From: Fimbriimonadia bacterium
GTDB lineage: Bacteria > Armatimonadota > Fimbriimonadia > Fimbriimonadales > Fimbriimonadaceae
NCBI GenBank assembly: GCA_030430755.1
Contig: JAUIKO010000003.1
Span: 1 to 64,000, forward strand
DNA length: 64,000 nucleotides
Direction of reading: 5' to 3'
The notes below the pieces were generated by a model. The model did no database searches. It was not told the origin of the DNA and saw only the letters and a list, made by a program, of their open reading frames with translations. This document shows, piece after piece, positions 1 through 64,000 of this stretch. A program made the translations under genes and the position numbers. Position 1 is the first letter of the stretch. Each line of letters opens with the position of its first letter.

Positions 1-2
1 AT

Positions 3-1076
3 ACCTTGAAAAAAATAGAAACATATCGTTCGGATAAACGGATAAAAGTCTATTCTCAAGAGAATATCGGACGCAACTTAGACTGTTTCCATCATCTTAG
101 AAACAAGCTCCTCTCTTTGAGTAATTCCGAACTCATTGCCGTGATGGATGCAGATGATATCATGCATCCGGATCGATTAGCAAAGCAAGTGGCAGCGTTT
201 GAATCCGATCCAGATTTAGATATATGCTTTACGAATACACAAATTATTGATGAAAAAAATAGACTTTTGCGCTCATATACTTGGATAGGTGAGCTTGAAG
301 ATCAAACTCATTACGGGCTTTCAAGAAAACTTTTAAAAAGAAATATCATATGCCACCCCACTGTGATGGCCAAAAAAAAATCTATTGAAAAAATGGATGG
401 TTTTCAGACTCCTTTTGCTTCTGATTATGATTTTTGGATAAGAGGAAGTAGGTTCTTAAAATTTCGCGCTTTAGAAGAACATCTATTGCAATACAGAATC
501 CATCCCGAAAGCAGTTCAAATGGAAATAAAACCTCCTTGCTAAAAAAGGAAACAGAACAGATACGATTAAATGCTAGAAACAAGCACTATACTATTCTTG
601 ATATCTATCCAGAAATTGAATATTGTAAAGATAAAAACAGAGCGCTATACGAAGCTTATATCCATGATGCTATATATTATATGGAGCACTGTCAAACTGA
701 CAGAAACTTGGTATATCATCTATTATTAAAATCGCTGGAACATAAACCAGATGGTATAGAAGCAGTATGTAACTTAGCTGTTCTTCATCTTATATCGCAG
801 AATATAGAAACAGCCTCGAAAATTTATAAACACTTAGAGCATTTACTGGAAAAAGCTGATCCGGATGCAAATATCCTAGATGCTAGAAAACAACTAGAAA
901 ACTTCAACATAGCTCTGGTAAATAACAATCCTGATAGGCCCATACATATCCATTTCATCCTCCCACTTTCTACTTCCGAGCTTAGCAAACAGATGGATTT
1001 ATATGGAGGACAATACTTTTTCAGTAACAGTCCGGAACCATCTGTATTAACAGGAGAAATGCTTTTGCAGGTCTAA
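3..1076 (+). CDS. Glycosyltransferase family 2 protein, 5' end outside window
   Basis: The reading frame is open through the left edge, so the N-terminal nucleotide-binding part of the GT-A fold is missing. Visible GT2 marks are the metal-binding acidic motif DADD in the context VMDADDIMHPDRL, near residue 50, and the later SDYDFWIRG segment, which matches the acceptor-side E/D-D-x-x-W region of the family. Such enzymes move a sugar from a nucleotide-sugar donor to a surface glycan or protein at the cytoplasmic face of the membrane. The last 150 residues are helical and TPR-like (LLKSLEHKPDGIEAVCNLAVLHL), a common tail on surface-glycan transferases. It ends two bases before the stop of the convergent HAD gene. 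Donor and acceptor cannot be told from the sequence. Confidence 0.8.
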   Translation, partial: TLKKIETYRSDKRIKVYSQENIGRNLDCFHHLRNKLLSLSNSELIAVMDADDIMHPDRLAKQVAAFESDPDLDICFTNTQIIDEKNRLLRSYTWIGELEDQTHYGLSRKLLKRNIICHPTVMAKKKSIEKMDGFQTPFASDYDFWIRGSRFLKFRALEEHLLQYRIHPESSSNGNKTSLLKKETEQIRLNARNKHYTILDIYPEIEYCKDKNRALYEAYIHDAIYYMEHCQTDRNLVYHLLLKSLEHKPDGIEAVCNLAVLHLISQNIETASKIYKHLEHLLEKADPDANILDARKQLENFNIALVNNNPDRPIHIHFILPLSTSELSKQMDLYGGQYFFSNSPEPSVLTGEMLLQV

Positions 1077-1078
1077 TT

Positions 1079-1717
1079 TTACGCAAGATCTATTTGGAAA
1101 TCTTTTAAGTGTTTTATCATTTGAGCTGGAACATCTTTATCTGGATTGATCCATCTTGCATTCCAGCCTGCATATTCAGCTGCATCAACATAATCAGCAA
1201 TATCATCAAAGTATAATATTTTCTGAGGATGTACATTAAATACGCGCTCTGCATGGGAATAAATTTTAGGATTCGGTTTTACCATGCCACATTCAAAAGA
1301 AAGAACTTTACTATCTAATAGACTAATGTTTGGATAACGTTTTTTATCCGATAACACTTCCCAGTGAAGTTCATTCGTGTTAGATAGACCAGTAACTTTA
1401 ACTTTTTTGTCTTTTAATTTCTGAATAATTTCATCTGTACCTTCAATCTTATCAACCAAAATCGACATATGAGCTTCCTGTAATTTAGGAATAGAAAGAT
1501 TATATACACTGGAAGCCGTGTTTAAATAAACATCACGTTTGGTGATCCCTTTATCATACTCTTTTCGCCAATCACTTTTTTCTAAAGCATAATATGGATC
1601 ATCGCTGACTTCTGTATCTAAAGATATATTTTTTACAACTTCACTCCAGCTATAATTTATTTTTACTAACACCCCTCCAAAATCAAAACAGATACATTCG
1701 ATATTATTTTCTTGCAT
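1079..1717 (-). CDS. HAD-superfamily phosphatase (YihX/epoxide-hydrolase-N type)
   Basis: All four HAD motifs are present: motif I CFDFGGVL near the N-terminus (nucleophile Asp, the FDFGGVL form typical of the YihX-like subgroup), motif II GLSNTN, motif III lysine in MVKPNPKIY, and motif IV LYFDDIADYVDAA. The family hydrolyses small phosphorylated metabolites in the cytoplasm; the substrate is not predictable. A longer reading from a TTG at 1753 exists. I prefer the ATG at 1717 because the protein then starts just before motif I and because a perfect TATAAT lies six bases upstream, as at other genes here. It is divergent from the secreted protein at 1774, with only 56 bases between them. Confidence 0.85.
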   Translation of the reverse strand: MQENNIECICFDFGGVLVKINYSWSEVVKNISLDTEVSDDPYYALEKSDWRKEYDKGITKRDVYLNTASSVYNLSIPKLQEAHMSILVDKIEGTDEIIQKLKDKKVKVTGLSNTNELHWEVLSDKKRYPNISLLDSKVLSFECGMVKPNPKIYSHAERVFNVHPQKILYFDDIADYVDAAEYAGWNARWINPDKDVPAQMIKHLKDFQIDLA

Positions 1718-1723
1718 ATCAAC

Positions 1724-1729
1724 ATTATA
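1724..1729 (-). promoter_or_regulatory. -10 box, probable leaderless promoter of the HAD gene
   Basis: Read on the minus strand, TATAAT is followed by GTTGAT and then the ATG at 1717. There is no Shine-Dalgarno sequence. Transcription would start at or within a base or two of the start codon. Confidence 0.55.
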
Positions 1730-1761
1730 AACAATAATATGTGATATTCCCAAACGTATCG

Positions 1762-1767
1762 TATAAT
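1762..1767 (+). promoter_or_regulatory. -10 box, probable leaderless promoter of secreted protein gene
   Basis: TATAAT, then AAGTAT, then the ATG at 1774. The facing gene at 1717 has the same arrangement, so this short divergent spacer carries two such promoters. No clear -35 box is seen. Confidence 0.55.
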
Positions 1768-1773
1768 AAGTAT

Positions 1774-3162
1774 ATGAAAGCCTTAATTTTATTTCCTGTT
1801 ATTTTTTTCAGTATATTTATTCACTCTAATCTTGTTGCTATTGAGCAATCAGAGACCATTACAACTCCAAACGAAAAACTTCTTAACCATTCTTCCGATG
1901 CTCGTTATTATACAAATCTTTTTTCACATCTATCTCATGGAATGGAGCATGAGTATAAAGAAGAAATAGAATCTAAAAGCCATACAGGTAGAGTGAAAAA
2001 ATTCCATCAGACTGTAAAATGGGAAATTATCGAAGCCCCTCATCATTTTGATAAAGCTCCCCAGTATCACTTCTATCTATTTGGCACCGTAAATGGCACC
2101 ATGACTGATCATACAGATTTATTAGGTGAGATAAAGTACAATTATCCAATATTTTTAGGAGTTAGTGATCAATCTTACTTACAATTGCTATATCATCCAT
2201 GGGAAAAACATACAGACACCTCTTATTCGTCTCTTTCTTCTACTTCGATTCTAACGAATCCAGAACTAAGAGAACTTCAAGCTATCGAACTTCTTCGTAT
2301 AGTATGCTGGCAACCTATATATGACACAAAAAACCACGAGCACTTCCCTGTAGAATTTTATCGAGGAACTCGAATCGACGAATCTCTCCCTATGTCGATG
2401 TCACAAATGCTTCCTATATTTGAAAAAAAATTCTTACCCGATCTCATTCAATTAGATAACAAGAATAAGATATCCTATATTTATTCAGATGGGTTTCATA
2501 ATTATCCATCTCATTCCAAAATAAAGTTCACTACACTAAGAGAGCAGGCTTCTGACCATCAATTCCGGTGGAATTTCAAGCATGTCATTCATCCAGACTG
2601 GAACCAAGATGCTGCATTGAAGCGTTTTGATTATCCAGGTATATCGAGATCTATTGACGAAACTGCATTTGGCCTTGGTCAGATTACTTTCTCTGACACA
2701 CCAGCATTATTTAAATCTTGCGAAGGAACCATTTATAAATTCCGAACAACATATGGATGGGATCAGAAATCAACCTCTCAAGATTTTATGATGTCCGAAG
2801 AAAACACTTATGAATATATCAAAATTAAAATTGATCTAAAACCTAACAATGCACTTTCTTCCAGAACTGCAAATTGTTCAAAAGAAGAAATTGAAAAAAA
2901 AATATCTTCCTTAGAGAAAGAAATTTCTAATATAGATGCTGAATATGAAAAGAAAAAAGATAATCGAGATAGCTTGCTACAAGATATCCTGATTCTTCTT
3001 TATGAAAAAAAAGATGATTGCCAAGGTGAATTTTTAGAGCTTTCGAATCTTCTAAATAAATATAGAGATGAGAAAAATAATAAAGATAACCAAATTTTAT
3101 CAGACAGAAAAGAAAGTTTAAAATTAGAATTGGCAAAACTAAAACTCTTTATACAATCATAA
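1774..3162 (+). CDS. Secreted protein of unknown function with C-terminal coiled coil
   Basis: I do not recognise a family. Starting at the ATG at 1774 gives a typical signal peptide: MKA followed by the hydrophobic stretch LILFPVIFFSIFIHSNLVA. The upstream GTG at 1741 would bury this signal behind eleven residues, and the TATAAT six bases before 1774 also favours the later start. The mature region (about 350 residues) is rich in aromatic residues and histidine and looks globular. The last 85 residues (from about 375) are a lysine/glutamate-rich coiled coil (EEIEKKISSLEKEISNID). It probably acts outside the cytoplasmic membrane. No partner is evident from its neighbours. Confidence 0.7.
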   Translation: MKALILFPVIFFSIFIHSNLVAIEQSETITTPNEKLLNHSSDARYYTNLFSHLSHGMEHEYKEEIESKSHTGRVKKFHQTVKWEIIEAPHHFDKAPQYHFYLFGTVNGTMTDHTDLLGEIKYNYPIFLGVSDQSYLQLLYHPWEKHTDTSYSSLSSTSILTNPELRELQAIELLRIVCWQPIYDTKNHEHFPVEFYRGTRIDESLPMSMSQMLPIFEKKFLPDLIQLDNKNKISYIYSDGFHNYPSHSKIKFTTLREQASDHQFRWNFKHVIHPDWNQDAALKRFDYPGISRSIDETAFGLGQITFSDTPALFKSCEGTIYKFRTTYGWDQKSTSQDFMMSEENTYEYIKIKIDLKPNNALSSRTANCSKEEIEKKISSLEKEISNIDAEYEKKKDNRDSLLQDILILLYEKKDDCQGEFLELSNLLNKYRDEKNNKDNQILSDRKESLKLELAKLKLFIQS

Positions 3163-3242
3163 CATTTCCAGCATTAGTAATTTAACTGAAAAATACAATT
3201 AAACCATCAGGAATACATCTACTAATGCATCTAGTTAGACTG

Positions 3243-3248
3243 TATAAT
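3243..3248 (+). promoter_or_regulatory. -10 box upstream of the double MFS-like gene
   Basis: TATAAT is followed by eight bases and the ATG at 3257, with no ribosome binding site between them. The leader would be one or two bases at most. Confidence 0.45.
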
Positions 3249-3256
3249 GGTTTTAG

Positions 3257-5722
3257 ATGAAAAAGTATTCTCCTTTTTTCACTTCTCTATTTAAGAGAAT
3301 TAAACCAGTATATATACTCTTTGTGCTCTATTTGGCTCTCTGCTTTTTAGAACACTATACTCTTCATCATACTTGTGATAAAAAACATTTATCTAGCACT
3401 CTTACCTATTTTCTCGCTTCGCGAATTGGAATGATATTAGGTATATGTTTTATTTCATTTCAAAAGTTAAAAGAGTTTTTGAGTAAATATAAAATTGCGA
3501 TTCTCGCAATTACTTTTTATGCTTTACTACTAAGCTTTCTTACTTCTGGAAGTTATCGAATCTGTATACTTGGAATAATATCAGGTTTTTTTCTAGGGAT
3601 TCATATTTTAGAATTCATCATCGAAAATATTCGTCAGCAAGAAGATGCAATAAGATTAAAAAATATTTTTATTAAAGGTTATAAGATCCTTGCTTGCTAT
3701 CTCTTCTCGTGCTTTTTCATCCCCTTAGTTTTACCTTTATACGGCATAGAACATTTTCTGATTATTAATGTTTTCATAGCTCTTATAACCGACTTTACAA
3801 AATTCAATATTAAAAATGATCGGGAACAGCACCAAATTCCAGATGATCCTGCAAAACCCTTTGAAATATCTTTTTCGAATTTAAAAAAAGCAATCACAGA
3901 TCAGAAACTAGTTTATTCTTTTTTACTTCTAAACATCTTTCTTTCTTCAACAATATTAAATATAATCATTCCTTATCTTCCCTATATGATGAGTAGTCAA
4001 ATTCATGGAAAAATCTATTTTCAATGTACACTTCTATTCACCACATTAGGAAGTATGATTTTGCAAGAAAAGTTTTCATACAGAAAACACCATAAACCCT
4101 ATACCGGATACCTTATTGCTTTCTTATTACTCCCCCTGTCGTTACTCATACTCTTCAAGGATCTAACTTGTTTTAATATATGTTGCTCGCTTGTTCTCTT
4201 TATTCTGTTTTATACTGTAGCTGCTTTTAATAGAAATCATATTGAATCAAGACTCGTACTTAACACCTATAAATATGAGTATATTTTCTTGCAACGCATC
4301 GTGTTTTTAGTGGGTAATATTTGTGGTATATATTTCGGATATTTAAACATTTTGCATCAAAACATACACCTAGGACTTTACTATACAATTATTCTTATCG
4401 TTATCTGCACCATACTTACTTCTTTTCCATTTTTTATTGAATTAAAAGAAAAAGATATTTCTGAATACTATAAAGAAGTAAGTGTAACCAAAAAGAACAA
4501 ACTACAAGTAATGATTTATAGCACTCTATTTCTAGCACAATTTGGTATTTCTATTTTTAGACCAACCTACTTACTAAACTGCATAACCAATAATCAGTAC
4601 ACATTCTATACAACAACTATTGTTTTTGCGAATTTAGTAAGGTTGCTCTTAAACTTTACTACTGGCATTATTTCGTTGCAAAATAATATTATTTTTCAGC
4701 TTATTTTTTCCACATCTATCTATGGAATTAGTATTTCATTATTTGCTATTTCTCCATCAGCCATTTCTTCCGTAATTCTAGGAAGTTTAATTGGTTGCTC
4801 TTATTATTACTTACAAGATAAATTATACTTTATGCCATCATACTGCATATCCGATAAAAGAATCATTGTTAATCTTAGACAACTACTAGATCTTGGTATA
4901 GTGTTTGGGCCAATATGGTGTGCACTATATCTATACTTTTATGGATTCAAGCTAAATAGTATCTTTCACTTAATTTCTTTTTCAGGTCTTTTAATTACTT
5001 TTAGTTGGTTACCTTTTATTCTTTCACCTTTATTTAGCAATAAAAATCTATTGCAAGTACAAGTTAAAAAAAATAATCCCAACCATGAATCTAAATCTAC
5101 ACCTTCTGATGAAAATATTTTACTAACTATTAAATATTCTGAATTTATCAATTACATAAAAAGTGATTTCTGTACTTCAATAGATAATATTATTCGTCAT
5201 TTTACTGCTAGATTCTTTTCGCCATTTATTATTACTACATTTTTTATTTACTTAATAAATAATAAACTTCCTGTTGAAATAATTCTTATTTGGCTATCAT
5301 TTGATTTCTTGTCAAATGGAAATATTCAGAGGTTACTCAACAATAATCTCTCAAGTCATTTTCATCCATATAAATTAATCATAAGTAAAGTATTATTGAC
5401 ATTCAGCTATTTTCACTTGTTATCATATCCCAATACAATGATACTTATACCTCTAAGTCTTCTTTTTTTTATCTTAATTGGTTCTGTGCAATTTTTTTCC
5501 GAAAATAATAGTAATACTACGTTTACTAATACAAAGTATCCTTATATCAAATCTTTAATACTCATCAGCCAAAGTGTGGGATATATATTTGGACTTAGCA
5601 GCTCTTGTCTGATTCTTAACTACGGGAACTTTCATCATTTAAAGATATTCCTAGTATTTTACACCTCCATAGATCTATCTCTAAATTTTCTGATTTATGT
5701 ATGGAAGAGAAGCGTTTCATGA
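3257..5722 (+). CDS. Large polytopic membrane protein, possible tandem MFS-like transporter
   Basis: The 821 residues are almost entirely hydrophobic helices with short basic loops, about 22-24 membrane spans by eye, roughly twice a standard 12-span carrier. The first half (residues 1-400) reads like a major facilitator: span 4 is rich in glycine (GIISGFFLGIHILEFIIE) and a polar central loop with basic and acidic residues follows span 6. A second 12-span-like unit starts near residue 415 (YSTLFLAQFGISIFRPTYL) and has a polar loop near residues 610-640 (KKNNPNHESKSTPSDE). No signature motif fixes the family or substrate. It could be a fused pair of carriers or a diverged nucleotide or metabolite importer. 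It follows the secreted protein at 1774 in the same direction, after a 94-base gap with its own -10 box. Confidence 0.55.
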   Translation: MKKYSPFFTSLFKRIKPVYILFVLYLALCFLEHYTLHHTCDKKHLSSTLTYFLASRIGMILGICFISFQKLKEFLSKYKIAILAITFYALLLSFLTSGSYRICILGIISGFFLGIHILEFIIENIRQQEDAIRLKNIFIKGYKILACYLFSCFFIPLVLPLYGIEHFLIINVFIALITDFTKFNIKNDREQHQIPDDPAKPFEISFSNLKKAITDQKLVYSFLLLNIFLSSTILNIIIPYLPYMMSSQIHGKIYFQCTLLFTTLGSMILQEKFSYRKHHKPYTGYLIAFLLLPLSLLILFKDLTCFNICCSLVLFILFYTVAAFNRNHIESRLVLNTYKYEYIFLQRIVFLVGNICGIYFGYLNILHQNIHLGLYYTIILIVICTILTSFPFFIELKEKDISEYYKEVSVTKKNKLQVMIYSTLFLAQFGISIFRPTYLLNCITNNQYTFYTTTIVFANLVRLLLNFTTGIISLQNNIIFQLIFSTSIYGISISLFAISPSAISSVILGSLIGCSYYYLQDKLYFMPSYCISDKRIIVNLRQLLDLGIVFGPIWCALYLYFYGFKLNSIFHLISFSGLLITFSWLPFILSPLFSNKNLLQVQVKKNNPNHESKSTPSDENILLTIKYSEFINYIKSDFCTSIDNIIRHFTARFFSPFIITTFFIYLINNKLPVEIILIWLSFDFLSNGNIQRLLNNNLSSHFHPYKLIISKVLLTFSYFHLLSYPNTMILIPLSLLFFILIGSVQFFSENNSNTTFTNTKYPYIKSLILISQSVGYIFGLSSSCLILNYGNFHHLKIFLVFYTSIDLSLNFLIYVWKRSVS

Positions 5723-5769
5723 GTAAGAGAAAAGTAATATTCTGAGATATAATACAAAATTCTTATATT

Positions 5770-6552
5770 TTACAAACTTTCATTAATAAGATCGACGACA
5801 AAGCCGTATGCTTTATCAAAATCCCACGATATATAGTGAGGTAGAAGAGGGTGCATATCCACTCTAAAGTCTTGATGTTTTCTTTTGATTTCTAGATTAG
5901 ATAAAAAATCAGATTTTGAAATATCCAAATTTTGATACGCACAATATGCATGAAATATTTTCAGTACTTCTTGAACATCCATTTTATTTTGATGAAAAAC
6001 ATACCAAATATCAAATAAATCCCTCCCCTTTCTTCTCTGATAAAGTGCTCTAAACTTTGTACCCATAAGCTCTGCTAAATCATAGCTCATAATATTAGTA
6101 CTTCCACTCTTCCAATCTGAATTTAACTGAAAAGGAAAAGAGCGGATAGGATTGACATGAAAATGTTCTGTCGTATTTATTTCAATTTTTAATTTAGCAG
6201 GAAATCCTTCTACTGAATCATATCGATAGATCAATTTCGCACTTCTATTGGTTAATTTTCGTTTGGGCTCTCCTAAATATTCACCTAGAATCTTTCGAAT
6301 AATATCAATGGTATCCCCAATAGGAGAGGGATCTAATTGAACTAAATCAATATCTTCACTATATCTTGCTGGAGGATCAAGGTATAGCATATTTAAAGCT
6401 GTTCCGCCACGGAATAACAAATGGTCACGTATGTATGAATGTTCGTATAAATCGATGAGAACCTTACGAATAAGAAGATCCTGCTCAATCATTCCCATAC
6501 TTTGCCAAAATACATGGTTTGACCACTGTTGTAGATATCTTTCAGGAATCAT
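5770..6552 (-). CDS. AbiEii-type nucleotidyltransferase toxin
   Basis: The protein shows the AbiEii/AbiGii hallmarks: LFRGGTALN near residue 48, then the catalytic acidic motif YSEDIDLVQL near residue 68, a later GTKFRALYQRRKGRDLFDIWYV block, and the family's usual length of about 260 residues. In the known AbiE systems this is a type IV toxin that transfers nucleotides, for example to tRNA, and stops growth; it also gives phage abortive infection. It overlaps the upstream antitoxin-like gene by four bases (ATGA), the arrangement of a translationally coupled two-gene operon. The catalytic residues look intact, so the toxin is probably functional. Confidence 0.88.
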   Translation of the reverse strand: MIPERYLQQWSNHVFWQSMGMIEQDLLIRKVLIDLYEHSYIRDHLLFRGGTALNMLYLDPPARYSEDIDLVQLDPSPIGDTIDIIRKILGEYLGEPKRKLTNRSAKLIYRYDSVEGFPAKLKIEINTTEHFHVNPIRSFPFQLNSDWKSGSTNIMSYDLAELMGTKFRALYQRRKGRDLFDIWYVFHQNKMDVQEVLKIFHAYCAYQNLDISKSDFLSNLEIKRKHQDFRVDMHPLLPHYISWDFDKAYGFVVDLINESL

Positions 6553-7355
6553 TCATCTAACTCCAATTCAACATTAGAAATAACTTTCCAGTTTTTATCC
6601 CGATAATAGCCTTGTATCGAGTGCGAAGGATCTAATGGGACGAATACCTTTGCTATAGACTGTACTTGCTTCTCGAAAATTTCAAATTGATCTAACTTAC
6701 ACTTTTCTTCCTTTTGAATCATATTTAGCAAGAAACCTAAACGTTGAAATAAGGCTTTCTCCTTTACAACATCCATCAGCGCTACTATTTTTGAAATGTT
6801 AATATGATCTATTAATTCACTGAGCACAGTATAGATATGATTTAATCCACAACTTTGAAGAGAATATTTTAATAAATCTACGGCGATCAGTTCTGGTGAT
6901 GCTATTTTTAAGTACCCTGCCGGATTAGTTGTCTCTAATACCGGAAGACCTGATAGAGTTTTTTTATAGATGAAATCAATTTCACCCTTTCCGCAAATTA
7001 AAGGTCGTTTGATACGATAATTCGTAATGACTTGCATCTTCATTGGCTTTTGGTGAGCTGAACCATAATATGCAGCACCTGAAAGGAGAGAAACATAATA
7101 TTCTGCATTTAAATGCTCCATGAGTAATGGCGCTAATTGTTCCAGCGGAATAGACCCATTTTTTCTATGCTCTGGTGATAAAATAACATAAAAACCTTTT
7201 ATAGGACTCATGATTTTCTTATCTTTTTTTAAACGATAAATTCCAGACTTCACCGCTGGCATTGATAAAGATGTTAAGTTTCTAAGTTCATTCACTGTAA
7301 AAGATCGCTTACCTTCCTTTAACCAGTTATCTAAAAATCGTATAAATGCTGCCAT
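6549..7355 (-). CDS. AbiEi-type antitoxin / winged-helix regulator
   Basis: The N-terminal 70 residues form a predicted winged helix (FTVNELRNLTSLSMPAVKSGIYRLKK, then a wing-like KGFYVI), followed by the AbiEi C-terminal region with LSGAAYYGSAHQ and the conserved ASPELIAVDLLKY. In this family the protein neutralises the AbiEii toxin and represses the operon by binding inverted repeats upstream. I chose the ATG at 7355 over a TTG at 7379 because a GGAAGG sequence lies about eight bases before it. The gene directly precedes the toxin and overlaps it by four bases. Confidence 0.82.
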   Translation of the reverse strand: MAAFIRFLDNWLKEGKRSFTVNELRNLTSLSMPAVKSGIYRLKKDKKIMSPIKGFYVILSPEHRKNGSIPLEQLAPLLMEHLNAEYYVSLLSGAAYYGSAHQKPMKMQVITNYRIKRPLICGKGEIDFIYKKTLSGLPVLETTNPAGYLKIASPELIAVDLLKYSLQSCGLNHIYTVLSELIDHINISKIVALMDVVKEKALFQRLGFLLNMIQKEEKCKLDQFEIFEKQVQSIAKVFVPLDPSHSIQGYYRDKNWKVISNVELELDE

Positions 7356-7495
7356 ACTTAACACCTTCCATGTCTCCAAAGCATCGTTTTTCGTTACCTA
7401 CAAGACATAACAACATACATAGTACCATACATCATGAAAGATTACATCCTTTTAATAATCATTATGAATCTTGATATTAACGAAGAACAGATCAT

Positions 7496-8335
7496 TTAAG
7501 AATAGTTCATGCCTAAAATTTTAGGCATGCCTGATCTTCTCAATCTTATACTACCTAGGAATAACATTGAAAGTATTGATAAAATTTCTATGATTATTGT
7601 ATCTTCCAAGTACAAACTTAAAACTGCCTTTACTCCAATAAAAAGGATACATGTTAAAAGAAGTTGAATATATTTCCAATTACTAAAGCTTACTAATGCT
7701 ATGGCTAAAAACCCCAAACCACCTCCAATCAAAATAGAAAAACTTTTTTTAATAACAAGAATCTGGAATGAACCTACCAATCCACTCAGCAGGCCACATA
7801 TTAACATAGAAATATATCTTGTATTCATATATGTTTTCTTTACATCATAAGAGTCAGGAAATTGATCCCCAGCACGAACCAATATTTCTGAGTATCTATG
7901 ATGTTTACACATCGAATAATAAGTCAAAAAACTCACAAGCAAGAGAATAAAAAAATAATAAAACCATAGACCATCGTTATCGCTAAGTCCAATCGAAAAA
8001 AGGAATGATCCATTCTCATGATTTTGCATAAAGATACTAGTTAAGCCATAGGCAATAAGGTTGTTAGATGTAGTTACCACAACTTGATCGAGCCCAAGAT
8101 TTAATATCAGAATCGACTGAATTAGAGCTATAAATAAACCAGATAATGATCCAGCAAGCATTGAGATAAGATAGGATTCTGTCATATGATAAGAAACAAG
8201 TGTCATATAGCCTGAAAAAACAATATTTCCTTCTAAACCTATATTTAAAACACCTGACTTCTCTGTCCATAATATAGCTAAAGAGGCTAATAGTACCGGA
8301 GTTAAAAGAAGTATATAACTATTTAGAAATTGCAA
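7496..8335 (-). CDS. ABC transporter permease, nucleoside/BMP type (NupQ-like)
   Basis: This is a multi-span protein of the BPD_transp_2 family. The diagnostic block EKSGVLNIGLEGNIVFSGY lies near residue 26; in this family it marks permeases for nucleosides and related compounds (YufQ/NupQ, RbsC-like). About eight to nine membrane spans follow. The start is a TTG at 8335, decided by an AGGAG exactly six bases upstream; no ATG fits. It overlaps the end of the first permease gene by 17 bases, so the two subunits are probably translated together as a heterodimer. The matching ATPase (NupO) and substrate-binding lipoprotein (Bmp/PnrA) are not in this window. Confidence 0.8.
   Translation of the reverse strand: MQFLNSYILLLTPVLLASLAILWTEKSGVLNIGLEGNIVFSGYMTLVSYHMTESYLISMLAGSLSGLFIALIQSILILNLGLDQVVVTTSNNLIAYGLTSIFMQNHENGSFLFSIGLSDNDGLWFYYFFILLLVSFLTYYSMCKHHRYSEILVRAGDQFPDSYDVKKTYMNTRYISMLICGLLSGLVGSFQILVIKKSFSILIGGGLGFLAIALVSFSNWKYIQLLLTCILFIGVKAVLSLYLEDTIIIEILSILSMLFLGSIRLRRSGMPKILGMNYS
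7508..7529. repeat. 22-bp perfect palindrome at the 3' end of the permease gene
   Basis: CATGCCTAAAA is followed directly by its own reverse complement. The palindrome lies inside the last codons of the minus-strand permease, encoding GMPKILGM, and ends 12 bases before the gene's stop. There is no T-run on the minus strand after it, so a classical terminator is not supported. It may be an mRNA 3'-end hairpin or a protein-binding site. Confidence 0.7.
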
Positions 8336-9323
8336 ATTTTTCTCCTATATCGTCAAAAGTTTTGTGGTACAAATACAAGGTTAGAATGGTTATTCCATGT
8401 AGTACCAATAAGCTATTTGAGCTCAACATATATTTTCCGGCTATATGTTCTAATTGAACATACATATAGGAAAAAAATACGGTCATATACAAAATTTTAT
8501 ATGGATCACTATGAGAAAGAATAGCTATAGGTATGGCTATAAACCCAAAAGATTTAGAAATATTTAAAACATTTGTTTCAAGATAAAAAAGATGTCCTAT
8601 ACTTCCTGCAAATCCACATAAACCACCAGAGAAAAGCAAAGCAATAAAACAAATATAGAGGCGGGAATCTTCTGAGGTTTTAAGCAGATTAGAAGTCATC
8701 TTTTGCCATTGATGTTTCACAAAGAAAACCAAGAGCGAAGAAATAAGTAGCACAAAGAGGATCATCATGGTTTTTTCACTAGGTTTCGGATCACTCTTAA
8801 ATAAAATGAAATCATTAAAATTCAGAGCAAGATACTGAACCAGATGAAAATTGACTAAATTTAATAGAATGGTACTCATAACGACATCCACATTTCGTAA
8901 TCTTGCTAAAATTGCTGGTATGAAAGCATATGCCATTCCGCCTAAAATGCCAGACAAAATCATGATCGATGATTTTATATAGAACGGCACAAAAGAGATT
9001 TTAGATGCTGAAAATGATGCTAAAATGCATCCAGATACATACTGACTTTCCGTGCCTATATTATATACTTCCAACTTCCATACGGAAGATACACCTAGAG
9101 CACATATTAAAAGAATTACGTAGCGAACAAGAAGCGATCTAATATGCTCACCATCTAATAATCCAAAAAATAAATAATCGTATAGAATACTACCTATTTG
9201 ATGATATCCGCATAAGTAAGAGAAGAAAAAAAGATTAACCAATATAAAGACGATAGCAAAGCCTAAAGACTTTACTAAAAAAAAACGTATTTTATTTTTA
9301 GTAAGTAGAGTGCTGAATAACAT
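8319..9323 (-). CDS. ABC transporter permease, nucleoside/BMP type (NupP-like)
   Basis: About nine or ten hydrophobic spans in 334 residues. The family block is seen as WKLEVYNIGTESQYVSGCI near residue 82, the NIG-x-E-x-Q motif of the NupP/YufP partner subunit. It is 72 bases downstream of pheT on the same strand and overlaps the second permease, so it may be transcribed with pheS-pheT. Together with its partner it would form the membrane channel of a purine-nucleoside or similar importer. The start ATG at 9323 is unambiguous. Confidence 0.78.
   Translation of the reverse strand: MLFSTLLTKNKIRFFLVKSLGFAIVFILVNLFFFSYLCGYHQIGSILYDYLFFGLLDGEHIRSLLVRYVILLICALGVSSVWKLEVYNIGTESQYVSGCILASFSASKISFVPFYIKSSIMILSGILGGMAYAFIPAILARLRNVDVVMSTILLNLVNFHLVQYLALNFNDFILFKSDPKPSEKTMMILFVLLISSLLVFFVKHQWQKMTSNLLKTSEDSRLYICFIALLFSGGLCGFAGSIGHLFYLETNVLNISKSFGFIAIPIAILSHSDPYKILYMTVFFSYMYVQLEHIAGKYMLSSNSLLVLHGITILTLYLYHKTFDDIGEKFAISK
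8342..8346 (-). promoter_or_regulatory. Ribosome binding site deciding a TTG start
   Basis: On the minus strand AGGAG is followed by six bases and TTG at 8335. It lies inside the last codons of the upstream permease and so couples translation of the pair. Confidence 0.7.
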
Positions 9324-9395
9324 TATACTGAGTTAGTTATCAACTCCTCTCTTGAATAGGCTATATTTCCCTGCTCGCTTCATGTTATTCTTGTT

Positions 9396-11447
9396 TTAAC
9401 TTCTTAGTTGAACATCTATCTCTTTTAGCTTAGTCACAATATTATCTCTAATCTGATTTGCCTCTTTATCATCCATGTTCTCCCCTTGCTTTCTAAGATG
9501 AAGACTGATAGCTAAAGAGTGTTGGTCATTTTCTAGAGATCCGCCTTCGAAGCGATCAAATAACACCCAATCTTCCAAAAGTTCACCAGCTTCTGCTATG
9601 ACTATAGATTCAATCTCTTGATAAGGAATGTTTTTCTTTCCTACAAGTGCAATATCTCTCTTTATAGAAGGGTTTTTACTTAATTTTTTATAATCTCTTA
9701 TATGTAATCGATGGTCCGGTAACGGATCCAACTTCACTTCGAAAAAGAGTGTGTTTTTATCCAGGGAACCTTGATTCAACATGACAGGATGTATTTGTCC
9801 TAATCTACCAACAACTTGATCTTTGACAATAATATCTAATGATCTGCCAGGATGAAAGCGTTCATCGGAATCTCTAAGTAAATCAAACCTTACTGGAATA
9901 TTTAATGTCTTAAATAAAGATGCTAATATTCCTTTTAAATGATAAAAATGATACGGATTTCTTTTTGGGTTTGTCCAATCTATAATATTTGAAGCACCCT
10001 GAATGATTCCAGCAAAGTGAGTGGTTTCGACGTATGTTTCGTTTTTGATATAAAAAACTTTACCGGTTTCAAAGAAACGAGCATGCTTTCCACCATTTTT
10101 TAAAAGAGTGTCCGATAAAGATGGAAGAAGGCTGCTTCGAAGCTTACTAAGTTCAGGGGAGTGTGGATTCTTTATATGAATTTTTTCATATTGAGGTTCA
10201 TCCAATGCATGATCTGCACGCAATGCATGATTAATCACTTGAATAAAACCAGCTCTCACAAGAAAATCTATAACTTCTGATTCCATGAAATCATTTGGAT
10301 TCAAACCACCCTGAGTTAAAACAGTTCTAGGTGGAATTTCTGGCACTTTATCGTATCCATAGACTCTTCCAATATCTTCAACAAGGTCTATACTCTCGAT
10401 GATATCTTTTCTCCATGAAGGAGGTGTTACATAAAAGTATCCTTCTTTAAAGATTACATGACATCCTAGAGATCTCCAAATAGATCCCATTTGAATATTT
10501 TCTATTTGCATGCCTAAAAGAACTCTACACCTCTCAGGATCGACTTCTATTTCAGGGGAAACCCATGGATTAGTATATTCATCACCCGTTTCAACTATTT
10601 CAAAATTCCCATCTCCAACAATATCTGTCAATAGCATGGTAAATCTTTCGATTGCAAGAAGTGTAGAAGAAGGATCTACCCATCTTTCAAAGCGGTATGA
10701 AGAATCTGTTGATATACCTAATCGAGTCCGGGTATTTCTTATCGCTTCGGGACAAAAGTGAGCAGCTTCTAATAGAATCGATGTTGTATGATCAGATACC
10801 TCTGAATCTAGGCCTCCCATAATTCCACCTAATGCTAATACTCTATCTGGATGAGTGATAAGAATATCTTCTGAGTGACACTCCACTTCTTCATTATTTA
10901 ACAAGGTGAACCTTTCCTTATCCTTGCTTGAGCGAATGATAAGAGTATCTGAGCCTAATTTATGATAGTCAAAAGCATGCATTGGATGCCCAGTTTCTAA
11001 AAGAACATAGTTTGTTAAATCTACTAATAACGAAATAGAGCGTAATCCAGCCTGCTCTAAAATATTTTTAATCCATTCAGGAGTAGGCGTTATGGGTATT
11101 TTACTGAAGAGTCTATAAGAGTATCTTCTACAGTTATCTGTCTGAATATCAATATGTATTTTTTTTTGTTCAATAGGAGGACAAATAGAGCGCTCTTGTG
11201 TTTTTTTCATCCATTCCATCAAGGGTGTAGGATGATAATTTTCTTTGGACAATAACTCTCTACAGAGTCCAAGGACAGAAAAAGCATCTCCTCGATTAGC
11301 CATTCCACATAGATCTAAAACAGGACCTTTGGGATGGTCTATAATCTCCTCTAGCTCAAAACCAAGCATCGTTAAAGTATCGCCTATATCTTCTGGTGTT
11401 GCAACAGTATCCAAAAGTTGTTTAAAAAAATGATAAGATAGTTTCAT
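9396..11447 (-). CDS. pheT: Phenylalanyl-tRNA synthetase beta subunit lacking the OB tRNA-binding domain
   Basis: This is the beta chain of the alpha2-beta2 enzyme that charges tRNA-Phe. It has the B3/B4 editing region with SISLLVDLTNYVLLETGHPMHAFD and LGGIMGGLDSEVSD, the B5 domain, a catalytic-like core, and the C-terminal anticodon-binding (FDX-ACB) domain from about residue 590 (NPSIKRDIALV). It has 683 residues instead of the usual 790-800. After the first 38 residues the sequence jumps from EEIIDHPKGPVLDLC straight to ANRGDAFSVLGLCRE, so the roughly 110-residue EMAP/OB tRNA-binding domain is cleanly absent. The start ATG overlaps the pheS stop (ATGA), which shows an operon. Confidence 0.95.
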   Translation of the reverse strand: MKLSYHFFKQLLDTVATPEDIGDTLTMLGFELEEIIDHPKGPVLDLCGMANRGDAFSVLGLCRELLSKENYHPTPLMEWMKKTQERSICPPIEQKKIHIDIQTDNCRRYSYRLFSKIPITPTPEWIKNILEQAGLRSISLLVDLTNYVLLETGHPMHAFDYHKLGSDTLIIRSSKDKERFTLLNNEEVECHSEDILITHPDRVLALGGIMGGLDSEVSDHTTSILLEAAHFCPEAIRNTRTRLGISTDSSYRFERWVDPSSTLLAIERFTMLLTDIVGDGNFEIVETGDEYTNPWVSPEIEVDPERCRVLLGMQIENIQMGSIWRSLGCHVIFKEGYFYVTPPSWRKDIIESIDLVEDIGRVYGYDKVPEIPPRTVLTQGGLNPNDFMESEVIDFLVRAGFIQVINHALRADHALDEPQYEKIHIKNPHSPELSKLRSSLLPSLSDTLLKNGGKHARFFETGKVFYIKNETYVETTHFAGIIQGASNIIDWTNPKRNPYHFYHLKGILASLFKTLNIPVRFDLLRDSDERFHPGRSLDIIVKDQVVGRLGQIHPVMLNQGSLDKNTLFFEVKLDPLPDHRLHIRDYKKLSKNPSIKRDIALVGKKNIPYQEIESIVIAEAGELLEDWVLFDRFEGGSLENDQHSLAISLHLRKQGENMDDKEANQIRDNIVTKLKEIDVQLRS

Positions 11448-12490
11448 GAGGGAAATTGCTCCAAAAAGCGGATATCGTTTTCTAAAAACTGCCGCAGATC
11501 ATCTATGCCATGAACAAGCATAGGAATACGCTCTAAACCTAATCCAAATGCAAAACCAGAATACTCATCAGGATCAAGACCAAAATTCCTTAATATATTT
11601 GGGTGAATGAGTCCAGCTCCACCAAGCTCTAGCCATTTACCATTAAAAAATCGTGGAGAGCTAATCGCATAGTCGACCCCTGGCTCTACAAAGGGAAAAA
11701 AGTCTGGCCTAAAACGTACCTTTACATCTTCTCCGATAACACTTTTTACAAACTGAGACAAAGTGTATTTCAGATTTGCCAGTGAGATATCTTTATCTAT
11801 TAAAAAGGCGTCTACCTGATGAAATGTATGTGAGTGTGTCCGGTCAACAGCCTCGTTTCTAAACGTTTTCCCTAAAGTGAATATTTTCAGAGGAGGTTTT
11901 CTATGCTGGAGTACTCTTCCTTGTGCAGCTGTACACTGGGTTCTTAATAAATGTTGATCATCTACATAGAATGTATCCTGTTCATCCATCGCTGGATGGT
12001 TCGGTGGATAGTTCAGTAAAGAAAAGTTATACTCAAAGTTTTCCAGCTCAGGAGATGAAACGTACTCAAACCCCATATTGATGAGAGTTCTTTTAACCTG
12101 ACGAAAGGTTTGCTCCAAAATATGGTAATTCCCTACATCTGGACGTATACCTGGTAAAGTCGTGTCACATTTTTCATGAGTTAATCGATCAAGAAGCTCT
12201 TGTTTATCGAAATTTGCTTTTTTTTCATGAATTAGATTTAATATATATGCTTTTGCATGATTCAATTCATGTCCAAATCCAGGTCTTTCCTCTGGAGGTA
12301 ATAGAGGTAACTTTTTCATTTGTGAAAGAAGTTCACCTTTTTTCCCTACATATTTAGATTCAGCATCTTTTAATTCTTTAATATTTGTAGCAGACGATAT
12401 TTCGACTTCTGCTTGTGTAATAATTTCATGAAAATGTTGCACCTTAGGCTGCATAGTAATATTTTGACACGAATACCAGTAGAATTGCAT
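11444..12490 (-). CDS. pheS: Phenylalanyl-tRNA synthetase alpha subunit
   Basis: Class II synthetase subunit that carries the active site for phenylalanine activation. Motif 2 is seen as FTLGKTFRNEAVDRTHSHTFHQ, and motif 3 as FGLGLERIPMLVHGIDDLR near the C-terminus. The N-terminal helical hairpin that binds tRNA-Phe begins with HFHEIITQAEVEI. At about 340 residues the length is normal. Two ATG starts are possible: 12490 (348 residues), with a weak TACGAT -10 box seven bases upstream, and 12454 (336 residues, MQPKVQHF), which matches the usual N-terminus better. Neither has a Shine-Dalgarno sequence. It overlaps pheT by four bases. Confidence 0.95.
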   Translation of the reverse strand: MQFYWYSCQNITMQPKVQHFHEIITQAEVEISSATNIKELKDAESKYVGKKGELLSQMKKLPLLPPEERPGFGHELNHAKAYILNLIHEKKANFDKQELLDRLTHEKCDTTLPGIRPDVGNYHILEQTFRQVKRTLINMGFEYVSSPELENFEYNFSLLNYPPNHPAMDEQDTFYVDDQHLLRTQCTAAQGRVLQHRKPPLKIFTLGKTFRNEAVDRTHSHTFHQVDAFLIDKDISLANLKYTLSQFVKSVIGEDVKVRFRPDFFPFVEPGVDYAISSPRFFNGKWLELGGAGLIHPNILRNFGLDPDEYSGFAFGLGLERIPMLVHGIDDLRQFLENDIRFLEQFPS

Positions 12491-12696
12491 TCAAACTATC
12501 GTAATAAACCTTGATGAATATTCTGATTATTTCTTTATTTAAGTCTCGACAAAAACTGAAATATTAGGTAAAAATGGTATTTACAAGAGGAAAATAGGAA
12601 TTCTTTTAGAAATCCACCGAATGTTCAAGATTAGAAGAATAACTATTACAATCATCTCATGTTAAACAGAAAGATTAATCTAACAAAAGAGGTTTT

Positions 12697-14571
12697 ATGA
12701 AATCAGCCCTGGAAAGAGCAGCAGAAAAACCACTTTTTAAAAAAATAAAACATTTTCTCATCGGTATGCCGATAGCAACCAAATTTGCTAGCGGAGAAAA
12801 ATTATCGAAAAAAGTAGCCCTTAGTACTTTTTCATCCGATGCCCTCTCTTCGATTGCATATGCAACAGAAGAGATTATGATCATTCTCCAAAAAACCAAT
12901 ATCACATATGTTGGATTCACAGCCTTGTGGCTTACAACACCAATTTCTTGGGCTATATGCACTTTAATGCTACTTGTAGTATGGAGTTATTACCAAACAA
13001 TTCATGCTTACCCAAATGGAGGTGGGTCTTACCTTGTAGCAAAAGAAAATTTAGGAAAATATCCTGGTCTTATTGCTGGTGCATCGTTACTTATCGATTA
13101 TATTTTAACGGTATCCGTATCTGTAACAGCCGCATCGCTTGCGATTATATCCTTTGCTCCTCAGCTACATCCTTATTTAACTCTAATATGTATTTTCCTT
13201 GTATTCATTCTTACGGTGATGAATTTACGGGGCACAAAAGATAGTGGTTTACTCTTTGCTATTCCTACCTATACATTTATAGTTATGATCGGAGTACTTA
13301 TCATTGATGGTTTTTTCACTCCATCTCAACATTTTCCTGATCTGATTCAAAAGACACAAGATGCTAATTGGAATACACTCTCGATGTTTTTAGTTCTAAG
13401 AGCATTTTCCTCTGGATGTTGCGCTTTAACTGGAATTGAAGCTATTGCAAATGGTGTGCCTGAATTTAAGGACCCAAAAACAGAAAATGCTTCTAAAACA
13501 CTTCTGATGATGGCTGCGATTCTTATATCGATGTTTGGCTCTGTAAGTTACTTAGCAACAAAATTTCATATACATCCCATGCCTCTGGAAACAGAAGGTT
13601 ATCAAACCGTACTCTCTATGATTGCTCTTAAGGTTTTTGGGGAATCTTTTGGATATTATGCTCTTCAGATAGCAACTGCAGGAATTCTATTTTCCGCAGC
13701 AAATACAGCCTATGCAGACTTCCCTCGTTTATCAAGCATTATGGCTCGAGACGGATATCTCCCGAGGGTATTATCCAACATAGGAGATAGGCTTGTTTTC
13801 CAGAATGGTATTATTCTTTTATCCTCCATTGCAACACTTATTATCATCTACTATAAAGGGAACACTTCCAGCATTGTTCCACTTTATGCTGTAGGAGTTT
13901 TTATATCTTATACTCTTAGTCAGCTAGGTATGGTGGTCCGGTTCTGGAATAAGCAAAGAAACCAGTTATCATTACTCGTAAACTTTTCCGGAGGCCTTGT
14001 AACGGGAATCGTTGTTGGCGTTATCTTAATTACAAAGTTTTCTATCGGTGCATGGGTAGTCCCTCTCGTCATCCTTGTTTTTATATTTGTTTTCAATAAA
14101 ATACATAATCATTATGTCTATCAAGATTTTGTTCTAAGCATAAATCCCGAAGACGAAACTCCCACGATTAAAAAAAACACGGTCCTTTTACTTGTCCCTA
14201 AAATCAACAAAGGAATCGTTAGCACCATTGCTTATGCAAGAGCAACGACTAGAGATTGCAGGGCGCTTCATGTAGTCTTAGATCAGGAAGACCTTAATAA
14301 TGTAAAACGGGACTGGGAAAAATTTGGTGCGAAACTTCCCTTAGTTATTCTGGATTCACCTTATCGATCCCTTATTGACCCAGTTATTGAATATATCGAT
14401 CAGATTCTGTTAGAAGATCCAGAAATGATTATTACAGTTATTGTCCCGCAAGCTGTTGTAAAACACGCATGGCAAAATTTATTACATAGTAATGCTGCAG
14501 TAAGGCTTAAGATGAGCCTGGCATCGAGACGGAACGTTGTGATTACCAACGTAAGATATTTTATAGATTAA
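12697..14571 (+). CDS. APC-superfamily amino acid permease
   Basis: The 624 residues comprise 12 predicted membrane spans and a roughly 120-residue cytoplasmic tail. The N-terminal block (KKVALSTFSSDALSSIAYATEE, residues 40-60) and the Y-P-N-G-G-G-S-Y motif near residue 107 mark a large bacterial APC permease group that imports amino acids or related cations with protons. The tail (from about residue 480) resembles the nucleotide-binding-like extension of these proteins. The start ATG has a good AGAGG ribosome site seven bases upstream. The next gene, with STAS-like and USP-like parts, begins four bases after its stop and probably forms a regulatory partner. Confidence 0.85.
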   Translation: MKSALERAAEKPLFKKIKHFLIGMPIATKFASGEKLSKKVALSTFSSDALSSIAYATEEIMIILQKTNITYVGFTALWLTTPISWAICTLMLLVVWSYYQTIHAYPNGGGSYLVAKENLGKYPGLIAGASLLIDYILTVSVSVTAASLAIISFAPQLHPYLTLICIFLVFILTVMNLRGTKDSGLLFAIPTYTFIVMIGVLIIDGFFTPSQHFPDLIQKTQDANWNTLSMFLVLRAFSSGCCALTGIEAIANGVPEFKDPKTENASKTLLMMAAILISMFGSVSYLATKFHIHPMPLETEGYQTVLSMIALKVFGESFGYYALQIATAGILFSAANTAYADFPRLSSIMARDGYLPRVLSNIGDRLVFQNGIILLSSIATLIIIYYKGNTSSIVPLYAVGVFISYTLSQLGMVVRFWNKQRNQLSLLVNFSGGLVTGIVVGVILITKFSIGAWVVPLVILVFIFVFNKIHNHYVYQDFVLSINPEDETPTIKKNTVLLLVPKINKGIVSTIAYARATTRDCRALHVVLDQEDLNNVKRDWEKFGAKLPLVILDSPYRSLIDPVIEYIDQILLEDPEMIITVIVPQAVVKHAWQNLLHSNAAVRLKMSLASRRNVVITNVRYFID

Positions 14572-14575
14572 TATT

Positions 14576-15361
14576 ATGATAGTAGAATCGTACGAAGATG
14601 TAATTGCTCTCTCCGGAGATTTAAAGTCGAATTTTTGGGAAACCATTCACACGGCCATATCCCTTACACTTGTCAGACATCCAGAAGGCGTTATTATAGA
14701 CTGTTCTGGAATAAAAGAATGTAACGAAGAGGGTGCTAACACCTTTCTAGATGCCATGGACTTTTTAGAAGAACACGATGCAAGAGTTATCGTTGTATCG
14801 GTCCCTTTACATGTCCATGAAGTCCTTAAATCGGTCCCAGAAACAAGATCCCAACTCCCGATGGCTGGTTCCATAGAAGATGCTAGAAAATCTCTCCATT
14901 TTAAAGTAGACCCTGAACTCGACCATGAAACACTAAAGCAGTTCGAAGATATGCCTACCATCCTTGCATGTTTAAATGGAACTGATACGGATGAAGAGCT
15001 CGTAGAATTAGTTATCGATCTTGCAGAAGGTACACATATGGGGATATGCTGGCTTTATCCAATTCTGATTCCAAGACAACAGCCCTTACAAGCTCCAATG
15101 AAAGAATTAGAAGAAGAAGCTGCCAATGTGTTAGAAACCATTCATGCAAAAATCAAAGATCATGATATCACAGACAAATTCATTATTGAACGAGCTAGAG
15201 ACGTTCCTTCTGCAATTTTCAATGCATCAGAAGAGTATAACGTCAAAAAATTAGTAATTGGACTGAATAAACATAAACTTTCAGAAAAAACATGCTCCTT
15301 TATCAGCTCTATTATGAAAAAGATGGATTGTCAAGTTATCTTTGTTAAATCTGAATCCTAA
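14576..15361 (+). CDS. STAS-like / universal-stress-like partner of the APC permease
   Basis: Residues 1-105 look like a STAS or anti-sigma-antagonist fold (VIIDCSGIKECNEEGANTFLDAM, alternating strands and helices). Residues 120-261 read like a universal stress protein (ILACLNGTDTDEELVELVIDLAE, ending IMKKMDCQVIFVK), although the G-2x-G-9x-G ATP-binding loop is degenerate. It follows the permease by four bases, so the two are co-transcribed. STAS and USP domains are known cytoplasmic regulators of transporters of this kind, which makes control of transport activity the likely role. The family assignment is from overall pattern only. Confidence 0.55.
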   Translation: MIVESYEDVIALSGDLKSNFWETIHTAISLTLVRHPEGVIIDCSGIKECNEEGANTFLDAMDFLEEHDARVIVVSVPLHVHEVLKSVPETRSQLPMAGSIEDARKSLHFKVDPELDHETLKQFEDMPTILACLNGTDTDEELVELVIDLAEGTHMGICWLYPILIPRQQPLQAPMKELEEEAANVLETIHAKIKDHDITDKFIIERARDVPSAIFNASEEYNVKKLVIGLNKHKLSEKTCSFISSIMKKMDCQVIFVKSES

Positions 15362-15464
15362 AATTCTATAAAAAGAAGTATGGATATCATACACTAAGTA
15401 GTCTATGATATATCATTCACTATAGCTCTACAGTATGGATACATCCATCACTTTTACGCACCAT

Positions 15465-17246
15465 TCACGAAAACTCTACTTTATGCTTTTTAAACTTCTC
15501 TATGTAGGCAGTTCTAGTTTCTTCATCTTTCTGATTAACTTTTACGGTAAGAACATTTTTTCTTTTAACCCAGTCTGGTACTTTATCATTATCTGTTTCT
15601 TGATTAGGCTTTTTATTTTTACCACTTTTCTCAGGTTCTATAAATAGAATATTCTCTGCTGAAAGAGCATTGCAATTTCTTAAATCTAGCCAGCTTAAAT
15701 GTTCAATCTTTCCCATATCTAAATGTCTGATATTCAGATCTCCAACCAGATCTAAATTCTGTAATTCCGAGACATCTTTTAGGATTAATGAGGTGAGCTC
15801 TGGACATCGTATCAAACGTATCGTGGTTAATTTAGGGCAATAATCAGAACGTACAGAAGTCAACTTTGTGCAATCTTGAAGTATGATGGAATATAACTCT
15901 AAACAATAATTCGCATTTAAATCAAATGTATCACATTTTTTTAACTTTATTTCTTTAATGTTCTTATGATGATCTACATTTATAGACCAAATTGAACCGC
16001 ACTCTTCTAATTCAATAAATTCAAGATTTGGGCATTCCATCAAATTTAACTCAGGAACATCAGAACAGATACGTAAACTGATTTTTCTTAACCCAGCACA
16101 GTTCATCAATTTAACTTGATTTAAATGAGGACTCCTCGTAATATTTATTTCATAAACTCCTGATGAGTCTGTTAAATCAAGAGATTCTAATGGAGAATTA
16201 TCTACCAATACAACCTTACAACTTCCTCTCTGATTTTTCAACAAAATAGAAGATAATGCTCTCATATGGCTTAATTTCAATACCAATGTACAATCAGAAT
16301 CTCCACACTCTAACTGCTCCAAAGTTTCGAATTCAAAAAAATCAAGATTCATATTGTATCTACTCTCTTTTATACTTAGCTTATACAGCTTATGTAACGT
16401 TTTTAGTAGAACTGAAATGATATTTTCACAATCTGTAGAAGAAGTCTGCAGACTATAACCTAAAGAGATAAAATCATTTTCTATTGAAGAATCTAAAAAG
16501 TTTGATCCACCTAGAAACAATTCTTCTAAAGATCCTTTTACAGCAGAAAAGATATTTTTCCATGTTTGAACATTCAAATCTAAATCTTCTAAATATAGTT
16601 TTTTTAGATCTCTGTATCGTATAAATCGCTCAGCTTCTTCACCAAAATAATTAGAACCTCTTAAATTCAAGGAAGTCACTGATGATGAAATTGCTTGCAT
16701 AACACGCATCCAATCCTCTGAAAATAAGCGACAATTTTTCAAGTTTATTTCTTCTAAACAATTTAATTCTAACCATTTATCTATACATTGACCTCGGTAA
16801 TTAGAATTGGCTAAATTTAATTGCTTAACGTTCTCAGAAATGCCATGAAAAGCTTCCGCCCATTCCTCAGAGTTAAGTTTTTTTTCAAAAAAAGATCCTT
16901 CTTCTCTTTTTGGAGAGATTATAGTTCTAGTATCTTGGAATGATAAGTTCGGATTATCTGTAGAGTCTAACGGGCATCCTGCACTGCTACCATCTAAAAG
17001 CTGTTTAGATATTTCAGAAGATGTAGGCTGTATATGAGTATGAAGCATGGAGAATAGAGACTTACGCGGATTTAAGGGTTCTGATTTACTCGCTTGAGTT
17101 GCCTCAACACTTATATTCGTATCCTCTAAAGCACTGCCCTGTTGAACTCCACTCATATTCTGATCAGATACAGCAAAAGAAACAACATTCGATAGTAGAA
17201 TGTTTACCAGAATAATATACGACTTTATAAGTTTGACATCAATCAT
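15465..17246 (-). CDS. Secreted leucine-rich-repeat protein
   Basis: Starting at the ATG at 17246 gives a signal peptide (MIDVKLIKSYIILVNILLSNVVSFA). An ATG at 17303 would add 19 residues in front of it, which is unusual for an exported protein. About 130 mostly polar residues follow, then LRR units from roughly residue 150 to 560. The C-terminal units have a 20-24-residue period and carry a cysteine at the N-position, for example LNLMECPNLEFIELEECGSI and IRLIRCPELTSLILKDV. Such cysteine-type LRRs bind proteins and resemble eukaryotic F-box LRRs. In a host-associated bacterium it could be a secreted or surface interaction protein. The protein ends with a lysine-rich tail (KKNKPNQETDNDK-like). 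Confidence 0.75.
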   Translation of the reverse strand: MIDVKLIKSYIILVNILLSNVVSFAVSDQNMSGVQQGSALEDTNISVEATQASKSEPLNPRKSLFSMLHTHIQPTSSEISKQLLDGSSAGCPLDSTDNPNLSFQDTRTIISPKREEGSFFEKKLNSEEWAEAFHGISENVKQLNLANSNYRGQCIDKWLELNCLEEINLKNCRLFSEDWMRVMQAISSSVTSLNLRGSNYFGEEAERFIRYRDLKKLYLEDLDLNVQTWKNIFSAVKGSLEELFLGGSNFLDSSIENDFISLGYSLQTSSTDCENIISVLLKTLHKLYKLSIKESRYNMNLDFFEFETLEQLECGDSDCTLVLKLSHMRALSSILLKNQRGSCKVVLVDNSPLESLDLTDSSGVYEINITRSPHLNQVKLMNCAGLRKISLRICSDVPELNLMECPNLEFIELEECGSIWSINVDHHKNIKEIKLKKCDTFDLNANYCLELYSIILQDCTKLTSVRSDYCPKLTTIRLIRCPELTSLILKDVSELQNLDLVGDLNIRHLDMGKIEHLSWLDLRNCNALSAENILFIEPEKSGKNKKPNQETDNDKVPDWVKRKNVLTVKVNQKDEETRTAYIEKFKKHKVEFS

Positions 17247-17370
17247 ACGTCTATGAATATATTGGATAGCACTTATATCGATTTGTGTGTTTATTAAATG
17301 CATAACTAAAAATTATTATTAACGAACAGTTTAGTTTAAATTACCTTAAAATGGCCAAAAAGATAAAGAA

Positions 17371-17407
17371 AAACTCCTCATGTTATATTTTATAACACGA
17401 GGAGTTT
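17371..17407 (-). terminator. Rho-independent terminator of the alanine-rich lipoprotein gene
   Basis: Inverted repeat AACTCCTC-A-TGTTATA with a short TTT loop and its complement (one A/C mismatch). On the minus strand it is followed by a T-rich run (TTTTTCTTT). It lies about 70 bases after the stop at 17478. Confidence 0.75.
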
Positions 17408-17477
17408 GTTTAGTTATTTAAATCCAGTCGCATTTTATTGCTTAACTGTATTTTCTAGATGGTGTGAGTTACTCGCT

Positions 17478-17828
17478 TTATTGTCCGGAACTTATATCTG
17501 CTGCTGTCTTAGCTTCGTCCGCTGCTTCTTTTGCTGCTGCTAAGGCTTCCTCTGCTGCTTTAACTTTCTGTTCTGCTTCTGCTACTGCATTTTTAGTTAC
17601 AGCATCTGCACCTTCTGCTTCAGCTGCTGTCTTAGCTTCGTCCGCTGCTTCTTTTGCCGCTGCTAAGGCTTCCTCTGCTGCTTTAACTTTCTGTTCTGCT
17701 TCTGCTACTTCAGTACCTGAACCAGTAGTTACCTCTTTGTCTGTACCTTCTGTATCGTCCTTATCACCAAATAACCAACATCCAGTGGTACCTACAACTA
17801 ATCCTAATAATAGTAAAATTTTCTTCAT
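17478..17828 (-). CDS. Small alanine-rich repeat lipoprotein
   Basis: A 116-residue lipoprotein: MKKILLLLGLVVGTTGC has a clear lipobox (TTGC, lipidated Cys17). The mature chain starts with a short Thr/Asp/Gly linker and then holds two identical 29-residue blocks (beginning VAEAEQKVKAAEE, ending EAKTAA) separated by twelve residues. Each block is an Ala/Glu/Lys heptad-like helix, so it probably forms a long coiled rod anchored in the membrane, like Lpp-type or spacer lipoproteins. A strong AGGAG site precedes the ATG at 17828. No enzyme motif is present. Confidence 0.75.
   Translation of the reverse strand: MKKILLLLGLVVGTTGCWLFGDKDDTEGTDKEVTTGSGTEVAEAEQKVKAAEEALAAAKEAADEAKTAAEAEGADAVTKNAVAEAEQKVKAAEEALAAAKEAADEAKTAADISSGQ
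17500..17709. repeat. Two 87-bp direct repeats, 123-bp period, within the lipoprotein gene
   Basis: Segments 17500-17586 and 17623-17709 are identical except for one base (gctgctgct versus gccgctgct). They encode the duplicated 29-residue helix. The near-identity at the DNA level means a recent duplication or continued gene conversion. Confidence 0.85.
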
Positions 17829-17950
17829 ATGTTCTCCTGATGTTCTGATATAAATTCAAACATCTATACCTGCGATTTTACTATGATATCCCTGTAAAGT
17901 CAACTCTGTACGATCTATTATTACTTACTTTTTAATCCACCAGTATTTAT

Positions 17951-18871
17951 CTATGCTGCTTGATTATAGCAAGATGATAAATAAACCTGATGAACCTTTG
18001 AGCTTGACCTTTTTCCTAAACTATTCAATAGATTTTCACTTGCCCATACGATTTTTTCTAAATCGACTCCATGTTTATACCCCGATCTAGTTAAAAAATA
18101 CATTAAATCTTCCGTTGCTAAATTTCCTGAAGCGCCCGGTGCATAAGGACACCCACCAAGACCACCACTGCTTGAATCAAATCTACGCACACCTAACTGA
18201 ATCGATCTAGCCACATTTGCAATAGCCATACCGTATGTATCGTGAAAGTGACAACTAATTTGTGAAGCAGGAAGCGCCGTTAACATTAATTCAAGCATGT
18301 TCCCTACTTCATCTGGAGTAGCCACGCCTGTAGTATCACTCATAACTAGATCATCTACACCTAGATCGATTAATCGTTTTGATACCTCTAAGGTCTTGCA
18401 AGGATCGACTTTCCCTGTAAACGGACATTCAAAGCAGTTGCTAAGGTAAATTCGAATCCAAGATGCGGGCACATTTCTTCTAAATTCTGGAATGAGTTCA
18501 CTATATTCTTGAATAATGTTTTCTACAGGAGCATTCATGTTTTTCATCGAAAAAGCATCACTTGTGGTTGTAAAAAGAGCTATTCTGGATATGTTATATT
18601 GATAAGCTTTGGCCAAACCTTTTTTATTTGGTATTAAAACATGATACTTAATGGAAGCATGATCTAATTCATTTTTTAATTGATGTACAATGGATTCAGC
18701 ATCTGATAACTGAGGGACCCATTTAGGGGATACAAAACTCGTGATCTCTATCTCCTTTAACCCAGAACTTATAAGATTTCTTATGTATTCTATTTTCACT
18801 CCCGTCGGTATCGGTTTTTGTTCATTTTGTAGCCCATCCCTAGGACCTACCTCAATAATATCAATATCCAT
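17951..18871 (-). CDS. mvaB: Hydroxymethylglutaryl-CoA lyase
   Basis: Cleaves HMG-CoA to acetoacetate and acetyl-CoA, the last step of leucine breakdown. The family's marks are all visible: the catalytic Arg-Asp in EVGPRDGLQNE at residue 7, metal-binding histidines in SCHFHDTYG near residue 210, and the active-site cysteine loop GGLGGCPYAPGASGNLATED near residue 243. The length of 306 residues is normal for the bacterial enzyme. It starts two bases after the biotin carrier protein gene, so the two form an operon. That pairing suggests a methylcrotonyl-CoA carboxylase pathway, although the carboxylase subunits themselves are not in this window. Confidence 0.93.
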   Translation of the reverse strand: MDIDIIEVGPRDGLQNEQKPIPTGVKIEYIRNLISSGLKEIEITSFVSPKWVPQLSDAESIVHQLKNELDHASIKYHVLIPNKKGLAKAYQYNISRIALFTTTSDAFSMKNMNAPVENIIQEYSELIPEFRRNVPASWIRIYLSNCFECPFTGKVDPCKTLEVSKRLIDLGVDDLVMSDTTGVATPDEVGNMLELMLTALPASQISCHFHDTYGMAIANVARSIQLGVRRFDSSSGGLGGCPYAPGASGNLATEDLMYFLTRSGYKHGVDLEKIVWASENLLNSLGKRSSSKVHQVYLSSCYNQAA

Positions 18872-18873
18872 CG

Positions 18874-19356
18874 TTATAAGTTATCGGTAGAATCAGGCAA
18901 TATTTCAACTATTACGCTACCCTCTTGCACCAAATCTCCTGACTTAACTGATAATTTTGCTACTGTGCCATCAAAAGGAGCTCTCATCGTCTGTTGCGTC
19001 TTCATGGCTTCGATAACGAGCAATTTATCTCCTTCATGAACCTTCTGATCATTTTCAATAAAAACTTCTACCACTTGAGCTGGCAATGGAGAGACGAATA
19101 CCCCTCCCTTCTTTCCTTTATTATTATTACGAGCTAGATTTTCTTCTTCAATTGTATATACCCTTCCATCATAAGATAGCAGAACTTTTCCTGCAGTTTT
19201 CACACCTATACCACTCTTAACTCCGGATGAGGTTTTAACATAATATCGCAAATTGAAACTTGTTGCTATACTCTGATCTTCTTCTTCTAATGTAACCTGC
19301 ACACCATTTATTAAAACTTTTTTTGTTTTTTTCTCCATACGCATCTCATCCCCCAT
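18874..19356 (-). CDS. Biotin carboxyl carrier protein (acyl-CoA carboxylase type)
   Basis: The C-terminal 75 residues are a biotinyl domain with the biotinylation motif EAMKTQ (lysine near residue 118) and the preceding SPLPAQVVEVFIENDQKV fold. The first 80 residues resemble the linker and BT-type region found before the carrier domain in propionyl- or methylcrotonyl-CoA carboxylases. Biotin on the lysine carries CO2 between the two carboxylase active sites. Three in-frame ATGs are close together (19356, 19344, 19338), and a GGGGGA lies just before the second. It is in an operon with HMG-CoA lyase. A phased array of 11-bp repeats starts five bases upstream. Confidence 0.85.
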   Translation of the reverse strand: MGDEMRMEKKTKKVLINGVQVTLEEEDQSIATSFNLRYYVKTSSGVKSGIGVKTAGKVLLSYDGRVYTIEEENLARNNNKGKKGGVFVSPLPAQVVEVFIENDQKVHEGDKLLVIEAMKTQQTMRAPFDGTVAKLSVKSGDLVQEGSVIVEILPDSTDNL

Positions 19357-19360
19357 ATGT

Positions 19361-19437
19361 TTACCTAGTATTTACCTAGTATTTACCTAGTATTTATCTA
19401 GTATTTATCTAGTATTTATCTAGTATTCACCTAGTAT
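19361..19437 (-). repeat. Seven tandem 11-bp repeats upstream of the biotin carrier gene
   Basis: On the plus strand the unit is TTACCTAGTAT (3 copies), then TTATCTAGTAT (3 copies), then TCACCTAGTAT (1 copy), without gaps. The 11-bp period is close to one turn of DNA, so every CTAG core faces the same side of the helix. The array occupies the expected promoter or 5' leader of the biotin carrier gene. It could be a regulator-binding array or a slippage-prone expression switch. Confidence 0.9.
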
Positions 19438-19567
19438 TCATCACCTAAACCCTATATGCTTGTTCATGATAAATATAAACTTCTTTTTTCATACTTATTT
19501 CATCCAGGCATCTATCATATCGCCTTATTAAAGAACAGATTTATCCTTATGGGTTATATAATTATCT

Positions 19568-20302
19568 TTAAAAGGAGATCTTATCCATCTGCTTAGTTTC
19601 TCTGTAATCCATAGATTTTTGAATAAAAGTATGAAAGAGATTTCGATTTTCAGGATAGGATAATGATCTTTCTGCATGCCATTGAACACCTACCATCCAT
19701 GCATAATCTAAATGTTCTATTCCTTCTATCGTTCCATCTGGATGAACAGCATTTACTCTAAATCGATCCGCAACCTGATCGATAGATTGGTGATGATAAC
19801 TGTTCCCTGTCACAATATTCTTTTGCATGGCATGATAGAGCTTTGTTCCTTGTAACACTTCGTATGTTTGATCTTGATTTTGATGATGTTTTTCATGTCC
19901 TACTATTTCAGGAGTATGTTGATGTAATGTTCCAGAAAAATATGTATTCATAAATTGACACCCGTAACATATTCCAAGAACAGGCATTTCTATAGGGAGA
20001 AGATCAAATATTCTTTTCTCTAACTCATACCGAGAATCATCCTGGACCCTGTTTTTAGGATGCATAAAAGTTTCCCCATACCTCTTTGGATGTATATCAA
20101 ATCCTCCCGTCAATAGTAAACCATCGATTACTTCTAGAATAGATTCACATTCCTCCGTATAAGGGATGAATAAAGGCACACCTCCCATTTGATTGATGGC
20201 CTCCACATAGTTCCAAGATAAAGTAAACTTTCCACCTGTAAAATGAGTGGGATCTTTTACACTTTCAGATGTAATTCCTATGATGGGTCTTTTTTGCTTC
20301 AT
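19568..20302 (-). CDS. Class I glutamine-amidotransferase-like hydrolase (PuuD/peptidase C26 family)
   Basis: A 244-residue enzyme with the triad Cys-His-Glu of class I amidotransferases: nucleophile in LGICYGCQFMN near residue 113, and the His and Glu in VQWHAERS near residue 217. The GLLLTGGFDIHPKRYGE segment near residue 62 and NSYHHQSID near residue 168 are typical of gamma-glutamyl-gamma-aminobutyrate hydrolase (PuuD), which cleaves gamma-glutamyl amides in putrescine breakdown. The usual GICRGxQ is GICYGCQ here. Specificity is uncertain; no other putrescine genes are nearby. A good AAAGGT ribosome site precedes the ATG. Confidence 0.8.
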   Translation of the reverse strand: MKQKRPIIGITSESVKDPTHFTGGKFTLSWNYVEAINQMGGVPLFIPYTEECESILEVIDGLLLTGGFDIHPKRYGETFMHPKNRVQDDSRYELEKRIFDLLPIEMPVLGICYGCQFMNTYFSGTLHQHTPEIVGHEKHHQNQDQTYEVLQGTKLYHAMQKNIVTGNSYHHQSIDQVADRFRVNAVHPDGTIEGIEHLDYAWMVGVQWHAERSLSYPENRNLFHTFIQKSMDYRETKQMDKISF

Positions 20303-20412
20303 GGATACCTTTTTGCTGGTTTCTGTTTAGAAGCATAAACAACACCGTAGTCTCCTACTTCTTTTATCTCTAAACAGGTCCTAATGTTTCTATCTAGAAT
20401 AGTCAGAACGTT

Positions 20413-21612
20413 CTAATCAGATATCATCCAATCTTCGAGGCTGATGACTAATTCTCTAATACGATTCAACATCTGAGCTGCACCTACTCCGTTAATAAAC
20501 CTATGATCAAAACTTAGAGTTAAATTCACCACAGGTTCATGTTTTACAGCATCCTCTTGAATCTTTACATCATAGTATACTTCCCCAATAAATAACGTAC
20601 CACTAGCCGGAGGCACTACAACCGGAATAGCATCTCTCACCCCAAATCCTTGCATATTACTTAAACTGAGTGTTACACTTGCATGAGCCTGATCATCACC
20701 TTCACGCGCTTTATTTATACGTTCTCGAAGTGCATGTTGATACTTACCCCATGATAATGTATCCGCTTTGTCAACAACTGCAAGTACTAAATTGTCACCA
20801 GGGATCGCAACTGCAACACCGAGATTTAAATGATCAAATTCTTTTAATTCCCAATCTTCAGTGATTGTAGATTGGAATGATTTATGCTCTTTCACAGCTT
20901 GAACAACAACATAAGAGAATAATGTAAAAGCAGAAACTTTTTCTTGACCACTCTGGTTTTGAATTTTATCTAACCTTTTCAAAACCGGCTCCCACGGACA
21001 AGCAATGCTAAGTGTAGCAGGTACAACCTGTTTTGAACCTCGAAGTAGTCTTGAGCCTAATAGTCTTTGGGATGAAGATAATTTACTCATCTGATACCCA
21101 GAATCTTCTGCAGCATTCTCTTGATTTGATGATCTGTTTTTCAACCATAGATCAATATCTTCAGGTAATAACTTGCTTCCTTTCTTAGGTATTTGATTTA
21201 ACTCTTCATCTGAAACTTGACACTGTTTAGCATAAGATCTTGTTTTTGGAGGAATATCTGTTCTTCTCGAAGATGGTGATGTAGAATCTTTTATATCGTT
21301 TTCCATCTCTTTTGCTACACTCTGCTCATCGATATCGTTATCTGATTTTTCTCCATTATCTTCAACAGAATCCTCTGTTTCAATAACCACAATATCTGCA
21401 CCTATAGGTAAAAGTTCATCATCTTCTGCAAGCCATTCAACGATTACCCCTGCATATGGAGATTCGATATCCATCACAGCTTTATCTGTTTCCATCTGGT
21501 ATACAGGCTCATCCTTTTCTATTCGCTCTCCGACTTGCTTTAATTTCCCAACAAGACGGGCTTCTTGTAAACCCTCTCCTATCTGAGGAATCTGTACTGA
21601 TATTCTTCTCAT
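20413..21612 (-). CDS. 2-oxo acid dehydrogenase E2 (lipoyl dihydrolipoamide acyltransferase)
   Basis: Domains in order: one lipoyl domain (residues 1-80) with lipoylated lysine in METDKAVMDIE; an acidic linker; a weak E1/E3-binding domain near residues 118-150 (KTRSYAKQC to LLPEDIDLWL); and the acyltransferase core from about 175, ending in LSFDHRFINGVGAAQML. In the catalytic HxxxDG motif the aspartate is replaced by asparagine (HRFING); the catalytic histidine is kept. E2 moves acyl groups to CoA in pyruvate, branched-chain or 2-oxoglutarate dehydrogenase complexes. The single lipoyl domain and the nearby leucine-pathway genes fit a branched-chain or acetoin type, but E1 and E3 genes are not in this window. 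Confidence 0.87.
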   Translation of the reverse strand: MRRISVQIPQIGEGLQEARLVGKLKQVGERIEKDEPVYQMETDKAVMDIESPYAGVIVEWLAEDDELLPIGADIVVIETEDSVEDNGEKSDNDIDEQSVAKEMENDIKDSTSPSSRRTDIPPKTRSYAKQCQVSDEELNQIPKKGSKLLPEDIDLWLKNRSSNQENAAEDSGYQMSKLSSSQRLLGSRLLRGSKQVVPATLSIACPWEPVLKRLDKIQNQSGQEKVSAFTLFSYVVVQAVKEHKSFQSTITEDWELKEFDHLNLGVAVAIPGDNLVLAVVDKADTLSWGKYQHALRERINKAREGDDQAHASVTLSLSNMQGFGVRDAIPVVVPPASGTLFIGEVYYDVKIQEDAVKHEPVVNLTLSFDHRFINGVGAAQMLNRIRELVISLEDWMISD

Positions 21613-21784
21613 AAATTAAACCACTCTTCTTCTTATTCCTATAGTATTCATTCCACAACTAAAGCAAAAACCAGGTAACTTTGTAAATGAAAAGATTGCC
21701 TAATGAATTTCTACAATGGTATCAAGTAGCATAGAATAAATTATTTTTCTGTGAATTAGGTATAACTACTTTAAGAAGAGGAAT

Positions 21785-22393
21785 ATGATGTTAAATAAAG
21801 TACAAATTCCAGAAATGATTCCAGAAAAGTGTTATTCTACTGAAGAAGTCGGTATCAGCAGAATAACGCATGATGAGCATTTAAAGTTATGGCAAGGGTA
21901 TGCAAAGAAAACCAATGAGCTTCGAGAACTCATCTCTCATCTTGAAAAAGACCCTAGCAAAGCGAATCAAATTTACAGTAGCATAAGAGCATTAAAAGTA
22001 GACTATACTTTTGCATATCAAGGGCTCATAAATCATAACATCTATTTTGATACCATTGGTGGAAAGGGCGGTAAACCAACGGGAAAGGTAGCTGATCTTA
22101 TCAATAAATCATTTGGATCTTATGAGAACTGGGTTAATGACTGGAAATGTACCGGGATGGGAGGAAGAGGATGGGCCTTTCTTTCTTACGATCACCAAAC
22201 GCAGACACTATTTAACTATATTGGAGATGCTCAAAACTCTTTTCCAATATGGAACCACACCTGCATATTAGCAATGGATGTGTATGAACACGCATATTAT
22301 TACGATTTTCAAACAGCTCGTATGAAATATATCGAATCTTATTTACAAGTTATAGATTGGGATGCAGTTAATAAAAGAATCGAAAATCGCTAA
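21785..22393 (+). CDS. sod: Superoxide dismutase, Fe/Mn type
   Basis: Converts superoxide to oxygen and hydrogen peroxide in the cytoplasm. The four metal ligands can be placed: His in HDEHLKLWQGY (residue ~31), His in GLINHNIYF (~80), Asp in LAMDVYEHAYYYDF and the His four residues later (~165-170). The GGKGGKPTG segment, GMGGRGWAFLSYD and FNYIGDAQNSFPIW place it in a divergent subgroup, not the classical E. coli SodA/SodB types. An AGAGGA ribosome site precedes the start (ATGATG, two adjacent candidates), with a TATAAC box about 20 bases upstream. The presence of SOD shows exposure to oxygen. Confidence 0.88.
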   Translation: MMLNKVQIPEMIPEKCYSTEEVGISRITHDEHLKLWQGYAKKTNELRELISHLEKDPSKANQIYSSIRALKVDYTFAYQGLINHNIYFDTIGGKGGKPTGKVADLINKSFGSYENWVNDWKCTGMGGRGWAFLSYDHQTQTLFNYIGDAQNSFPIWNHTCILAMDVYEHAYYYDFQTARMKYIESYLQVIDWDAVNKRIENR

Positions 22394-22420
22394 AAAAGCA
22401 CTCGTACAGTTTCATGTGCT

Positions 22421-22426
22421 TAAAAT
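22421..22426 (+). promoter_or_regulatory. -10 box upstream of a small membrane-anchored protein
   Basis: TAAAAT is followed by seven bases and the ATG at 22434, 40 bases after the SOD stop. No ribosome site is present. Confidence 0.4.
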
Positions 22427-22433
22427 GCGTGTT

Positions 22434-23138
22434 ATGAGTGTACTGCTTTCAAAAAAGCAGTACATACAAGTACTCAAAGAAAAAAGAGTTATCCTTATTT
22501 CTCTTTTTATCCTTTTTCATCTATCTCTATTCATTGGATATCGATGCTTTTTGAGTTACTCATCTATCACCACTTTTCCAAAAGAAAGGATCAATTTTGT
22601 AGCATTAGAAGTTCCAGAGACGCATTATATTAAATTGATGAATCATGTGGCATATTTAACATCTAAAAATGACGTTAAACAGAATCACCAATTATCACTT
22701 CATCAACACGCTGAAAATACACATATTGTTCCAAACGGAGAAATATTAGCTCCTACCTCTTCTTCCATTCTTTACAATAAGCAAAAAATTATATTTACTG
22801 ACTCTAGCTTTAAAAATGCAAAATTAATGAAAGAAAAGAGCTTCAATGGACAAGAAGTACTATCCTTAAGTTTCCAGCTGAAGGATCATCTAAATTTTCA
22901 GTTTCCTAAATCTTATGTACAGAAAAAATATAATAAGATTATTTTATTCCTAGACGATATTCCGATAAGTTCGATGAATATGCACAAGAGTATCTGGCCA
23001 ATTAAAAACTTTAAAATTACTGGTATAAAAAATTCTATATTTGCTCAGAAAATTATTAATATTATCAAGAGAAATAATATCAACCAAAGCCAAAAACACA
23101 AAACTTATGCCTTAAAATCAAATCATTCTAAACATTAA
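22434..23138 (+). CDS. Membrane-anchored protein of unknown function
   Basis: No family recognised. The frame is open from an ATG at 22362 inside the SOD gene, but the ATG at 22434 follows a -10-like TAAAAT and gives a typical N-terminal anchor: a basic head (SKKQYIQVLKEKR) followed by one hydrophobic helix, residues 19-40 (VILISLFILFHLSLFIGY). The remaining 195 residues are polar and lysine-rich with several short beta-like stretches, for example YNKIILFLDDIPI, and probably lie outside the membrane. Its overall build recalls FtsQ-like or secretion accessory bitopic proteins, but I see no supporting motif. Confidence 0.55.
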   Translation: MSVLLSKKQYIQVLKEKRVILISLFILFHLSLFIGYRCFLSYSSITTFPKERINFVALEVPETHYIKLMNHVAYLTSKNDVKQNHQLSLHQHAENTHIVPNGEILAPTSSSILYNKQKIIFTDSSFKNAKLMKEKSFNGQEVLSLSFQLKDHLNFQFPKSYVQKKYNKIILFLDDIPISSMNMHKSIWPIKNFKITGIKNSIFAQKIINIIKRNNINQSQKHKTYALKSNHSKH

Positions 23139-23201
23139 TATTTGATTTGTAACCAAATATGGAATAAGTCAAATATTAACGTTATATTTTCAGGTGTTCA
23201 T

Positions 23202-23519
23202 ATGACATTTAGAAGGGTTTATTGGGTAGTAGAGCATTTAACAGAATCGAAGAAATCAGGTGTGTTCGGAGTTTACACATCTATTCCAGACTTAACAGAT
23301 ATCGGTATACCAAACTTTCTAAAACATTATAAATATGAACATCTACGTTTAAATTTAGTAAAGCTCGATTCACATCACAAGCCTTTCGGAACGTATACCT
23401 ATGCTGAAACAGAAAGATTATTTGAAGATTTACAGGCTTTTATCGATGCAGGAGATTTTTCAACAGACGAAGTGAATTCTTTAAAGGAAATGCTACGTAG
23501 GTTGGAGCAATATGAGTAA
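23202..23519 (+). CDS. Small conserved-looking protein of unknown function
   Basis: A 105-residue soluble protein with no family I can name. The start at 23202 is chosen because AGGTG lies seven bases before it; an earlier start at 23142 adds 20 residues lacking any pattern. The sequence alternates strands and a helix (FRRVYWVVEHLTES, SGVFGVYTSIPDLTDIG, RLNLVKLDS, then an acidic helix ERLFEDLQAFIDAG), like a compact alpha/beta domain. It has no signal peptide or membrane span. The tidy ribosome site and composition support a real gene. Confidence 0.6.
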   Translation: MTFRRVYWVVEHLTESKKSGVFGVYTSIPDLTDIGIPNFLKHYKYEHLRLNLVKLDSHHKPFGTYTYAETERLFEDLQAFIDAGDFSTDEVNSLKEMLRRLEQYE

Positions 23520-23569
23520 GTCTCTATTCAAATCGTATAAAACGCCTGGGAAAATACAGTATTCTATAT

Positions 23570-24247
23570 ATGTATATGAAAACCAGAAATATCTGCACTA
23601 AATTCATTTTACTCATCCAGATGGGAAGTTACAGTATTATTCATTCATGCATAAATCCACACTTTGAATATATTTTCAACCAGATGAATATCGATACAAA
23701 AATTAACATAAACATCAATTATGCATATTTAATGAATGAATACCAGTTGATAAGAAAGAGTATCGGAGCATGCCAGAACAATCAAGAGTACCAACTGCTA
23801 TACAATATTATTGAAGATTTTACCGATAAAAGAAACTGTCTATTGAAGTGGCATGAGGATTCAAAAAACAAAATTCAATGTCTCCAATTTCAAAATATTC
23901 CTGAGTGCTACTTACCAACCTTCAAACATAAACTCAATGAAGAGATAGATCATACGTTTCAATCAGTCTATACAGCTCAGAATGATGTCCTAACGATCAT
24001 TCATTCAATATTAAACAGCAAACTACAATCATATATTCTCAATCTTGAACCTCTTTTAGAGATAAAAGAAATTACTCATCCTGAAAACCAGTTAGAGTTA
24101 TTTATTAAAATTAAAAAAAAACAAGTCCGCTTTCATCCAACCACAAAAGTAGATTATTACCCAGGAGCTTCTGCTGATTTGCCTAAACATCAAAAAAAAA
24201 CACCTCCTGATCCACTCAACCCTTCTCGAGGAAGAATCTTTTTATAA
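23570..24247 (+). CDS. Putative exported protein of unknown function
   Basis: The 225-residue product has a short basic start and a hydrophobic stretch (CTKFILLIQMGSYSIIHSC) that could be a signal peptide, possibly a lipoprotein signal ending at the cysteine. The mature part is helical and rich in Asn, Gln and Ile. It ends with a basic proline-rich tail (PKHQKKTPPDPLNPSRGR). Two starts, 23570 and 23576, are equally possible; an AT-rich -10-like sequence overlaps them and there is no ribosome site. No family recognised, so function is unknown. Confidence 0.5.
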   Translation: MYMKTRNICTKFILLIQMGSYSIIHSCINPHFEYIFNQMNIDTKINININYAYLMNEYQLIRKSIGACQNNQEYQLLYNIIEDFTDKRNCLLKWHEDSKNKIQCLQFQNIPECYLPTFKHKLNEEIDHTFQSVYTAQNDVLTIIHSILNSKLQSYILNLEPLLEIKEITHPENQLELFIKIKKKQVRFHPTTKVDYYPGASADLPKHQKKTPPDPLNPSRGRIFL

Positions 24248-24289
24248 ATATATCCTTTCCGAATTTATCGCTCAATCTATAAATTAAGA

Positions 24290-24295
24290 TAAAAT
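24290..24295 (+). promoter_or_regulatory. -10 box, probable leaderless promoter of the CPBP protease gene
   Basis: TAAAAT is followed by GTGAGT and the ATG at 24302, with no ribosome binding site. The spacing is the same six bases seen at other genes of the window. Confidence 0.45.
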
Positions 24296-24301
24296 GTGAG
24301 T

Positions 24302-25864
24302 ATGGATGTAAATCAAAACACTCCTTTTGTTCCCAAAAAGAGCTCTTATCAGAATACACCTTGGATCATTATGGTGATCTTATTAATAGGTTATTCGGTT
24401 TTAAATATTTATCAATTAGAAAAAAAACAAGAAATTCCTAAACATTCTAAACACGCATATCAAGTTTTAACAAAGCAAGTTGAAATGGCTTTAGGGCTAA
24501 ATTATATTATTGAGCAACATGCTCATGAGCTACCCGTATCAAAAGAATCATTAAATCTTTCCGTATCTATTCCACATATCATATCTGAAATAATAGACAC
24601 AAGAGAAACGGATTATAAACATGCGCTCCTCTACTTATCCCTTAGGTCTAAAAATGGAGACCCCATCACAGAAAAAGATATTCTGATTACTAAAGAAAGC
24701 TTCACAAAAGAACAAAAGAAACATCAGCTCAAGGATAGTGCAGAATACAAGACATTAGATTTTTTAGATAAACACATCATTTCTATTCTAGATGATATTT
24801 ACTTAAAAGAAAAACCCGATAAAACACTTCTCAAGACATATCATGAGAAGCTTTTACTCTATCTTGATCATAAAAATTATAGTGACTACTTATTACACTT
24901 TTTAGTTGCAAGTGATATGGAACACAAATTGAATATGAATTCGATATATTCTAAGCTGTACCCGTTTCTAGAATCAAACATAAAAAACTATGCATTTATA
25001 GGTATCTCTCTGATAGGTCTACTACTGCTTAGTATTTTTGTCTGGATTTACTACTTTACGGTTAGAAACGATGGTCAATGTAAACCTCTAGGTTCTCCCT
25101 TATACATACGATCACATGATGATAATAGTAGATTTTTATCTCTTTCGCTCCTTGTATTTCTTTTTGTTTTTATCCTATTACCTTTTGTAGTAACTATAGC
25201 AAGACTACTTTTTCAGAATGCACCATTTCAAACGACGCTCTTTACGCTATGCCTCCATGCTCTATCTTTTGCTGTTTCCATCTATTTTTTCAACAAAATC
25301 ATCAGATTTTTAAATAAAAATCTAATCCAACTTTTAGGGAAAGTAAAAAATATTTTTCTCTATTTAAAATGGATCATACTGGGTTATCTTGCCAATATAC
25401 TTGTTCTGTTTATTGCAGGAATTCTGTCTTGGTGGCTGATACCGTATCTTCCCTCACCGAGCCACCCAATAGAAAGTTTTCTTTCTAGACAGTCGAGTGT
25501 ATATGATATACTCCTTATTTATTTTCTAGCAGCAGTACAGGCTCCTGTTTTAGAAGAAATTTTCTTTCGAGGAATTATTTTTCCTATTTGTACTCGAAAG
25601 TTCTCATCTGTTTGGGTAGGTGCAATCATCTCTGGATTTATATTTGCCATCATCCACCCTCAGGGGCCATCATTATGGCCTGTTTTAACTGCAATGGGAG
25701 CTATGTTAGCTTTTGTCACTTATCATACCAAATCTATCATTCCATCCATATGTATACACGCTATCCACAACACTCTTATCTTAACACTGGCTTTTTCATC
25801 AATATCATCAGAATGTTTTCATATGAATATGATCGAGCTTTTAACTTTTTATATCTTTAGATGA
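24302..25864 (+). CDS. CPBP-family intramembrane metalloprotease with N-terminal extension
   Basis: The C-terminal 130 residues form a CPBP (Abi/CAAX protease-like) domain: the paired glutamates and arginine in LEEIFFRG (about residue 417), the histidine in FAIIHPQG (about 450) and HAIHN (about 486) are its metal and catalytic residues. The family cleaves membrane-embedded substrates or prenylated peptides. Before it come one N-terminal span (residues 20-38), a roughly 180-residue polar helical region, and several further spans, which is longer than usual. The start at 24302 fits the -10 box; a GTG at 24296 would add two residues. The target is unknown. Confidence 0.78.
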   Translation: MDVNQNTPFVPKKSSYQNTPWIIMVILLIGYSVLNIYQLEKKQEIPKHSKHAYQVLTKQVEMALGLNYIIEQHAHELPVSKESLNLSVSIPHIISEIIDTRETDYKHALLYLSLRSKNGDPITEKDILITKESFTKEQKKHQLKDSAEYKTLDFLDKHIISILDDIYLKEKPDKTLLKTYHEKLLLYLDHKNYSDYLLHFLVASDMEHKLNMNSIYSKLYPFLESNIKNYAFIGISLIGLLLLSIFVWIYYFTVRNDGQCKPLGSPLYIRSHDDNSRFLSLSLLVFLFVFILLPFVVTIARLLFQNAPFQTTLFTLCLHALSFAVSIYFFNKIIRFLNKNLIQLLGKVKNIFLYLKWIILGYLANILVLFIAGILSWWLIPYLPSPSHPIESFLSRQSSVYDILLIYFLAAVQAPVLEEIFFRGIIFPICTRKFSSVWVGAIISGFIFAIIHPQGPSLWPVLTAMGAMLAFVTYHTKSIIPSICIHAIHNTLILTLAFSSISSECFHMNMIELLTFYIFR

Positions 25865-25949
25865 ACCATTATAAGTGAATAGATATATTTTATTGAGATA
25901 AAAATACATCTATTTTAGATAATATTTAATTTATTTACATATATCCAGA

Positions 25950-25955
25950 TACTAT
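25950..25955 (+). promoter_or_regulatory. -10 box, probable leaderless promoter of the cysteine desulfurase gene
   Basis: TACTAT is followed by ATAATC and the ATG at 25962. An overlapping TATAAT ends one base before the ATG, which is too close to serve this start. No ribosome site is seen. Confidence 0.4.
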
Positions 25956-25961
25956 ATAATC

Positions 25962-27140
25962 ATGAACCAGAGTCAACAAAAAAGAATATACCTTGATAAT
26001 GCAGCAACTACTCAGCCATACAAAGAGGTGATTGATGTCATCACTGAGTGGGAGAATACTCAGTATGGAAACCCTATGAGCGTTCATGCAGACGGCAGAA
26101 CTGCAAGAAATCAAATAGATATTGCAAGAGAAATCATCACTGAGACTTTGGAGTGTGAATTCAGCGAACTTGTTTTCACTGCATCGGGATCAGAAGCGGC
26201 AACTTTAGCAATAGTAGGATCTGCACTACATCATTTTGAAAACAAAAGAAAACGGATCTTATTTGGAAGTACGGAGCATGAGTGTGTACTATCAACAAAA
26301 AACATTCTCACCAAACTTGGTTATCAAATTGATCTGATACCATGCTTATCTAATGCATCCATAAACATAAACGCTTTAGAAGATATGATGTCTGATGATG
26401 TACTACTTGTTAGCACCATGCATGCAAACAATGAAACAGGTTCGATAAATGATGTTTCTAAAATCAATGCTATTGTATCTTCTTACGGTGCACTTCACCA
26501 TGTTGATGCAGTTCAAACCTATTTAACTCCTATTTTCTCAGACTACATCTGGAAAGTTGCAGATATAAATCCAGATTTAATGAACATTTCTTCTCATAAG
26601 ATTCATGGTCTAAAAGGTGCAGGAGCCCTTTATATAAAACGTGGAGTTAAACTTTCCTCCGTTATTTCAGGTGGGGGGCAAGAAAGAAATTTACGCGGTG
26701 GCACTGAACATACATCTTCTATTATAGGGTTCGGAAAAGCAACTGAAATTGGACATTTACATATGAACGAAAATCGTAAAAAGAAAATGGATTTAAGAAA
26801 CTATTTCTTAGATCTTTTAAGAAAAATCTCAAATATTGAGATGATAGAATCTTGCTCGAACTATAAAAATGTATTACCAGGACATGCTCATGTGCGATTT
26901 AAGAATATTGATGCTGAATCCCTACTCATTCTTCTTGACAGAGCTGGAGTGAGTTGTAGCACTGGATCAGCATGCAGTGGAGGTAGCATCAATGCTAGCC
27001 ACGTTCTACTTTCATCAGGATTTACACCAGAAGAAGCAAAATCAAGTATCCGGTTTACTTTTTCACATCTAAATACAATAAAGGAAGTAGAAGATACAAT
27101 AGAAATTCTTTCTAAAATTTTTAATGAATATATACGATAA
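25962..27140 (+). CDS. Cysteine desulfurase (NifS/IscS class V aminotransferase family)
   Basis: A PLP enzyme that takes sulfur from cysteine for iron-sulfur clusters and thiolated tRNA. Visible marks are the N-terminal YLDNAATTQP, the aspartate in HHVDAVQT, the PLP lysine in SSHKIHGLKGAGALYI (about residue 209), the GGGQERNLRGGTEH substrate loop, and the catalytic cysteine in STGSACSGG (about residue 332). The short cysteine loop SACSGG fits the NifS/IscS group. At 392 residues it is full length. It could supply sulfur to MnmA, encoded at 62348. No scaffold gene (iscU/sufU) is adjacent. Confidence 0.9.
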   Translation: MNQSQQKRIYLDNAATTQPYKEVIDVITEWENTQYGNPMSVHADGRTARNQIDIAREIITETLECEFSELVFTASGSEAATLAIVGSALHHFENKRKRILFGSTEHECVLSTKNILTKLGYQIDLIPCLSNASININALEDMMSDDVLLVSTMHANNETGSINDVSKINAIVSSYGALHHVDAVQTYLTPIFSDYIWKVADINPDLMNISSHKIHGLKGAGALYIKRGVKLSSVISGGGQERNLRGGTEHTSSIIGFGKATEIGHLHMNENRKKKMDLRNYFLDLLRKISNIEMIESCSNYKNVLPGHAHVRFKNIDAESLLILLDRAGVSCSTGSACSGGSINASHVLLSSGFTPEEAKSSIRFTFSHLNTIKEVEDTIEILSKIFNEYIR

Positions 27141-27263
27141 TAATTTTTTATGTTTATTAAACAATCTTAAACATTTATCGATATTCCTAAATTTACATTA
27201 TGAAATAGGTATTATGTCCATCAAGATGTTATATACTAATTATATAAATTAGATTCTAATAAG

Positions 27264-28880
27264 ATGTTTGGGATGAGAGAAATGCAAAAAAATACTGCAA
27301 AGAATATAACCGCTATATTAAGTTTAGCATTAATGTTTTCAGGCTGTGGTTCTGATAAACAGAGAATTGTTTCTACCGATCAATTAAGAACCTGTATTAT
27401 GACAGACATAGGAACGATCGATCCTATTAAATGCGTGGACCAACCTACACACTCTTATTTCATGAACCAGGTTTTTGAAACACTCGTTAAATATGATGAA
27501 AACAGTAATTTCACACAAGGACTTGCAGAAAATTGGACGATAAGCAAAGATAATTTAGTTTATACCTTCTATATAAGAAATAATATATTATTCCATAACG
27601 GAAAAGAAGTTAAAGCAATTGATTTCAAGAAGAGTTTCGAAAGAATGTGTAATCCAAAAACGGTCTCACCAGGAGCAGATAAATTCCTAGGGAACGTTCT
27701 TGGAGCGATGGACTGTATACGCGGAAGAACAAAACATGTTCAAGGATTAGAAGTTCTAGACGACCATACCTTAAAAATAACGACCACAGCAGCCGATCCG
27801 CTTTTTTTACATAAGCTGGCATACACAACTTTATCGGTTGTGGATGTCGATGCCATTGGAGGTGTCGACAAAGATATGACGCTCCAAACATGTATCGGAA
27901 CAGGACCTTACAAATTAAATGAGTTCGTATCTGGAGCGTATATTTCTTTAAAAGCAAATGAAGACTATTGGGATGATGAAAAACCTATCATTAAAAATAT
28001 TCAAATAGATATTATTCCCGATACAAACACTCAGTTAGCCAACTATAAAGCTGGAAAACTAGATTTCTTGCAGGTTGCTAAGACACAAATTCCAGAAGTA
28101 ATGGAAAATGAAGAATTAGCTAGTCAACTTAAAACACATGATACCGCAGCAGTATACTACTTAGCGTTTGATAACGAGAGATATCCTCCATTTCAGAATA
28201 AGGATTTTAGACTTGCTATTATTAAAGCAATTGACAAAAAGAAAATTCTAGACACTCTCCAAGGCACCTTGATTTCTCAAGCAAATGGAATTATCCCATC
28301 AGGTTTTCCAGGATACTCTTCAAAAACATTTCATTATAAGTTCGATCCAGTATCTGCCAGAAAACACTTGCAGTATTCCGGATATAACATAAAAAACCTA
28401 CCCACTCTTGAGCTTACTACTGCAGATTCTCCAACTTCTAAAAAAATATGTGAAAACATTCATCTACAGCTCAAAGAAAATTTAGGTATTAGCGTAAAGG
28501 TCTCAACGTTTGATTTTAACACTTTTAACCAGAAATTATACAATAAAGGCTTTGCAATCTCTTATTCTGGATGGTCAGCTGATTATATGGACCCTGCTAG
28601 CTATTTATTAGATTTATTCCATTCTTCATCTCCACTCAACAAATCTAAATTTAAAGATAACACTTTCGATTACCTTACTGAGAAAGCACAGAATACATCG
28701 AATGCAGATATGCTACAACGATTTAATCTATTCTCTCAAGCAGAAAATCAACTTATTTCATCCGGATATGTTCTTCCTATCATCTTTATTAAAGATGCAT
28801 ATTTAACCAAACCTAATTTAGTTGGATTAAAAATGAATATCATGAATCTTCTTCCCTTTAACACGGTAAGGTTTAATTAA
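27264..28880 (+). CDS. Peptide/nickel-type ABC transporter substrate-binding lipoprotein (SBP family 5)
   Basis: A lipoprotein signal (ITAILSLALMFSGCG) with lipidated cysteine near residue 28 precedes a family 5 solute-binding protein, as in DppA and OppA. Typical segments are FMNQVFETLVKYDENSN, GLAENWTISKDNLVYTFYIRNNILFHNGKEV, the ANEDYWDDEKP stretch near residue 230, and the late FAISYSGWSADYMDPASYL (about 430-448). It would capture peptides or small ligands at the cell surface for an ABC importer. No permease or ATPase gene of this system lies in the window. Starts at 27264, 27273 and 27282 are all possible. Confidence 0.88.
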   Translation: MFGMREMQKNTAKNITAILSLALMFSGCGSDKQRIVSTDQLRTCIMTDIGTIDPIKCVDQPTHSYFMNQVFETLVKYDENSNFTQGLAENWTISKDNLVYTFYIRNNILFHNGKEVKAIDFKKSFERMCNPKTVSPGADKFLGNVLGAMDCIRGRTKHVQGLEVLDDHTLKITTTAADPLFLHKLAYTTLSVVDVDAIGGVDKDMTLQTCIGTGPYKLNEFVSGAYISLKANEDYWDDEKPIIKNIQIDIIPDTNTQLANYKAGKLDFLQVAKTQIPEVMENEELASQLKTHDTAAVYYLAFDNERYPPFQNKDFRLAIIKAIDKKKILDTLQGTLISQANGIIPSGFPGYSSKTFHYKFDPVSARKHLQYSGYNIKNLPTLELTTADSPTSKKICENIHLQLKENLGISVKVSTFDFNTFNQKLYNKGFAISYSGWSADYMDPASYLLDLFHSSSPLNKSKFKDNTFDYLTEKAQNTSNADMLQRFNLFSQAENQLISSGYVLPIIFIKDAYLTKPNLVGLKMNIMNLLPFNTVRFN

Positions 28881-28888
28881 ACCTTACC
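28865..28888. repeat. 24-bp perfect palindrome over the stop codon of the substrate-binding protein gene
   Basis: GGTAAGGTTTAA is followed by its exact reverse complement. The palindrome includes the TAA stop at 28878. It lacks a following T-run, so an intrinsic terminator is only weakly supported. It may be a 3'-end mRNA hairpin or a protein-binding site. Confidence 0.7.
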
Positions 28889-28989
28889 AAATAACAATAA
28901 CATGTAATATATTCACGTTAAATTATACAGTGAGAGTATAATGAAGATAATCTCAATCACTAATTGCATTCAAGGATAATTTAATAATA

Positions 28990-30258
28990 ATGGAGTTTAA
29001 TCATATAGTCCCTGCTGAATTTACAAAGAATTTAGTAGAACTGAAATGGAATCCAAGTTCAATAAAGAGCAATATTCCTTTTAGAAAAACTGAGGGATGG
29101 CAAAGCCATGGAGGCAACTATAATAATCATCTCTGTAAAACGAATCCTAAATCTTTAGTCATTGATATTGATTCTAATGCAACGCGTATAAAACGGATAT
29201 ACTTAGTAGGAATATTTGCTTTATGGCCTAATCTAGATGAAAGCAAACATTTATTGCCTGGAGCTGTAATCTCAGGTACAAAAAATAAAGTAGATCTTTT
29301 TCAAATTGAATTATTTCATCATATTCATTATGTAGATAGTACTCTGTACCCTATCAATGGAGTACGGATTAATGGTGATGGTACCAGCTTAGAACAACTC
29401 GATACTGTTTACTGGCATATGCACCAACATAGACTTGATCTTCTAACGATCGATTTATTAGACCATCCCGTTGAAATAGATAAATTATCGTTTATTGTAT
29501 TGTCTCAATCAACTAGTTTTATTTTATTCGATGTCTTTACAGAATTTGACCATTCTTCACGTTGTCCATTTCATTCTCCAGAGAATAATCTTGTTCTATC
29601 CGAAGTATCCTCCTATATTCGGCTAGGTGATAAGATTAAATTTGATCTATGCGTAAGTGAATTACTGAAAGGAATACAGAAAATAGGTGGATCAGATATA
29701 GACACTCAACTCCTAGATGAAGCAAAAGGATCTGCATTAACCTTTATAGCTTTAATTAATTCTGCTCTCCTGGAATTAGGAGCTCCTAGATCGATACATC
29801 GGAATCAATTAGAAATAGCAAGACAACTTGATAACTTAAATCAAATTTCTGATATTATTCAATATACACAGAAAATTATTGAGCAACTTACGAAACATCT
29901 TTTTCATAAGAACTACCTAACTGGAGATCCTATCATAGATAAATGTTTAAAATATTTAGAAAGAATGTACTCTCAAGATTTAGATGATGATAAGATGGCA
30001 AGCTACCTCGATTTAAGTACTTCTCATTTTAGATTTTTATTCAAAAAAGCCATAGGTAAGCCTTTTGGCCAATACCTAAATGCTTACAGATTAGAAAAAG
30101 CTAGGTCTCTAATCATTAACTCAAATCTATCTATTTCAGATATCTGTTCTATTACAGGCTATTCTACAATGGGAAATTTCTGCAGGGCATTTAAACAAAG
30201 ATTCCAAGTACCTGCCACTACACTTAGAGAAAAGTCTGAAATAAACAGATTATCCTAA
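28990..30258 (+). CDS. AraC-family transcription regulator
   Basis: The last 100 residues (about 315-415) carry the two helix-turn-helix motifs of AraC regulators: the first at MASYLDLSTSHFRFLFKKAIG, the second with the family signature ISDICSITGYSTMGNFCRAFKQRF. The 200-residue N-terminal region is beta-rich (IKRIYLVGIFALWP to IVLSQSTSFILFDVFTEFD) and may be a jelly-roll ligand-binding domain, as in sugar-sensing AraC proteins. It follows the peptide-binding lipoprotein by 109 bases and may control it, though this is inference. A -10-like TAATTT lies seven bases before the ATG. Confidence 0.85.
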   Translation: MEFNHIVPAEFTKNLVELKWNPSSIKSNIPFRKTEGWQSHGGNYNNHLCKTNPKSLVIDIDSNATRIKRIYLVGIFALWPNLDESKHLLPGAVISGTKNKVDLFQIELFHHIHYVDSTLYPINGVRINGDGTSLEQLDTVYWHMHQHRLDLLTIDLLDHPVEIDKLSFIVLSQSTSFILFDVFTEFDHSSRCPFHSPENNLVLSEVSSYIRLGDKIKFDLCVSELLKGIQKIGGSDIDTQLLDEAKGSALTFIALINSALLELGAPRSIHRNQLEIARQLDNLNQISDIIQYTQKIIEQLTKHLFHKNYLTGDPIIDKCLKYLERMYSQDLDDDKMASYLDLSTSHFRFLFKKAIGKPFGQYLNAYRLEKARSLIINSNLSISDICSITGYSTMGNFCRAFKQRFQVPATTLREKSEINRLS

Positions 30259-30273
30259 TAATATATTAAAATC

Positions 30274-30312
30274 ATAAAAAAGCAGATTATCCTATGGAAT
30301 AGGATAATCTGC
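30274..30312 (-). terminator. Rho-independent terminator of gyrA
   Basis: Perfect 14-bp stem GCAGATTATCCTAT with loop GGA at 30282-30312. On the minus strand it is followed by TTTTTT. It lies 22 bases after the gyrA stop. Confidence 0.88.
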
Positions 30313-30333
30313 TAATGATTACGAATCTATAAT

Positions 30334-32808
30334 CTATTCAACGGAAGTTGTTTCTAGTTCTGTAATAGGATGTTCACCTTCATCGACACCATCAACGACT
30401 CTAGCTATACTTCTAACCTTATCTTCTTTACCAAGATTGATCAGTTTTACACCTTGAGTTATCCTTCCAACAATTCTAATGTCTTTGACTTTTGTTCGTA
30501 TAGCTTTACCCTTTGTAGTCATCATAATGAGTTTATCATCTTCATTAACTACCTCTGCTCCTACGATATGACCTGTTTTAGCAGTACAGTTCATGGTGAG
30601 AACACCAGATCCGCCTCTACCCTGAACCCTGTATTCAGTAAGATCCGTCCGTTTACCAAAACCGTTTTCTCCAACAACTAAAAGTGATGCTCCTTGATAG
30701 ATTACTCCTGAAGAAACAATCTCATCATCTTTCTTCAGGTTAATGGCTCTGATACCTCCAGCACTTCTAGATCTGTTTTTGATTGTATTTTCTGCAAAAC
30801 GGATGGATTGACCATACTTCGTAACGATGATAATATCATCATCTCCTTTGGTTTTATGGGCCCAAGCTAACTCATCATTCTCTTCAATATCAAATGCAAT
30901 CAATCCATTCGATCGGATATTTGCAAAATTTGCAAGAGCAGTACGTTTTATCTCACCCATACGAGTAATTAACGTTAAATACCCTTCTCCTTTAATATCT
31001 TTAATGCTGACTGCAGCCGTTACTCTTTCTTCACTTTCTATCGATATAAAGTTGATCACTGGCATTCCTCTAGCACCTCTGCCTGTTTCAGGAATGTCAT
31101 AGGCTCTTAATTTGTAAACGCGACCTCGATTGGTAAAGAACAGAATAAAATGATGTGTATTGACTTGGAACAGATGAGCTGGTTCGTCATCTGACTTCAT
31201 TTTGTTACTGACTCCCATCCCTCCACGTTTTTGTTCGCGATAAGTATCCATACTCAAACGCTTAATATAACCATCTCTACTTATGGAAACAATAGCTTCT
31301 TCTTCAGGAATTAAATCTTCTTCTGTAAATTCACCGACTTCACGAGCTATGATTTTTGTTCTTCTTTCATCACCATGTTTATTTCTAATATAAGTGATTT
31401 CATCTTTCAATACTTTGATAAGTCTTGTTGGATCTGCAAGAATTTCCATTAAGTTTTGTACGCGTAACAATGCTTCTTTATAATCTTGTTCCAGCTTTAA
31501 CTGTTCTAGTTTAGTTAATCTTCTTAAAGGCATTGCCAAGATCGCGTTTGCTTGAAACGGTGACATATCAAACTGCTTGACCATTGCAGATCTCGCGGTC
31601 GCAGGATCATCTGAAGAGCGGATGAGTTTAATAATTTCATCTAAAAATCTTCTAGCTATCTGAAATCCTTCATTTAAATGAACTTCTTCTAAAGCTTTAT
31701 AGATTTCAAACCTAGTTCTTCTTTCAATAACGATTTTACGATGTTTTATGTATTGATCAAGTAATGTTAATAACGGTAAAGTATTAGGGGCATTTTCAAC
31801 AAGGCTGAGCATGATACAACCAAAAGTTGTTCTTAGTTCAGTATGTTTAAGTAAATAGTTTAAGGCTCGATTTGGATTAACATCTCGCCGAATCTCTATC
31901 TCTATTCTCATCCCTCTTTTGTCAGAGAAATCATCAACCCTTAAAATTCCATCAAATTTTTTAAGTTTTGCTATTTCCGCAATTCTCTTAATAAGTGTTG
32001 TTTTATTGGTCTGATAAGGAATTTCTGTAACAACGATGAGTGATTTCCCCATATCAGTAGGTTCAATCATGGTCTTCGCTTGCAAGGTCACAGAACCACG
32101 GCCTGTTTCATAAGCGCTTCGGATTCCTTTTGTACCCATAATAATCCCGTAAGTAGGAAAATCAGGTCCAGGCATCAGCTGCATAATATCATCTAATGTT
32201 GATTCAGGTTCATCTATTCTTTTTAATATAGCGTTTGTAACTTCTGTCAAATTATGTGAAGGCATATTAGTCGCCATACCAACCGCAATACCTTGCACTC
32301 CATTACATAAAAGATTTGGAAATTTTCCAGGAAGTACCATCGGCTCATCTGTTTCTTGCAGATAGTTAGGCATCCAGTTGACGGTTTCCTTATCTAAATC
32401 CTCTAGCATTTCCATTGCAACAGGAGTAAGACGAACCTCAGTATATCGCATCTGAGCAGGAGGATCACCATCGATGTTTCCAAAGTTTCCTTGGCCATCT
32501 ACGAGAGGATATCTTAGCGCAAACGATTGTGCTAGCCTTACAATAGAAGGATAAATAACCTCTTGACCATGAGGGTGAAAGTTTGCTTGAGTATCTCCAG
32601 CAACTTTTGCAGATTTAGTATGTCTTTGATCTGGTGATAGCCCTAGAAGCTTCATCGCATAAAGAATACGACGCTGAACAGGCTTTAATCCATCTCTTAC
32701 ATCAGGCAATGCACGTGAAACAATAACAGACATTGCATAATTAACATAACTTCTACCGAGCTCTTCATCGATATTTATGGTTTTAATTGGTAAATTTGAA
32801 TCAGACAA
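30334..32808 (-). CDS. gyrA: DNA gyrase subunit A
   Basis: Breakage-rejoining subunit of the type II topoisomerase that introduces negative supercoils. It has the standard N-terminus (NYAMSVIVSRALPDVRDGLKPVQRRILYAM), the quinolone-region DTQANFHPHGQ, the catalytic tyrosine in AQMRYTEVRL (about residue 120), and a C-terminal six-bladed domain whose GyrA box reads QKRGGMG, close to the QRRGGKG consensus, so it is gyrase rather than ParC. At 824 residues it is full length. The start is a TTG at 32808 with AAGAGAG about eight bases upstream. gyrB is not in this window. Confidence 0.96.
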   Translation of the reverse strand: MSDSNLPIKTINIDEELGRSYVNYAMSVIVSRALPDVRDGLKPVQRRILYAMKLLGLSPDQRHTKSAKVAGDTQANFHPHGQEVIYPSIVRLAQSFALRYPLVDGQGNFGNIDGDPPAQMRYTEVRLTPVAMEMLEDLDKETVNWMPNYLQETDEPMVLPGKFPNLLCNGVQGIAVGMATNMPSHNLTEVTNAILKRIDEPESTLDDIMQLMPGPDFPTYGIIMGTKGIRSAYETGRGSVTLQAKTMIEPTDMGKSLIVVTEIPYQTNKTTLIKRIAEIAKLKKFDGILRVDDFSDKRGMRIEIEIRRDVNPNRALNYLLKHTELRTTFGCIMLSLVENAPNTLPLLTLLDQYIKHRKIVIERRTRFEIYKALEEVHLNEGFQIARRFLDEIIKLIRSSDDPATARSAMVKQFDMSPFQANAILAMPLRRLTKLEQLKLEQDYKEALLRVQNLMEILADPTRLIKVLKDEITYIRNKHGDERRTKIIAREVGEFTEEDLIPEEEAIVSISRDGYIKRLSMDTYREQKRGGMGVSNKMKSDDEPAHLFQVNTHHFILFFTNRGRVYKLRAYDIPETGRGARGMPVINFISIESEERVTAAVSIKDIKGEGYLTLITRMGEIKRTALANFANIRSNGLIAFDIEENDELAWAHKTKGDDDIIIVTKYGQSIRFAENTIKNRSRSAGGIRAINLKKDDEIVSSGVIYQGASLLVVGENGFGKRTDLTEYRVQGRGGSGVLTMNCTAKTGHIVGAEVVNEDDKLIMMTTKGKAIRTKVKDIRIVGRITQGVKLINLGKEDKVRSIARVVDGVDEGEHPITELETTSVE

Positions 32809-32997
32809 TCTAAGTACTCTCTTAATTAAAAATTATTTTTACTACTGACTATATTTTACCCGTTTATATCTATGTTAAAATCTTCCTAGCTGTGGATGCA
32901 TAGTATCTAACCTTTTCTAATACTAAATAGTACTAATACTGAATTTTGAATGATGAATCATGCTACAAAAAAGTTTTCTCAAAAAAGCTCTCTATAG

Positions 32998-33035
32998 TAT
33001 AAATGTCTTTATTAAGATGAATAAAGACATTTATA
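32998..33035 (-). terminator. Hairpin after the secreted protein gene at 33043
   Basis: Inverted repeat ATAAATGTCTTTATT around the six-base loop AAGATG, eight bases after the stop. Only a weak T stretch follows on the minus strand, so termination is likely but not certain. Confidence 0.55.
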
Positions 33036-33042
33036 CCTTGAC

Positions 33043-34272
33043 TTAGACCTTTATTATCCCTACAATGTCATTTTCAGTATTTTTTCTAGATTCATTCTGG
33101 ATAAATTCTAAAATACTTTCTTTACTCTTACTACGGTGATACTTATCTATTATCATTAAAAACAACCCTTTTAAACCAGATTTGCCATTATATTTAAAAT
33201 CGTCACTATATATTGAATTAAGATAGTGATTTAATATCGCATGATTAATAAGAATAGTTTTAAACTCATCATCCATTACCAACACCTTAGATAATTTATC
33301 ACTTTCTAATTCAAAAGAACCATTCTCGTTCTTATGAACAGTATATTTTAACTCAACATCTCCAGTGCCAATCAAATCATCATCTTTATGACCTGGATGC
33401 AACCATTCATACCCACTGTTACTCTGTACATCAAGTGATAATTTTGCATTATATGTCTTATATGGACTTTCACTCGATTCATGTAAACCTTGATAACAGT
33501 CTCGAGCTACTTTAGGATAACCGAATAATTTACCATTAGTATATGCAGAAGTACTGCTAGATTCTGCTATCAATGCATTGTATACATCTATATTAGAATG
33601 AGATGAATCAAATCCAATTTTTTGTTTAACATTCTCAACATGAAAGAGCCTAGCATTAAAAATCATTAAATTAACATGATTTTCTTTAGAACAAAATGTA
33701 ACATTATTCCTCATTATCTTTGCTTTTTCTTCATCAACTATAGAATTATTCATATCTTGAAAATGCTTCTGCAATGCTTCCTCAGAATACTCAGCAACAT
33801 CTCCTACCAAGTGAAACCACATAACCTTCTTACAGTTCAAGCATATCATCTGTTCTAGTTGTGCATTCATATGAATCCCTAAAGTTTCTAAGCTGACAGA
33901 ATCACAAGACAACTCTTCACACAAGCTATCATTAACTAGCTTTAGCAAATCAGAAGACATTTTAGATTCAAAAACCAGTCTGTTCATTGGACTTTTAGGA
34001 GCTTTATTAGATTTCACAAACAATTTACAATCACTATTATATGAAGGCAATTGAAAACTACTCATAGGTTTCAATCCTGATAAAATATAAAAAGCACCAT
34101 TACTCTTTGTAATAATTTCATCTAAAATATCACCTTTGCAATCTAACATCAAAGAACTACTAGACTCTATCTTATGCGCGCAAGCTAAAGTCATGGTTTT
34201 AGAACAAACTAAGATAAACATCGTCATTAAAAACAGCACTGAACATTTAACAATTACTTTCACCCTATTCAT
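33043..34272 (-). CDS. Secreted cysteine-containing protein of unknown function
   Basis: I recognise no family. From the ATG at 34272 the protein starts with a signal peptide (NRVKVIVKCSVLFLMTMFILVCS). Upstream ATGs at 34296 and 34332 exist, but TATATT exactly six bases before 34272 supports the later one. The mature protein has about 380 residues with scattered cysteines, including one CxxC (MICLNCKK), a histidine/aspartate stretch (LHPGHKDDDLIGTGD) and a lysine-rich C-terminus. Polar composition and secretion without recognisable domains fit a lineage-specific exported or effector-like protein. Confidence 0.6.
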   Translation of the reverse strand: MNRVKVIVKCSVLFLMTMFILVCSKTMTLACAHKIESSSSLMLDCKGDILDEIITKSNGAFYILSGLKPMSSFQLPSYNSDCKLFVKSNKAPKSPMNRLVFESKMSSDLLKLVNDSLCEELSCDSVSLETLGIHMNAQLEQMICLNCKKVMWFHLVGDVAEYSEEALQKHFQDMNNSIVDEEKAKIMRNNVTFCSKENHVNLMIFNARLFHVENVKQKIGFDSSHSNIDVYNALIAESSSTSAYTNGKLFGYPKVARDCYQGLHESSESPYKTYNAKLSLDVQSNSGYEWLHPGHKDDDLIGTGDVELKYTVHKNENGSFELESDKLSKVLVMDDEFKTILINHAILNHYLNSIYSDDFKYNGKSGLKGLFLMIIDKYHRSKSKESILEFIQNESRKNTENDIVGIIKV

Positions 34273-34278
34273 AGATGA

Positions 34279-34284
34279 AATATA
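34279..34284 (-). promoter_or_regulatory. -10 box, probable leaderless promoter of the secreted protein gene
   Basis: On the minus strand TATATT is followed by TCATCT and the ATG at 34272. It helps choose among three in-frame ATGs. Confidence 0.4.
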
Positions 34285-34406
34285 CCACTCTTTCATATTT
34301 GCTTCTAGTGCAATACTACTGGTTTTCCGCATGCTATGCTACGCTTTGCTATCTAAATAACATTGTTCAACATATTGATACAAAAACTTTCTCTAACAAA
34401 TAGATT

Positions 34407-34412
34407 TACTCT
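34407..34412 (+). promoter_or_regulatory. -10 box candidate of the Xer recombinase gene
   Basis: TACTCT fits TANNNT and stands six bases before the ATG at 34419, with a T-run but no ribosome site between them. Weak on its own. Confidence 0.3.
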
Positions 34413-34418
34413 TTTTTC

Positions 34419-35324
34419 ATGAGTAGAATAAAATTCTATAATCATCCAAGTTATAATAGAATTACATTGGATAATATATTAGAATTTGTTAATTCATATC
34501 TAGATCAAGTAAAAACGAAAAGTTCCGATCATACCTTAAGGGCATATAGGACCGATTTAGAACAACTCTCTAATATTGTTTCTCACCCTACCGAATTAAC
34601 AGAAGAAAATATTCGTATTTATCTCAGAACATTTAGTCAATCCTCTGTAACCCGGGCAAGAAAACTCTCCTCATTAAGAAGTTTTCTAAAGTTTATGTTA
34701 AAAAGAGGATATATCTCTCATAATCCTTCTGATCATTTAGAAGCACCAATACGAAGAAAAAAATTACCCAAACACTTAACTCAAGAACAGATTGAAAAGT
34801 TTTTAGATATCAAACCATCTGGAAGATATCCACTTCGTGATAAAGCTATCCTAGAACTGATTTATGCCTCAGGAATACGCGTATCTGAAGCAACAAGTAT
34901 TATTCTGAATGAAATCGATTTTGACCATAAAATTATTAAAGTCCATGGAAAAGGAAATAAAGAGCGGCTTGTCTTATTTGGAGAAAGTTCTTATGTATCT
35001 ATTCAGAACTACATATCAAAAGAAAGAGTCAAGCCAACCGGAAAAGATTATCTCTTTACAAATCCTTCTGGATTACCCCTTACAACAAGAACCGCTCAAA
35101 ACATTGTTAAAAGATGGGCTGTAAAAAGCAATCTTCCATCAGACATCTCACCACACACTCTTAGGCACAGCTTTGCAACCCATTTATTAGACGGAGGTGC
35201 TGATTTAAAATCTGTTCAGCAACTCCTAGGACATGAGAATTTATCAACGACACAAATCTATACTCATGTAAGTATCGACAAAATGAGAGAGACTATCCGC
35301 AAATCTCATCCCAAATCACAGTAA
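34419..35324 (+). CDS. Tyrosine recombinase XerC/XerD family
   Basis: A 301-residue site-specific recombinase with an N-terminal SAM-like core-binding domain (residues 15-110) and the catalytic domain. All catalytic residues are present: Arg in SGIRVSEA (~152), Lys in HGKGNKERLV (~176), HxxR in SPHTLRHSFATHL (~247-250), His in LLGHENLSTT, and the nucleophile Tyr in QIYTHVS (~283). The length and motifs match the housekeeping XerC/D proteins that resolve chromosome dimers at dif. No attachment sites, phage or integron genes flank it, which speaks against a mobile-element integrase. Whether it is XerC, XerD or a single XerA/H-type cannot be decided here. Confidence 0.9.
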   Translation: MSRIKFYNHPSYNRITLDNILEFVNSYLDQVKTKSSDHTLRAYRTDLEQLSNIVSHPTELTEENIRIYLRTFSQSSVTRARKLSSLRSFLKFMLKRGYISHNPSDHLEAPIRRKKLPKHLTQEQIEKFLDIKPSGRYPLRDKAILELIYASGIRVSEATSIILNEIDFDHKIIKVHGKGNKERLVLFGESSYVSIQNYISKERVKPTGKDYLFTNPSGLPLTTRTAQNIVKRWAVKSNLPSDISPHTLRHSFATHLLDGGADLKSVQQLLGHENLSTTQIYTHVSIDKMRETIRKSHPKSQ

Positions 35325-35325
35325 C

Positions 35326-36885
35326 TTATTTTCCAGACCACTGTATATCATCGATACTCGACTTATCAATCCTTAATGAGTAAGGCTCGAATCGACAAGG
35401 CTTATCCTCTTTAATTTCTCCTCCAGGATAATATACGCCCAAGCCCGCAATCCAGTAATCTCCATTTGTATCCATAAAACACTTTTCTGCGGTTAACAGT
35501 CTCCAGTTATGGATCTCACCTGTAACAGCTGTCATCAGTTGTTTAAAATTATCATCACTCAATTCTTCTATCTGTGCTTTAGTTAAATGATATTCTGTCA
35601 TTATCCTTCGAACAGCCTGAGCTAAATAGACTTGCATTAAAGGATACTGAACAGAGTTCTCCACATCGCATCTCCATATACTTGCGACTAAGTTTGCGTT
35701 TTTAGAAAGAGGAAAATTCTTTTGAGTGGAAGCAAGCCAAAAAACAACATCGCCCACGGTTCCTATGCCAAATTTTCCATCTCCACTTACAGATAACCCT
35801 AAACTATCTTTACAAGATACAAAAAGCTCTGGATGAATAATGGGATGACTTACTAAACCTTGATGAACAAAACAAGCCTTTGGATGATTTAAAAACGCAT
35901 CGTAATCTTGAGGCTTGTTAGGGTCTAAACTCGCCTGAAGAGAGACTGAAGCAACAGAATAATTACTTCCTACCACATAATGACAATCATCTGACATGGC
36001 TGATATAGCATAATATCCTCCATCTGGATGAATAAACTTTCTAAAATTCTCTACTACCTGAACTTGATCTCCGTCTCCACTCACCTGCAAATTACAAGCT
36101 ACGGTCGTCGTCTTTTTTTCACTATCTATAGAAAATCCGTACAAATTCTCGCCATCATCTGTAATTTTAGCTGGTATGAATGCAACCATATCCGAAGTAA
36201 GATTTAGATCAATCATTTTGCCACGCTCAACATCATACCTATACAACCTAGGTTGATCATCTTCATCCAAATCACCTTGCACCACAGCCCACATTCCATT
36301 ATTCGAAATCGTTAATAAATACGAATTATTCATTGGAGTATGACCTAATCTTTTTTTATCAAAACTGATCCTGCCTGAGTCCGTACAAATATGTCCATAA
36401 TCTCCTTCTCCATCTGATGTGTTATAGCAGAGATAATCTTTCTTAAAAACATTGTTTGTTGAAGACAACCGAGTTATTTCTAAACTATTTTTCAAATCAA
36501 AAATAAGAGCACCATTCCTGGGATCAGTAATAGAGAGTTGTATGATGTCCATTGGAGCTGATGGTTCTTTTAGCAGACCATATATTTTTTTTCTATTTGG
36601 AAAATGAGTATTAAAGTGAACATTTAATGCAGATGAACCTTCTGGACCATAATAGTCCACAAATTGAAAAATAGCATTAGCATAAAAATGTCTAAATTTA
36701 TCTGGAATTCGAGCAACTTGATCATCTCTTAAAGATCCCATTCCTGTTATTTTTCCCTGAGAAGCCGCATGAACCGTAGGTATAAGCATCAAATAACTCA
36801 TACATATGATAAATAAGTTAAAAATAAGAAATTTATGAATTCTCATAGATATTACATTGATTTTTTTAGTCAAAGGTTGTTTCAT
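35326..36885 (-). CDS. Secreted protein of unknown function, possibly beta-propeller (HAF-like repeats)
   Basis: A signal peptide ends at PTVHAASQG. The start ATG at 36885 has a strong GGAGGA site nine bases upstream, so the longer form (519 residues) is chosen over an internal ATG. The mature chain contains repeated motifs of the type small-D-D-G/C-x-x-x-V-G-x, such as ISNNGMWAVVQGD, ITDDGENLYGFS, MSDDCHYVVGSN, VSGDGKFGIGTV and DTNGDYWIAGLG, roughly 40-90 residues apart. These recall HAF or propeller blades found in exported proteins of Gram-negatives. The structure is a suggestion only and the function is unknown. It ends one base after the Xer stop (convergent). Confidence 0.6.
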   Translation of the reverse strand: MKQPLTKKINVISMRIHKFLIFNLFIICMSYLMLIPTVHAASQGKITGMGSLRDDQVARIPDKFRHFYANAIFQFVDYYGPEGSSALNVHFNTHFPNRKKIYGLLKEPSAPMDIIQLSITDPRNGALIFDLKNSLEITRLSSTNNVFKKDYLCYNTSDGEGDYGHICTDSGRISFDKKRLGHTPMNNSYLLTISNNGMWAVVQGDLDEDDQPRLYRYDVERGKMIDLNLTSDMVAFIPAKITDDGENLYGFSIDSEKKTTTVACNLQVSGDGDQVQVVENFRKFIHPDGGYYAISAMSDDCHYVVGSNYSVASVSLQASLDPNKPQDYDAFLNHPKACFVHQGLVSHPIIHPELFVSCKDSLGLSVSGDGKFGIGTVGDVVFWLASTQKNFPLSKNANLVASIWRCDVENSVQYPLMQVYLAQAVRRIMTEYHLTKAQIEELSDDNFKQLMTAVTGEIHNWRLLTAEKCFMDTNGDYWIAGLGVYYPGGEIKEDKPCRFEPYSLRIDKSSIDDIQWSGK

Positions 36886-37030
36886 TTATTAAATCCTCCG
36901 TATATATAAATAAGTTTAGCATGATAAAATGGCTATTCTTTGTTAAATAATATTGAATAATTCTAGTCATTCATAATTAAACATGTTTTAAATGAATGTA
37001 CGTAAAGGATAAGCAGTAAACTAATATAAA

Positions 37031-38095
37031 ATGGATATTGTTAGTATAGGTTTTATAGTTACTATTATTCTTCTTGGAGGATTAATAGCTTACTTAGCAG
37101 ATCACCTAGGGAGAAACATCGGGAAAAAAAAATTAACTATTTTTTCTCTACGTCCTAAAAACACTGCTACACTTCTCGCCATTGCATCCGGCGTTATCAT
37201 TCCTTCTATTACGATAGTTTTTATGATGTCTTTAAGCAAGGATGTTAGAACTTGGATGTTACAAGGCAGAACAATCCTTAAAGAAAAAATTGAAAAAGAG
37301 TTTGAATTAAAACAAATGACTCTCAAAGCTGATCTAAAAGCGAAGGAGGTCTCTTCCCTTATTATTAAACAGAACGATATTCAATCGAAGCTAAATTTAA
37401 TTCAGGATAAACTTTCTAAAACATTATCACAGAATACTAAATTAAATATAGAACATAGTGATCTTATTAAAACTATTAATAAAAGCAAAGCGGAATATCA
37501 TCAATTAGAATCGATGCTAAAACCGTTGCATACAAAAATTAACACTTTAGAACATCAAAAAGATCTTCTGCAAAATGAAGTCGATCTTCTAACAACACAG
37601 AATACATTTACCAAACAAGAAATTCTTGAAAAATCTGCTCAATTAAGAGAGTTAAGAAACGTTATCGAACAAGAAAAGACAAAATCTCAAAAACTTATGG
37701 AAGTAAATAAGAATTTACTTGAAGGATTTGACTCACATCTATATGCTACACGCTTCCAGCAGATGATCTATCATGCAGGTTCTCTTATTACTGAAATAGA
37801 GATATTAAAACCTAAGACAAAAAATGAATCTACGATTCTCATCCAGGACATTCTAAAAAGAGCCTCTGATGAAGTAAAAAAAAGAGGTGCTATCGATGCG
37901 GCAGATTCTGTTGTTTTAACATCCATCCACGCTTCTGGTAGCAAAAAAACGATCTCAGTGAATGACCAAATAGATTGGATAAAAACGAAACTAGCATCCA
38001 TTAAAGTTCCTTCTAAACTTTCTGTCCACGCATTCTGGAATACTTTTGCAGGAGAAAAAGTTGTTGTCATTTTAAAAATTAGTCCTTTGAAATAA
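37031..38095 (+). CDS. DUF3084 membrane protein with coiled coil
   Basis: The first 70 residues match the DUF3084 pattern: a membrane span with GGLIAYLADHLGR, the basic cytoplasmic segment NIGKKKLTIFSLRPKNTAT, and a second span (SGVIIPSITIVFMMSL). A long coiled coil follows (about residues 80-235, for example HQLESMLKPLHTKINTLEHQ), then a compact C-terminal domain from about 240 to 354. The family occurs in cyanobacteria and several Gram-positive-type lineages and has no established function; the layout suggests a structural or envelope-organising protein. It stands alone, divergent from the secreted gene at 36885. Confidence 0.75.
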   Translation: MDIVSIGFIVTIILLGGLIAYLADHLGRNIGKKKLTIFSLRPKNTATLLAIASGVIIPSITIVFMMSLSKDVRTWMLQGRTILKEKIEKEFELKQMTLKADLKAKEVSSLIIKQNDIQSKLNLIQDKLSKTLSQNTKLNIEHSDLIKTINKSKAEYHQLESMLKPLHTKINTLEHQKDLLQNEVDLLTTQNTFTKQEILEKSAQLRELRNVIEQEKTKSQKLMEVNKNLLEGFDSHLYATRFQQMIYHAGSLITEIEILKPKTKNESTILIQDILKRASDEVKKRGAIDAADSVVLTSIHASGSKKTISVNDQIDWIKTKLASIKVPSKLSVHAFWNTFAGEKVVVILKISPLK

Positions 38096-38143
38096 GATTA
38101 AAATGAAATAAGATTAAAATCCAGAAGACTTTCTTTAGAAATT

Positions 38144-39016
38144 TTAATCCTCCGAACTCATGCTCCCTTCCCATTTACGGAATATTCTAATGAATTTATC
38201 TGGATCAGAAATCATGCCAGAAATGAATAACGATCTCATGGCAAGTATTTCATGAATGCCTGCATTAAGATCTTTCCACTGGAATGTATCTCTATCCGAT
38301 TGAATTATAGATATATCTATATCATGAAACAGATTCTGAAACTCTTTTCTACTTAAATCCTCAGTAAATGAAATTCCACTAACAACAAGAAGTTTTAAAT
38401 AATCTTCATACTGGTCTGGTCCTACTAAACCAAGACTAAACGGAATATCCAGCGAAAAACACTCTGAAATGAACTCTATTACCGTTTTGTTATCTTGCTG
38501 ATTATCTAAATCATATTCACATAGTTGAATATAAGGCAAAATATTTTGATTTTCAATGCATAGCGAAATGACATCATCTGATGTTTCATTTAAATCTGCA
38601 TAGATAAAACACTTTTCATAGCTATATGGAATGGATTGCTTTATTTTATTTAAAAATGAAAAATCTATAGCATCCTGCTGTAAATGAATGTAAAGATGAT
38701 CAACTCTACTTTTCTCATTTCCTATTTTGGGGATAGATTCTCCAAAATCTTTTGCCAACTCATCAATAATAATATGTCTGGGATAATCCAGAGATTTCCT
38801 TTGCGCTGGTTCTAAAAGGTTATGAAATTTATCTGGAGTAAATAGAATTCCATTAAGAAGCCACTCTCTCAACATTTCATCTGGATGGTTTACATCTGGA
38901 TGAATCCATTCTAAATATTGATGTAGAGGATTATCGATTGCTTCATCAGGATATAGCTCAATGGAATCTTCCATGAGCACACCTAAAATATCTAGATCAC
39001 TAAATTCATCACTCAT
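38144..39016 (-). CDS. Unknown acidic protein translated with serS
   Basis: No family recognised. The start ATG at 39016 overlaps the serS stop by one base (TAATG), so it is translationally coupled to the synthetase; a TTG at 39028 is less likely. The 290 residues are acidic and soluble, with helices and strands alternating. Two similar short segments, WLLNGILFTPDKFHNLL near residue 50 and LFISGMISDPDKFIRIF near the C-terminus, hint at an internal repeat. No signal peptide or catalytic motif is visible. Coupling to serS may only reflect operon position. Confidence 0.6.
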   Translation of the reverse strand: MSDEFSDLDILGVLMEDSIELYPDEAIDNPLHQYLEWIHPDVNHPDEMLREWLLNGILFTPDKFHNLLEPAQRKSLDYPRHIIIDELAKDFGESIPKIGNEKSRVDHLYIHLQQDAIDFSFLNKIKQSIPYSYEKCFIYADLNETSDDVISLCIENQNILPYIQLCEYDLDNQQDNKTVIEFISECFSLDIPFSLGLVGPDQYEDYLKLLVVSGISFTEDLSRKEFQNLFHDIDISIIQSDRDTFQWKDLNAGIHEILAMRSLFISGMISDPDKFIRIFRKWEGSMSSED

Positions 39017-40311
39017 TAGACCAAACACTCTTTTGAAAGCGATATCGAATCTACACCCATATACTCTTGCAAGGGTTCTGGAATCACAAACGTTCCATCT
39101 TCCTTAGTGTATGTTTCTAAAAGAACAGCATACAATCTTGGTAATGCTAATCCACTTCCATTTAAAGTATGGACAAATTCGGGTTTAGAAGCTCCATCTC
39201 TTCGGAATCTGATATTGGCTCTTCTTGCCTGAAACGATCCAAAGTTACTACAACTGGATATCTCCAGATATTTTTCCATTGCCGGAGACCAAATTTCAAT
39301 ATCATATTGTCGAATATTACTAAACCCCATTTCACCTCCACAAAGGAGCATTGTTCTATAATGAATTCCTAACAACTCTAAAACAGATTCAGCATCTACT
39401 CTTAACAATTCTAATTCTTCATCACTTTTTTCAGGTTTAGTGTATTTAAAAAGTTCAACTTTATCAAATTGATGCAATCTTAATAATCCTCGAGTATCTT
39501 TTCCAGCTGCACCAGCTTCTCTTCTAAAACAACTTGTGAGAGCGGCCAATTTCATTGTCAATTTTTCAGATGGAATAATTTCATCAGCATACATATTTGT
39601 CAGAGGAACTTCACTTGTAGGAATCAGATATAAGTCATCATCTTTTGTCTGATAAAAATCTCCTTCAAACTTTGGAAGACTTCCCGTTCCAACTAAACAT
39701 TGTCTTCTAACCATGAAAGAAGGATAAACCTCTTGATATCCACGAGTACGTGTCTGGTAGTCAATCATAAATTGGGACAAAGCCCGTTGCAATCTTGCCC
39801 CAAGTCCAGTATATAAAGCAAAACCACTACCACTTATCTTACTTGCTCTTTCTTGATCGAAAAGAGATAGAGATGCAGCAACATCCCAGTGACACTTATA
39901 CAATCTGGAAGGATCCGGTTTCTCTCCCCATCGTTTTAAGATTTGATTATCAGATTCGGATGAACCTTCAGGAACAGACTCTTGAGGAATATTAGGGATT
40001 TGAAGTTCTAACTCGATAACTTTTTGTTCTAAAGCTCTTGCTTCTTCTTCGATATCATTTATTTTACTTTTCAACTCCTTGGTAAGAGCTTTTGCTTGTT
40101 CAACTTCTTTTTTCTTGCCTTGGGATATTAATTGTCCTATAGCCTTGGATTGATCATTCAGTTCAGATCGAATGGCCTCTAATTCTTTTAAGGTAGCACG
40201 ATAATCTCTATCAGTTTCTATCCATTCTTTCACTGGAGCATTAACACGTTTCTTTTCAGCTCCTTGCATCACAAGATTAGGATTATTTCTTATAAGATTT
40301 CTATCTAACAT
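39016..40311 (-). CDS. serS: Seryl-tRNA synthetase
   Basis: Charges tRNA-Ser in the cytoplasm. The N-terminal 110 residues form the long antiparallel coiled coil that grips the tRNA's variable arm. The class II core shows motif 2 as LTSCFRREAGAAGKDTRGLLRLHQF and motif 3 as NGSGLALPRLYAVLLETY. The serine-binding TSEVPLTN is present. At 431 residues it is normal. No ribosome site is clear; CATAAT stands six bases before the ATG. The downstream unknown gene overlaps it by one base. Confidence 0.96.
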   Translation of the reverse strand: MLDRNLIRNNPNLVMQGAEKKRVNAPVKEWIETDRDYRATLKELEAIRSELNDQSKAIGQLISQGKKKEVEQAKALTKELKSKINDIEEEARALEQKVIELELQIPNIPQESVPEGSSESDNQILKRWGEKPDPSRLYKCHWDVAASLSLFDQERASKISGSGFALYTGLGARLQRALSQFMIDYQTRTRGYQEVYPSFMVRRQCLVGTGSLPKFEGDFYQTKDDDLYLIPTSEVPLTNMYADEIIPSEKLTMKLAALTSCFRREAGAAGKDTRGLLRLHQFDKVELFKYTKPEKSDEELELLRVDAESVLELLGIHYRTMLLCGGEMGFSNIRQYDIEIWSPAMEKYLEISSCSNFGSFQARRANIRFRRDGASKPEFVHTLNGSGLALPRLYAVLLETYTKEDGTFVIPEPLQEYMGVDSISLSKECLV

Positions 40312-40389
40312 GAATATATTATGAATGAATATAGAATTAAAATTAACAATCCGTTATGAAAGTCTTTCTAAATGAAAAATCTATTTTTT

Positions 40390-41523
40390 TCACATTAGAC
40401 CAACAATAACATCATTGGAAAGCATTCGTCCTTTATCTGTTAGCCGAAATCGGTTATCGATACATTCAAGCCATTCATATTTCATCATCCTATCTAAATG
40501 AGTAGAATGCTCAGGTTTAACCAATTCGATGGGTATCCCTTGGTTTAAACGTAACCCGAGCATAATTCTTTCCTTGCGTACCATTTCATCAGTAATAACT
40601 TCCGTGTCTGCCCAGAAAGATTTATTTTCATAAGCAGCCTCACTGTATGCTCGCGGATGTTTAATATTTGTATACCTAATATTTTCACCTGATACCGGCA
40701 TATAACCTACCGCGCCTGGACCATAACCTAAATAGTAGTCATTATTCCAATAAGTAAGATTATGCTTACACTCATGTTCTGGCTTACAAAAATTGCTTAT
40801 TTCGTACTGAATATACCCATTGTTCTTTGCATGTTCCAGAGCAATTGAATACATCTTTACAAACTCTTGATCACTTGGTAAAGGCAGTAAATTTTTATGA
40901 TGTAACTTGTAAAATTGCGTACCTTTTTCAATCGTTAATGCATATAAACTAAGATGTTCAGGATTGAGCGTCATTGCCTTTTTTAAATTTTCACGCCACC
41001 CGTATAAACTTTGATGGGTCAATCCAAAAATTAAATCTAAATTGATGTTTTGAAAACCTCCTTCTCGGGCCTGTTCAAATGCGGTATGAATGTCATCTGA
41101 ATCATGTACTCGACCTAACATCTTCAAATCATTATTATAAAAACTCTGAGCGCCTAGACTTAACCGGTTGAATCCAGCTTTTCTCATGGCCTTCAGTTTC
41201 TCTAAGTTAACCGTACCAGGATTTGCTTCGGATGTTATTTCACATCCATTTACAGGTGGATGATACTGAATAACAGCCTCATATAAACTCAGTAATAAAT
41301 CGGTATCAATATAAGTAGGAGTTCCACCACCAAAGAAAATCGTTTTAGCTGGAGTACCTTTCCATGGAGAGCTCATAATTTGGCTAATCGTTGCCCTAAC
41401 GGAACGATTCTGCACTTCCCCATCCATTTTATAACTATTAAAATCGCAGTAGTGACATTTACTAGGACAAAAAGGTATGTGCACATATATTGATAATTCT
41501 TTTAGTTGGTCATAACCACCCAT
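40390..41523 (-). CDS. hemW: Radical SAM heme chaperone HemW (HemN-like)
   Basis: The radical SAM cluster motif is in YVHIPFCPSKCHYCDFNSY at residue 12 (CxxxCxxC), followed by the GGGTPTYID SAM-binding loop and TSEANPGTVN. The HIPFC start, 377-residue length and C-terminal winged-helix-like part (DRMMKYEWLECIDNRFRLTDKGR) fit HemW, which hands heme to target proteins; true HemN is longer and has an extra N-terminal cysteine region. The start ATG at 41523 has TAGAAT six bases upstream and no ribosome site. It ends about 80 bases before serS and shares its direction. Confidence 0.88.
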   Translation of the reverse strand: MGGYDQLKELSIYVHIPFCPSKCHYCDFNSYKMDGEVQNRSVRATISQIMSSPWKGTPAKTIFFGGGTPTYIDTDLLLSLYEAVIQYHPPVNGCEITSEANPGTVNLEKLKAMRKAGFNRLSLGAQSFYNNDLKMLGRVHDSDDIHTAFEQAREGGFQNINLDLIFGLTHQSLYGWRENLKKAMTLNPEHLSLYALTIEKGTQFYKLHHKNLLPLPSDQEFVKMYSIALEHAKNNGYIQYEISNFCKPEHECKHNLTYWNNDYYLGYGPGAVGYMPVSGENIRYTNIKHPRAYSEAAYENKSFWADTEVITDEMVRKERIMLGLRLNQGIPIELVKPEHSTHLDRMMKYEWLECIDNRFRLTDKGRMLSNDVIVGLM

Positions 41524-41529
41524 AATAAC

Positions 41530-41535
41530 ATTCTA
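41530..41535 (-). promoter_or_regulatory. -10 box, probable leaderless promoter of hemW
   Basis: On the minus strand TAGAAT is followed by GTTATT and the ATG. A TTTGCA lies 19 bases upstream of the box, a possible -35 element. Confidence 0.45.
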
Positions 41536-41581
41536 TCTGTATTTTATATGATATTGCAAACACAGGTAAAAATATAACTTG

Positions 41582-42325
41582 TTACAAAGATATTCCGCCA
41601 TCTACTGTAATGACTTGTCCAGTTATATACGAAGCTTCTGTTGAGATTAAATATAAGGCTAAATTTGCAATATCCCTTGGCTCACCAATCCTCTTAATAC
41701 ACGCCTTTTTATTGATAATTTCTATAACCTCATCACGCTTATCTAATATCATCTGCGTATCGATATATCCTGGAGCAATGACGTTAGAAGTAATATTTTT
41801 TTTACCTACCTCTTGAGCAATAGATTTTGCTAAACCGATCATTCCTGATTTGCTTGCTGCATAATGCGATAGAGCCGGAGCTCCTTTTAATCCAAGAATA
41901 CTACTGATAAAGATCAAACGACCTTTTTTTTGCTGAACCATTCCCCGTAACGAAATTTTTGACCATAAAAAAGAAGCTTTTAAATGGACATCGATCATCT
42001 TATCCCACTCTTCTGAGTTTAAACGTAGAATTATTTTCTCTTCTACTATTCCAGCGTTATGAACAAGAACCGTGGGCACACCTAAATGAGTGCAAATTTC
42101 TTGATACGTCTGTTTAACCTGATTCTCGTCGGTCCCATCACAAACAAATCCCATCACATCGAGTGACTTCGCTTTCATCTCAGAAATACTGTTTTCCAAT
42201 AATGAGGAGCTTCTTGCTGTACAAGCAACTTTTATCCCCTGACTGGCAAATACTTCAGCAATAGATCTTCCTATCCCTCGACTACCACCTGTAACCAAAG
42301 CAACCTTATGATCAAAATGAAACAT
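41582..42325 (-). CDS. fabG: 3-oxoacyl-[acyl-carrier-protein] reductase
   Basis: Short-chain dehydrogenase that performs the first reduction of fatty-acid elongation with NADPH. It has the nucleotide loop TGGSRGIGRSI at residue 13, NAG near 90, the catalytic Ser in FISSILG (about 138), the YAASK pair (Tyr and Lys, about 152-156), and the C-terminal YITGQVITVDGGISL. The length of 247 residues is exact for FabG. It overlaps the end of fabD by 14 bases, so fabD-fabG form an operon. acpP and fabF, which often follow, are absent here. Confidence 0.9.
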   Translation of the reverse strand: MFHFDHKVALVTGGSRGIGRSIAEVFASQGIKVACTARSSSLLENSISEMKAKSLDVMGFVCDGTDENQVKQTYQEICTHLGVPTVLVHNAGIVEEKIILRLNSEEWDKMIDVHLKASFLWSKISLRGMVQQKKGRLIFISSILGLKGAPALSHYAASKSGMIGLAKSIAQEVGKKNITSNVIAPGYIDTQMILDKRDEVIEIINKKACIKRIGEPRDIANLALYLISTEASYITGQVITVDGGISL

Positions 42326-43298
42326 CTCTACATTTTATTACATCACAGTTTATTACAGCGCGATTAATATTCTCTTTATTTAAAAAATTAAAACAGTTTT
42401 TGTTTTTTAAATATGGATGACTCATCTCAGATAGCACTTTACTTACGCCAACTTCAAAACAAACGTCATAATCATTCCTGGAAATAATCTCCATGATATT
42501 CGCCCATTTTACAGTATTTGATAAATTCTTAGCTAAAAGCTCTGGAATCATATGTTTACTTGGATTATAAACTTCACCTGTATAATTGAACATCAGTCTT
42601 GTAGAATTTTTTGGCTCCATCCAATTCAATTTCTTTAGAAAAGATATCAATGGATCCACAATCTTTTCTTGATATTTTGAATGAAAAGCTCCAGAAACAT
42701 TTAATGGAACGTACTTAGCACATGATAAATTTTTTATTTTGTTTTTTATTGTTTTAAGATCTTCTCTCTTTCCACTCAAAACAAATTGCCAATCAGAATT
42801 CTCACATGCAATATAGACACTCTCTTTCCACTGCTCTAACACTTTACTGAGATCATTTTTTGATATATTCAGGATTGCAGCCATACCAAGGTTGTCAGAT
42901 GCCATAAGATCACTCATAAGTTCTGCTCTTTTGTAAACGGCTCGCACGCCATCTTCAAAGGATAATACTTGCGCTGATACAAGCATAGCGTATTCTCCTA
43001 AACTGTGACCTGCCATATCTGATCTAAGCTTAGAAGTGAATTTCGTGCTTTCTAACAACAAACGGTATGCAATACATGAAGATACAAATATGGACAACTG
43101 TTCGTAAACAGCTCTGGAAGGGACAACATAATGCTTATCTGTAAGAGAATAACCTATCTCTAATCCTGTAATATTTTCTGCCTTACAAATCCATTCGTTA
43201 CTAAGAGCAGGCGAATATTGGACTAAATGTTCAGCAAACCCTGGTTTTTGAATTCCCTGTCCAGGAAATATAGTAAGAATTGATCTATTTTGATTCAA
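42312..43298 (-). CDS. fabD: Malonyl-CoA:ACP transacylase
   Basis: Loads malonyl groups onto acyl carrier protein for fatty-acid synthesis. The N-terminal FPGQGIQKPGF, the active-site serine in AGHSLGEYAML (about residue 97), and the catalytic histidine in VSGAFHSKYQ (about residue 203) are all present. The start is a TTG at 43298, fixed by AAGGAG exactly six bases upstream. It is divergent from rpsR with 52 bases between them, and translationally overlapped with fabG. Confidence 0.92.
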   Translation of the reverse strand: MNQNRSILTIFPGQGIQKPGFAEHLVQYSPALSNEWICKAENITGLEIGYSLTDKHYVVPSRAVYEQLSIFVSSCIAYRLLLESTKFTSKLRSDMAGHSLGEYAMLVSAQVLSFEDGVRAVYKRAELMSDLMASDNLGMAAILNISKNDLSKVLEQWKESVYIACENSDWQFVLSGKREDLKTIKNKIKNLSCAKYVPLNVSGAFHSKYQEKIVDPLISFLKKLNWMEPKNSTRLMFNYTGEVYNPSKHMIPELLAKNLSNTVKWANIMEIISRNDYDVCFEVGVSKVLSEMSHPYLKNKNCFNFLNKENINRAVINCDVIKCRDVSF

Positions 43299-43304
43299 TA
43301 GGGA

Positions 43305-43310
43305 CTCCTT
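43305..43310 (-). promoter_or_regulatory. Ribosome binding site deciding the TTG start of fabD
   Basis: AAGGAG on the minus strand, six bases before the TTG at 43298. It is one of the best Shine-Dalgarno matches in the window, on a gene with a weak start codon. Confidence 0.7.
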
Positions 43311-43337
43311 AACATGACTTTTATTTTAACTATTTGG

Positions 43338-43343
43338 TAGAAT
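43338..43343 (+). promoter_or_regulatory. -10 box, probable leaderless promoter of rpsR
   Basis: TAGAAT is followed by seven bases and the ATG at 43351, with no ribosome binding site between. A leaderless start on a ribosomal protein gene is notable. Confidence 0.45.
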
Positions 43344-43350
43344 ATATGTT

Positions 43351-43794
43351 ATGAGTGAGGAAACCATAACAAGCAACAGTAGCATACCCCAACAGCCTGA
43401 GGCATCTCAAACAAGTGCAGCAGCTACTGATCAAGAATCAGGCATGATGCAGGAATTACCTCCTGAAATCCGTATCAGACCAAGAAGACGTAAAAAAGTT
43501 AGTTATTTAACTATACAAAAGATCAAATCTGTCGACTATAAAGACGTGAATCTTTTAAAACGCTTTTTGAATGAATTTGGTAAGATTGTACCTGCAAGAC
43601 AGAGTGGAAATACTGCACACCAACAAAGAATGGTTACAAGAGCTATTAAAAGAGCTAGAGAAATGGCATTATTACCATTTGTACCAAAAGATGGAATGTT
43701 TGAAAGATTTGGATTTAAATCTAACAGAACTCCAAGAGACAGAGCCCCTAGACAATATTCAAAGGACACTTCTTCTCAAGAAACTCAATCATAA
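43351..43794 (+). CDS. rpsR: 30S ribosomal protein bS18 with long extensions
   Basis: Residues 44-112 are the bS18 core: [20 protein letters not shown], then [19 protein letters not shown] and the helix [15 protein letters not shown]. The core binds bS6 and 16S rRNA on the platform of the small subunit. Normal bS18 is 75-90 residues. This one has 147: a 43-residue acidic, Ser/Thr/Gln-rich leader and a 35-residue basic tail ([19 protein letters not shown]). It stands alone, without the usual rpsF and rplI neighbours, and is followed by a strong terminator. Confidence 0.9.
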
Positions 43795-43835
43795 ATCCTA
43801 GATTATACAGAGTTAATCATTCAGAATAATTATTT

Positions 43836-43865
43836 AAAAACATCCTCTCTAGGATGTTTTTTTTT
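43836..43865 (+). terminator. Rho-independent terminator of rpsR
   Basis: Stem AAACATCCT with loop CTCT and AGGATGTTT, followed by a run of nine T on the plus strand. Confidence 0.9.
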
Positions 43866-43899
43866 ATAATCATATTCATAATAAAACTTTAAGGGTCCG

Positions 43900-44937
43900 T
43901 TACGATAACTCTCTAAAATCTAACACGATCTTACCAGCATCACCTTTAGCTAAAAGTTGCATGGCTCGATCATATTCTTGATATGAATACGTATGAGTGA
44001 TAAGATCATCTAAATTTAACCCTTTTTTACTAAATAACATATCAATCGTATCCCAGGTATTCCATAGTTCTCTACCTATTACACATTTCACTTGATAACC
44101 ACTCATAATCCAGTGATTTAAATCGATATTCTGGTTGTTTCTAGCATACACTCCTAGCAATCGTATATCTCCACCAGCTCTACAATGTTTTGTAATAGTT
44201 TCTAAAGAATTTGAATGCCCAGACATTTCTAAACAGACATCAAAGCCTGTTTTAGAGAACTCCTTTAGTTCTTTATCTAGGCCATCTCTGTCTGGATGGA
44301 GGACGGCAGTAATCCCTATTTTTTCTGCTAATTTTGTCCTATATGGGCTCACCTCGATACCAATAATCTCAGATGCTCCTAGGCTTTTTGCAATGGCTAC
44401 AGAAAATAATCCTATCGGTCCAAGTCCAGTTATTAATACACTTTTTCCATCTAAGTTTATACCAGACAAGGTATGAACGCCATTTCCAACAGCATCTAAC
44501 ATACTTGCAGTTTTCAAAGACAAACCTTCTGGTATAACTCTCGCATTCTCTGAAGGAATTGCTACAAATTCTGAAAAACCACCATTTGTATCGACTCCTA
44601 GTATTTGAGTATGTGAACATACATGAGCTTGACCAAGAAGACACTGTTTACATCTTCCACACACCAAATGAGACTCCGAAGCGACCTTTTGCCCTATCCT
44701 TGATCTATCTACACTCTTCCCTACATCGATAATTTCACCAGAGAATTCATGACCGATAATGGTAGGTAGATTCATTCGATTTGAAGACCATTCATCCCAC
44801 TGGTATATATGTAAATCTGTACCGCATATGGCACCATAATGTACCTTTATCAGAACATCATCACAGCCTAGAGATGGATGCTGAACATCTACAATATTTA
44901 AACCTATACCAGGATTATCCTTTACAATAGCCTTCAT
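43900..44937 (-). CDS. tdh: L-threonine 3-dehydrogenase
   Basis: Zinc-dependent medium-chain dehydrogenase that oxidises threonine to 2-amino-3-ketobutyrate with NAD. The catalytic zinc site is in GAICGTDLHIYQWDEW (Cys38, with His and Asp) and GHEFSGE. The structural zinc loop has four cysteines (CGRCKQCLLGQAHVC). The NAD loop is GLGPIGLFSVAIAKSLGAS. The WDEW motif and the C-terminal IGRELWNTWDTI and SGKIVLDF-like end (DAGKIVLDF) match Tdh of E. coli along its length of about 341 residues. The ligase kbl that normally completes the glycine-forming pathway is not nearby. A SD-like AAGGA precedes the ATG. Confidence 0.9.
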   Translation of the reverse strand: MKAIVKDNPGIGLNIVDVQHPSLGCDDVLIKVHYGAICGTDLHIYQWDEWSSNRMNLPTIIGHEFSGEIIDVGKSVDRSRIGQKVASESHLVCGRCKQCLLGQAHVCSHTQILGVDTNGGFSEFVAIPSENARVIPEGLSLKTASMLDAVGNGVHTLSGINLDGKSVLITGLGPIGLFSVAIAKSLGASEIIGIEVSPYRTKLAEKIGITAVLHPDRDGLDKELKEFSKTGFDVCLEMSGHSNSLETITKHCRAGGDIRLLGVYARNNQNIDLNHWIMSGYQVKCVIGRELWNTWDTIDMLFSKKGLNLDDLITHTYSYQEYDRAMQLLAKGDAGKIVLDFRELS

Positions 44938-45084
44938 GAATTCTATATTTCCTTACTGTAAAGATCGGAAGAAATTTACTCCAGCTCAATAAAGAATATC
45001 TATAACCATATTTAACCTATGATGATTAACGGGAATAACCAATAATTTTATCAGTTTATATCCATTTTCTTGAGGAATATTTAC

Positions 45085-45678
45085 ATGCTACAACCTTTAA
45101 TAATCATAGCTTACTTTGAAAAGATTCAATCCAAAACCGTAGAGTGGATCGATTATCATAAACAACTCGGTTGCTCAGGAGTTATCATTACAAAAGACAG
45201 AGATTCCATCTCTCCTTATAAAGACTGGAAATACTATGTAGATCCGGACTTTACTCATATGGATTTAGAAGGAGGACAAATTGCTAGATACTATCCAGGA
45301 TACTGGAAGCTACCTCTAAAAAAAGATCAGTATCTATATACTCCCAATACAAAAGATTGGATCGCACAATTAGAAAAATATATTATGAATGGTATCAGCA
45401 TTCCTACTTATCAGGTTGCAGAGATAGAAAATTATGCATATGCTGGAAAGTTCGACCCTAATGAGATAGATTTACTTCGATTATCCCCCCTGAAAACGTG
45501 GGAGTGGCCTATTTGTAGCAAGAGAACACAGTACAAGACTCTCATTTCAGCCCCTACATCTGGTTTCATTCTCGACTTTAAAGATAGTTATCATAGACCA
45601 CACCAAAAATTATATAGAATGGAAGAAGTCTTTCATGACCTGGGTATAGAACACGAAATATCAATATCCTCAACATAA
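45085..45678 (+). CDS. Unknown soluble protein
   Basis: No family recognised. The start ATG at 45085 has GAGGA nine bases upstream, better than the TTG at 45070. The 197 residues have no signal peptide or membrane span. The protein is rich in Tyr, Lys and Asp, with a strand-like opening (PLIIIAYFEKIQ) and GVIITKDRD. The first 40 residues vaguely recall the start of glycosyltransferase-like folds (EWIDYHKQLGCSGVII), but no DxD or nucleotide motif follows, so I do not assign it. Confidence 0.6.
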   Translation: MLQPLIIIAYFEKIQSKTVEWIDYHKQLGCSGVIITKDRDSISPYKDWKYYVDPDFTHMDLEGGQIARYYPGYWKLPLKKDQYLYTPNTKDWIAQLEKYIMNGISIPTYQVAEIENYAYAGKFDPNEIDLLRLSPLKTWEWPICSKRTQYKTLISAPTSGFILDFKDSYHRPHQKLYRMEEVFHDLGIEHEISISST

Positions 45679-45776
45679 TGCGATAAATATTAAGAAAATC
45701 GTACATGAATAAGATCAATCTATACCGTATTTTAAAGGTATAATAAGATATTAAACTTAGTAAGAGAGTATAAATT

Positions 45777-46040
45777 ATGGCTAGAGTATGTCAAGTAAGC
45801 GGGAAAAAAGCAAATAACGCAAAGCACATTAGGCACCCTCACTCCGGATTATGGAAGAACAGGGCACCAAAAAAGAATAGGTTACAACTTCCTAATCTAC
45901 AGAATGTCACCATTCAAACACCTCATGGAAAGGTTCAACTCAAAGTTGCTACAACTGTCCTAAAATCAGAAAAGTTTGCAGAGGTCATGTCTGGTATTAA
46001 ACCAATACCCAAAGCATGGCTTAAGAAAACAAAATATTAA
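45777..46040 (+). CDS. rpmB: 50S ribosomal protein bL28
   Basis: An 87-residue basic protein with the bL28 start MARVCQVSGKKANNAKHIRH, the RLQLPNLQNVTIQ segment, and a lysine-rich end. It binds 23S rRNA near the E site. A SD-like GAGAG lies ahead of the ATG, and a TATAAT about 35 bases upstream (near 45738) indicates an ordinary leader here, unlike the leaderless genes. It is followed by a terminator. Confidence 0.88.
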   Translation: MARVCQVSGKKANNAKHIRHPHSGLWKNRAPKKNRLQLPNLQNVTIQTPHGKVQLKVATTVLKSEKFAEVMSGIKPIPKAWLKKTKY

Positions 46041-46055
46041 GTTAAAATATTTACA

Positions 46056-46101
46056 TAATAAACCTGGGCTCAACACTAAGAATGTGTCCAGGTTTTATTA
46101 T
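46056..46101 (+). terminator. Rho-independent terminator of rpmB
   Basis: TAATAAACCTGG pairs with CCAGGTTTTATTA across a roughly 20-base loop that has a weak ACAC/GTGT inner stem. A TTTT stretch is included in the 3' arm. Confidence 0.65.
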
Positions 46102-46221
46102 ATCAGGAGTACATATATTCCTTTATAAAGCATCACTACGATAAAAGAATTCAGAAAAATAAGTGGAATTAAAAAAGCAGGGTGAGTCTGAAATTCAGAA
46201 CAATAATCTTAATATAAATAT

Positions 46222-46307
46222 TGGTGCCGGGAGCGAGACTCGAACTCGCACTGGTGTTAACCAAACGGTGTTTGAGACCGCCGCGTCTACCATTCCGCCA
46301 TCCCGGC
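46222..46307 (-). tRNA. tRNA-Leu (anticodon CAA)
   Basis: On the minus strand: acceptor arm GCCGGGA/TCCCGGC, D-arm region with GGAATGGTAGACGC, anticodon loop CTCAAAC (anticodon CAA, reads UUG), a long variable arm as in class II tRNAs, T-loop GTTCGAGTC, discriminator A, and an encoded CCA at the 3' end. It is 86 bases long. The encoded CCA means no repair by CCA-adding enzyme is needed at synthesis. Any short reading frame crossing it is spurious. Confidence 0.96.
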
Positions 46308-46423
46308 AAGAACTCAATCATATACATTGTACCATTTTTATCTAAATTGCCATCCTGAAAACTTATCAGATGTTTAAATAAATGTATACTTTATATACAG
46401 ATTTACTATTTTCTTAAATTATC

Positions 46424-48349
46424 ATGTCTCACTTAGAAGTATCTCAATTATCCAAACAGTTCGGAAATGAAGTCATCTTAAATAACATTCAATTTAAGCT
46501 TCAATCTAAAGACAAAGCAGCCATTGTTGGTCCAAATGGAGCTGGTAAATCTACATTATTAAAATGCATAACAGGTGAAATAAGTCCTGATCAAGGTCAT
46601 ATTAAGAGACCTGATTCTTTTGGATACTTGAGTCAAGATCACATCTTCATTGATAACCAAACTATCAGAGATATTATTTTTATTCATGAAAAAGAACTTA
46701 CTAAACTTCATCTTCAAATCGAACAGATCGAAAAATCTTTAGCAACACATCAAGATCCACAATTATTAGATACCTACACATCACTGATCCAGCAAAAAGA
46801 AACCATAGAATTACAATCAAAACCCTACCGTATCCATCAAATCCTAGAGAACCTAGGATTTCATCAAGATCAGTACGACATGCATATTCATGAACTAAGT
46901 GGAGGTCAAAAAACAAGACTTAAACTCGCAAAGCTTATGATTGATTCTCCTGATCTTCTTATTCTTGATGAACCTACAAACCATATTGATATCGAAACAC
47001 TTCAGTGGTTAGAAACGTGGTGTGTTGAATCAAACTCTACGATTCTTTTTGTATCTCACGACAAAACATTCCTGGAAAACGTTGCCAACCATATTATCGA
47101 AATCAGAAATCATAAAGCAGTATCCTACAGAGCAACGTATTCACATTATTTGAAGCTTAGAGAGGAAGAAATAGCTCTTCATAATAAGAATGTTTTAAAG
47201 CAACATGAAGAAATAGCTAAAAAAGAAGAGTATGTACGACGATTTATTGCAGGTGAGAGATCAAAACAAGCAAAAGGAAGGCGCAAACACCTCGACAGAA
47301 TGAAGGAACACCTAGAGGAAACGTATCAGGATGATAGCTGGAATGAAATAAGGTTTAAACCTGTCGAAAGATCTTCTGACGTTGTTCTAGATTACAAGAA
47401 CACGTCTCTTGGCTATCATAACGTTGAGCTAATCAGTAAACTGAACTGGCAAGTTCGCTGGCAAGATAGATATGCTATCATCGGTGGGAATGGACTTGGA
47501 AAAAGCACCTTAATTAAAAGTTTGTTTGATAAAGATTTAATATTATCTGGAGATCTACAAATCGGCAGTCAACTAGAACTTGGCTATTTTGCTCAAGATC
47601 ACTTCCATAATATATTCCAAAAAGAGACCCTTGCCAAAAGTTCTCTAAATTGGATCTGTGATGCCTGCAATGTGAATCAAGAGATTGCCAGGAAATTACT
47701 TGGCAAGTTTCTTATTAAAGGTGATGATGTTTTTAGAAGCATTTCCACTTTATCCGGAGGAGAAAGAAATAAACTCATCTTAGCAGAACTATTTTATAAA
47801 AATCCAAATTTACTCATTCTTGATGAACCTACAAACCATTTAGATATCCAATCACGCGATGTCCTTATTAAAGCTTTAAAATCCTATCAAGGGACATTAG
47901 TATTAGTCTCGCATGATAGATATCTTATTAATGAAGTTGCAAGTAAAATACTCATTTTCAAACAGAACCATCAACCCGAAATCTTTCATGGTAACTGGAA
48001 TGAGTATCTATATATGATGCAACAGACACTTACACAAAAGGTTTCTCCGGCAAGAGTTCACAGAAAAGATTCTCCAGAGACTCCTACCCTCTCTCCACGA
48101 GAAATCAGCAAAAAAATCAATGAAATTGAAGTAGAAACACAGAAAATACTACAGACCATACAAAAACATGAAGATACGATTAAACATATAGAACAAAAAA
48201 TGTCTTCAGGAGATATGAATCTTGATTTTAGAGCTCTTGGTCAATCTATCAAAGAAGAGCAAGAAGATCTTGAAACACAAATCAAACTCTGGGAAGAGCT
48301 GGAGATCGAATCTGAGCGACTAAAGAGTTATAGAATGACTAAAAATTAA
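46424..48349 (+). CDS. ABC-F family ATPase (Uup/YdiF-like)
   Basis: Two ABC domains in one chain with no membrane spans. The first has Walker A GPNGAGKSTLL and LSGGQKTRLKLAKLM with LILDEPTNHID. The second has GGNGLGKSTLIK and LSGGERNKLILAELF with LILDEPTNHLD. A charged linker of about 80 residues (EEYVRRFIAGERSKQAKGRR) joins them, and a C-terminal coiled coil of about 90 residues (EVETQKILQTIQKHEDTIKH) follows, as in Uup. ABC-F proteins act on the ribosome to relieve stalled translation or to protect it from antibiotics. Which subfamily it belongs to is not decided. Confidence 0.92.
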   Translation: MSHLEVSQLSKQFGNEVILNNIQFKLQSKDKAAIVGPNGAGKSTLLKCITGEISPDQGHIKRPDSFGYLSQDHIFIDNQTIRDIIFIHEKELTKLHLQIEQIEKSLATHQDPQLLDTYTSLIQQKETIELQSKPYRIHQILENLGFHQDQYDMHIHELSGGQKTRLKLAKLMIDSPDLLILDEPTNHIDIETLQWLETWCVESNSTILFVSHDKTFLENVANHIIEIRNHKAVSYRATYSHYLKLREEEIALHNKNVLKQHEEIAKKEEYVRRFIAGERSKQAKGRRKHLDRMKEHLEETYQDDSWNEIRFKPVERSSDVVLDYKNTSLGYHNVELISKLNWQVRWQDRYAIIGGNGLGKSTLIKSLFDKDLILSGDLQIGSQLELGYFAQDHFHNIFQKETLAKSSLNWICDACNVNQEIARKLLGKFLIKGDDVFRSISTLSGGERNKLILAELFYKNPNLLILDEPTNHLDIQSRDVLIKALKSYQGTLVLVSHDRYLINEVASKILIFKQNHQPEIFHGNWNEYLYMMQQTLTQKVSPARVHRKDSPETPTLSPREISKKINEIEVETQKILQTIQKHEDTIKHIEQKMSSGDMNLDFRALGQSIKEEQEDLETQIKLWEELEIESERLKSYRMTKN

Positions 48350-48385
48350 TAACGTGTTATAACCGTTCAGCTATATTTATTCACC

Positions 48386-48642
48386 TTATTTCATTGCTTC
48401 CTCCATAACTTTTTTTATTTGATCCTCAGACATTTTTTTCCACATATCATCAAATTGTTTTTTTATGTCATCCTCAAATTGTTTTTCATCTCATTCTCAA
48501 TTATTCCTTTTGTTTCTACGCTATTATTTTCTTCACCTATGTCATTTGTCTTAACATAGGAATCAGTTTTCTGATCTGTGCTTGAACCAGCACAAGCGGT
48601 CATGAATATAACTAAAAACACATACGAGTAAAATTTAAGCAT
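48386..48642 (-). pseudogene. Frameshifted small lipoprotein gene
   Basis: From the ATG at 48642 the frame encodes MLKFYSYVFLVIFMTACAGS, a good lipobox (MTAC), then an acidic stretch, and stops after 59 residues at 48463. In the next frame a continuous helix (KKQFDDMWKKMSEDQIKKVM) runs to a TAA at 48386. The two parts join if one A is added to the five-A tract at 48482-48486; the neighbouring repeat of the same motif has a longer A tract. The restored protein would be 85 residues. This is a one-base deletion, a reversible A-tract switch, or a sequencing error. The rest of the 566-base space between the ABC-F gene and ftsZ shows nothing else I can support. Confidence 0.7.
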
Positions 48643-48916
48643 TTGAATACTTCTAATTTAAGTATAGGAATTTAAAAAATCTTTATAATAATTTACATAA
48701 TACCATTATAACGATACTTGCAAACAGAAAAACATCTAAGAAGTAAAGCCTTTTTAAAGTACTTGTATCTATTTCTGAATAAATAATCTGAATCATATAC
48801 TTATCAAACAGATAATTGGATTCAGATAAAGCTCGCATCAGTAAACACAGGTATGGCTCACTATTTAATTATTTATCCATTTTATTTGATCGATGATTTA
48901 AAAATTCGATAAAAAA

Positions 48917-50098
48917 TTAATACCCACTCTCTCTGAATTTTTTGAGAAAACTAGGGATATCAAAATCATCATCTACGGATGAGTTCGTTTTGCTACTACT
49001 TTCTTTCTTTTCAGATAATCCATCATCATCTTCTTTGGAACCTACAGTAGTTGCTACTGCGACTTTCTCCTCACTTGTATGATGCGATTCTTTTTGATCT
49101 AATAGCTGCGAAGATATGAAAGAATGATTCTGTTTAGAGCTAGCACCATCCATACCTGTAGCAAGAATCGTAATATTAACCTCTTGTTTATGATCCTTGG
49201 TTTTAAGTACGTGCCCCATAAAGACCTCTGCATCGTCATGATCAGCAAAGTTCATCACATAGTTCATTGCCTCTTGAGCTTCCATCAAACCAAAATCCTC
49301 ACCTGCAGTAATGTTCACCAGTATTTTGGTTGCACCTTTAATGCTCGTTTCTAGGAGTGGACTATGCAATGCCATCTCTGCAGCTAATTTCGCCCTATCC
49401 GTTCCACTTGCATGCCCCATACCCATCAAAGCGATACCTGCATTGCATAAAACAGATCTCACATCTGCAAAGTCAACATTAATCATACCAGGCAGGGTTA
49501 TGATATCACTAATCCCCTGTACTCCCTTTCTTAAGACATTATCTGCAGCCTGAAATGCTTCTTGCATACTTGTTCTTTTATCAATAATTCCAAGCAATCT
49601 GTCATTGGGAACAACAATAAGGGTGTCAACCTGTTCTTGCAATCTCATAACACCATCTAAGGCTAATCTTTTTCTTTTTGGACCTTCAAAACCAAATGGT
49701 CTGGTAACAACTCCCACGGTAAGAATTCCCATTCTTTTTGAGGTTTCTGCAACGATCGGAGCAGCACCTGTTCCCGTGCCTCCTCCCATACCAGCCGTCA
49801 CAAATACCATATCGTACCCTTCTATGATATGCTGAATCTGTTTTTGACTCTCTTTTGCTGCTACTTCCCCGACTGCTGGATGTCCACCAGCACCCAAACC
49901 TCTAGTGCAAACTTCTCCCAGTTGAATCTTCTTCGTAGCTTTAGACTCTCTTAAAGTCTGAGCATCCGTGTTCATAGCAACAAACTCAACACCCGTCAAG
50001 GATGCATCTATCATCCGGTTAACAGCATTGCAACCTGCTCCGCCTACACCTATTACCATTACTTTTGCTTGATTCATTAATACTTTTTTACGACTCAT
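48917..50098 (-). CDS. ftsZ: Cell division protein FtsZ
   Basis: Tubulin-like GTPase that builds the division ring. The GTP loop [12 protein letters not shown] is near residue 107, the N-terminal [16 protein letters not shown] near 15, the T7 synergy loop NVDFADVRS near 210, and the C-terminal peptide that binds FtsA-type anchors is [11 protein letters not shown], after a charged, variable linker of about 60 residues. At 393 residues it is normal. It is followed on the left by the lipoprotein remnant and preceded by an unknown exported protein and murB. ftsA and ftsQ, which normally stand just upstream, are absent from this locus. Confidence 0.97.
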
Positions 50099-50174
50099 TG
50101 CTATTTACTCGGACCTAACTAAATTATAACTGATTCCTTAAGCATATCTTCTGCTACGCTTCTATTTCAACTAA

Positions 50175-50906
50175 TTATAGCCTTTCTTTTGAAGCTAAAT
50201 CTTTAAAATAATCAAAAGATAATGGATCAAGGATAATATCTTTCACAAAAGTCCTTAATTTTTCATCATCAGAAATTTTTTCCCCTTTTAAATTAGGATA
50301 AGAAACAACGTGAGTAATAACTTTTATTTGCCATGGCTCGAGGGTGTTTTTAAGAAGTGCAAACATCTCTTCAGCATTCATCATAGCAAGTTTATGCTGA
50401 TTTTCTCTAAAAGTTAAAAATTGTTTTTTCAATCTATCTATTAAACTTTTCTCAGGTACTTGATTTGACTTTTCTGATAGCTCTACAGCTTGCTTAACCT
50501 CTTGAGAAAAGCTTTTTAACGCTGCATCTTCTTTCTGTTTTTCTAGATCTACTTTCTTTTGTATATCTTTTAACTTAGGAAGTAAAGCTATAGCCTGAGA
50601 AGGTTTGATTAAAACCGGAAGGAGTTGAGAATATATTTCTACTTTGCGAATATTATTTAAGTAGGCATCTGTACTCTCTATATCTGCACTCTTCTTCTTA
50701 CGATTCTCCTTTTTTTTAGATTTGGAATCCTGCTTCTTTGATGCTTCACCATCCGTATCACATTTCCCATCCTGGTAAATAATAATTTCATCCTCTTTGG
50801 TATGAACACGATGATTATCTCCTTTAGCCTCTACATCTATCTCTTCTGCTTTTCCATGTGTAAAACTCATACTCCATATAAGACCTAAAATTATTTTCTT
50901 TTTCAT
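50175..50906 (-). CDS. Exported lysine-rich protein of unknown function in the murB-ftsZ interval
   Basis: A short signal peptide (MKKKIILGLIWSMSFTHGKAEE) is followed by a charged region very rich in Lys and Glu (DSKSKKKENRKKKSADIE) and then a mainly helical domain from about residue 80, with segments such as LPKLKDIQKKVDLEKQKED and FRENQHKLAMMNAEEMFALL. A GAAGGTG site precedes the ATG. It occupies the place where ftsQ and ftsA normally lie, but it has no FtsQ POTRA or FtsA actin-like motifs. A link to division is only a suggestion from its position, 76 bases before ftsZ. Confidence 0.6.
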   Translation of the reverse strand: MKKKIILGLIWSMSFTHGKAEEIDVEAKGDNHRVHTKEDEIIIYQDGKCDTDGEASKKQDSKSKKKENRKKKSADIESTDAYLNNIRKVEIYSQLLPVLIKPSQAIALLPKLKDIQKKVDLEKQKEDAALKSFSQEVKQAVELSEKSNQVPEKSLIDRLKKQFLTFRENQHKLAMMNAEEMFALLKNTLEPWQIKVITHVVSYPNLKGEKISDDEKLRTFVKDIILDPLSFDYFKDLASKERL

Positions 50907-51019
50907 TTTTTCACCTTCTCAATACTTATTCTAAACACTTCTAAATTTGATACTACCAGATTGATTTTTCACAATCTTTAAAAAAAGTTTTTTCTAGAGA
51001 ATTCTTAAAAGAGTGCACG

Positions 51020-52021
51020 TTATACAGTACTTTTCTCTTCCCATTTGCCAATATAGAGGACTTCTTCCTCTAATATTGCTCCATGTTTTTCATAAACTTT
51101 TTTCTTTGCTATACAAGCAAGCTCTCTTATCTCCGAGGCTGAGGCATTCCTAACATTAATAATAAAATTTGCATGTTTTTGACTAAAGCGTGCGCCTCCA
51201 AATTGCATTCCTGCAAGCCCTGCATCCATAATCAAAAATCCTGCTGGGACCACACCTGCATCTTTCAAAAACACAGGTAAATTCTCTAGTTTATTTGCCA
51301 GTTTCTTATCATATACATTTTTAAAGAAACTACCAACGCTTGGTTGAGGTGGTTGCTTTTTAATTCTTTGAAATTGATAATCTTTTGCCTCTAAATAACT
51401 CGACCATGGATTTTTTTTATCGAATTTCATCTGAACTCGAAGAATATAAATAGAATTTTTTGAATTTTTCCGTAATTTTGAATCTCTATATGAAAATTCC
51501 ATCCAATCAGGACTTACCCACTTCCGAACCCCATGATCCATAACTTCCAATGCTTCAACAAACTTAGAAATATTATTCCTATATGCACCTGCGTTACTTA
51601 CTAAAGCACCACCTAAAGTTCCTGGTATTCCTACTGCAAATTCTAGTCCTCCGTATCCGCAGTGAAGCAGGTGTAAAAAAAGATCCTGAAAAGAAATTCC
51701 AGAATCTACCATGAAAATGCCACCACTCAATTCCTCCAGCTTTTTACAATGATTCGTAATGACTAGACCCTTTACACCATCATCTGAAGGTAGTATATTG
51801 CTGCCGTGTCCGAGTAAACGAACAGGAATTTGATCTTTCCAACATAAAATCAAAAGATCTGCCAATAAATCAACATCCTGAGCATCATAAAATAATTCAG
51901 AAATAGAACTCACTCTTAAAAAGTGCCTATCTTTAAGATTCACGCCTACTCTAATATCAGGATGGTTATCTAGTAATTTTGAGTATTGATTTTCAATATG
52001 TAACAAGGATGGATATAACAT
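51020..52021 (-). CDS. murB: UDP-N-acetylenolpyruvoylglucosamine reductase
   Basis: FAD enzyme that makes UDP-MurNAc, the second step of peptidoglycan precursor synthesis. FAD-binding segments are LLGHGSNILPSDDGVKGLVI near residue 68 and VGIPGTLGGALVSNAGAY near 128. The catalytic Ser lies in PSVGSFFKN (about 229) and the Glu near the C-terminus in GAILEEEVLYIG. The 333-residue length is normal. It shows that the cell makes its own peptidoglycan. It shares direction with the unknown exported gene and ftsZ, a remnant of the dcw cluster. Confidence 0.93.
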   Translation of the reverse strand: MLYPSLLHIENQYSKLLDNHPDIRVGVNLKDRHFLRVSSISELFYDAQDVDLLADLLILCWKDQIPVRLLGHGSNILPSDDGVKGLVITNHCKKLEELSGGIFMVDSGISFQDLFLHLLHCGYGGLEFAVGIPGTLGGALVSNAGAYRNNISKFVEALEVMDHGVRKWVSPDWMEFSYRDSKLRKNSKNSIYILRVQMKFDKKNPWSSYLEAKDYQFQRIKKQPPQPSVGSFFKNVYDKKLANKLENLPVFLKDAGVVPAGFLIMDAGLAGMQFGGARFSQKHANFIINVRNASASEIRELACIAKKKVYEKHGAILEEEVLYIGKWEEKSTV

Positions 52022-52126
52022 TTTTTTCGGAAGGTTTTATGCATCATTATGAATAACAACCTTTAAATCTATATCTATTTTACTTCTTACACTGGTTAAA
52101 ATACTCCTCATGAATTCTGCCTAAAA

Positions 52127-52157
52127 GCTCGAATCCATAACATTCGAGCAGTATAAT
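52127..52157 (+). promoter_or_regulatory. thrS promoter with overlapping inverted repeat
   Basis: TATAAT at 52152-52157 is followed by AGTAGT and the ATG at 52164, so the mRNA is probably leaderless. Directly upstream lies a perfect inverted repeat, GCTCGAAT-N7-ATTCGAGC (52127-52149). It spans the -35 region up to the -10 box. It looks like an operator for a dimeric repressor; a leaderless gene could not use a T-box leader. Confidence 0.5.
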
Positions 52158-52163
52158 AGTAGT

Positions 52164-53978
52164 ATGTCTCAAGTATCAACCCTAAATAAAGAAACTCAAA
52201 TCCCTTACCATGAATCCCATTTATTTAAACTAAGACACTCTGCAGCGCACCTTATGGCTCAAGCTATTACAGAACTTTATCCTGGTTGTAAATTAAGCAT
52301 TGGACCAGCCATAGAAAATGGTTTCTATTACGATATTGAATTTTCCGAAGCCATTAAAGAAGAGGACCTATCACGCATCGAGAAACGGATGAAAGAACTG
52401 GCCAAACTTGATCAACCAATTACGTGTAAAAAAGCTGTTTCGAGGGATGATGCAAAAAATATTATTCTAAAAGAATGTACCCTCGGTCAGGGTGAAGAAA
52501 CAGCTATTTATAAACTAGAACTGTTAGATGCTATTCCAGAAGGAGACGCTATTACCTTTTATGAGCAATCTCGAACCGATAGGAAAGGTGAAAAACATCA
52601 CTTTATTGACTTGTGTAGAGGTCCTCATGTCTCATCGACAAAGCAGATAAAGCACTTTAAACTTATGTCGATCGCCGGAGCCTATTGGAGAGGTAATGTT
52701 AAGAATAAACAACTTACTCGAATCTATGGAACAGCTTTTGAAACCGCAGAAGAGTTAGAACATTATCTATATGTTTTAGAAGAAGCAAAAAAAAGAGATC
52801 ATCGAATTCTTGGAAAAGAGTTAGGACTCTTTATGTTTTCAAAAAATATAGGGTCTGGTCTTCCATTATGGCTACCCAAAGGGACTGCTATCCGGGAAGC
52901 GTTAACCGATTTTCTTAAAAAAGAACAGATTCGTCGTGGATACCAAGGCGTCATTACCCCTCATCTTGCATCTAGTAAACTTTTTGAAAAATCTGGGCAC
53001 TTAATCACCTATAAAGATAAAATGTTTCCTTTTATGGAAGACGACGATGATCAAGCTTTTATTATGAAGCCAATGAACTGTCCTTTCCATATAGAAATCT
53101 ATGCCTCTCAGATGCGTAGCTACAGAGAATTACCTCTCAGACTTGCAGAGTTTGGCACTGTTTACAGATTTGAACAGAGTGGTGAATTAGCAGGAATTCT
53201 TAGAGCAAGAAGCTTTACTCAAGATGATGCACACTTATTCGTAACGCCCGCTCAACTAGAAGAAGAATTTCTCGGTGTTGTTGAGCTAACTATGGGTGTT
53301 CTTAAAAAACTTGGACTAACAGATTTTCGAGCCAGAGTAGGCACTAGAGATCCCGACGATTCAAAATATGTAGGATCTGATGAAAACTGGGAATTAGCAC
53401 AAAAAAGCATCGAATACGCCTGCCAAAAAATTGGTATGAATTATGAAGTATCACAAGGAGATGCTGCTTTTTATGGTCCTAAACTCGATTTAATTATTAA
53501 AGACGCTCTCGGTAGAGAGTGGCAAATGGGAACAGTGCAAGTCGATTATAACCTGCCAGACAGATTTCAATTAGAATACATCGGCGAAGATGGACTACCT
53601 CACAGACCAATTATGATTCATAGAGCTCCTTTTGGATCTTTAGAGAGGATGATCGGTCTTCTTACAGAGCATTATTCAGGAGCTTTTCCATTCTGGATGG
53701 CACCTGTACAAATTGCAGTTATCCCTATCGCAGATAGACATATTGAATACGCAGAAAAGATAGCTCATGAGCTTAATTCTTACCGAGTTCATCTAGATAG
53801 CCGTCGTGAAACTCTAGGGAAAAAAATAAGAGAAAATCAACTCCAAAAAGTTCCCTACATGCTGATCATTGGAGATAAGGATATCGAGCAAAACACTGTG
53901 AGTTTAAGATCACGAGAGCAAGGGGATAAGGGTTCCATGAACTTAGAAGAATTAAGAAACTATTTAGAAAACCTTTAA
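52164..53978 (+). CDS. thrS: Threonyl-tRNA synthetase lacking the TGS domain
   Basis: Charges tRNA-Thr and edits mischarged serine. The chain begins directly at the editing domain, with its zinc-like site HSAAHLMAQA (residue 24) and CRGPHV. The class II core follows: motif 2 region YRFEQSGELAGILRARSFTQDD, catalytic-zinc Cys in MKPMNCPFHI, and His in MIHRAPFGSLERM, then the anticodon-binding domain. The usual 60-residue N-terminal TGS domain is missing; length is 604 instead of about 640. The start is set by the ATG six bases after TATAAT. Confidence 0.95.
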   Translation: MSQVSTLNKETQIPYHESHLFKLRHSAAHLMAQAITELYPGCKLSIGPAIENGFYYDIEFSEAIKEEDLSRIEKRMKELAKLDQPITCKKAVSRDDAKNIILKECTLGQGEETAIYKLELLDAIPEGDAITFYEQSRTDRKGEKHHFIDLCRGPHVSSTKQIKHFKLMSIAGAYWRGNVKNKQLTRIYGTAFETAEELEHYLYVLEEAKKRDHRILGKELGLFMFSKNIGSGLPLWLPKGTAIREALTDFLKKEQIRRGYQGVITPHLASSKLFEKSGHLITYKDKMFPFMEDDDDQAFIMKPMNCPFHIEIYASQMRSYRELPLRLAEFGTVYRFEQSGELAGILRARSFTQDDAHLFVTPAQLEEEFLGVVELTMGVLKKLGLTDFRARVGTRDPDDSKYVGSDENWELAQKSIEYACQKIGMNYEVSQGDAAFYGPKLDLIIKDALGREWQMGTVQVDYNLPDRFQLEYIGEDGLPHRPIMIHRAPFGSLERMIGLLTEHYSGAFPFWMAPVQIAVIPIADRHIEYAEKIAHELNSYRVHLDSRRETLGKKIRENQLQKVPYMLIIGDKDIEQNTVSLRSREQGDKGSMNLEELRNYLENL

Positions 53979-54031
53979 AAGTTTTCTAAATAGTTATCAT
54001 ACACATTGTTTATGATAATTTAATTTTTTTC
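53958..54031. terminator. Double hairpin between convergent thrS and MATE genes
   Basis: The first hairpin has perfect 15-bp arms (AACTATTTAGAAAAC at 53958-53972 with its complement at 53981-53995) and contains the thrS stop codon in its loop. A second, TTATCAT-N11-ATGATAA (53994-54018), is followed on the plus strand by TTTAATTTTTTT. Together they can end thrS transcription and perhaps that of the MATE gene from the other side. Confidence 0.7.
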
Positions 54032-55434
54032 CAACTACCTTTCGCATATGTTATAACAATAAGCAGCGCATAAAGCCCCATGGAAGCACTTAGGACCATC
54101 CAAGAGCCAGTTGAACCTAGTTTTAAAATATAGACCGATACATACATTAAAATCATTCTTATTAACCATAAACATGTAAAACTTAAATACATTGGATTTT
54201 TAGTGTCGCCAGCTGTCTGCAGAATATTTGTGAAAATAACTCCCATGGCCTGTAAAAACTCAATTGCACACATAACCCTAAGAAGCGTAGCCACTTCATC
54301 AGCAACGTCCATCTTGCCCTCTATTAACATCCCTGCTACATCTCTTGCATAAACATAAAGAACAATGGATATCAGTCCAGCAATAATCGACCCTTGAATC
54401 CCTGCAAGCCAACCAATTCGAGTAGCTTTTTCAGGATTTTTTTCTCCTAAGTTATTTCCAACCAAGGCTGCCGCAGCCTGACCAATACCAACTGCAGGCA
54501 TGATAGCAATACTCTCCAGCGTAAATCCTATTCTAAATGCAGCTATAGCAACACTCGCGTTATCTAAATCTCGTAGCATCTTCGTACAAAGCATAATCAT
54601 CGAAATTCGCATCAACCAATTAATAGAAGCTGGAGAACTTATCTTAAATATTTTCTTTATCCACGAAACACTTGGCAATTTCAATATATTCCAATAACCA
54701 ACACATCCTTTAGAAACTGTAATGTAAAAAAGAGTCGCAGAAACCCACATACTCAGCGTGTAGGCCATTCCTGTTCCTCTTACCCCCATATTGAAGCATG
54801 TCAAGGTTTTTCCAAGCACACATATCTTTTCTGGAGTAAGATTCATATTTAAAAAAGTAAAAAGTACAATTTGAAATCCCGTAATATACATCTGAGATTT
54901 AGATTTTCCTATAGCAATAAGGGAAGATGCAGAGATCTGAACAATCATAACAGCTGGCGCGCTTAATGCAATGATTTCTAAGTAATCTCTCATATATTTC
55001 CCAGCAGAAGGTTCACGCAGAGGTGAAAATACATGAATCATTGCAGGGATGAAAAGATATATTAATCCTGTAATAAGAAACCCGAAAATAATACCAAATG
55101 AGAGAACCTCTTTAGAGGCATTTCTGATTTCCAGATAATCTCTTGCACCATACGCGCGACTAATAAAAGCTGATGCTGAAACAGCTACAGATGCTGCTAG
55201 CGCATACATAAGCATGGTTATGGTAAAAGTTGATCCTACCGCTGTTAATGCTGTAGTGGATAAATAACCCACCGATTTAATATCTAGAAGGCTATTTCCT
55301 ATTCGAAACAGATTCAACAAAACAGGAGGCAGTGCTAAGACCCATAATGTTTTAGTGTCTGATACTGTTTCTTGAAATGTATAACGAACACGTGGCAAAT
55401 ATTTAGATTTAAGAATCTTTAAGAAATGGTACAT
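54010..55434 (-). CDS. MATE-family multidrug/cation exporter
   Basis: A 474-residue membrane protein with 12 predicted spans in two similar halves, as in MATE (NorM/DinF) exporters. Typical segments are the first span's WVLALPPVLLNLFRIGNSLLD, AFISRAYGARDYLEIRN after span 3, and in the second half GIGQAAAALVGNNLGEKNPEKA. These transporters export drugs or metabolites in exchange for protons or sodium. No regulator is adjacent. The start ATG at 55434 is clear; it is convergent with thrS. Confidence 0.87.
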   Translation of the reverse strand: MYHFLKILKSKYLPRVRYTFQETVSDTKTLWVLALPPVLLNLFRIGNSLLDIKSVGYLSTTALTAVGSTFTITMLMYALAASVAVSASAFISRAYGARDYLEIRNASKEVLSFGIIFGFLITGLIYLFIPAMIHVFSPLREPSAGKYMRDYLEIIALSAPAVMIVQISASSLIAIGKSKSQMYITGFQIVLFTFLNMNLTPEKICVLGKTLTCFNMGVRGTGMAYTLSMWVSATLFYITVSKGCVGYWNILKLPSVSWIKKIFKISSPASINWLMRISMIMLCTKMLRDLDNASVAIAAFRIGFTLESIAIMPAVGIGQAAAALVGNNLGEKNPEKATRIGWLAGIQGSIIAGLISIVLYVYARDVAGMLIEGKMDVADEVATLLRVMCAIEFLQAMGVIFTNILQTAGDTKNPMYLSFTCLWLIRMILMYVSVYILKLGSTGSWMVLSASMGLYALLIVITYAKGSWKKIKLS

Positions 55435-55527
55435 AAGAAAGTAAATTTTAGGAGTTTATACTCTTTAATCTACCCTAGTTTGACACCACTTTCTATTTAT
55501 AACAAATTTAACGCTCTATAAAAGAAT

Positions 55528-55561
55528 AACCTAGTCTTTTACATAGAAAAAAGACTAGGTT
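55528..55561 (-). terminator. Terminator of the fumarase/aspartase gene
   Basis: 13-bp perfect stem AACCTAGTCTTTT with an eight-base loop, about 30 bases after the stop at 55592. A moderately T-rich run (ATTCTTTTATAG) follows on the minus strand. Confidence 0.7.
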
Positions 55562-55591
55562 GTGAGAGTTGATTGTAATAAAATAAAAAAA

Positions 55592-56989
55592 TTATTTTCC
55601 AGGAATTCCAGGTTCTGTCAATTTAATGGGATCTAATATCTGATTTAATGTAGCTTCATCCATCAATTTTTCATCAAGAACAATTTCTGGAATCGACATC
55701 CCTTCTTTTAATGATTTTTTAACTACTCTGGATGCTTCTTGATAACCTATATAAGTATTTAAGGCTGTAGCCAATGAAGGAGATGTTTGAGCATAACGTG
55801 CACATCTTACTTCATCTGCAACAATGCCTTGAACGCAGTTTTTCGTAAAGGTATGCAAGGTGTTCGTAAGAATTTGCATCGCAAATCCACCACTGAAAAC
55901 CATAGAAGGCATCATAACATTTAATTCCAACTGCCCTGCTTGAACACAATAATCAATCGATTGACACTGACCTAATGCTTGAAATAAAACTAAATTTAAA
56001 TTCTCAGCCATCGATGGATTCACTTTACCAGGCATAATACTTGAACCTGGCTGAACTGCCGGAAGAGTAATTTCTGCAAGTCCTGTTAAAGGCCCCGAAG
56101 ACATGAGCCGAAGATCATTACTAATACGGGTTAACTCCAAACAGAGCATTCGAATTGCTGAAGCTAGTGCAGACATCGGAAATTGCGACTGCATGGACTC
56201 ACAGAGATCATCAGCATTCCTAAATGAAATGTTTAAATATTCTGATAATTCTTTAACTACTAATGCTCTATATTTGGGATGTGTATTCATACCAGTGCCT
56301 GCAGCACTTCCCCCAATTCCAAGCTCTTGCAATTCGTCTTCAGCAAAATGCATCCACTTTTTACATTTTTTCATGGCGTTTGCATATGCAGTAAATTCTT
56401 GACCTAGTCGAATAGGCACTGCATCCTGAAGATGGGTTCTTGCGGATTTTAAAATATGATTAAATTCATTTCCTTTCTCTCTCAAAGCATTCTCTAATTC
56501 ATCTACAGCGCTGCATAAATCTTTTAGCATAAGTCGAGAGAAAATTCTCATAGCTGTAGGAAAGGTATCGTTTGTCGACTGCCCATAATTGACATCATTA
56601 TTCGGGTTGACCAACTTATACTCACCTTTTTTCCCGCCTAATAGTTCTTCTGCTATATTAGCGAGAACTTCGTTGGTATTCATATTAAAGCTTGTACCTG
56701 CCCCCATATGAAAAACATCAACAGGAAATTGATCTCTATATTTCCCCGCTAGAACCTCATCTGCAGCCTGAATAATGGCGTTGCCAACCTTTTCATCTAG
56801 TAATCCAAGAGAAGTATTCGCACTCGCACAAGCTTTTTTAAGCATAACAAAAGCATCAATCATCTTAGGATGCTCTGTTAAACCACTAATTTGAAATAAA
56901 TTTCTACTCCTTTCAGCCTGACTACCCCAATAAACATCTGCTGGTACTTGAACATCCCCAAGACTATCTTTTTCTATTCGATATGACAT
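55592..56989 (-). CDS. Class II fumarase / aspartate ammonia-lyase family enzyme
   Basis: A 465-residue member of the fumarase/aspartase superfamily. Key elements: GAGTSFNMNTNEVLANIAEE (about residue 96), the substrate loop YGQSTNDTFPTA (about 138), the catalytic-base region ARTHLQDAVPIRLGQEF (about 185), and the mobile SS loop GSSIMPGKVNP (about 316) that carries the catalytic serine and lysine. The STN and DAVPIRLGQEF details lean toward aspartase, while the N-terminus (DSLGDVQVPADVYWGSQ) reads like fumarase. So it makes fumarate either from malate or from aspartate. An AAGGA site precedes the ATG. Confidence 0.88.
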   Translation of the reverse strand: MSYRIEKDSLGDVQVPADVYWGSQAERSRNLFQISGLTEHPKMIDAFVMLKKACASANTSLGLLDEKVGNAIIQAADEVLAGKYRDQFPVDVFHMGAGTSFNMNTNEVLANIAEELLGGKKGEYKLVNPNNDVNYGQSTNDTFPTAMRIFSRLMLKDLCSAVDELENALREKGNEFNHILKSARTHLQDAVPIRLGQEFTAYANAMKKCKKWMHFAEDELQELGIGGSAAGTGMNTHPKYRALVVKELSEYLNISFRNADDLCESMQSQFPMSALASAIRMLCLELTRISNDLRLMSSGPLTGLAEITLPAVQPGSSIMPGKVNPSMAENLNLVLFQALGQCQSIDYCVQAGQLELNVMMPSMVFSGGFAMQILTNTLHTFTKNCVQGIVADEVRCARYAQTSPSLATALNTYIGYQEASRVVKKSLKEGMSIPEIVLDEKLMDEATLNQILDPIKLTEPGIPGK

Positions 56990-57195
56990 TTTACTTTTCC
57001 TTAAAATAGATTAAAATTCTTTTATTCTTGTAATATATAATCAGAAAATATTTTACTTTTTTTATTGATAAATTCACCCGTTTTGCAATATTAATGCACT
57101 TTGTGGATAATTTGTTCAGTATATTCAAGTATAAAAACAAGAATATATATTTTTATGTAAATTGCACTCTTTAGACATGTAGAAACAGGGTACTG

Positions 57196-57224
57196 TTGAA
57201 TAACAAGTAATAATAAGGTAATAA
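57196..57224 (+). promoter_or_regulatory. Promoter of the pyrophosphatase gene
   Basis: TTGAAT and TAATAA are separated by 17 bases, a good -35/-10 pair. The start codon at 57248 is preceded by an AGGT ribosome site, so this gene has an ordinary short leader. Confidence 0.45.
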
Positions 57225-57247
57225 TATACTCTGTGATAGGTGTAAAT

Positions 57248-60200
57248 ATGAGTAAATCAAATACTTCGTTTACGAAGCTAAATATTCTATCATCATTCGT
57301 GCATAAATACAGGGCAAGCTCTGTACATAAGACCATGATGATAGCTATGTCGTTGTTTTTAAGTACTGCATCTCCAGTGCAGGCAGCCGGTGGAGAAAAT
57401 GTAGCCTTAAACTTTTCGAGTTCAGATCAAATAACCTTATATGTTTCTCTAGGTTTTGGAATTTTATCTCTACTGATCGGTTTATTTGTCTCAATGAGTG
57501 TACTTAAACAGAGCAGTGGAAGTAAAGCTATGCAAGATGTCTCGTCCGCGATTAAAGATGGGGCTATGGCTTATCTGAAAAAACAAGTTTCAGTCATGTC
57601 TTTAATGGTCGTTTTACTTGCTATTGGGCTATTTGGACTCTACCAAGGCACGTATGGGTTCGCAACGGCATTAAAAGTGTCTTTAACGTTCACGTTTGGT
57701 GTTGCAGCATCATACCTTGCGGGTTATATTGGCATGCTTATGGCTGTAAATGGAAATGTACGAACAGCACATGCCGCCATTACTAGCTATAAATTATCTT
57801 TGGAAACAGCTTTTAGAAGTGGATCTGTAGCAGGACTTGCAACAGTTGGTATGGGATTGATTGGAGCCTCTTTAATCTTTCTTTTGGGTGGCAACGATGC
57901 CGTTCTCATGCTAGTAGGCTTTGGATTTGGTGGATCTCTGGCAGCACTTTTCATGCGAGTAGGTGGAGGGATTTACACGAAAGCGGCAGACGTTGGAGCA
58001 GACTTAGTTGGTAAAGTTGAAGCAGGAATTCCTGAAGATGACCCTAGAAACCCTGCTACTATTGCGGATAATGTTGGAGATAACGTTGGAGACTGTGCAG
58101 GTATGGCTGCAGACGTTTTTGAATCCTACGTTGTTACTCTCCTTGCTGCAATTGTATTAGGTGCTGCAACATCGGAAATTTTTGATCAATCCATTTGGAT
58201 GAAATTAGTTCTGTTTCCTTTTATGATTAAAGGAATTGGAATAATAGCTTCTATAGCAGGCATTTTAACCTTTAGTGGGAAAGAGGATTTAAACTCAGAT
58301 CCTTTAAGCTCTATCCGGTCCGGATTTAAAAAAGCAGTCATAGTCTGTTTGTTAGGATCAGGTGTAGCCTCTTGGTATATGTTTGATGGACAAAAAAATG
58401 GAGTGACAACGGATACATTAACACACCATTCCCATATTATTAAATCAGACCTAGAGCAGGTTCTAGATGTCAAGCATCAGTTAGCAAAACATCATCATAC
58501 ATCTGTTGATAAAATAACGGTTGATAAACTCATCAATCACCCTAAGATTAAAGAAGCTAAACTTTCTCATCCTGATATGAACGAGTACTTAAATTATCTT
58601 GTAAGTATCGATTCTATTGACAAAGTCTCAACTATTAATTTAAAGGATTATCAAAAAGTAAATCCAGATGGATCAGACACTCTTTTAGAGAGCTATAGTG
58701 TTCCTACTCAGAAAAACGGTAAGGATTTGCAGTTTATTAATCTGGGACAAATGCTTAAAAATAATGAGATTAAATGTTATCATGTAGGAGTTAAACAGAA
58801 CTCTACTGAGAAAGATGGTAAATTAACTCAAGCTCCAAAAGAAAACTTTCATTTTTTAATTCAGTCTCATGATGCTATTCAGAAGTTAATAGATAGCAAA
58901 AACACTCATCCTAACGCATCCTTGAGAGTTATTAAAAAATACGATGTTCACCCATATGTTGGAAAAAACAACACCCTTCTTCTTGCAGTATCTGGTTTAT
59001 CTAAATCCGATTTAAGAAAAGGTATTGAACCAATGCAGATATTAAGAGGTACCTCTGTAGAACTTCAAAAGTTATACGAAGAAGCTGTTAAGAATAAAAG
59101 CTATCAACCTCTTCAACAACGTATGACAGCAGTTGATACTTCCATGCTAGAATTTAATACTATTGCATGGTGGAGATTTTATGCTTGTATCGTATTTGGA
59201 ATATTCATGGCTTTTGCTATTGAATTATTGACAGACTATTATGTATCAACAAAAAGAAAACCTGTTCAAGAGGTTGCTGGTGTCTCTACTGCGGGAGCTG
59301 CACCCATGCTTATCCAAGGCTTCTCATACGCTCAAGAATCTAGCGTATTCTCTGTATTTACTATTGTAGCGTCGCTAATAGCTCCTATGGTTATCTTCCC
59401 TCCTGCTGAGTTCGGAGGATACATCCTGAGTCTTTACGGTATAGCCTTGGTTGGTCTAGGTTTATTAAGTACAACTGGTTATATCCTTGCCATGGATACC
59501 TTCGGCCCTATTTCAGATAATGCTCAAGGAGTGTTTGAGATGTCTGGTGCTGGTAAAGATAATCCAGAAGCGGCTAGAGCTGTTGGGCTTTTAGACGCTG
59601 CAGGAAACACAACAAAAGCACTGACCAAAGGATTTGCTATTGCAACCGCAGTTGTTGCCTCGATAGCTTTATTCCAGTCCTATATCAAAGATACACATTT
59701 AGAAAATATTGGCATCCAAGCGAATGTACCAGAAATTTTCATGGGAATATTACTAGGAGGAGCTACTCCATACTTATTCTCTGCATTTTCTATTAGTGCA
59801 GTTGGTAGAGCAGCATTCCATTTAATTGCAGAAGTCCGCAGGCAATTTAAAGCTGATCCAGGAATTATGGAAGGTACTAGTAAACCAAATTATGGTAAAT
59901 GTGTTGAAATCGTTACTGCTGCAGCCCAAAAAGAACTTTTAGGACCAGCGATTTTAGCAATCTTTATGCCAATAGCAGTAGGATTTGGATTTTCCATTGG
60001 TAAAGACCCTGTCCTTATCGCAGGCGAACGATTCAACTTAGTAGGTGCACAAGCTTTAGGTGGGTTCTTGATAGGAGCTATTGTAAGCGGTCAATTATTA
60101 GCCGTTTTCCTCGCAAATGCTGGTGGTATGTGGGATAATGCTAAGAAGCTTATTGAAGATGGTTTCCACGGAGGAAAAGGTAGCGAAGCTCATAAAGCAA

Positions 60201-60448
60201 GTGTTGTCTGTGATACTGTAGGAGATCCATTCAAAGACACTGCAGGACCTGCGTTAAATCCACTTATTAAAGTAATGAATCTTGTTGCCGTGTTACTAGC
60301 ACCAATTATTGTTCAACCGTTAGGTACAAGTGTTTTAATAGGTGTAACGGGGATTTCTATCCTCTTCCTTATCGGAGCTATGGCTGCTTCTAAAAAAGGT
60401 TCCATGAGTGAACACTTTAATGCCATGAACCAAGAAAAAGAATCCTAG
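57248..60448 (+). CDS. hppA: Membrane-bound proton-translocating pyrophosphatase with large extra domain
   Basis: Splits pyrophosphate and pumps ions across the cytoplasmic membrane. Catalytic motifs are DVGADLVGKVE, ADNVGDNVGDCAGMAAD, DTFGPISDNAQGVFEMSG and DTVGDPFKDTAGPALNP, with about 16 spans. The GNTTK site carries lysine, which marks the potassium-independent, proton-pumping class. At 1066 residues it is about 300 longer than usual. Extra parts are an N-terminal 55-residue segment with a signal-like helix ending SPVQAAG, and a polar domain at residues 382-638 between spans 8 and 9, on the outside by the family topology. The ATG at 57248 is chosen over an upstream GTG because AGGT precedes it. 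Confidence 0.93.
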   Translation: MSKSNTSFTKLNILSSFVHKYRASSVHKTMMIAMSLFLSTASPVQAAGGENVALNFSSSDQITLYVSLGFGILSLLIGLFVSMSVLKQSSGSKAMQDVSSAIKDGAMAYLKKQVSVMSLMVVLLAIGLFGLYQGTYGFATALKVSLTFTFGVAASYLAGYIGMLMAVNGNVRTAHAAITSYKLSLETAFRSGSVAGLATVGMGLIGASLIFLLGGNDAVLMLVGFGFGGSLAALFMRVGGGIYTKAADVGADLVGKVEAGIPEDDPRNPATIADNVGDNVGDCAGMAADVFESYVVTLLAAIVLGAATSEIFDQSIWMKLVLFPFMIKGIGIIASIAGILTFSGKEDLNSDPLSSIRSGFKKAVIVCLLGSGVASWYMFDGQKNGVTTDTLTHHSHIIKSDLEQVLDVKHQLAKHHHTSVDKITVDKLINHPKIKEAKLSHPDMNEYLNYLVSIDSIDKVSTINLKDYQKVNPDGSDTLLESYSVPTQKNGKDLQFINLGQMLKNNEIKCYHVGVKQNSTEKDGKLTQAPKENFHFLIQSHDAIQKLIDSKNTHPNASLRVIKKYDVHPYVGKNNTLLLAVSGLSKSDLRKGIEPMQILRGTSVELQKLYEEAVKNKSYQPLQQRMTAVDTSMLEFNTIAWWRFYACIVFGIFMAFAIELLTDYYVSTKRKPVQEVAGVSTAGAAPMLIQGFSYAQESSVFSVFTIVASLIAPMVIFPPAEFGGYILSLYGIALVGLGLLSTTGYILAMDTFGPISDNAQGVFEMSGAGKDNPEAARAVGLLDAAGNTTKALTKGFAIATAVVASIALFQSYIKDTHLENIGIQANVPEIFMGILLGGATPYLFSAFSISAVGRAAFHLIAEVRRQFKADPGIMEGTSKPNYGKCVEIVTAAAQKELLGPAILAIFMPIAVGFGFSIGKDPVLIAGERFNLVGAQALGGFLIGAIVSGQLLAVFLANAGGMWDNAKKLIEDGFHGGKGSEAHKASVVCDTVGDPFKDTAGPALNPLIKVMNLVAVLLAPIIVQPLGTSVLIGVTGISILFLIGAMAASKKGSMSEHFNAMNQEKES

Positions 60449-60483
60449 TTTCTGATAGAAAATAAGAATAAATATTAAAAACT

Positions 60484-60522
60484 AAAAAAAGATGATAGAT
60501 AAATTTCTATCATCTTTTTTTT
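60484..60522 (+). terminator. Rho-independent terminator of hppA, probably bidirectional
   Basis: Stem AAAAAAGATGATAGA with loop TAAATT, followed by a T-run on the plus strand. The A-run before the stem gives a T-run on the minus strand, so it can also end the convergent lipoprotein gene. Confidence 0.85.
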
Positions 60523-60583
60523 CTATATCTTCATGAGTTTTAATATATTTTATATGGTTTTGTAGCTAATAGTGTGCATTATT

Positions 60584-62155
60584 CTAAGCACCGCTACCTT
60601 CACCATTAGCACTAGAATCACTTGAAGTTTCTACTTCTACTTCTGCAAAAGCTAATGTAGCTTCTCTAATTGCTTTTAACATACTAAATATTTCATCTTT
60701 TTTAGTATTAAACTTAGCTACTGCGGCTACATATTTTTCTGCTACTTCTCTTTCTTTTCCTACAAGATCTGCTAACTTTTTATCTTTAAGTTTTTCTTGA
60801 TTTTCTTTAGCTTTTTTAGCTCTTTCTGCCGCATTTGCAGAAGAATCCTGTCCTTGTTCGGATGCATTCTCATTTACAACTTCTTCTGAACCGGTTGAAT
60901 CATCACCTGATTTCACTTCAACTTGCGTTCCACCTTCACTATTGGATCCTGTTTCGCCGGAATTATCATCAAGCGATTCTACTCCAACTTGCGTTCCACC
61001 TTGACTATCAGATCCTGTTTCGCCGGTAATAGTCATATGTCCATCACTTTTGTCAACACCTTTATCTGCCATTTTTTCTTTATCTTCAGCAGTTGTTGTT
61101 TCCATGGTTACTTCACCAGGTTTGTCATTACCACTAACAGGAGTTGGTTCTTCTTTCTTTTCTTCAGTGACATCTTTTTTTGCTTCTTCAGAATCTGTTG
61201 TCGTTTCTGTACTAGCATCACCAGAGCCAGATGCCGTTTCTAAGTTTAAAACTTCTTCTTCTTTTGTATCAACAGAACCACTTGAATCACCTAAGCTTAA
61301 TCCACTTTCTTCTTTAGTATCACCAGAGTTTGTTGTTGTGTCACCTAAACTGATTCCTGTTTCAGCACTTGCATCACCAGAATCATTGGAAGTAGCTACT
61401 CCGCCTAAGTCTAAACCACCTTCAGCACTAGCATCACCAGAACCTGATAAATCACCTAAACTTAATCCACTTTCTTCTTTAGTATCACCAGAGTTTGTTG
61501 TTGTGTCACCTAAACTGATTCCTGTTTCAGCACTTGTATCACCAGAATCATTGGAAGTAGCTGCTCCGCCTAAGTCTAAACCACCTTCAGCACTAGCATC
61601 ACCAGAACCTGATAAATCACCTAAACTTAATCCACTTTCTTCTTTAGTATCACCAGAACCACTTCCATCGCCTAAACTGATTCCAGTTTCAGCACTAGCA
61701 TCACCTAGGCTTAATCCAGTATCTGCACTTGAATCGCCTAAACTGATTCCAGTTTCAGCAGTAGCATTACCAGAGTCACTAGAATCATCTAGGTTTAATC
61801 CAGTATCTGCACTGGCATCACCAGAACCTGATGAATCACCTAAATTTAATCCAGTATCTGCACTGACATCACCAGAACCGGTTGTGGAGTCGCCTAAACT
61901 GATTCCACTTTCTTCTTTTGCATCACCGGAACCACTCGTGTCACCACCTAAAAATAGTTCATCTGAACCACTAGTATTATTAGAATCAGTTCCACCTAGC
62001 ATGCTCATTAAATCGCCTAGCGTATCATCCTCTACTCTAGTAGAATAACCCGCTATACTAGACTTACCTGCATTAGATCCTCCACAACCTGTTAATGCTA
62101 CTGCTGCTGCTAAACCAAATAAAGGTAAACTGTACTTCTTTGCAAATTGTTTCAT
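60584..62155 (-). CDS. Repetitive acidic surface lipoprotein
   Basis: Lipoprotein signal LFGLAAAVALTGCGGS with lipidated cysteine at residue 23 and a good GGAGA ribosome site. Residues about 55-310 consist of repeats of the theme SGD-x-x-AETG(I/L)SLGD, rich in Ser, Gly, Asp and Thr. They include two nearly identical 55-residue units and part of a third. Residues 310-440 are an acidic Glu/Thr-rich stretch with two similar GETGS-x-S-x-GGTQV motifs. The last 90 residues are a charged helix (AERAKKAKENQEKLKDKKLAD). Low-complexity, anchored and extended, it is a likely surface stalk or adhesin-like protein, prone to length variation. Confidence 0.8.
   Translation of the reverse strand: MKQFAKKYSLPLFGLAAAVALTGCGGSNAGKSSIAGYSTRVEDDTLGDLMSMLGGTDSNNTSGSDELFLGGDTSGSGDAKEESGISLGDSTTGSGDVSADTGLNLGDSSGSGDASADTGLNLDDSSDSGNATAETGISLGDSSADTGLSLGDASAETGISLGDGSGSGDTKEESGLSLGDLSGSGDASAEGGLDLGGAATSNDSGDTSAETGISLGDTTTNSGDTKEESGLSLGDLSGSGDASAEGGLDLGGVATSNDSGDASAETGISLGDTTTNSGDTKEESGLSLGDSSGSVDTKEEEVLNLETASGSGDASTETTTDSEEAKKDVTEEKKEEPTPVSGNDKPGEVTMETTTAEDKEKMADKGVDKSDGHMTITGETGSDSQGGTQVGVESLDDNSGETGSNSEGGTQVEVKSGDDSTGSEEVVNENASEQGQDSSANAAERAKKAKENQEKLKDKKLADLVGKEREVAEKYVAAVAKFNTKKDEIFSMLKAIREATLAFAEVEVETSSDSSANGEGSGA
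61290..61660. repeat. 165-bp tandem repeats in the surface lipoprotein gene
   Basis: Blocks beginning near 61291, 61456 and 61621 repeat with an exact offset of 165 bases (55 codons): two full copies with few differences and a partial third. Shorter repeats of 30-45 bases with the same theme continue to about 61930. The period is a multiple of three, so gain or loss of units keeps the frame. Confidence 0.85.
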
Positions 62156-62347
62156 ATATATTTCTCCAAATTAATCCTATATAACATTAAAGTATTATAT
62201 GATAAATACTTATCTACTCATGATTATTGGAGCTGATATCTAATTCCGCACAACCTATCTCAATTTTCTTGCTTTTGGCGAAATATCTCGTAATACTTTC
62301 AGCTAGATAGAAATCACAAAAATCTAGTAACATTTAACTAGGACGTT

Positions 62348-63469
62348 ATGATAGATAATATAAAAAAAGGACCGGTGCTTGTCGCTATGTCTGGTGGAGT
62401 AGATAGTAGTGTAGTAGCAGCTATACTTAAAGACCAGGGATATGATGTAATTGGAATGACCATGCAAATATGGCAAGAATCTCAAGTTGATCCTCGAAAA
62501 AACGGGTGTTGTTCATTGGGAGCAGTTGAAGATGCTAGGCGAGTTGCAAGAAAACTCAATATTCCATTTTATGTTGTCAATTATAAGGACGAATTTAAAA
62601 AAGACGTCATCGATTATTTTATTGAAGAATACGCCAACGGGCGAACTCCTAATCCGTGTGTAGAATGTAATCGAAAAGTTAAATTTGATCATCTTTACAA
62701 AAAAATGAAAGAACTTGGCTGTACACATCTTGCTACAGGGCATTATGCTTCAATTGTACATCATCCAGACACAGATTCTTATCACTTAAAACGCTCTAAA
62801 AATACTGCAAAAGACCAGAGTTATGTTCTGTATTCTTTAAATCAACAGATGTTATCATCTATTTTATTTCCTCTTGGAGAGATGGAAAATAAAGAAGATA
62901 TTAGAAAGTTAGCTGAACACTACCAACTTCCTGTTGCAAGAAAACCTGATTCTCAGGAAATATGTTTTGTCAGTGAAGCTGGCGGATATTCAGAATTTCT
63001 TAAAAAGAATAGACCAGAGCTGTTTAAAGATCAAGGAGATTTAGTAAATACCAAAGGGGAAAAAATCGGATCTCACCAAGGAACCTCAAAATATACGATA
63101 GGACAACGAAAAGGAATAGGTGTGTCTGGACCGAAACCTCTTTATGTTATCGATATTAAACCCAAAATCAATCAGATCGTTATTGGGGAAAAAGAAAATC
63201 TCAAAACAAGAAAAGTTCTTATCGATCAGGTTCATATCACTATACCAAAAGACCAACTTCCTTTAAAGGTAACCGCGAAAATAAGGTACAACATGACACC
63301 TGCTCCAGCAACATTATATTGTATAAATAATGAAACCTATTTAGAGTTTGATGAAGATGTCAGTGCTCCGACACCTGGACAGATTGCTGTGGCTTACAAT
63401 GAATTTGATATCGTAATTGCTGGCGGTATCATAGAGAAATCACCATCCACCCACTCTTATTTAAGCTAA
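62348..63469 (+). CDS. mnmA: tRNA-specific 2-thiouridylase MnmA
   Basis: Adds sulfur to U34 of tRNA-Lys, Glu and Gln. The PP-loop ATP site AMSGGVDSSV lies at residue 13. The first catalytic cysteine is in TPNPCVECNRKVKF (about residue 102) and the second in SQEICFVSE (about 200), which form the persulfide relay. GTSKYTIGQRKGIGV is the tRNA-binding signature. At 373 residues it is full length. A CTAGGA site precedes the ATG. Sulfur would come from the cysteine desulfurase at 25962, directly or through Tus-type carriers not seen here. Confidence 0.96.
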   Translation: MIDNIKKGPVLVAMSGGVDSSVVAAILKDQGYDVIGMTMQIWQESQVDPRKNGCCSLGAVEDARRVARKLNIPFYVVNYKDEFKKDVIDYFIEEYANGRTPNPCVECNRKVKFDHLYKKMKELGCTHLATGHYASIVHHPDTDSYHLKRSKNTAKDQSYVLYSLNQQMLSSILFPLGEMENKEDIRKLAEHYQLPVARKPDSQEICFVSEAGGYSEFLKKNRPELFKDQGDLVNTKGEKIGSHQGTSKYTIGQRKGIGVSGPKPLYVIDIKPKINQIVIGEKENLKTRKVLIDQVHITIPKDQLPLKVTAKIRYNMTPAPATLYCINNETYLEFDEDVSAPTPGQIAVAYNEFDIVIAGGIIEKSPSTHSYLS

Positions 63470-63471
63470 AT

Positions 63472-63517
63472 ATTTCAGCTCCGAGTGATTCTTATTATTC
63501 TCTGGAGCTGAAATGGT
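63472..63517 (+). terminator. Rho-independent terminator of mnmA
   Basis: 11-bp stem ATTTCAGCTCC with a long AT-rich loop and GGAGCTGAAAT, then GGTTTTT on the plus strand. Confidence 0.75.
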
Positions 63518-63522
63518 TTTTA

Positions 63523-64000
63523 CTACATCTGAATAGGCAAACGTTCTTCAGCTTTCTGAATACAATGCAGCAATCGTTCACAATGTTGTATAGAAATCTC
63601 ATTTAACTTTTTCTTTTTATCACTTTTGAGTATGTTCTGAAGATTTCTTTTCAATTTCTTTATCTCTTTGTGGAAACATAGCTCCAGTTCAGATAACGTA
63701 GGGGTTATTCCCTTACCCCAGAAAGAGCTCCATACCGATAACATCTGAGATAAAGTTATATTCTGTGTATCACGACGAATATCTGTTATATTTTTCTTAT
63801 GGAATATCTCTTGAAAAACAGCTTCAGAAATACCACTGACATGTTCATTCACTGAATAATAATCCTTTCCTAGCGGCTTAATCATAAACTGCGTTTCTAT
63901 TATCTGAGCTACTTTTTCGCAAGATAATAAGTCTCTTATAATGGAGCCTGTAATACATTGCAAGGTATGCCTCGGGTTTGGTGACCAGAGATGATCTCTA
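63523..64000 (-). CDS. C-terminal part of a large protein, possibly a zinc-dependent metalloprotease (DUF4953-like)
   Basis: The frame stays open through the right window edge, so only the last 158 residues are seen. The TTG at 63963 is not a credible start. The order of elements, a helix with IIRDLLSCEKVAQIIE, then YYSVNEHVSGISEAVFQEIF, DIRRDTQN and a closing helix with QHCERLLHCI, resembles the C-terminal region of large zinc-dependent metalloproteases with DUF4953, where a Y-x-V-x-E helix is followed by an RR-x-x-Q helix. The HExxH catalytic part would lie outside the window. This is a pattern-level guess. Confidence 0.4.
   Translation of the reverse strand, partial: RDHLWSPNPRHTLQCITGSIIRDLLSCEKVAQIIETQFMIKPLGKDYYSVNEHVSGISEAVFQEIFHKKNITDIRRDTQNITLSQMLSVWSSFWGKGITPTLSELELCFHKEIKKLKRNLQNILKSDKKKKLNEISIQHCERLLHCIQKAEERLPIQM

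Follow-up and report, generated by a model that had tools for sequence, protein, structure and literature searches.

Tandem repeats in the gaps between bacterial genes are known from several systems. The Wolbachia arrays VNTR-105 and VNTR-141 are intergenic and are attributed to slipped-strand mispairing in PMC3287509, which also cites intergenic repeats of the same kind in Ehrlichia ruminantium. MacGregor (2015; PMC4679880) reports direct repeats of the heptamer TAACTGA upstream of start codons, with 169 sets in one genome, and describes two Bacteroidetes with long arrays in gaps that are shorter and free of obvious repeats in close relatives. Promoter tandem repeats of M. tuberculosis, one of them with a unit of 54–56 bp, have been shown to change in copy number (PMC12817950), and PhoB is described as binding direct repeats in tandem (PMC3348028).

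Here, we analyze an 11-bp repeat array in front of a biotin carrier gene, within a stretch of 64,000 nucleotides referred to as the window. The array is an intergenic tandem repeat (minisatellite or putative VNTR): near-identical copies stand head to tail, beyond chance expectation, in noncoding DNA. Like the Wolbachia arrays, it is tandem and lies in an intergenic gap, but the Wolbachia units are 105 and 141 bp long and contain hairpins (PMC3287509), compared with 11 bp here. It shares with the TAACTGA repeats a short direct unit close before a start codon; those repeats, however, have a 7-bp unit and 169 sets in one genome (PMC4679880), whereas this unit has 11 bp of a different sequence and its two-unit pattern occurs at one place. 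The M. tuberculosis repeats are likewise tandem and upstream of genes, although there they are described as promoter repeats (PMC12817950). One literature search, narrowly framed on an 11-bp tandem repeat upstream of a start codon, found no paper.

Results

Structure of the Array

The array consists of seven contiguous 11-bp units at 19360–19436 on the minus strand (plus-strand form TTTACCTAGTA). The initial annotation placed seven contiguous repeats at 19361–19437, and their number and contiguity are confirmed. The units follow the pattern TACTAG(G/A)T(A/G)AA, and 73 of the 77 array bases match the consensus; TRF reports 19360–19438 with 7.2 copies and a score of 130. Along the minus strand, from upstream to downstream, one copy of TACTAGGTGAA is followed by three of TACTAGATAAA and three of TACTAGGTAAA, so that TACTA is continued by GGTGAA once, by GATAAA three times, and by GGTAAA three times. 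The variants stand in blocks (G-AAA-GGG), and all differences between units are transitions, as expected from the C/T and T/C changes that had been noted between blocks. Across 60 dinucleotide shuffles of the 64 kb, the highest TRF score was 79 and the mean of the maxima was 49, a comparison that excludes a chance origin of the array. A coding repeat was also ruled out, as all six frames of the array contain stop codons.

Each unit carries CTAG, a tetramer that had been described as usually rare in bacterial genomes. It is not rare in the window, where CTAG occurs 177 times (seven of them in the array) against 177.0 expected from the window's 3-mers; the count is somewhat low relative to dinucleotide shuffles (207 ± 12, with 177 or more in 99 of 100 shuffles). 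Because the count is close to the 3-mer expectation, the presence of CTAG in every unit carries little weight.

Operon Context and Relatives

The array fills the last third of a 211-bp spacer (19357–19567, minus strand) between a Peptidase C26/class I glutamine amidotransferase-like gene (19568–20302, minus; PF07722, E = 1.6e-49) and the first ATG of a 160-aa biotin/lipoyl carrier ORF (18874–19356, minus). The latter matches the biotin_lipoyl family (PF00364, E = 2.2e-15), which confirms the carrier gene proposed downstream of the repeats. An HMG-CoA-lyase-like (HMGL-like) gene follows after 2 bp (17951–18871, minus; PF00682, E = 6.3e-44), and the C26-type gene is itself preceded by a 2-oxoacid dehydrogenase acyltransferase (E2) gene (20413–21612, minus; PF00198, E = 4.6e-34). 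Given this operon, the array is most likely part of the carrier gene's transcribed leader. A 15-codon ORF (MKKEVYIYHEQAYRV; 19445–19492, minus), read from the sequence, ends just before the array and is probably meaningless.

Other features of the neighborhood were recorded in passing. The gap between the E2 and C26-type genes (20303–20412) is 110 bp here and 18 bp in the same-genus relative, and no tandem repeat was reported in it. Two minus-strand ORFs farther along have no Pfam match at E 0.001: a lipoprotein-like ORF of 116 aa that contains an internal duplication (AEAEQKVKAAEEALAAAKEAADEAKTAA; 17478–17828) and a 612-aa protein that looks leucine-rich-repeat-like by eye (15465–17303).

The carrier protein was searched for in 101 genomes, its own included, and 95 matched; loci were examined in 29 of the 94 matching relatives. 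A C26-type gene directly precedes the carrier gene in 27 of these 29, all 27 from the same family, while the loci of L027 and L036, from another family of the same order, gave no C26 match. The E2 gene lies within the fetched stretch in 25 of the 29. The C26/carrier junction is closed in 26 of the 27 family relatives examined, the exception being the same-genus relative (G001), whose gap measures 32 bases and is free of short-period repeats. By automatic start choice, 13 of the 27 have a stop/start overlap of 4 bases and two an overlap of 16 bases, and the first start lies 8 bases past the stop in two more; in nine, the choice ran 65–115 bases back into the C26 gene and is untrustworthy. When the position of the third carrier ATG is extrapolated from the alignment to the 26 relatives other than G001, it lies within the end of the C26 gene in every one of them (−19 to −32).

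The two-unit pattern (at most one mismatch) was present in 1 of 85 family genomes, the array's own; neither the same-genus relative nor any of the remaining 83 showed it. The spacer is opened in this genus, as represented by two genomes (the array's own assembly being 97.66% complete), and the array is seen in its own genome only. TRF on the G001 locus reported a single repeat, outside the 32-base gap: a 147-bp tandem duplication with 95% matches (L008, 211–497) that contains GTCATTCCGGAACGGAATCC and sits just downstream of the HMG-CoA-lyase-like gene. We also considered that the spacer might be a remnant of the start of the carrier gene and rejected this, as the carrier N-terminus is complete relative to the same-genus protein.

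Further Copies and Other Arrays

The initial annotation had proposed looking for the unit elsewhere in the genome. With up to three mismatches, the two-unit pattern had no place in its own genome besides the array. A looser pattern with three mismatches gave one weak further place each in the array's own genome (G000) and in G001, compared with 1 and 2 for the reversed control. Single units outside the array (at most one mismatch) numbered nine in the window, against about eight expected, and an exact 28-base pattern was absent from viral contigs. A dispersed element was rejected, with no second copy of the array or the spacer in the genome. The spacer's best other matches in the genome were 81% over 42 bases (E = 0.003) and 77% over 48 bases (E = 0.02); by eye, neither is a tandem array, and the 81% match holds two loose CTAGTATT-like copies.

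We sampled 344 kb of the 1,478-kb genome (23%) for arrays that lie outside ORFs of 100 aa and reach 2.5 copies or more. The sample held 10, including this one, with periods of 5, 9, 10, 10, 11, 11, 15, 15, 15, and 18; there is no clear preference for period 11 among them. The studied array was the strongest (score 130; next 101) and shares its 11-bp period with one other, a weak one. Gaps of 211 bp or more between co-directional ORFs are frequent in this genome (33 of 167; in the G001 sample, 24 of 119), as counted by a rough rule based on ATG ORFs of at least 100 aa, which overstates gaps.

Repeats elsewhere in the window include an intergenic array at 57199–57226 (AATAATAAG-like, about 2.7 copies, period 10–11) that ends 7 bp before the first start (GTG) of a 1071-aa ORF at 57233 and so is another short repeat beside a possible start. 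At 60584–62155 (minus), a 523-aa ORF with a lipoprotein-like N-terminus contains long degenerate repeats (SLGDSSGSGDASAETGI-like), among them a 165-bp unit present in 2.3 copies that match at 98%.

Start Codon and Leader RNA

The carrier ORF has in-frame ATGs at 19356, 19344, and 19338, which lie 3, 15, and 21 bp from the array. The N-terminus of the same-genus protein (MQKKNEVLINN, compared with MEKKTKKVLING) coincides with the third of these. Among leader matches to a generic anti-Shine-Dalgarno (anti-SD) tail, GGGGGATGA at 19346–19354 (minus) is the strongest (−8.9 kcal/mol), and it precedes the ATGs at 19344 and 19338; the match before the first ATG reaches −4.0 kcal/mol. Homology and the ribosome-binding match thus favor 19344 or 19338 as the likelier starts, which would put the array 15–21 bp from the start and the ribosome-binding stretch outside it. 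The original description of the array as directly abutting the start codon region fits the first ATG and does not fit these two.

A search for 16S found none in the assembly, and the same search also failed in 5 of 14 control genomes. The genome shows a modest SD signal, with 36% of 244 ORF starts, compared with 24% of background, at anti-SD energies of −4 or lower. The first unit of the array, like the stretch preceding it, matches the anti-SD tail well (−6.7 to −8.0 kcal/mol), and AGGU is kept in the three start-proximal units; the three middle units are without AGG. Unpairedness is only a little higher in the array (0.52) than in the remainder of the leader (0.45). Rfam gave no match in 18000–21000 at E values up to 1, and the predicted fold of the leader RNA was not convincing (z = −1.77; 12 of 200 shuffles as good).

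Curvature, Promoter, and Regulator Searches

DNA has a helical repeat of 10.5 bp per turn, so an 11-bp period shifts each unit by 17°, and by 103° from first to last; the unit cores do not share one face of the helix, as had been assumed. With Bolshoy wedge angles, the array has a predicted bend of 130° over 78 bp, which exceeds the values of roughly 1,600 windows taken from the 64 kb and of all 500 shuffled versions of the array itself. Random 11-mers of the window tiled to 78 bp average 66°, and 1.1% of them reach 130°. In a model with the AA wedge only, the array bends by 69°, which 32% of tiled 11-mers equal. The DNA bending first suggested is therefore predicted by one wedge model, and the modeled curvature follows mainly from the period.

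A two-hexamer sigma70 scan of 18800–20400 gave five promoter-like sites, none in the spacer, compared with 6.6 expected by chance, and a terminator scan of the same region gave one terminator-like site, outside the spacer. On the gene's strand, the spacer has six isolated −10-like words (5 of 6 positions), two of which follow a 4-of-6 −35-like word at a distance of 15 bases. TATAAT itself is absent from that strand of the spacer and occurs once on the other. It occurs at 1.7 per kb in 53 divergent gaps versus 1.0 in convergent gaps, and nothing clearer emerged as a genome promoter motif from six-letter word enrichment, which covered only divergent gaps of at least 60 bases. A weak promoter may lie in the spacer, though −10-like words are expected in AT-rich DNA and consensus scans are weak evidence. 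Of the two placements originally offered for the array, promoter or leader, the leader is likely, and a promoter finds no support in these scans.

The direct repeats of the Pho box have an 11-bp spacing, and the BirA operator is an inverted repeat bound by a biotin ligase with an N-terminal DNA-binding domain. The array consists of direct repeats, and the best-scoring biotin ligase has the ligase domain only by Pfam (a second, weaker match is L087). Pho box and OmpR-family operators resemble the array in being direct repeats in tandem (PMC3348028). Unlike them, it stands at a single locus with only a putative promoter, and the OmpR/PhoB-type DNA-binding domain PF00486 was found neither in its own genome (97.66% complete) nor in G001, while 10 of 14 control genomes were positive. 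Receiver domains had three matches, two above the cut-off: L088 stands alone, L089 has a GerE output domain, making it a response regulator of the GerE/NarL type, and L090 is below the cut-off. The ORF at 28990–30258 matches the PocR, AryK, and RhaS models, which are of the AraC type, below their curated cut-offs. Other regulator classes thus exist, and a regulator in general is conceivable, but a dedicated binding array is unlikely. The cooperative regulator envisaged initially finds no support in a two-unit pattern that has no other close match in the genome and is absent from 84 family genomes, nor in the search for PF00486.

Discussion

We believe, with fair though not full confidence, that the array is a lineage-specific slippage minisatellite in a spacer opened inside an old operon. 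Replication slippage would have been seeded by two similar neighboring stretches, TTTAGGTGATGAA and TACTAGGTGAA, which are still visible at the upstream edge. Later duplications may then have spread the A variant and after it the G variant, giving the G-AAA-GGG order; duplication would leave variants in blocks. The array would be transcribed within the leader and would have no dedicated reader; it would be tolerated because the ribosome-binding stretch that the gene has retained lies downstream of the repeats. A slippage minisatellite in a newly opened spacer explains the place of the array, its single occurrence, its variant blocks, and the mixed periods of the other arrays. The absence of a partner and of conservation suggests that it is probably near-neutral. 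Against this reading stand its rank as the strongest sampled intergenic array, its position near a start codon, where reported functional repeats lie, a curvature that only about 1% of tiled 11-mers reach in one model, and the −10-like words of the spacer, which may mark a weak promoter.

The alternatives give the array a function. It could serve as a translational leader, an AU-rich, stop-rich, open standby stretch offering repeated weak AGGU to ribosomes or protein S1 after coupling to C26 was lost. The opened junction, the anti-SD matches of the first unit and its preceding stretch, the AGGU of the start-proximal units, and the modest SD signal of the genome are consistent with this, as is the translational role that MacGregor (2015; PMC4679880) suggests for TAACTGA repeats just 5′ of start codons. 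The middle units without AGG argue against it, as do an unpairedness barely above that of the leader, a best ribosome-binding match between the array and the likelier ATGs, and the absence of the array from the same-genus relative, and we regard such a role as unlikely. A modest effect on translation is nevertheless possible. The bolder version, in which the array took over as the ribosome landing stretch once stop/start coupling was lost and slippage now sets carrier expression independently of the preceding gene, strikes us as quite doubtful. At the DNA level, the array could act as an operator or as a curved part of a promoter, with helically repeated sites through which a cooperative regulator would control a promoter inside the spacer. 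The near-helical period, the 130° bend, the −10-like words, and the tandem direct repeats bound by PhoB (PMC3348028) point that way. They are set against a spacer free of two-hexamer sigma70-like matches, genomes in which PF00486 was not found, a scanned response regulator of GerE/NarL type, a scanned biotin ligase without a DNA-binding domain, a pattern with no other close copy, and a bend that is mostly a by-product of the period, all of which make this reading improbable indeed. Finally, frequent copy-number change could act as a phase-variable switch that adjusts how strongly the biotin carrier and HMG-CoA-lyase-like genes are expressed. M. tuberculosis promoter tandem repeats vary in copy number within cultures (PMC12817950), intergenic VNTRs vary between Wolbachia strains (PMC3287509), and a change in copy number would be plausible for an array like this one. 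The target, however, looks metabolic rather than like a surface structure, and any promoter in or beside the array is putative; of all the readings, we give this one the least credence.

As an array whose length may differ between strains, it is a candidate length marker for telling strains of the species apart. If neutral, it would be a small example of a small genome opening a spacer in a conserved operon that was then filled by slippage. If translation is affected, the case would illustrate the replacement of translational coupling by a repeat array.
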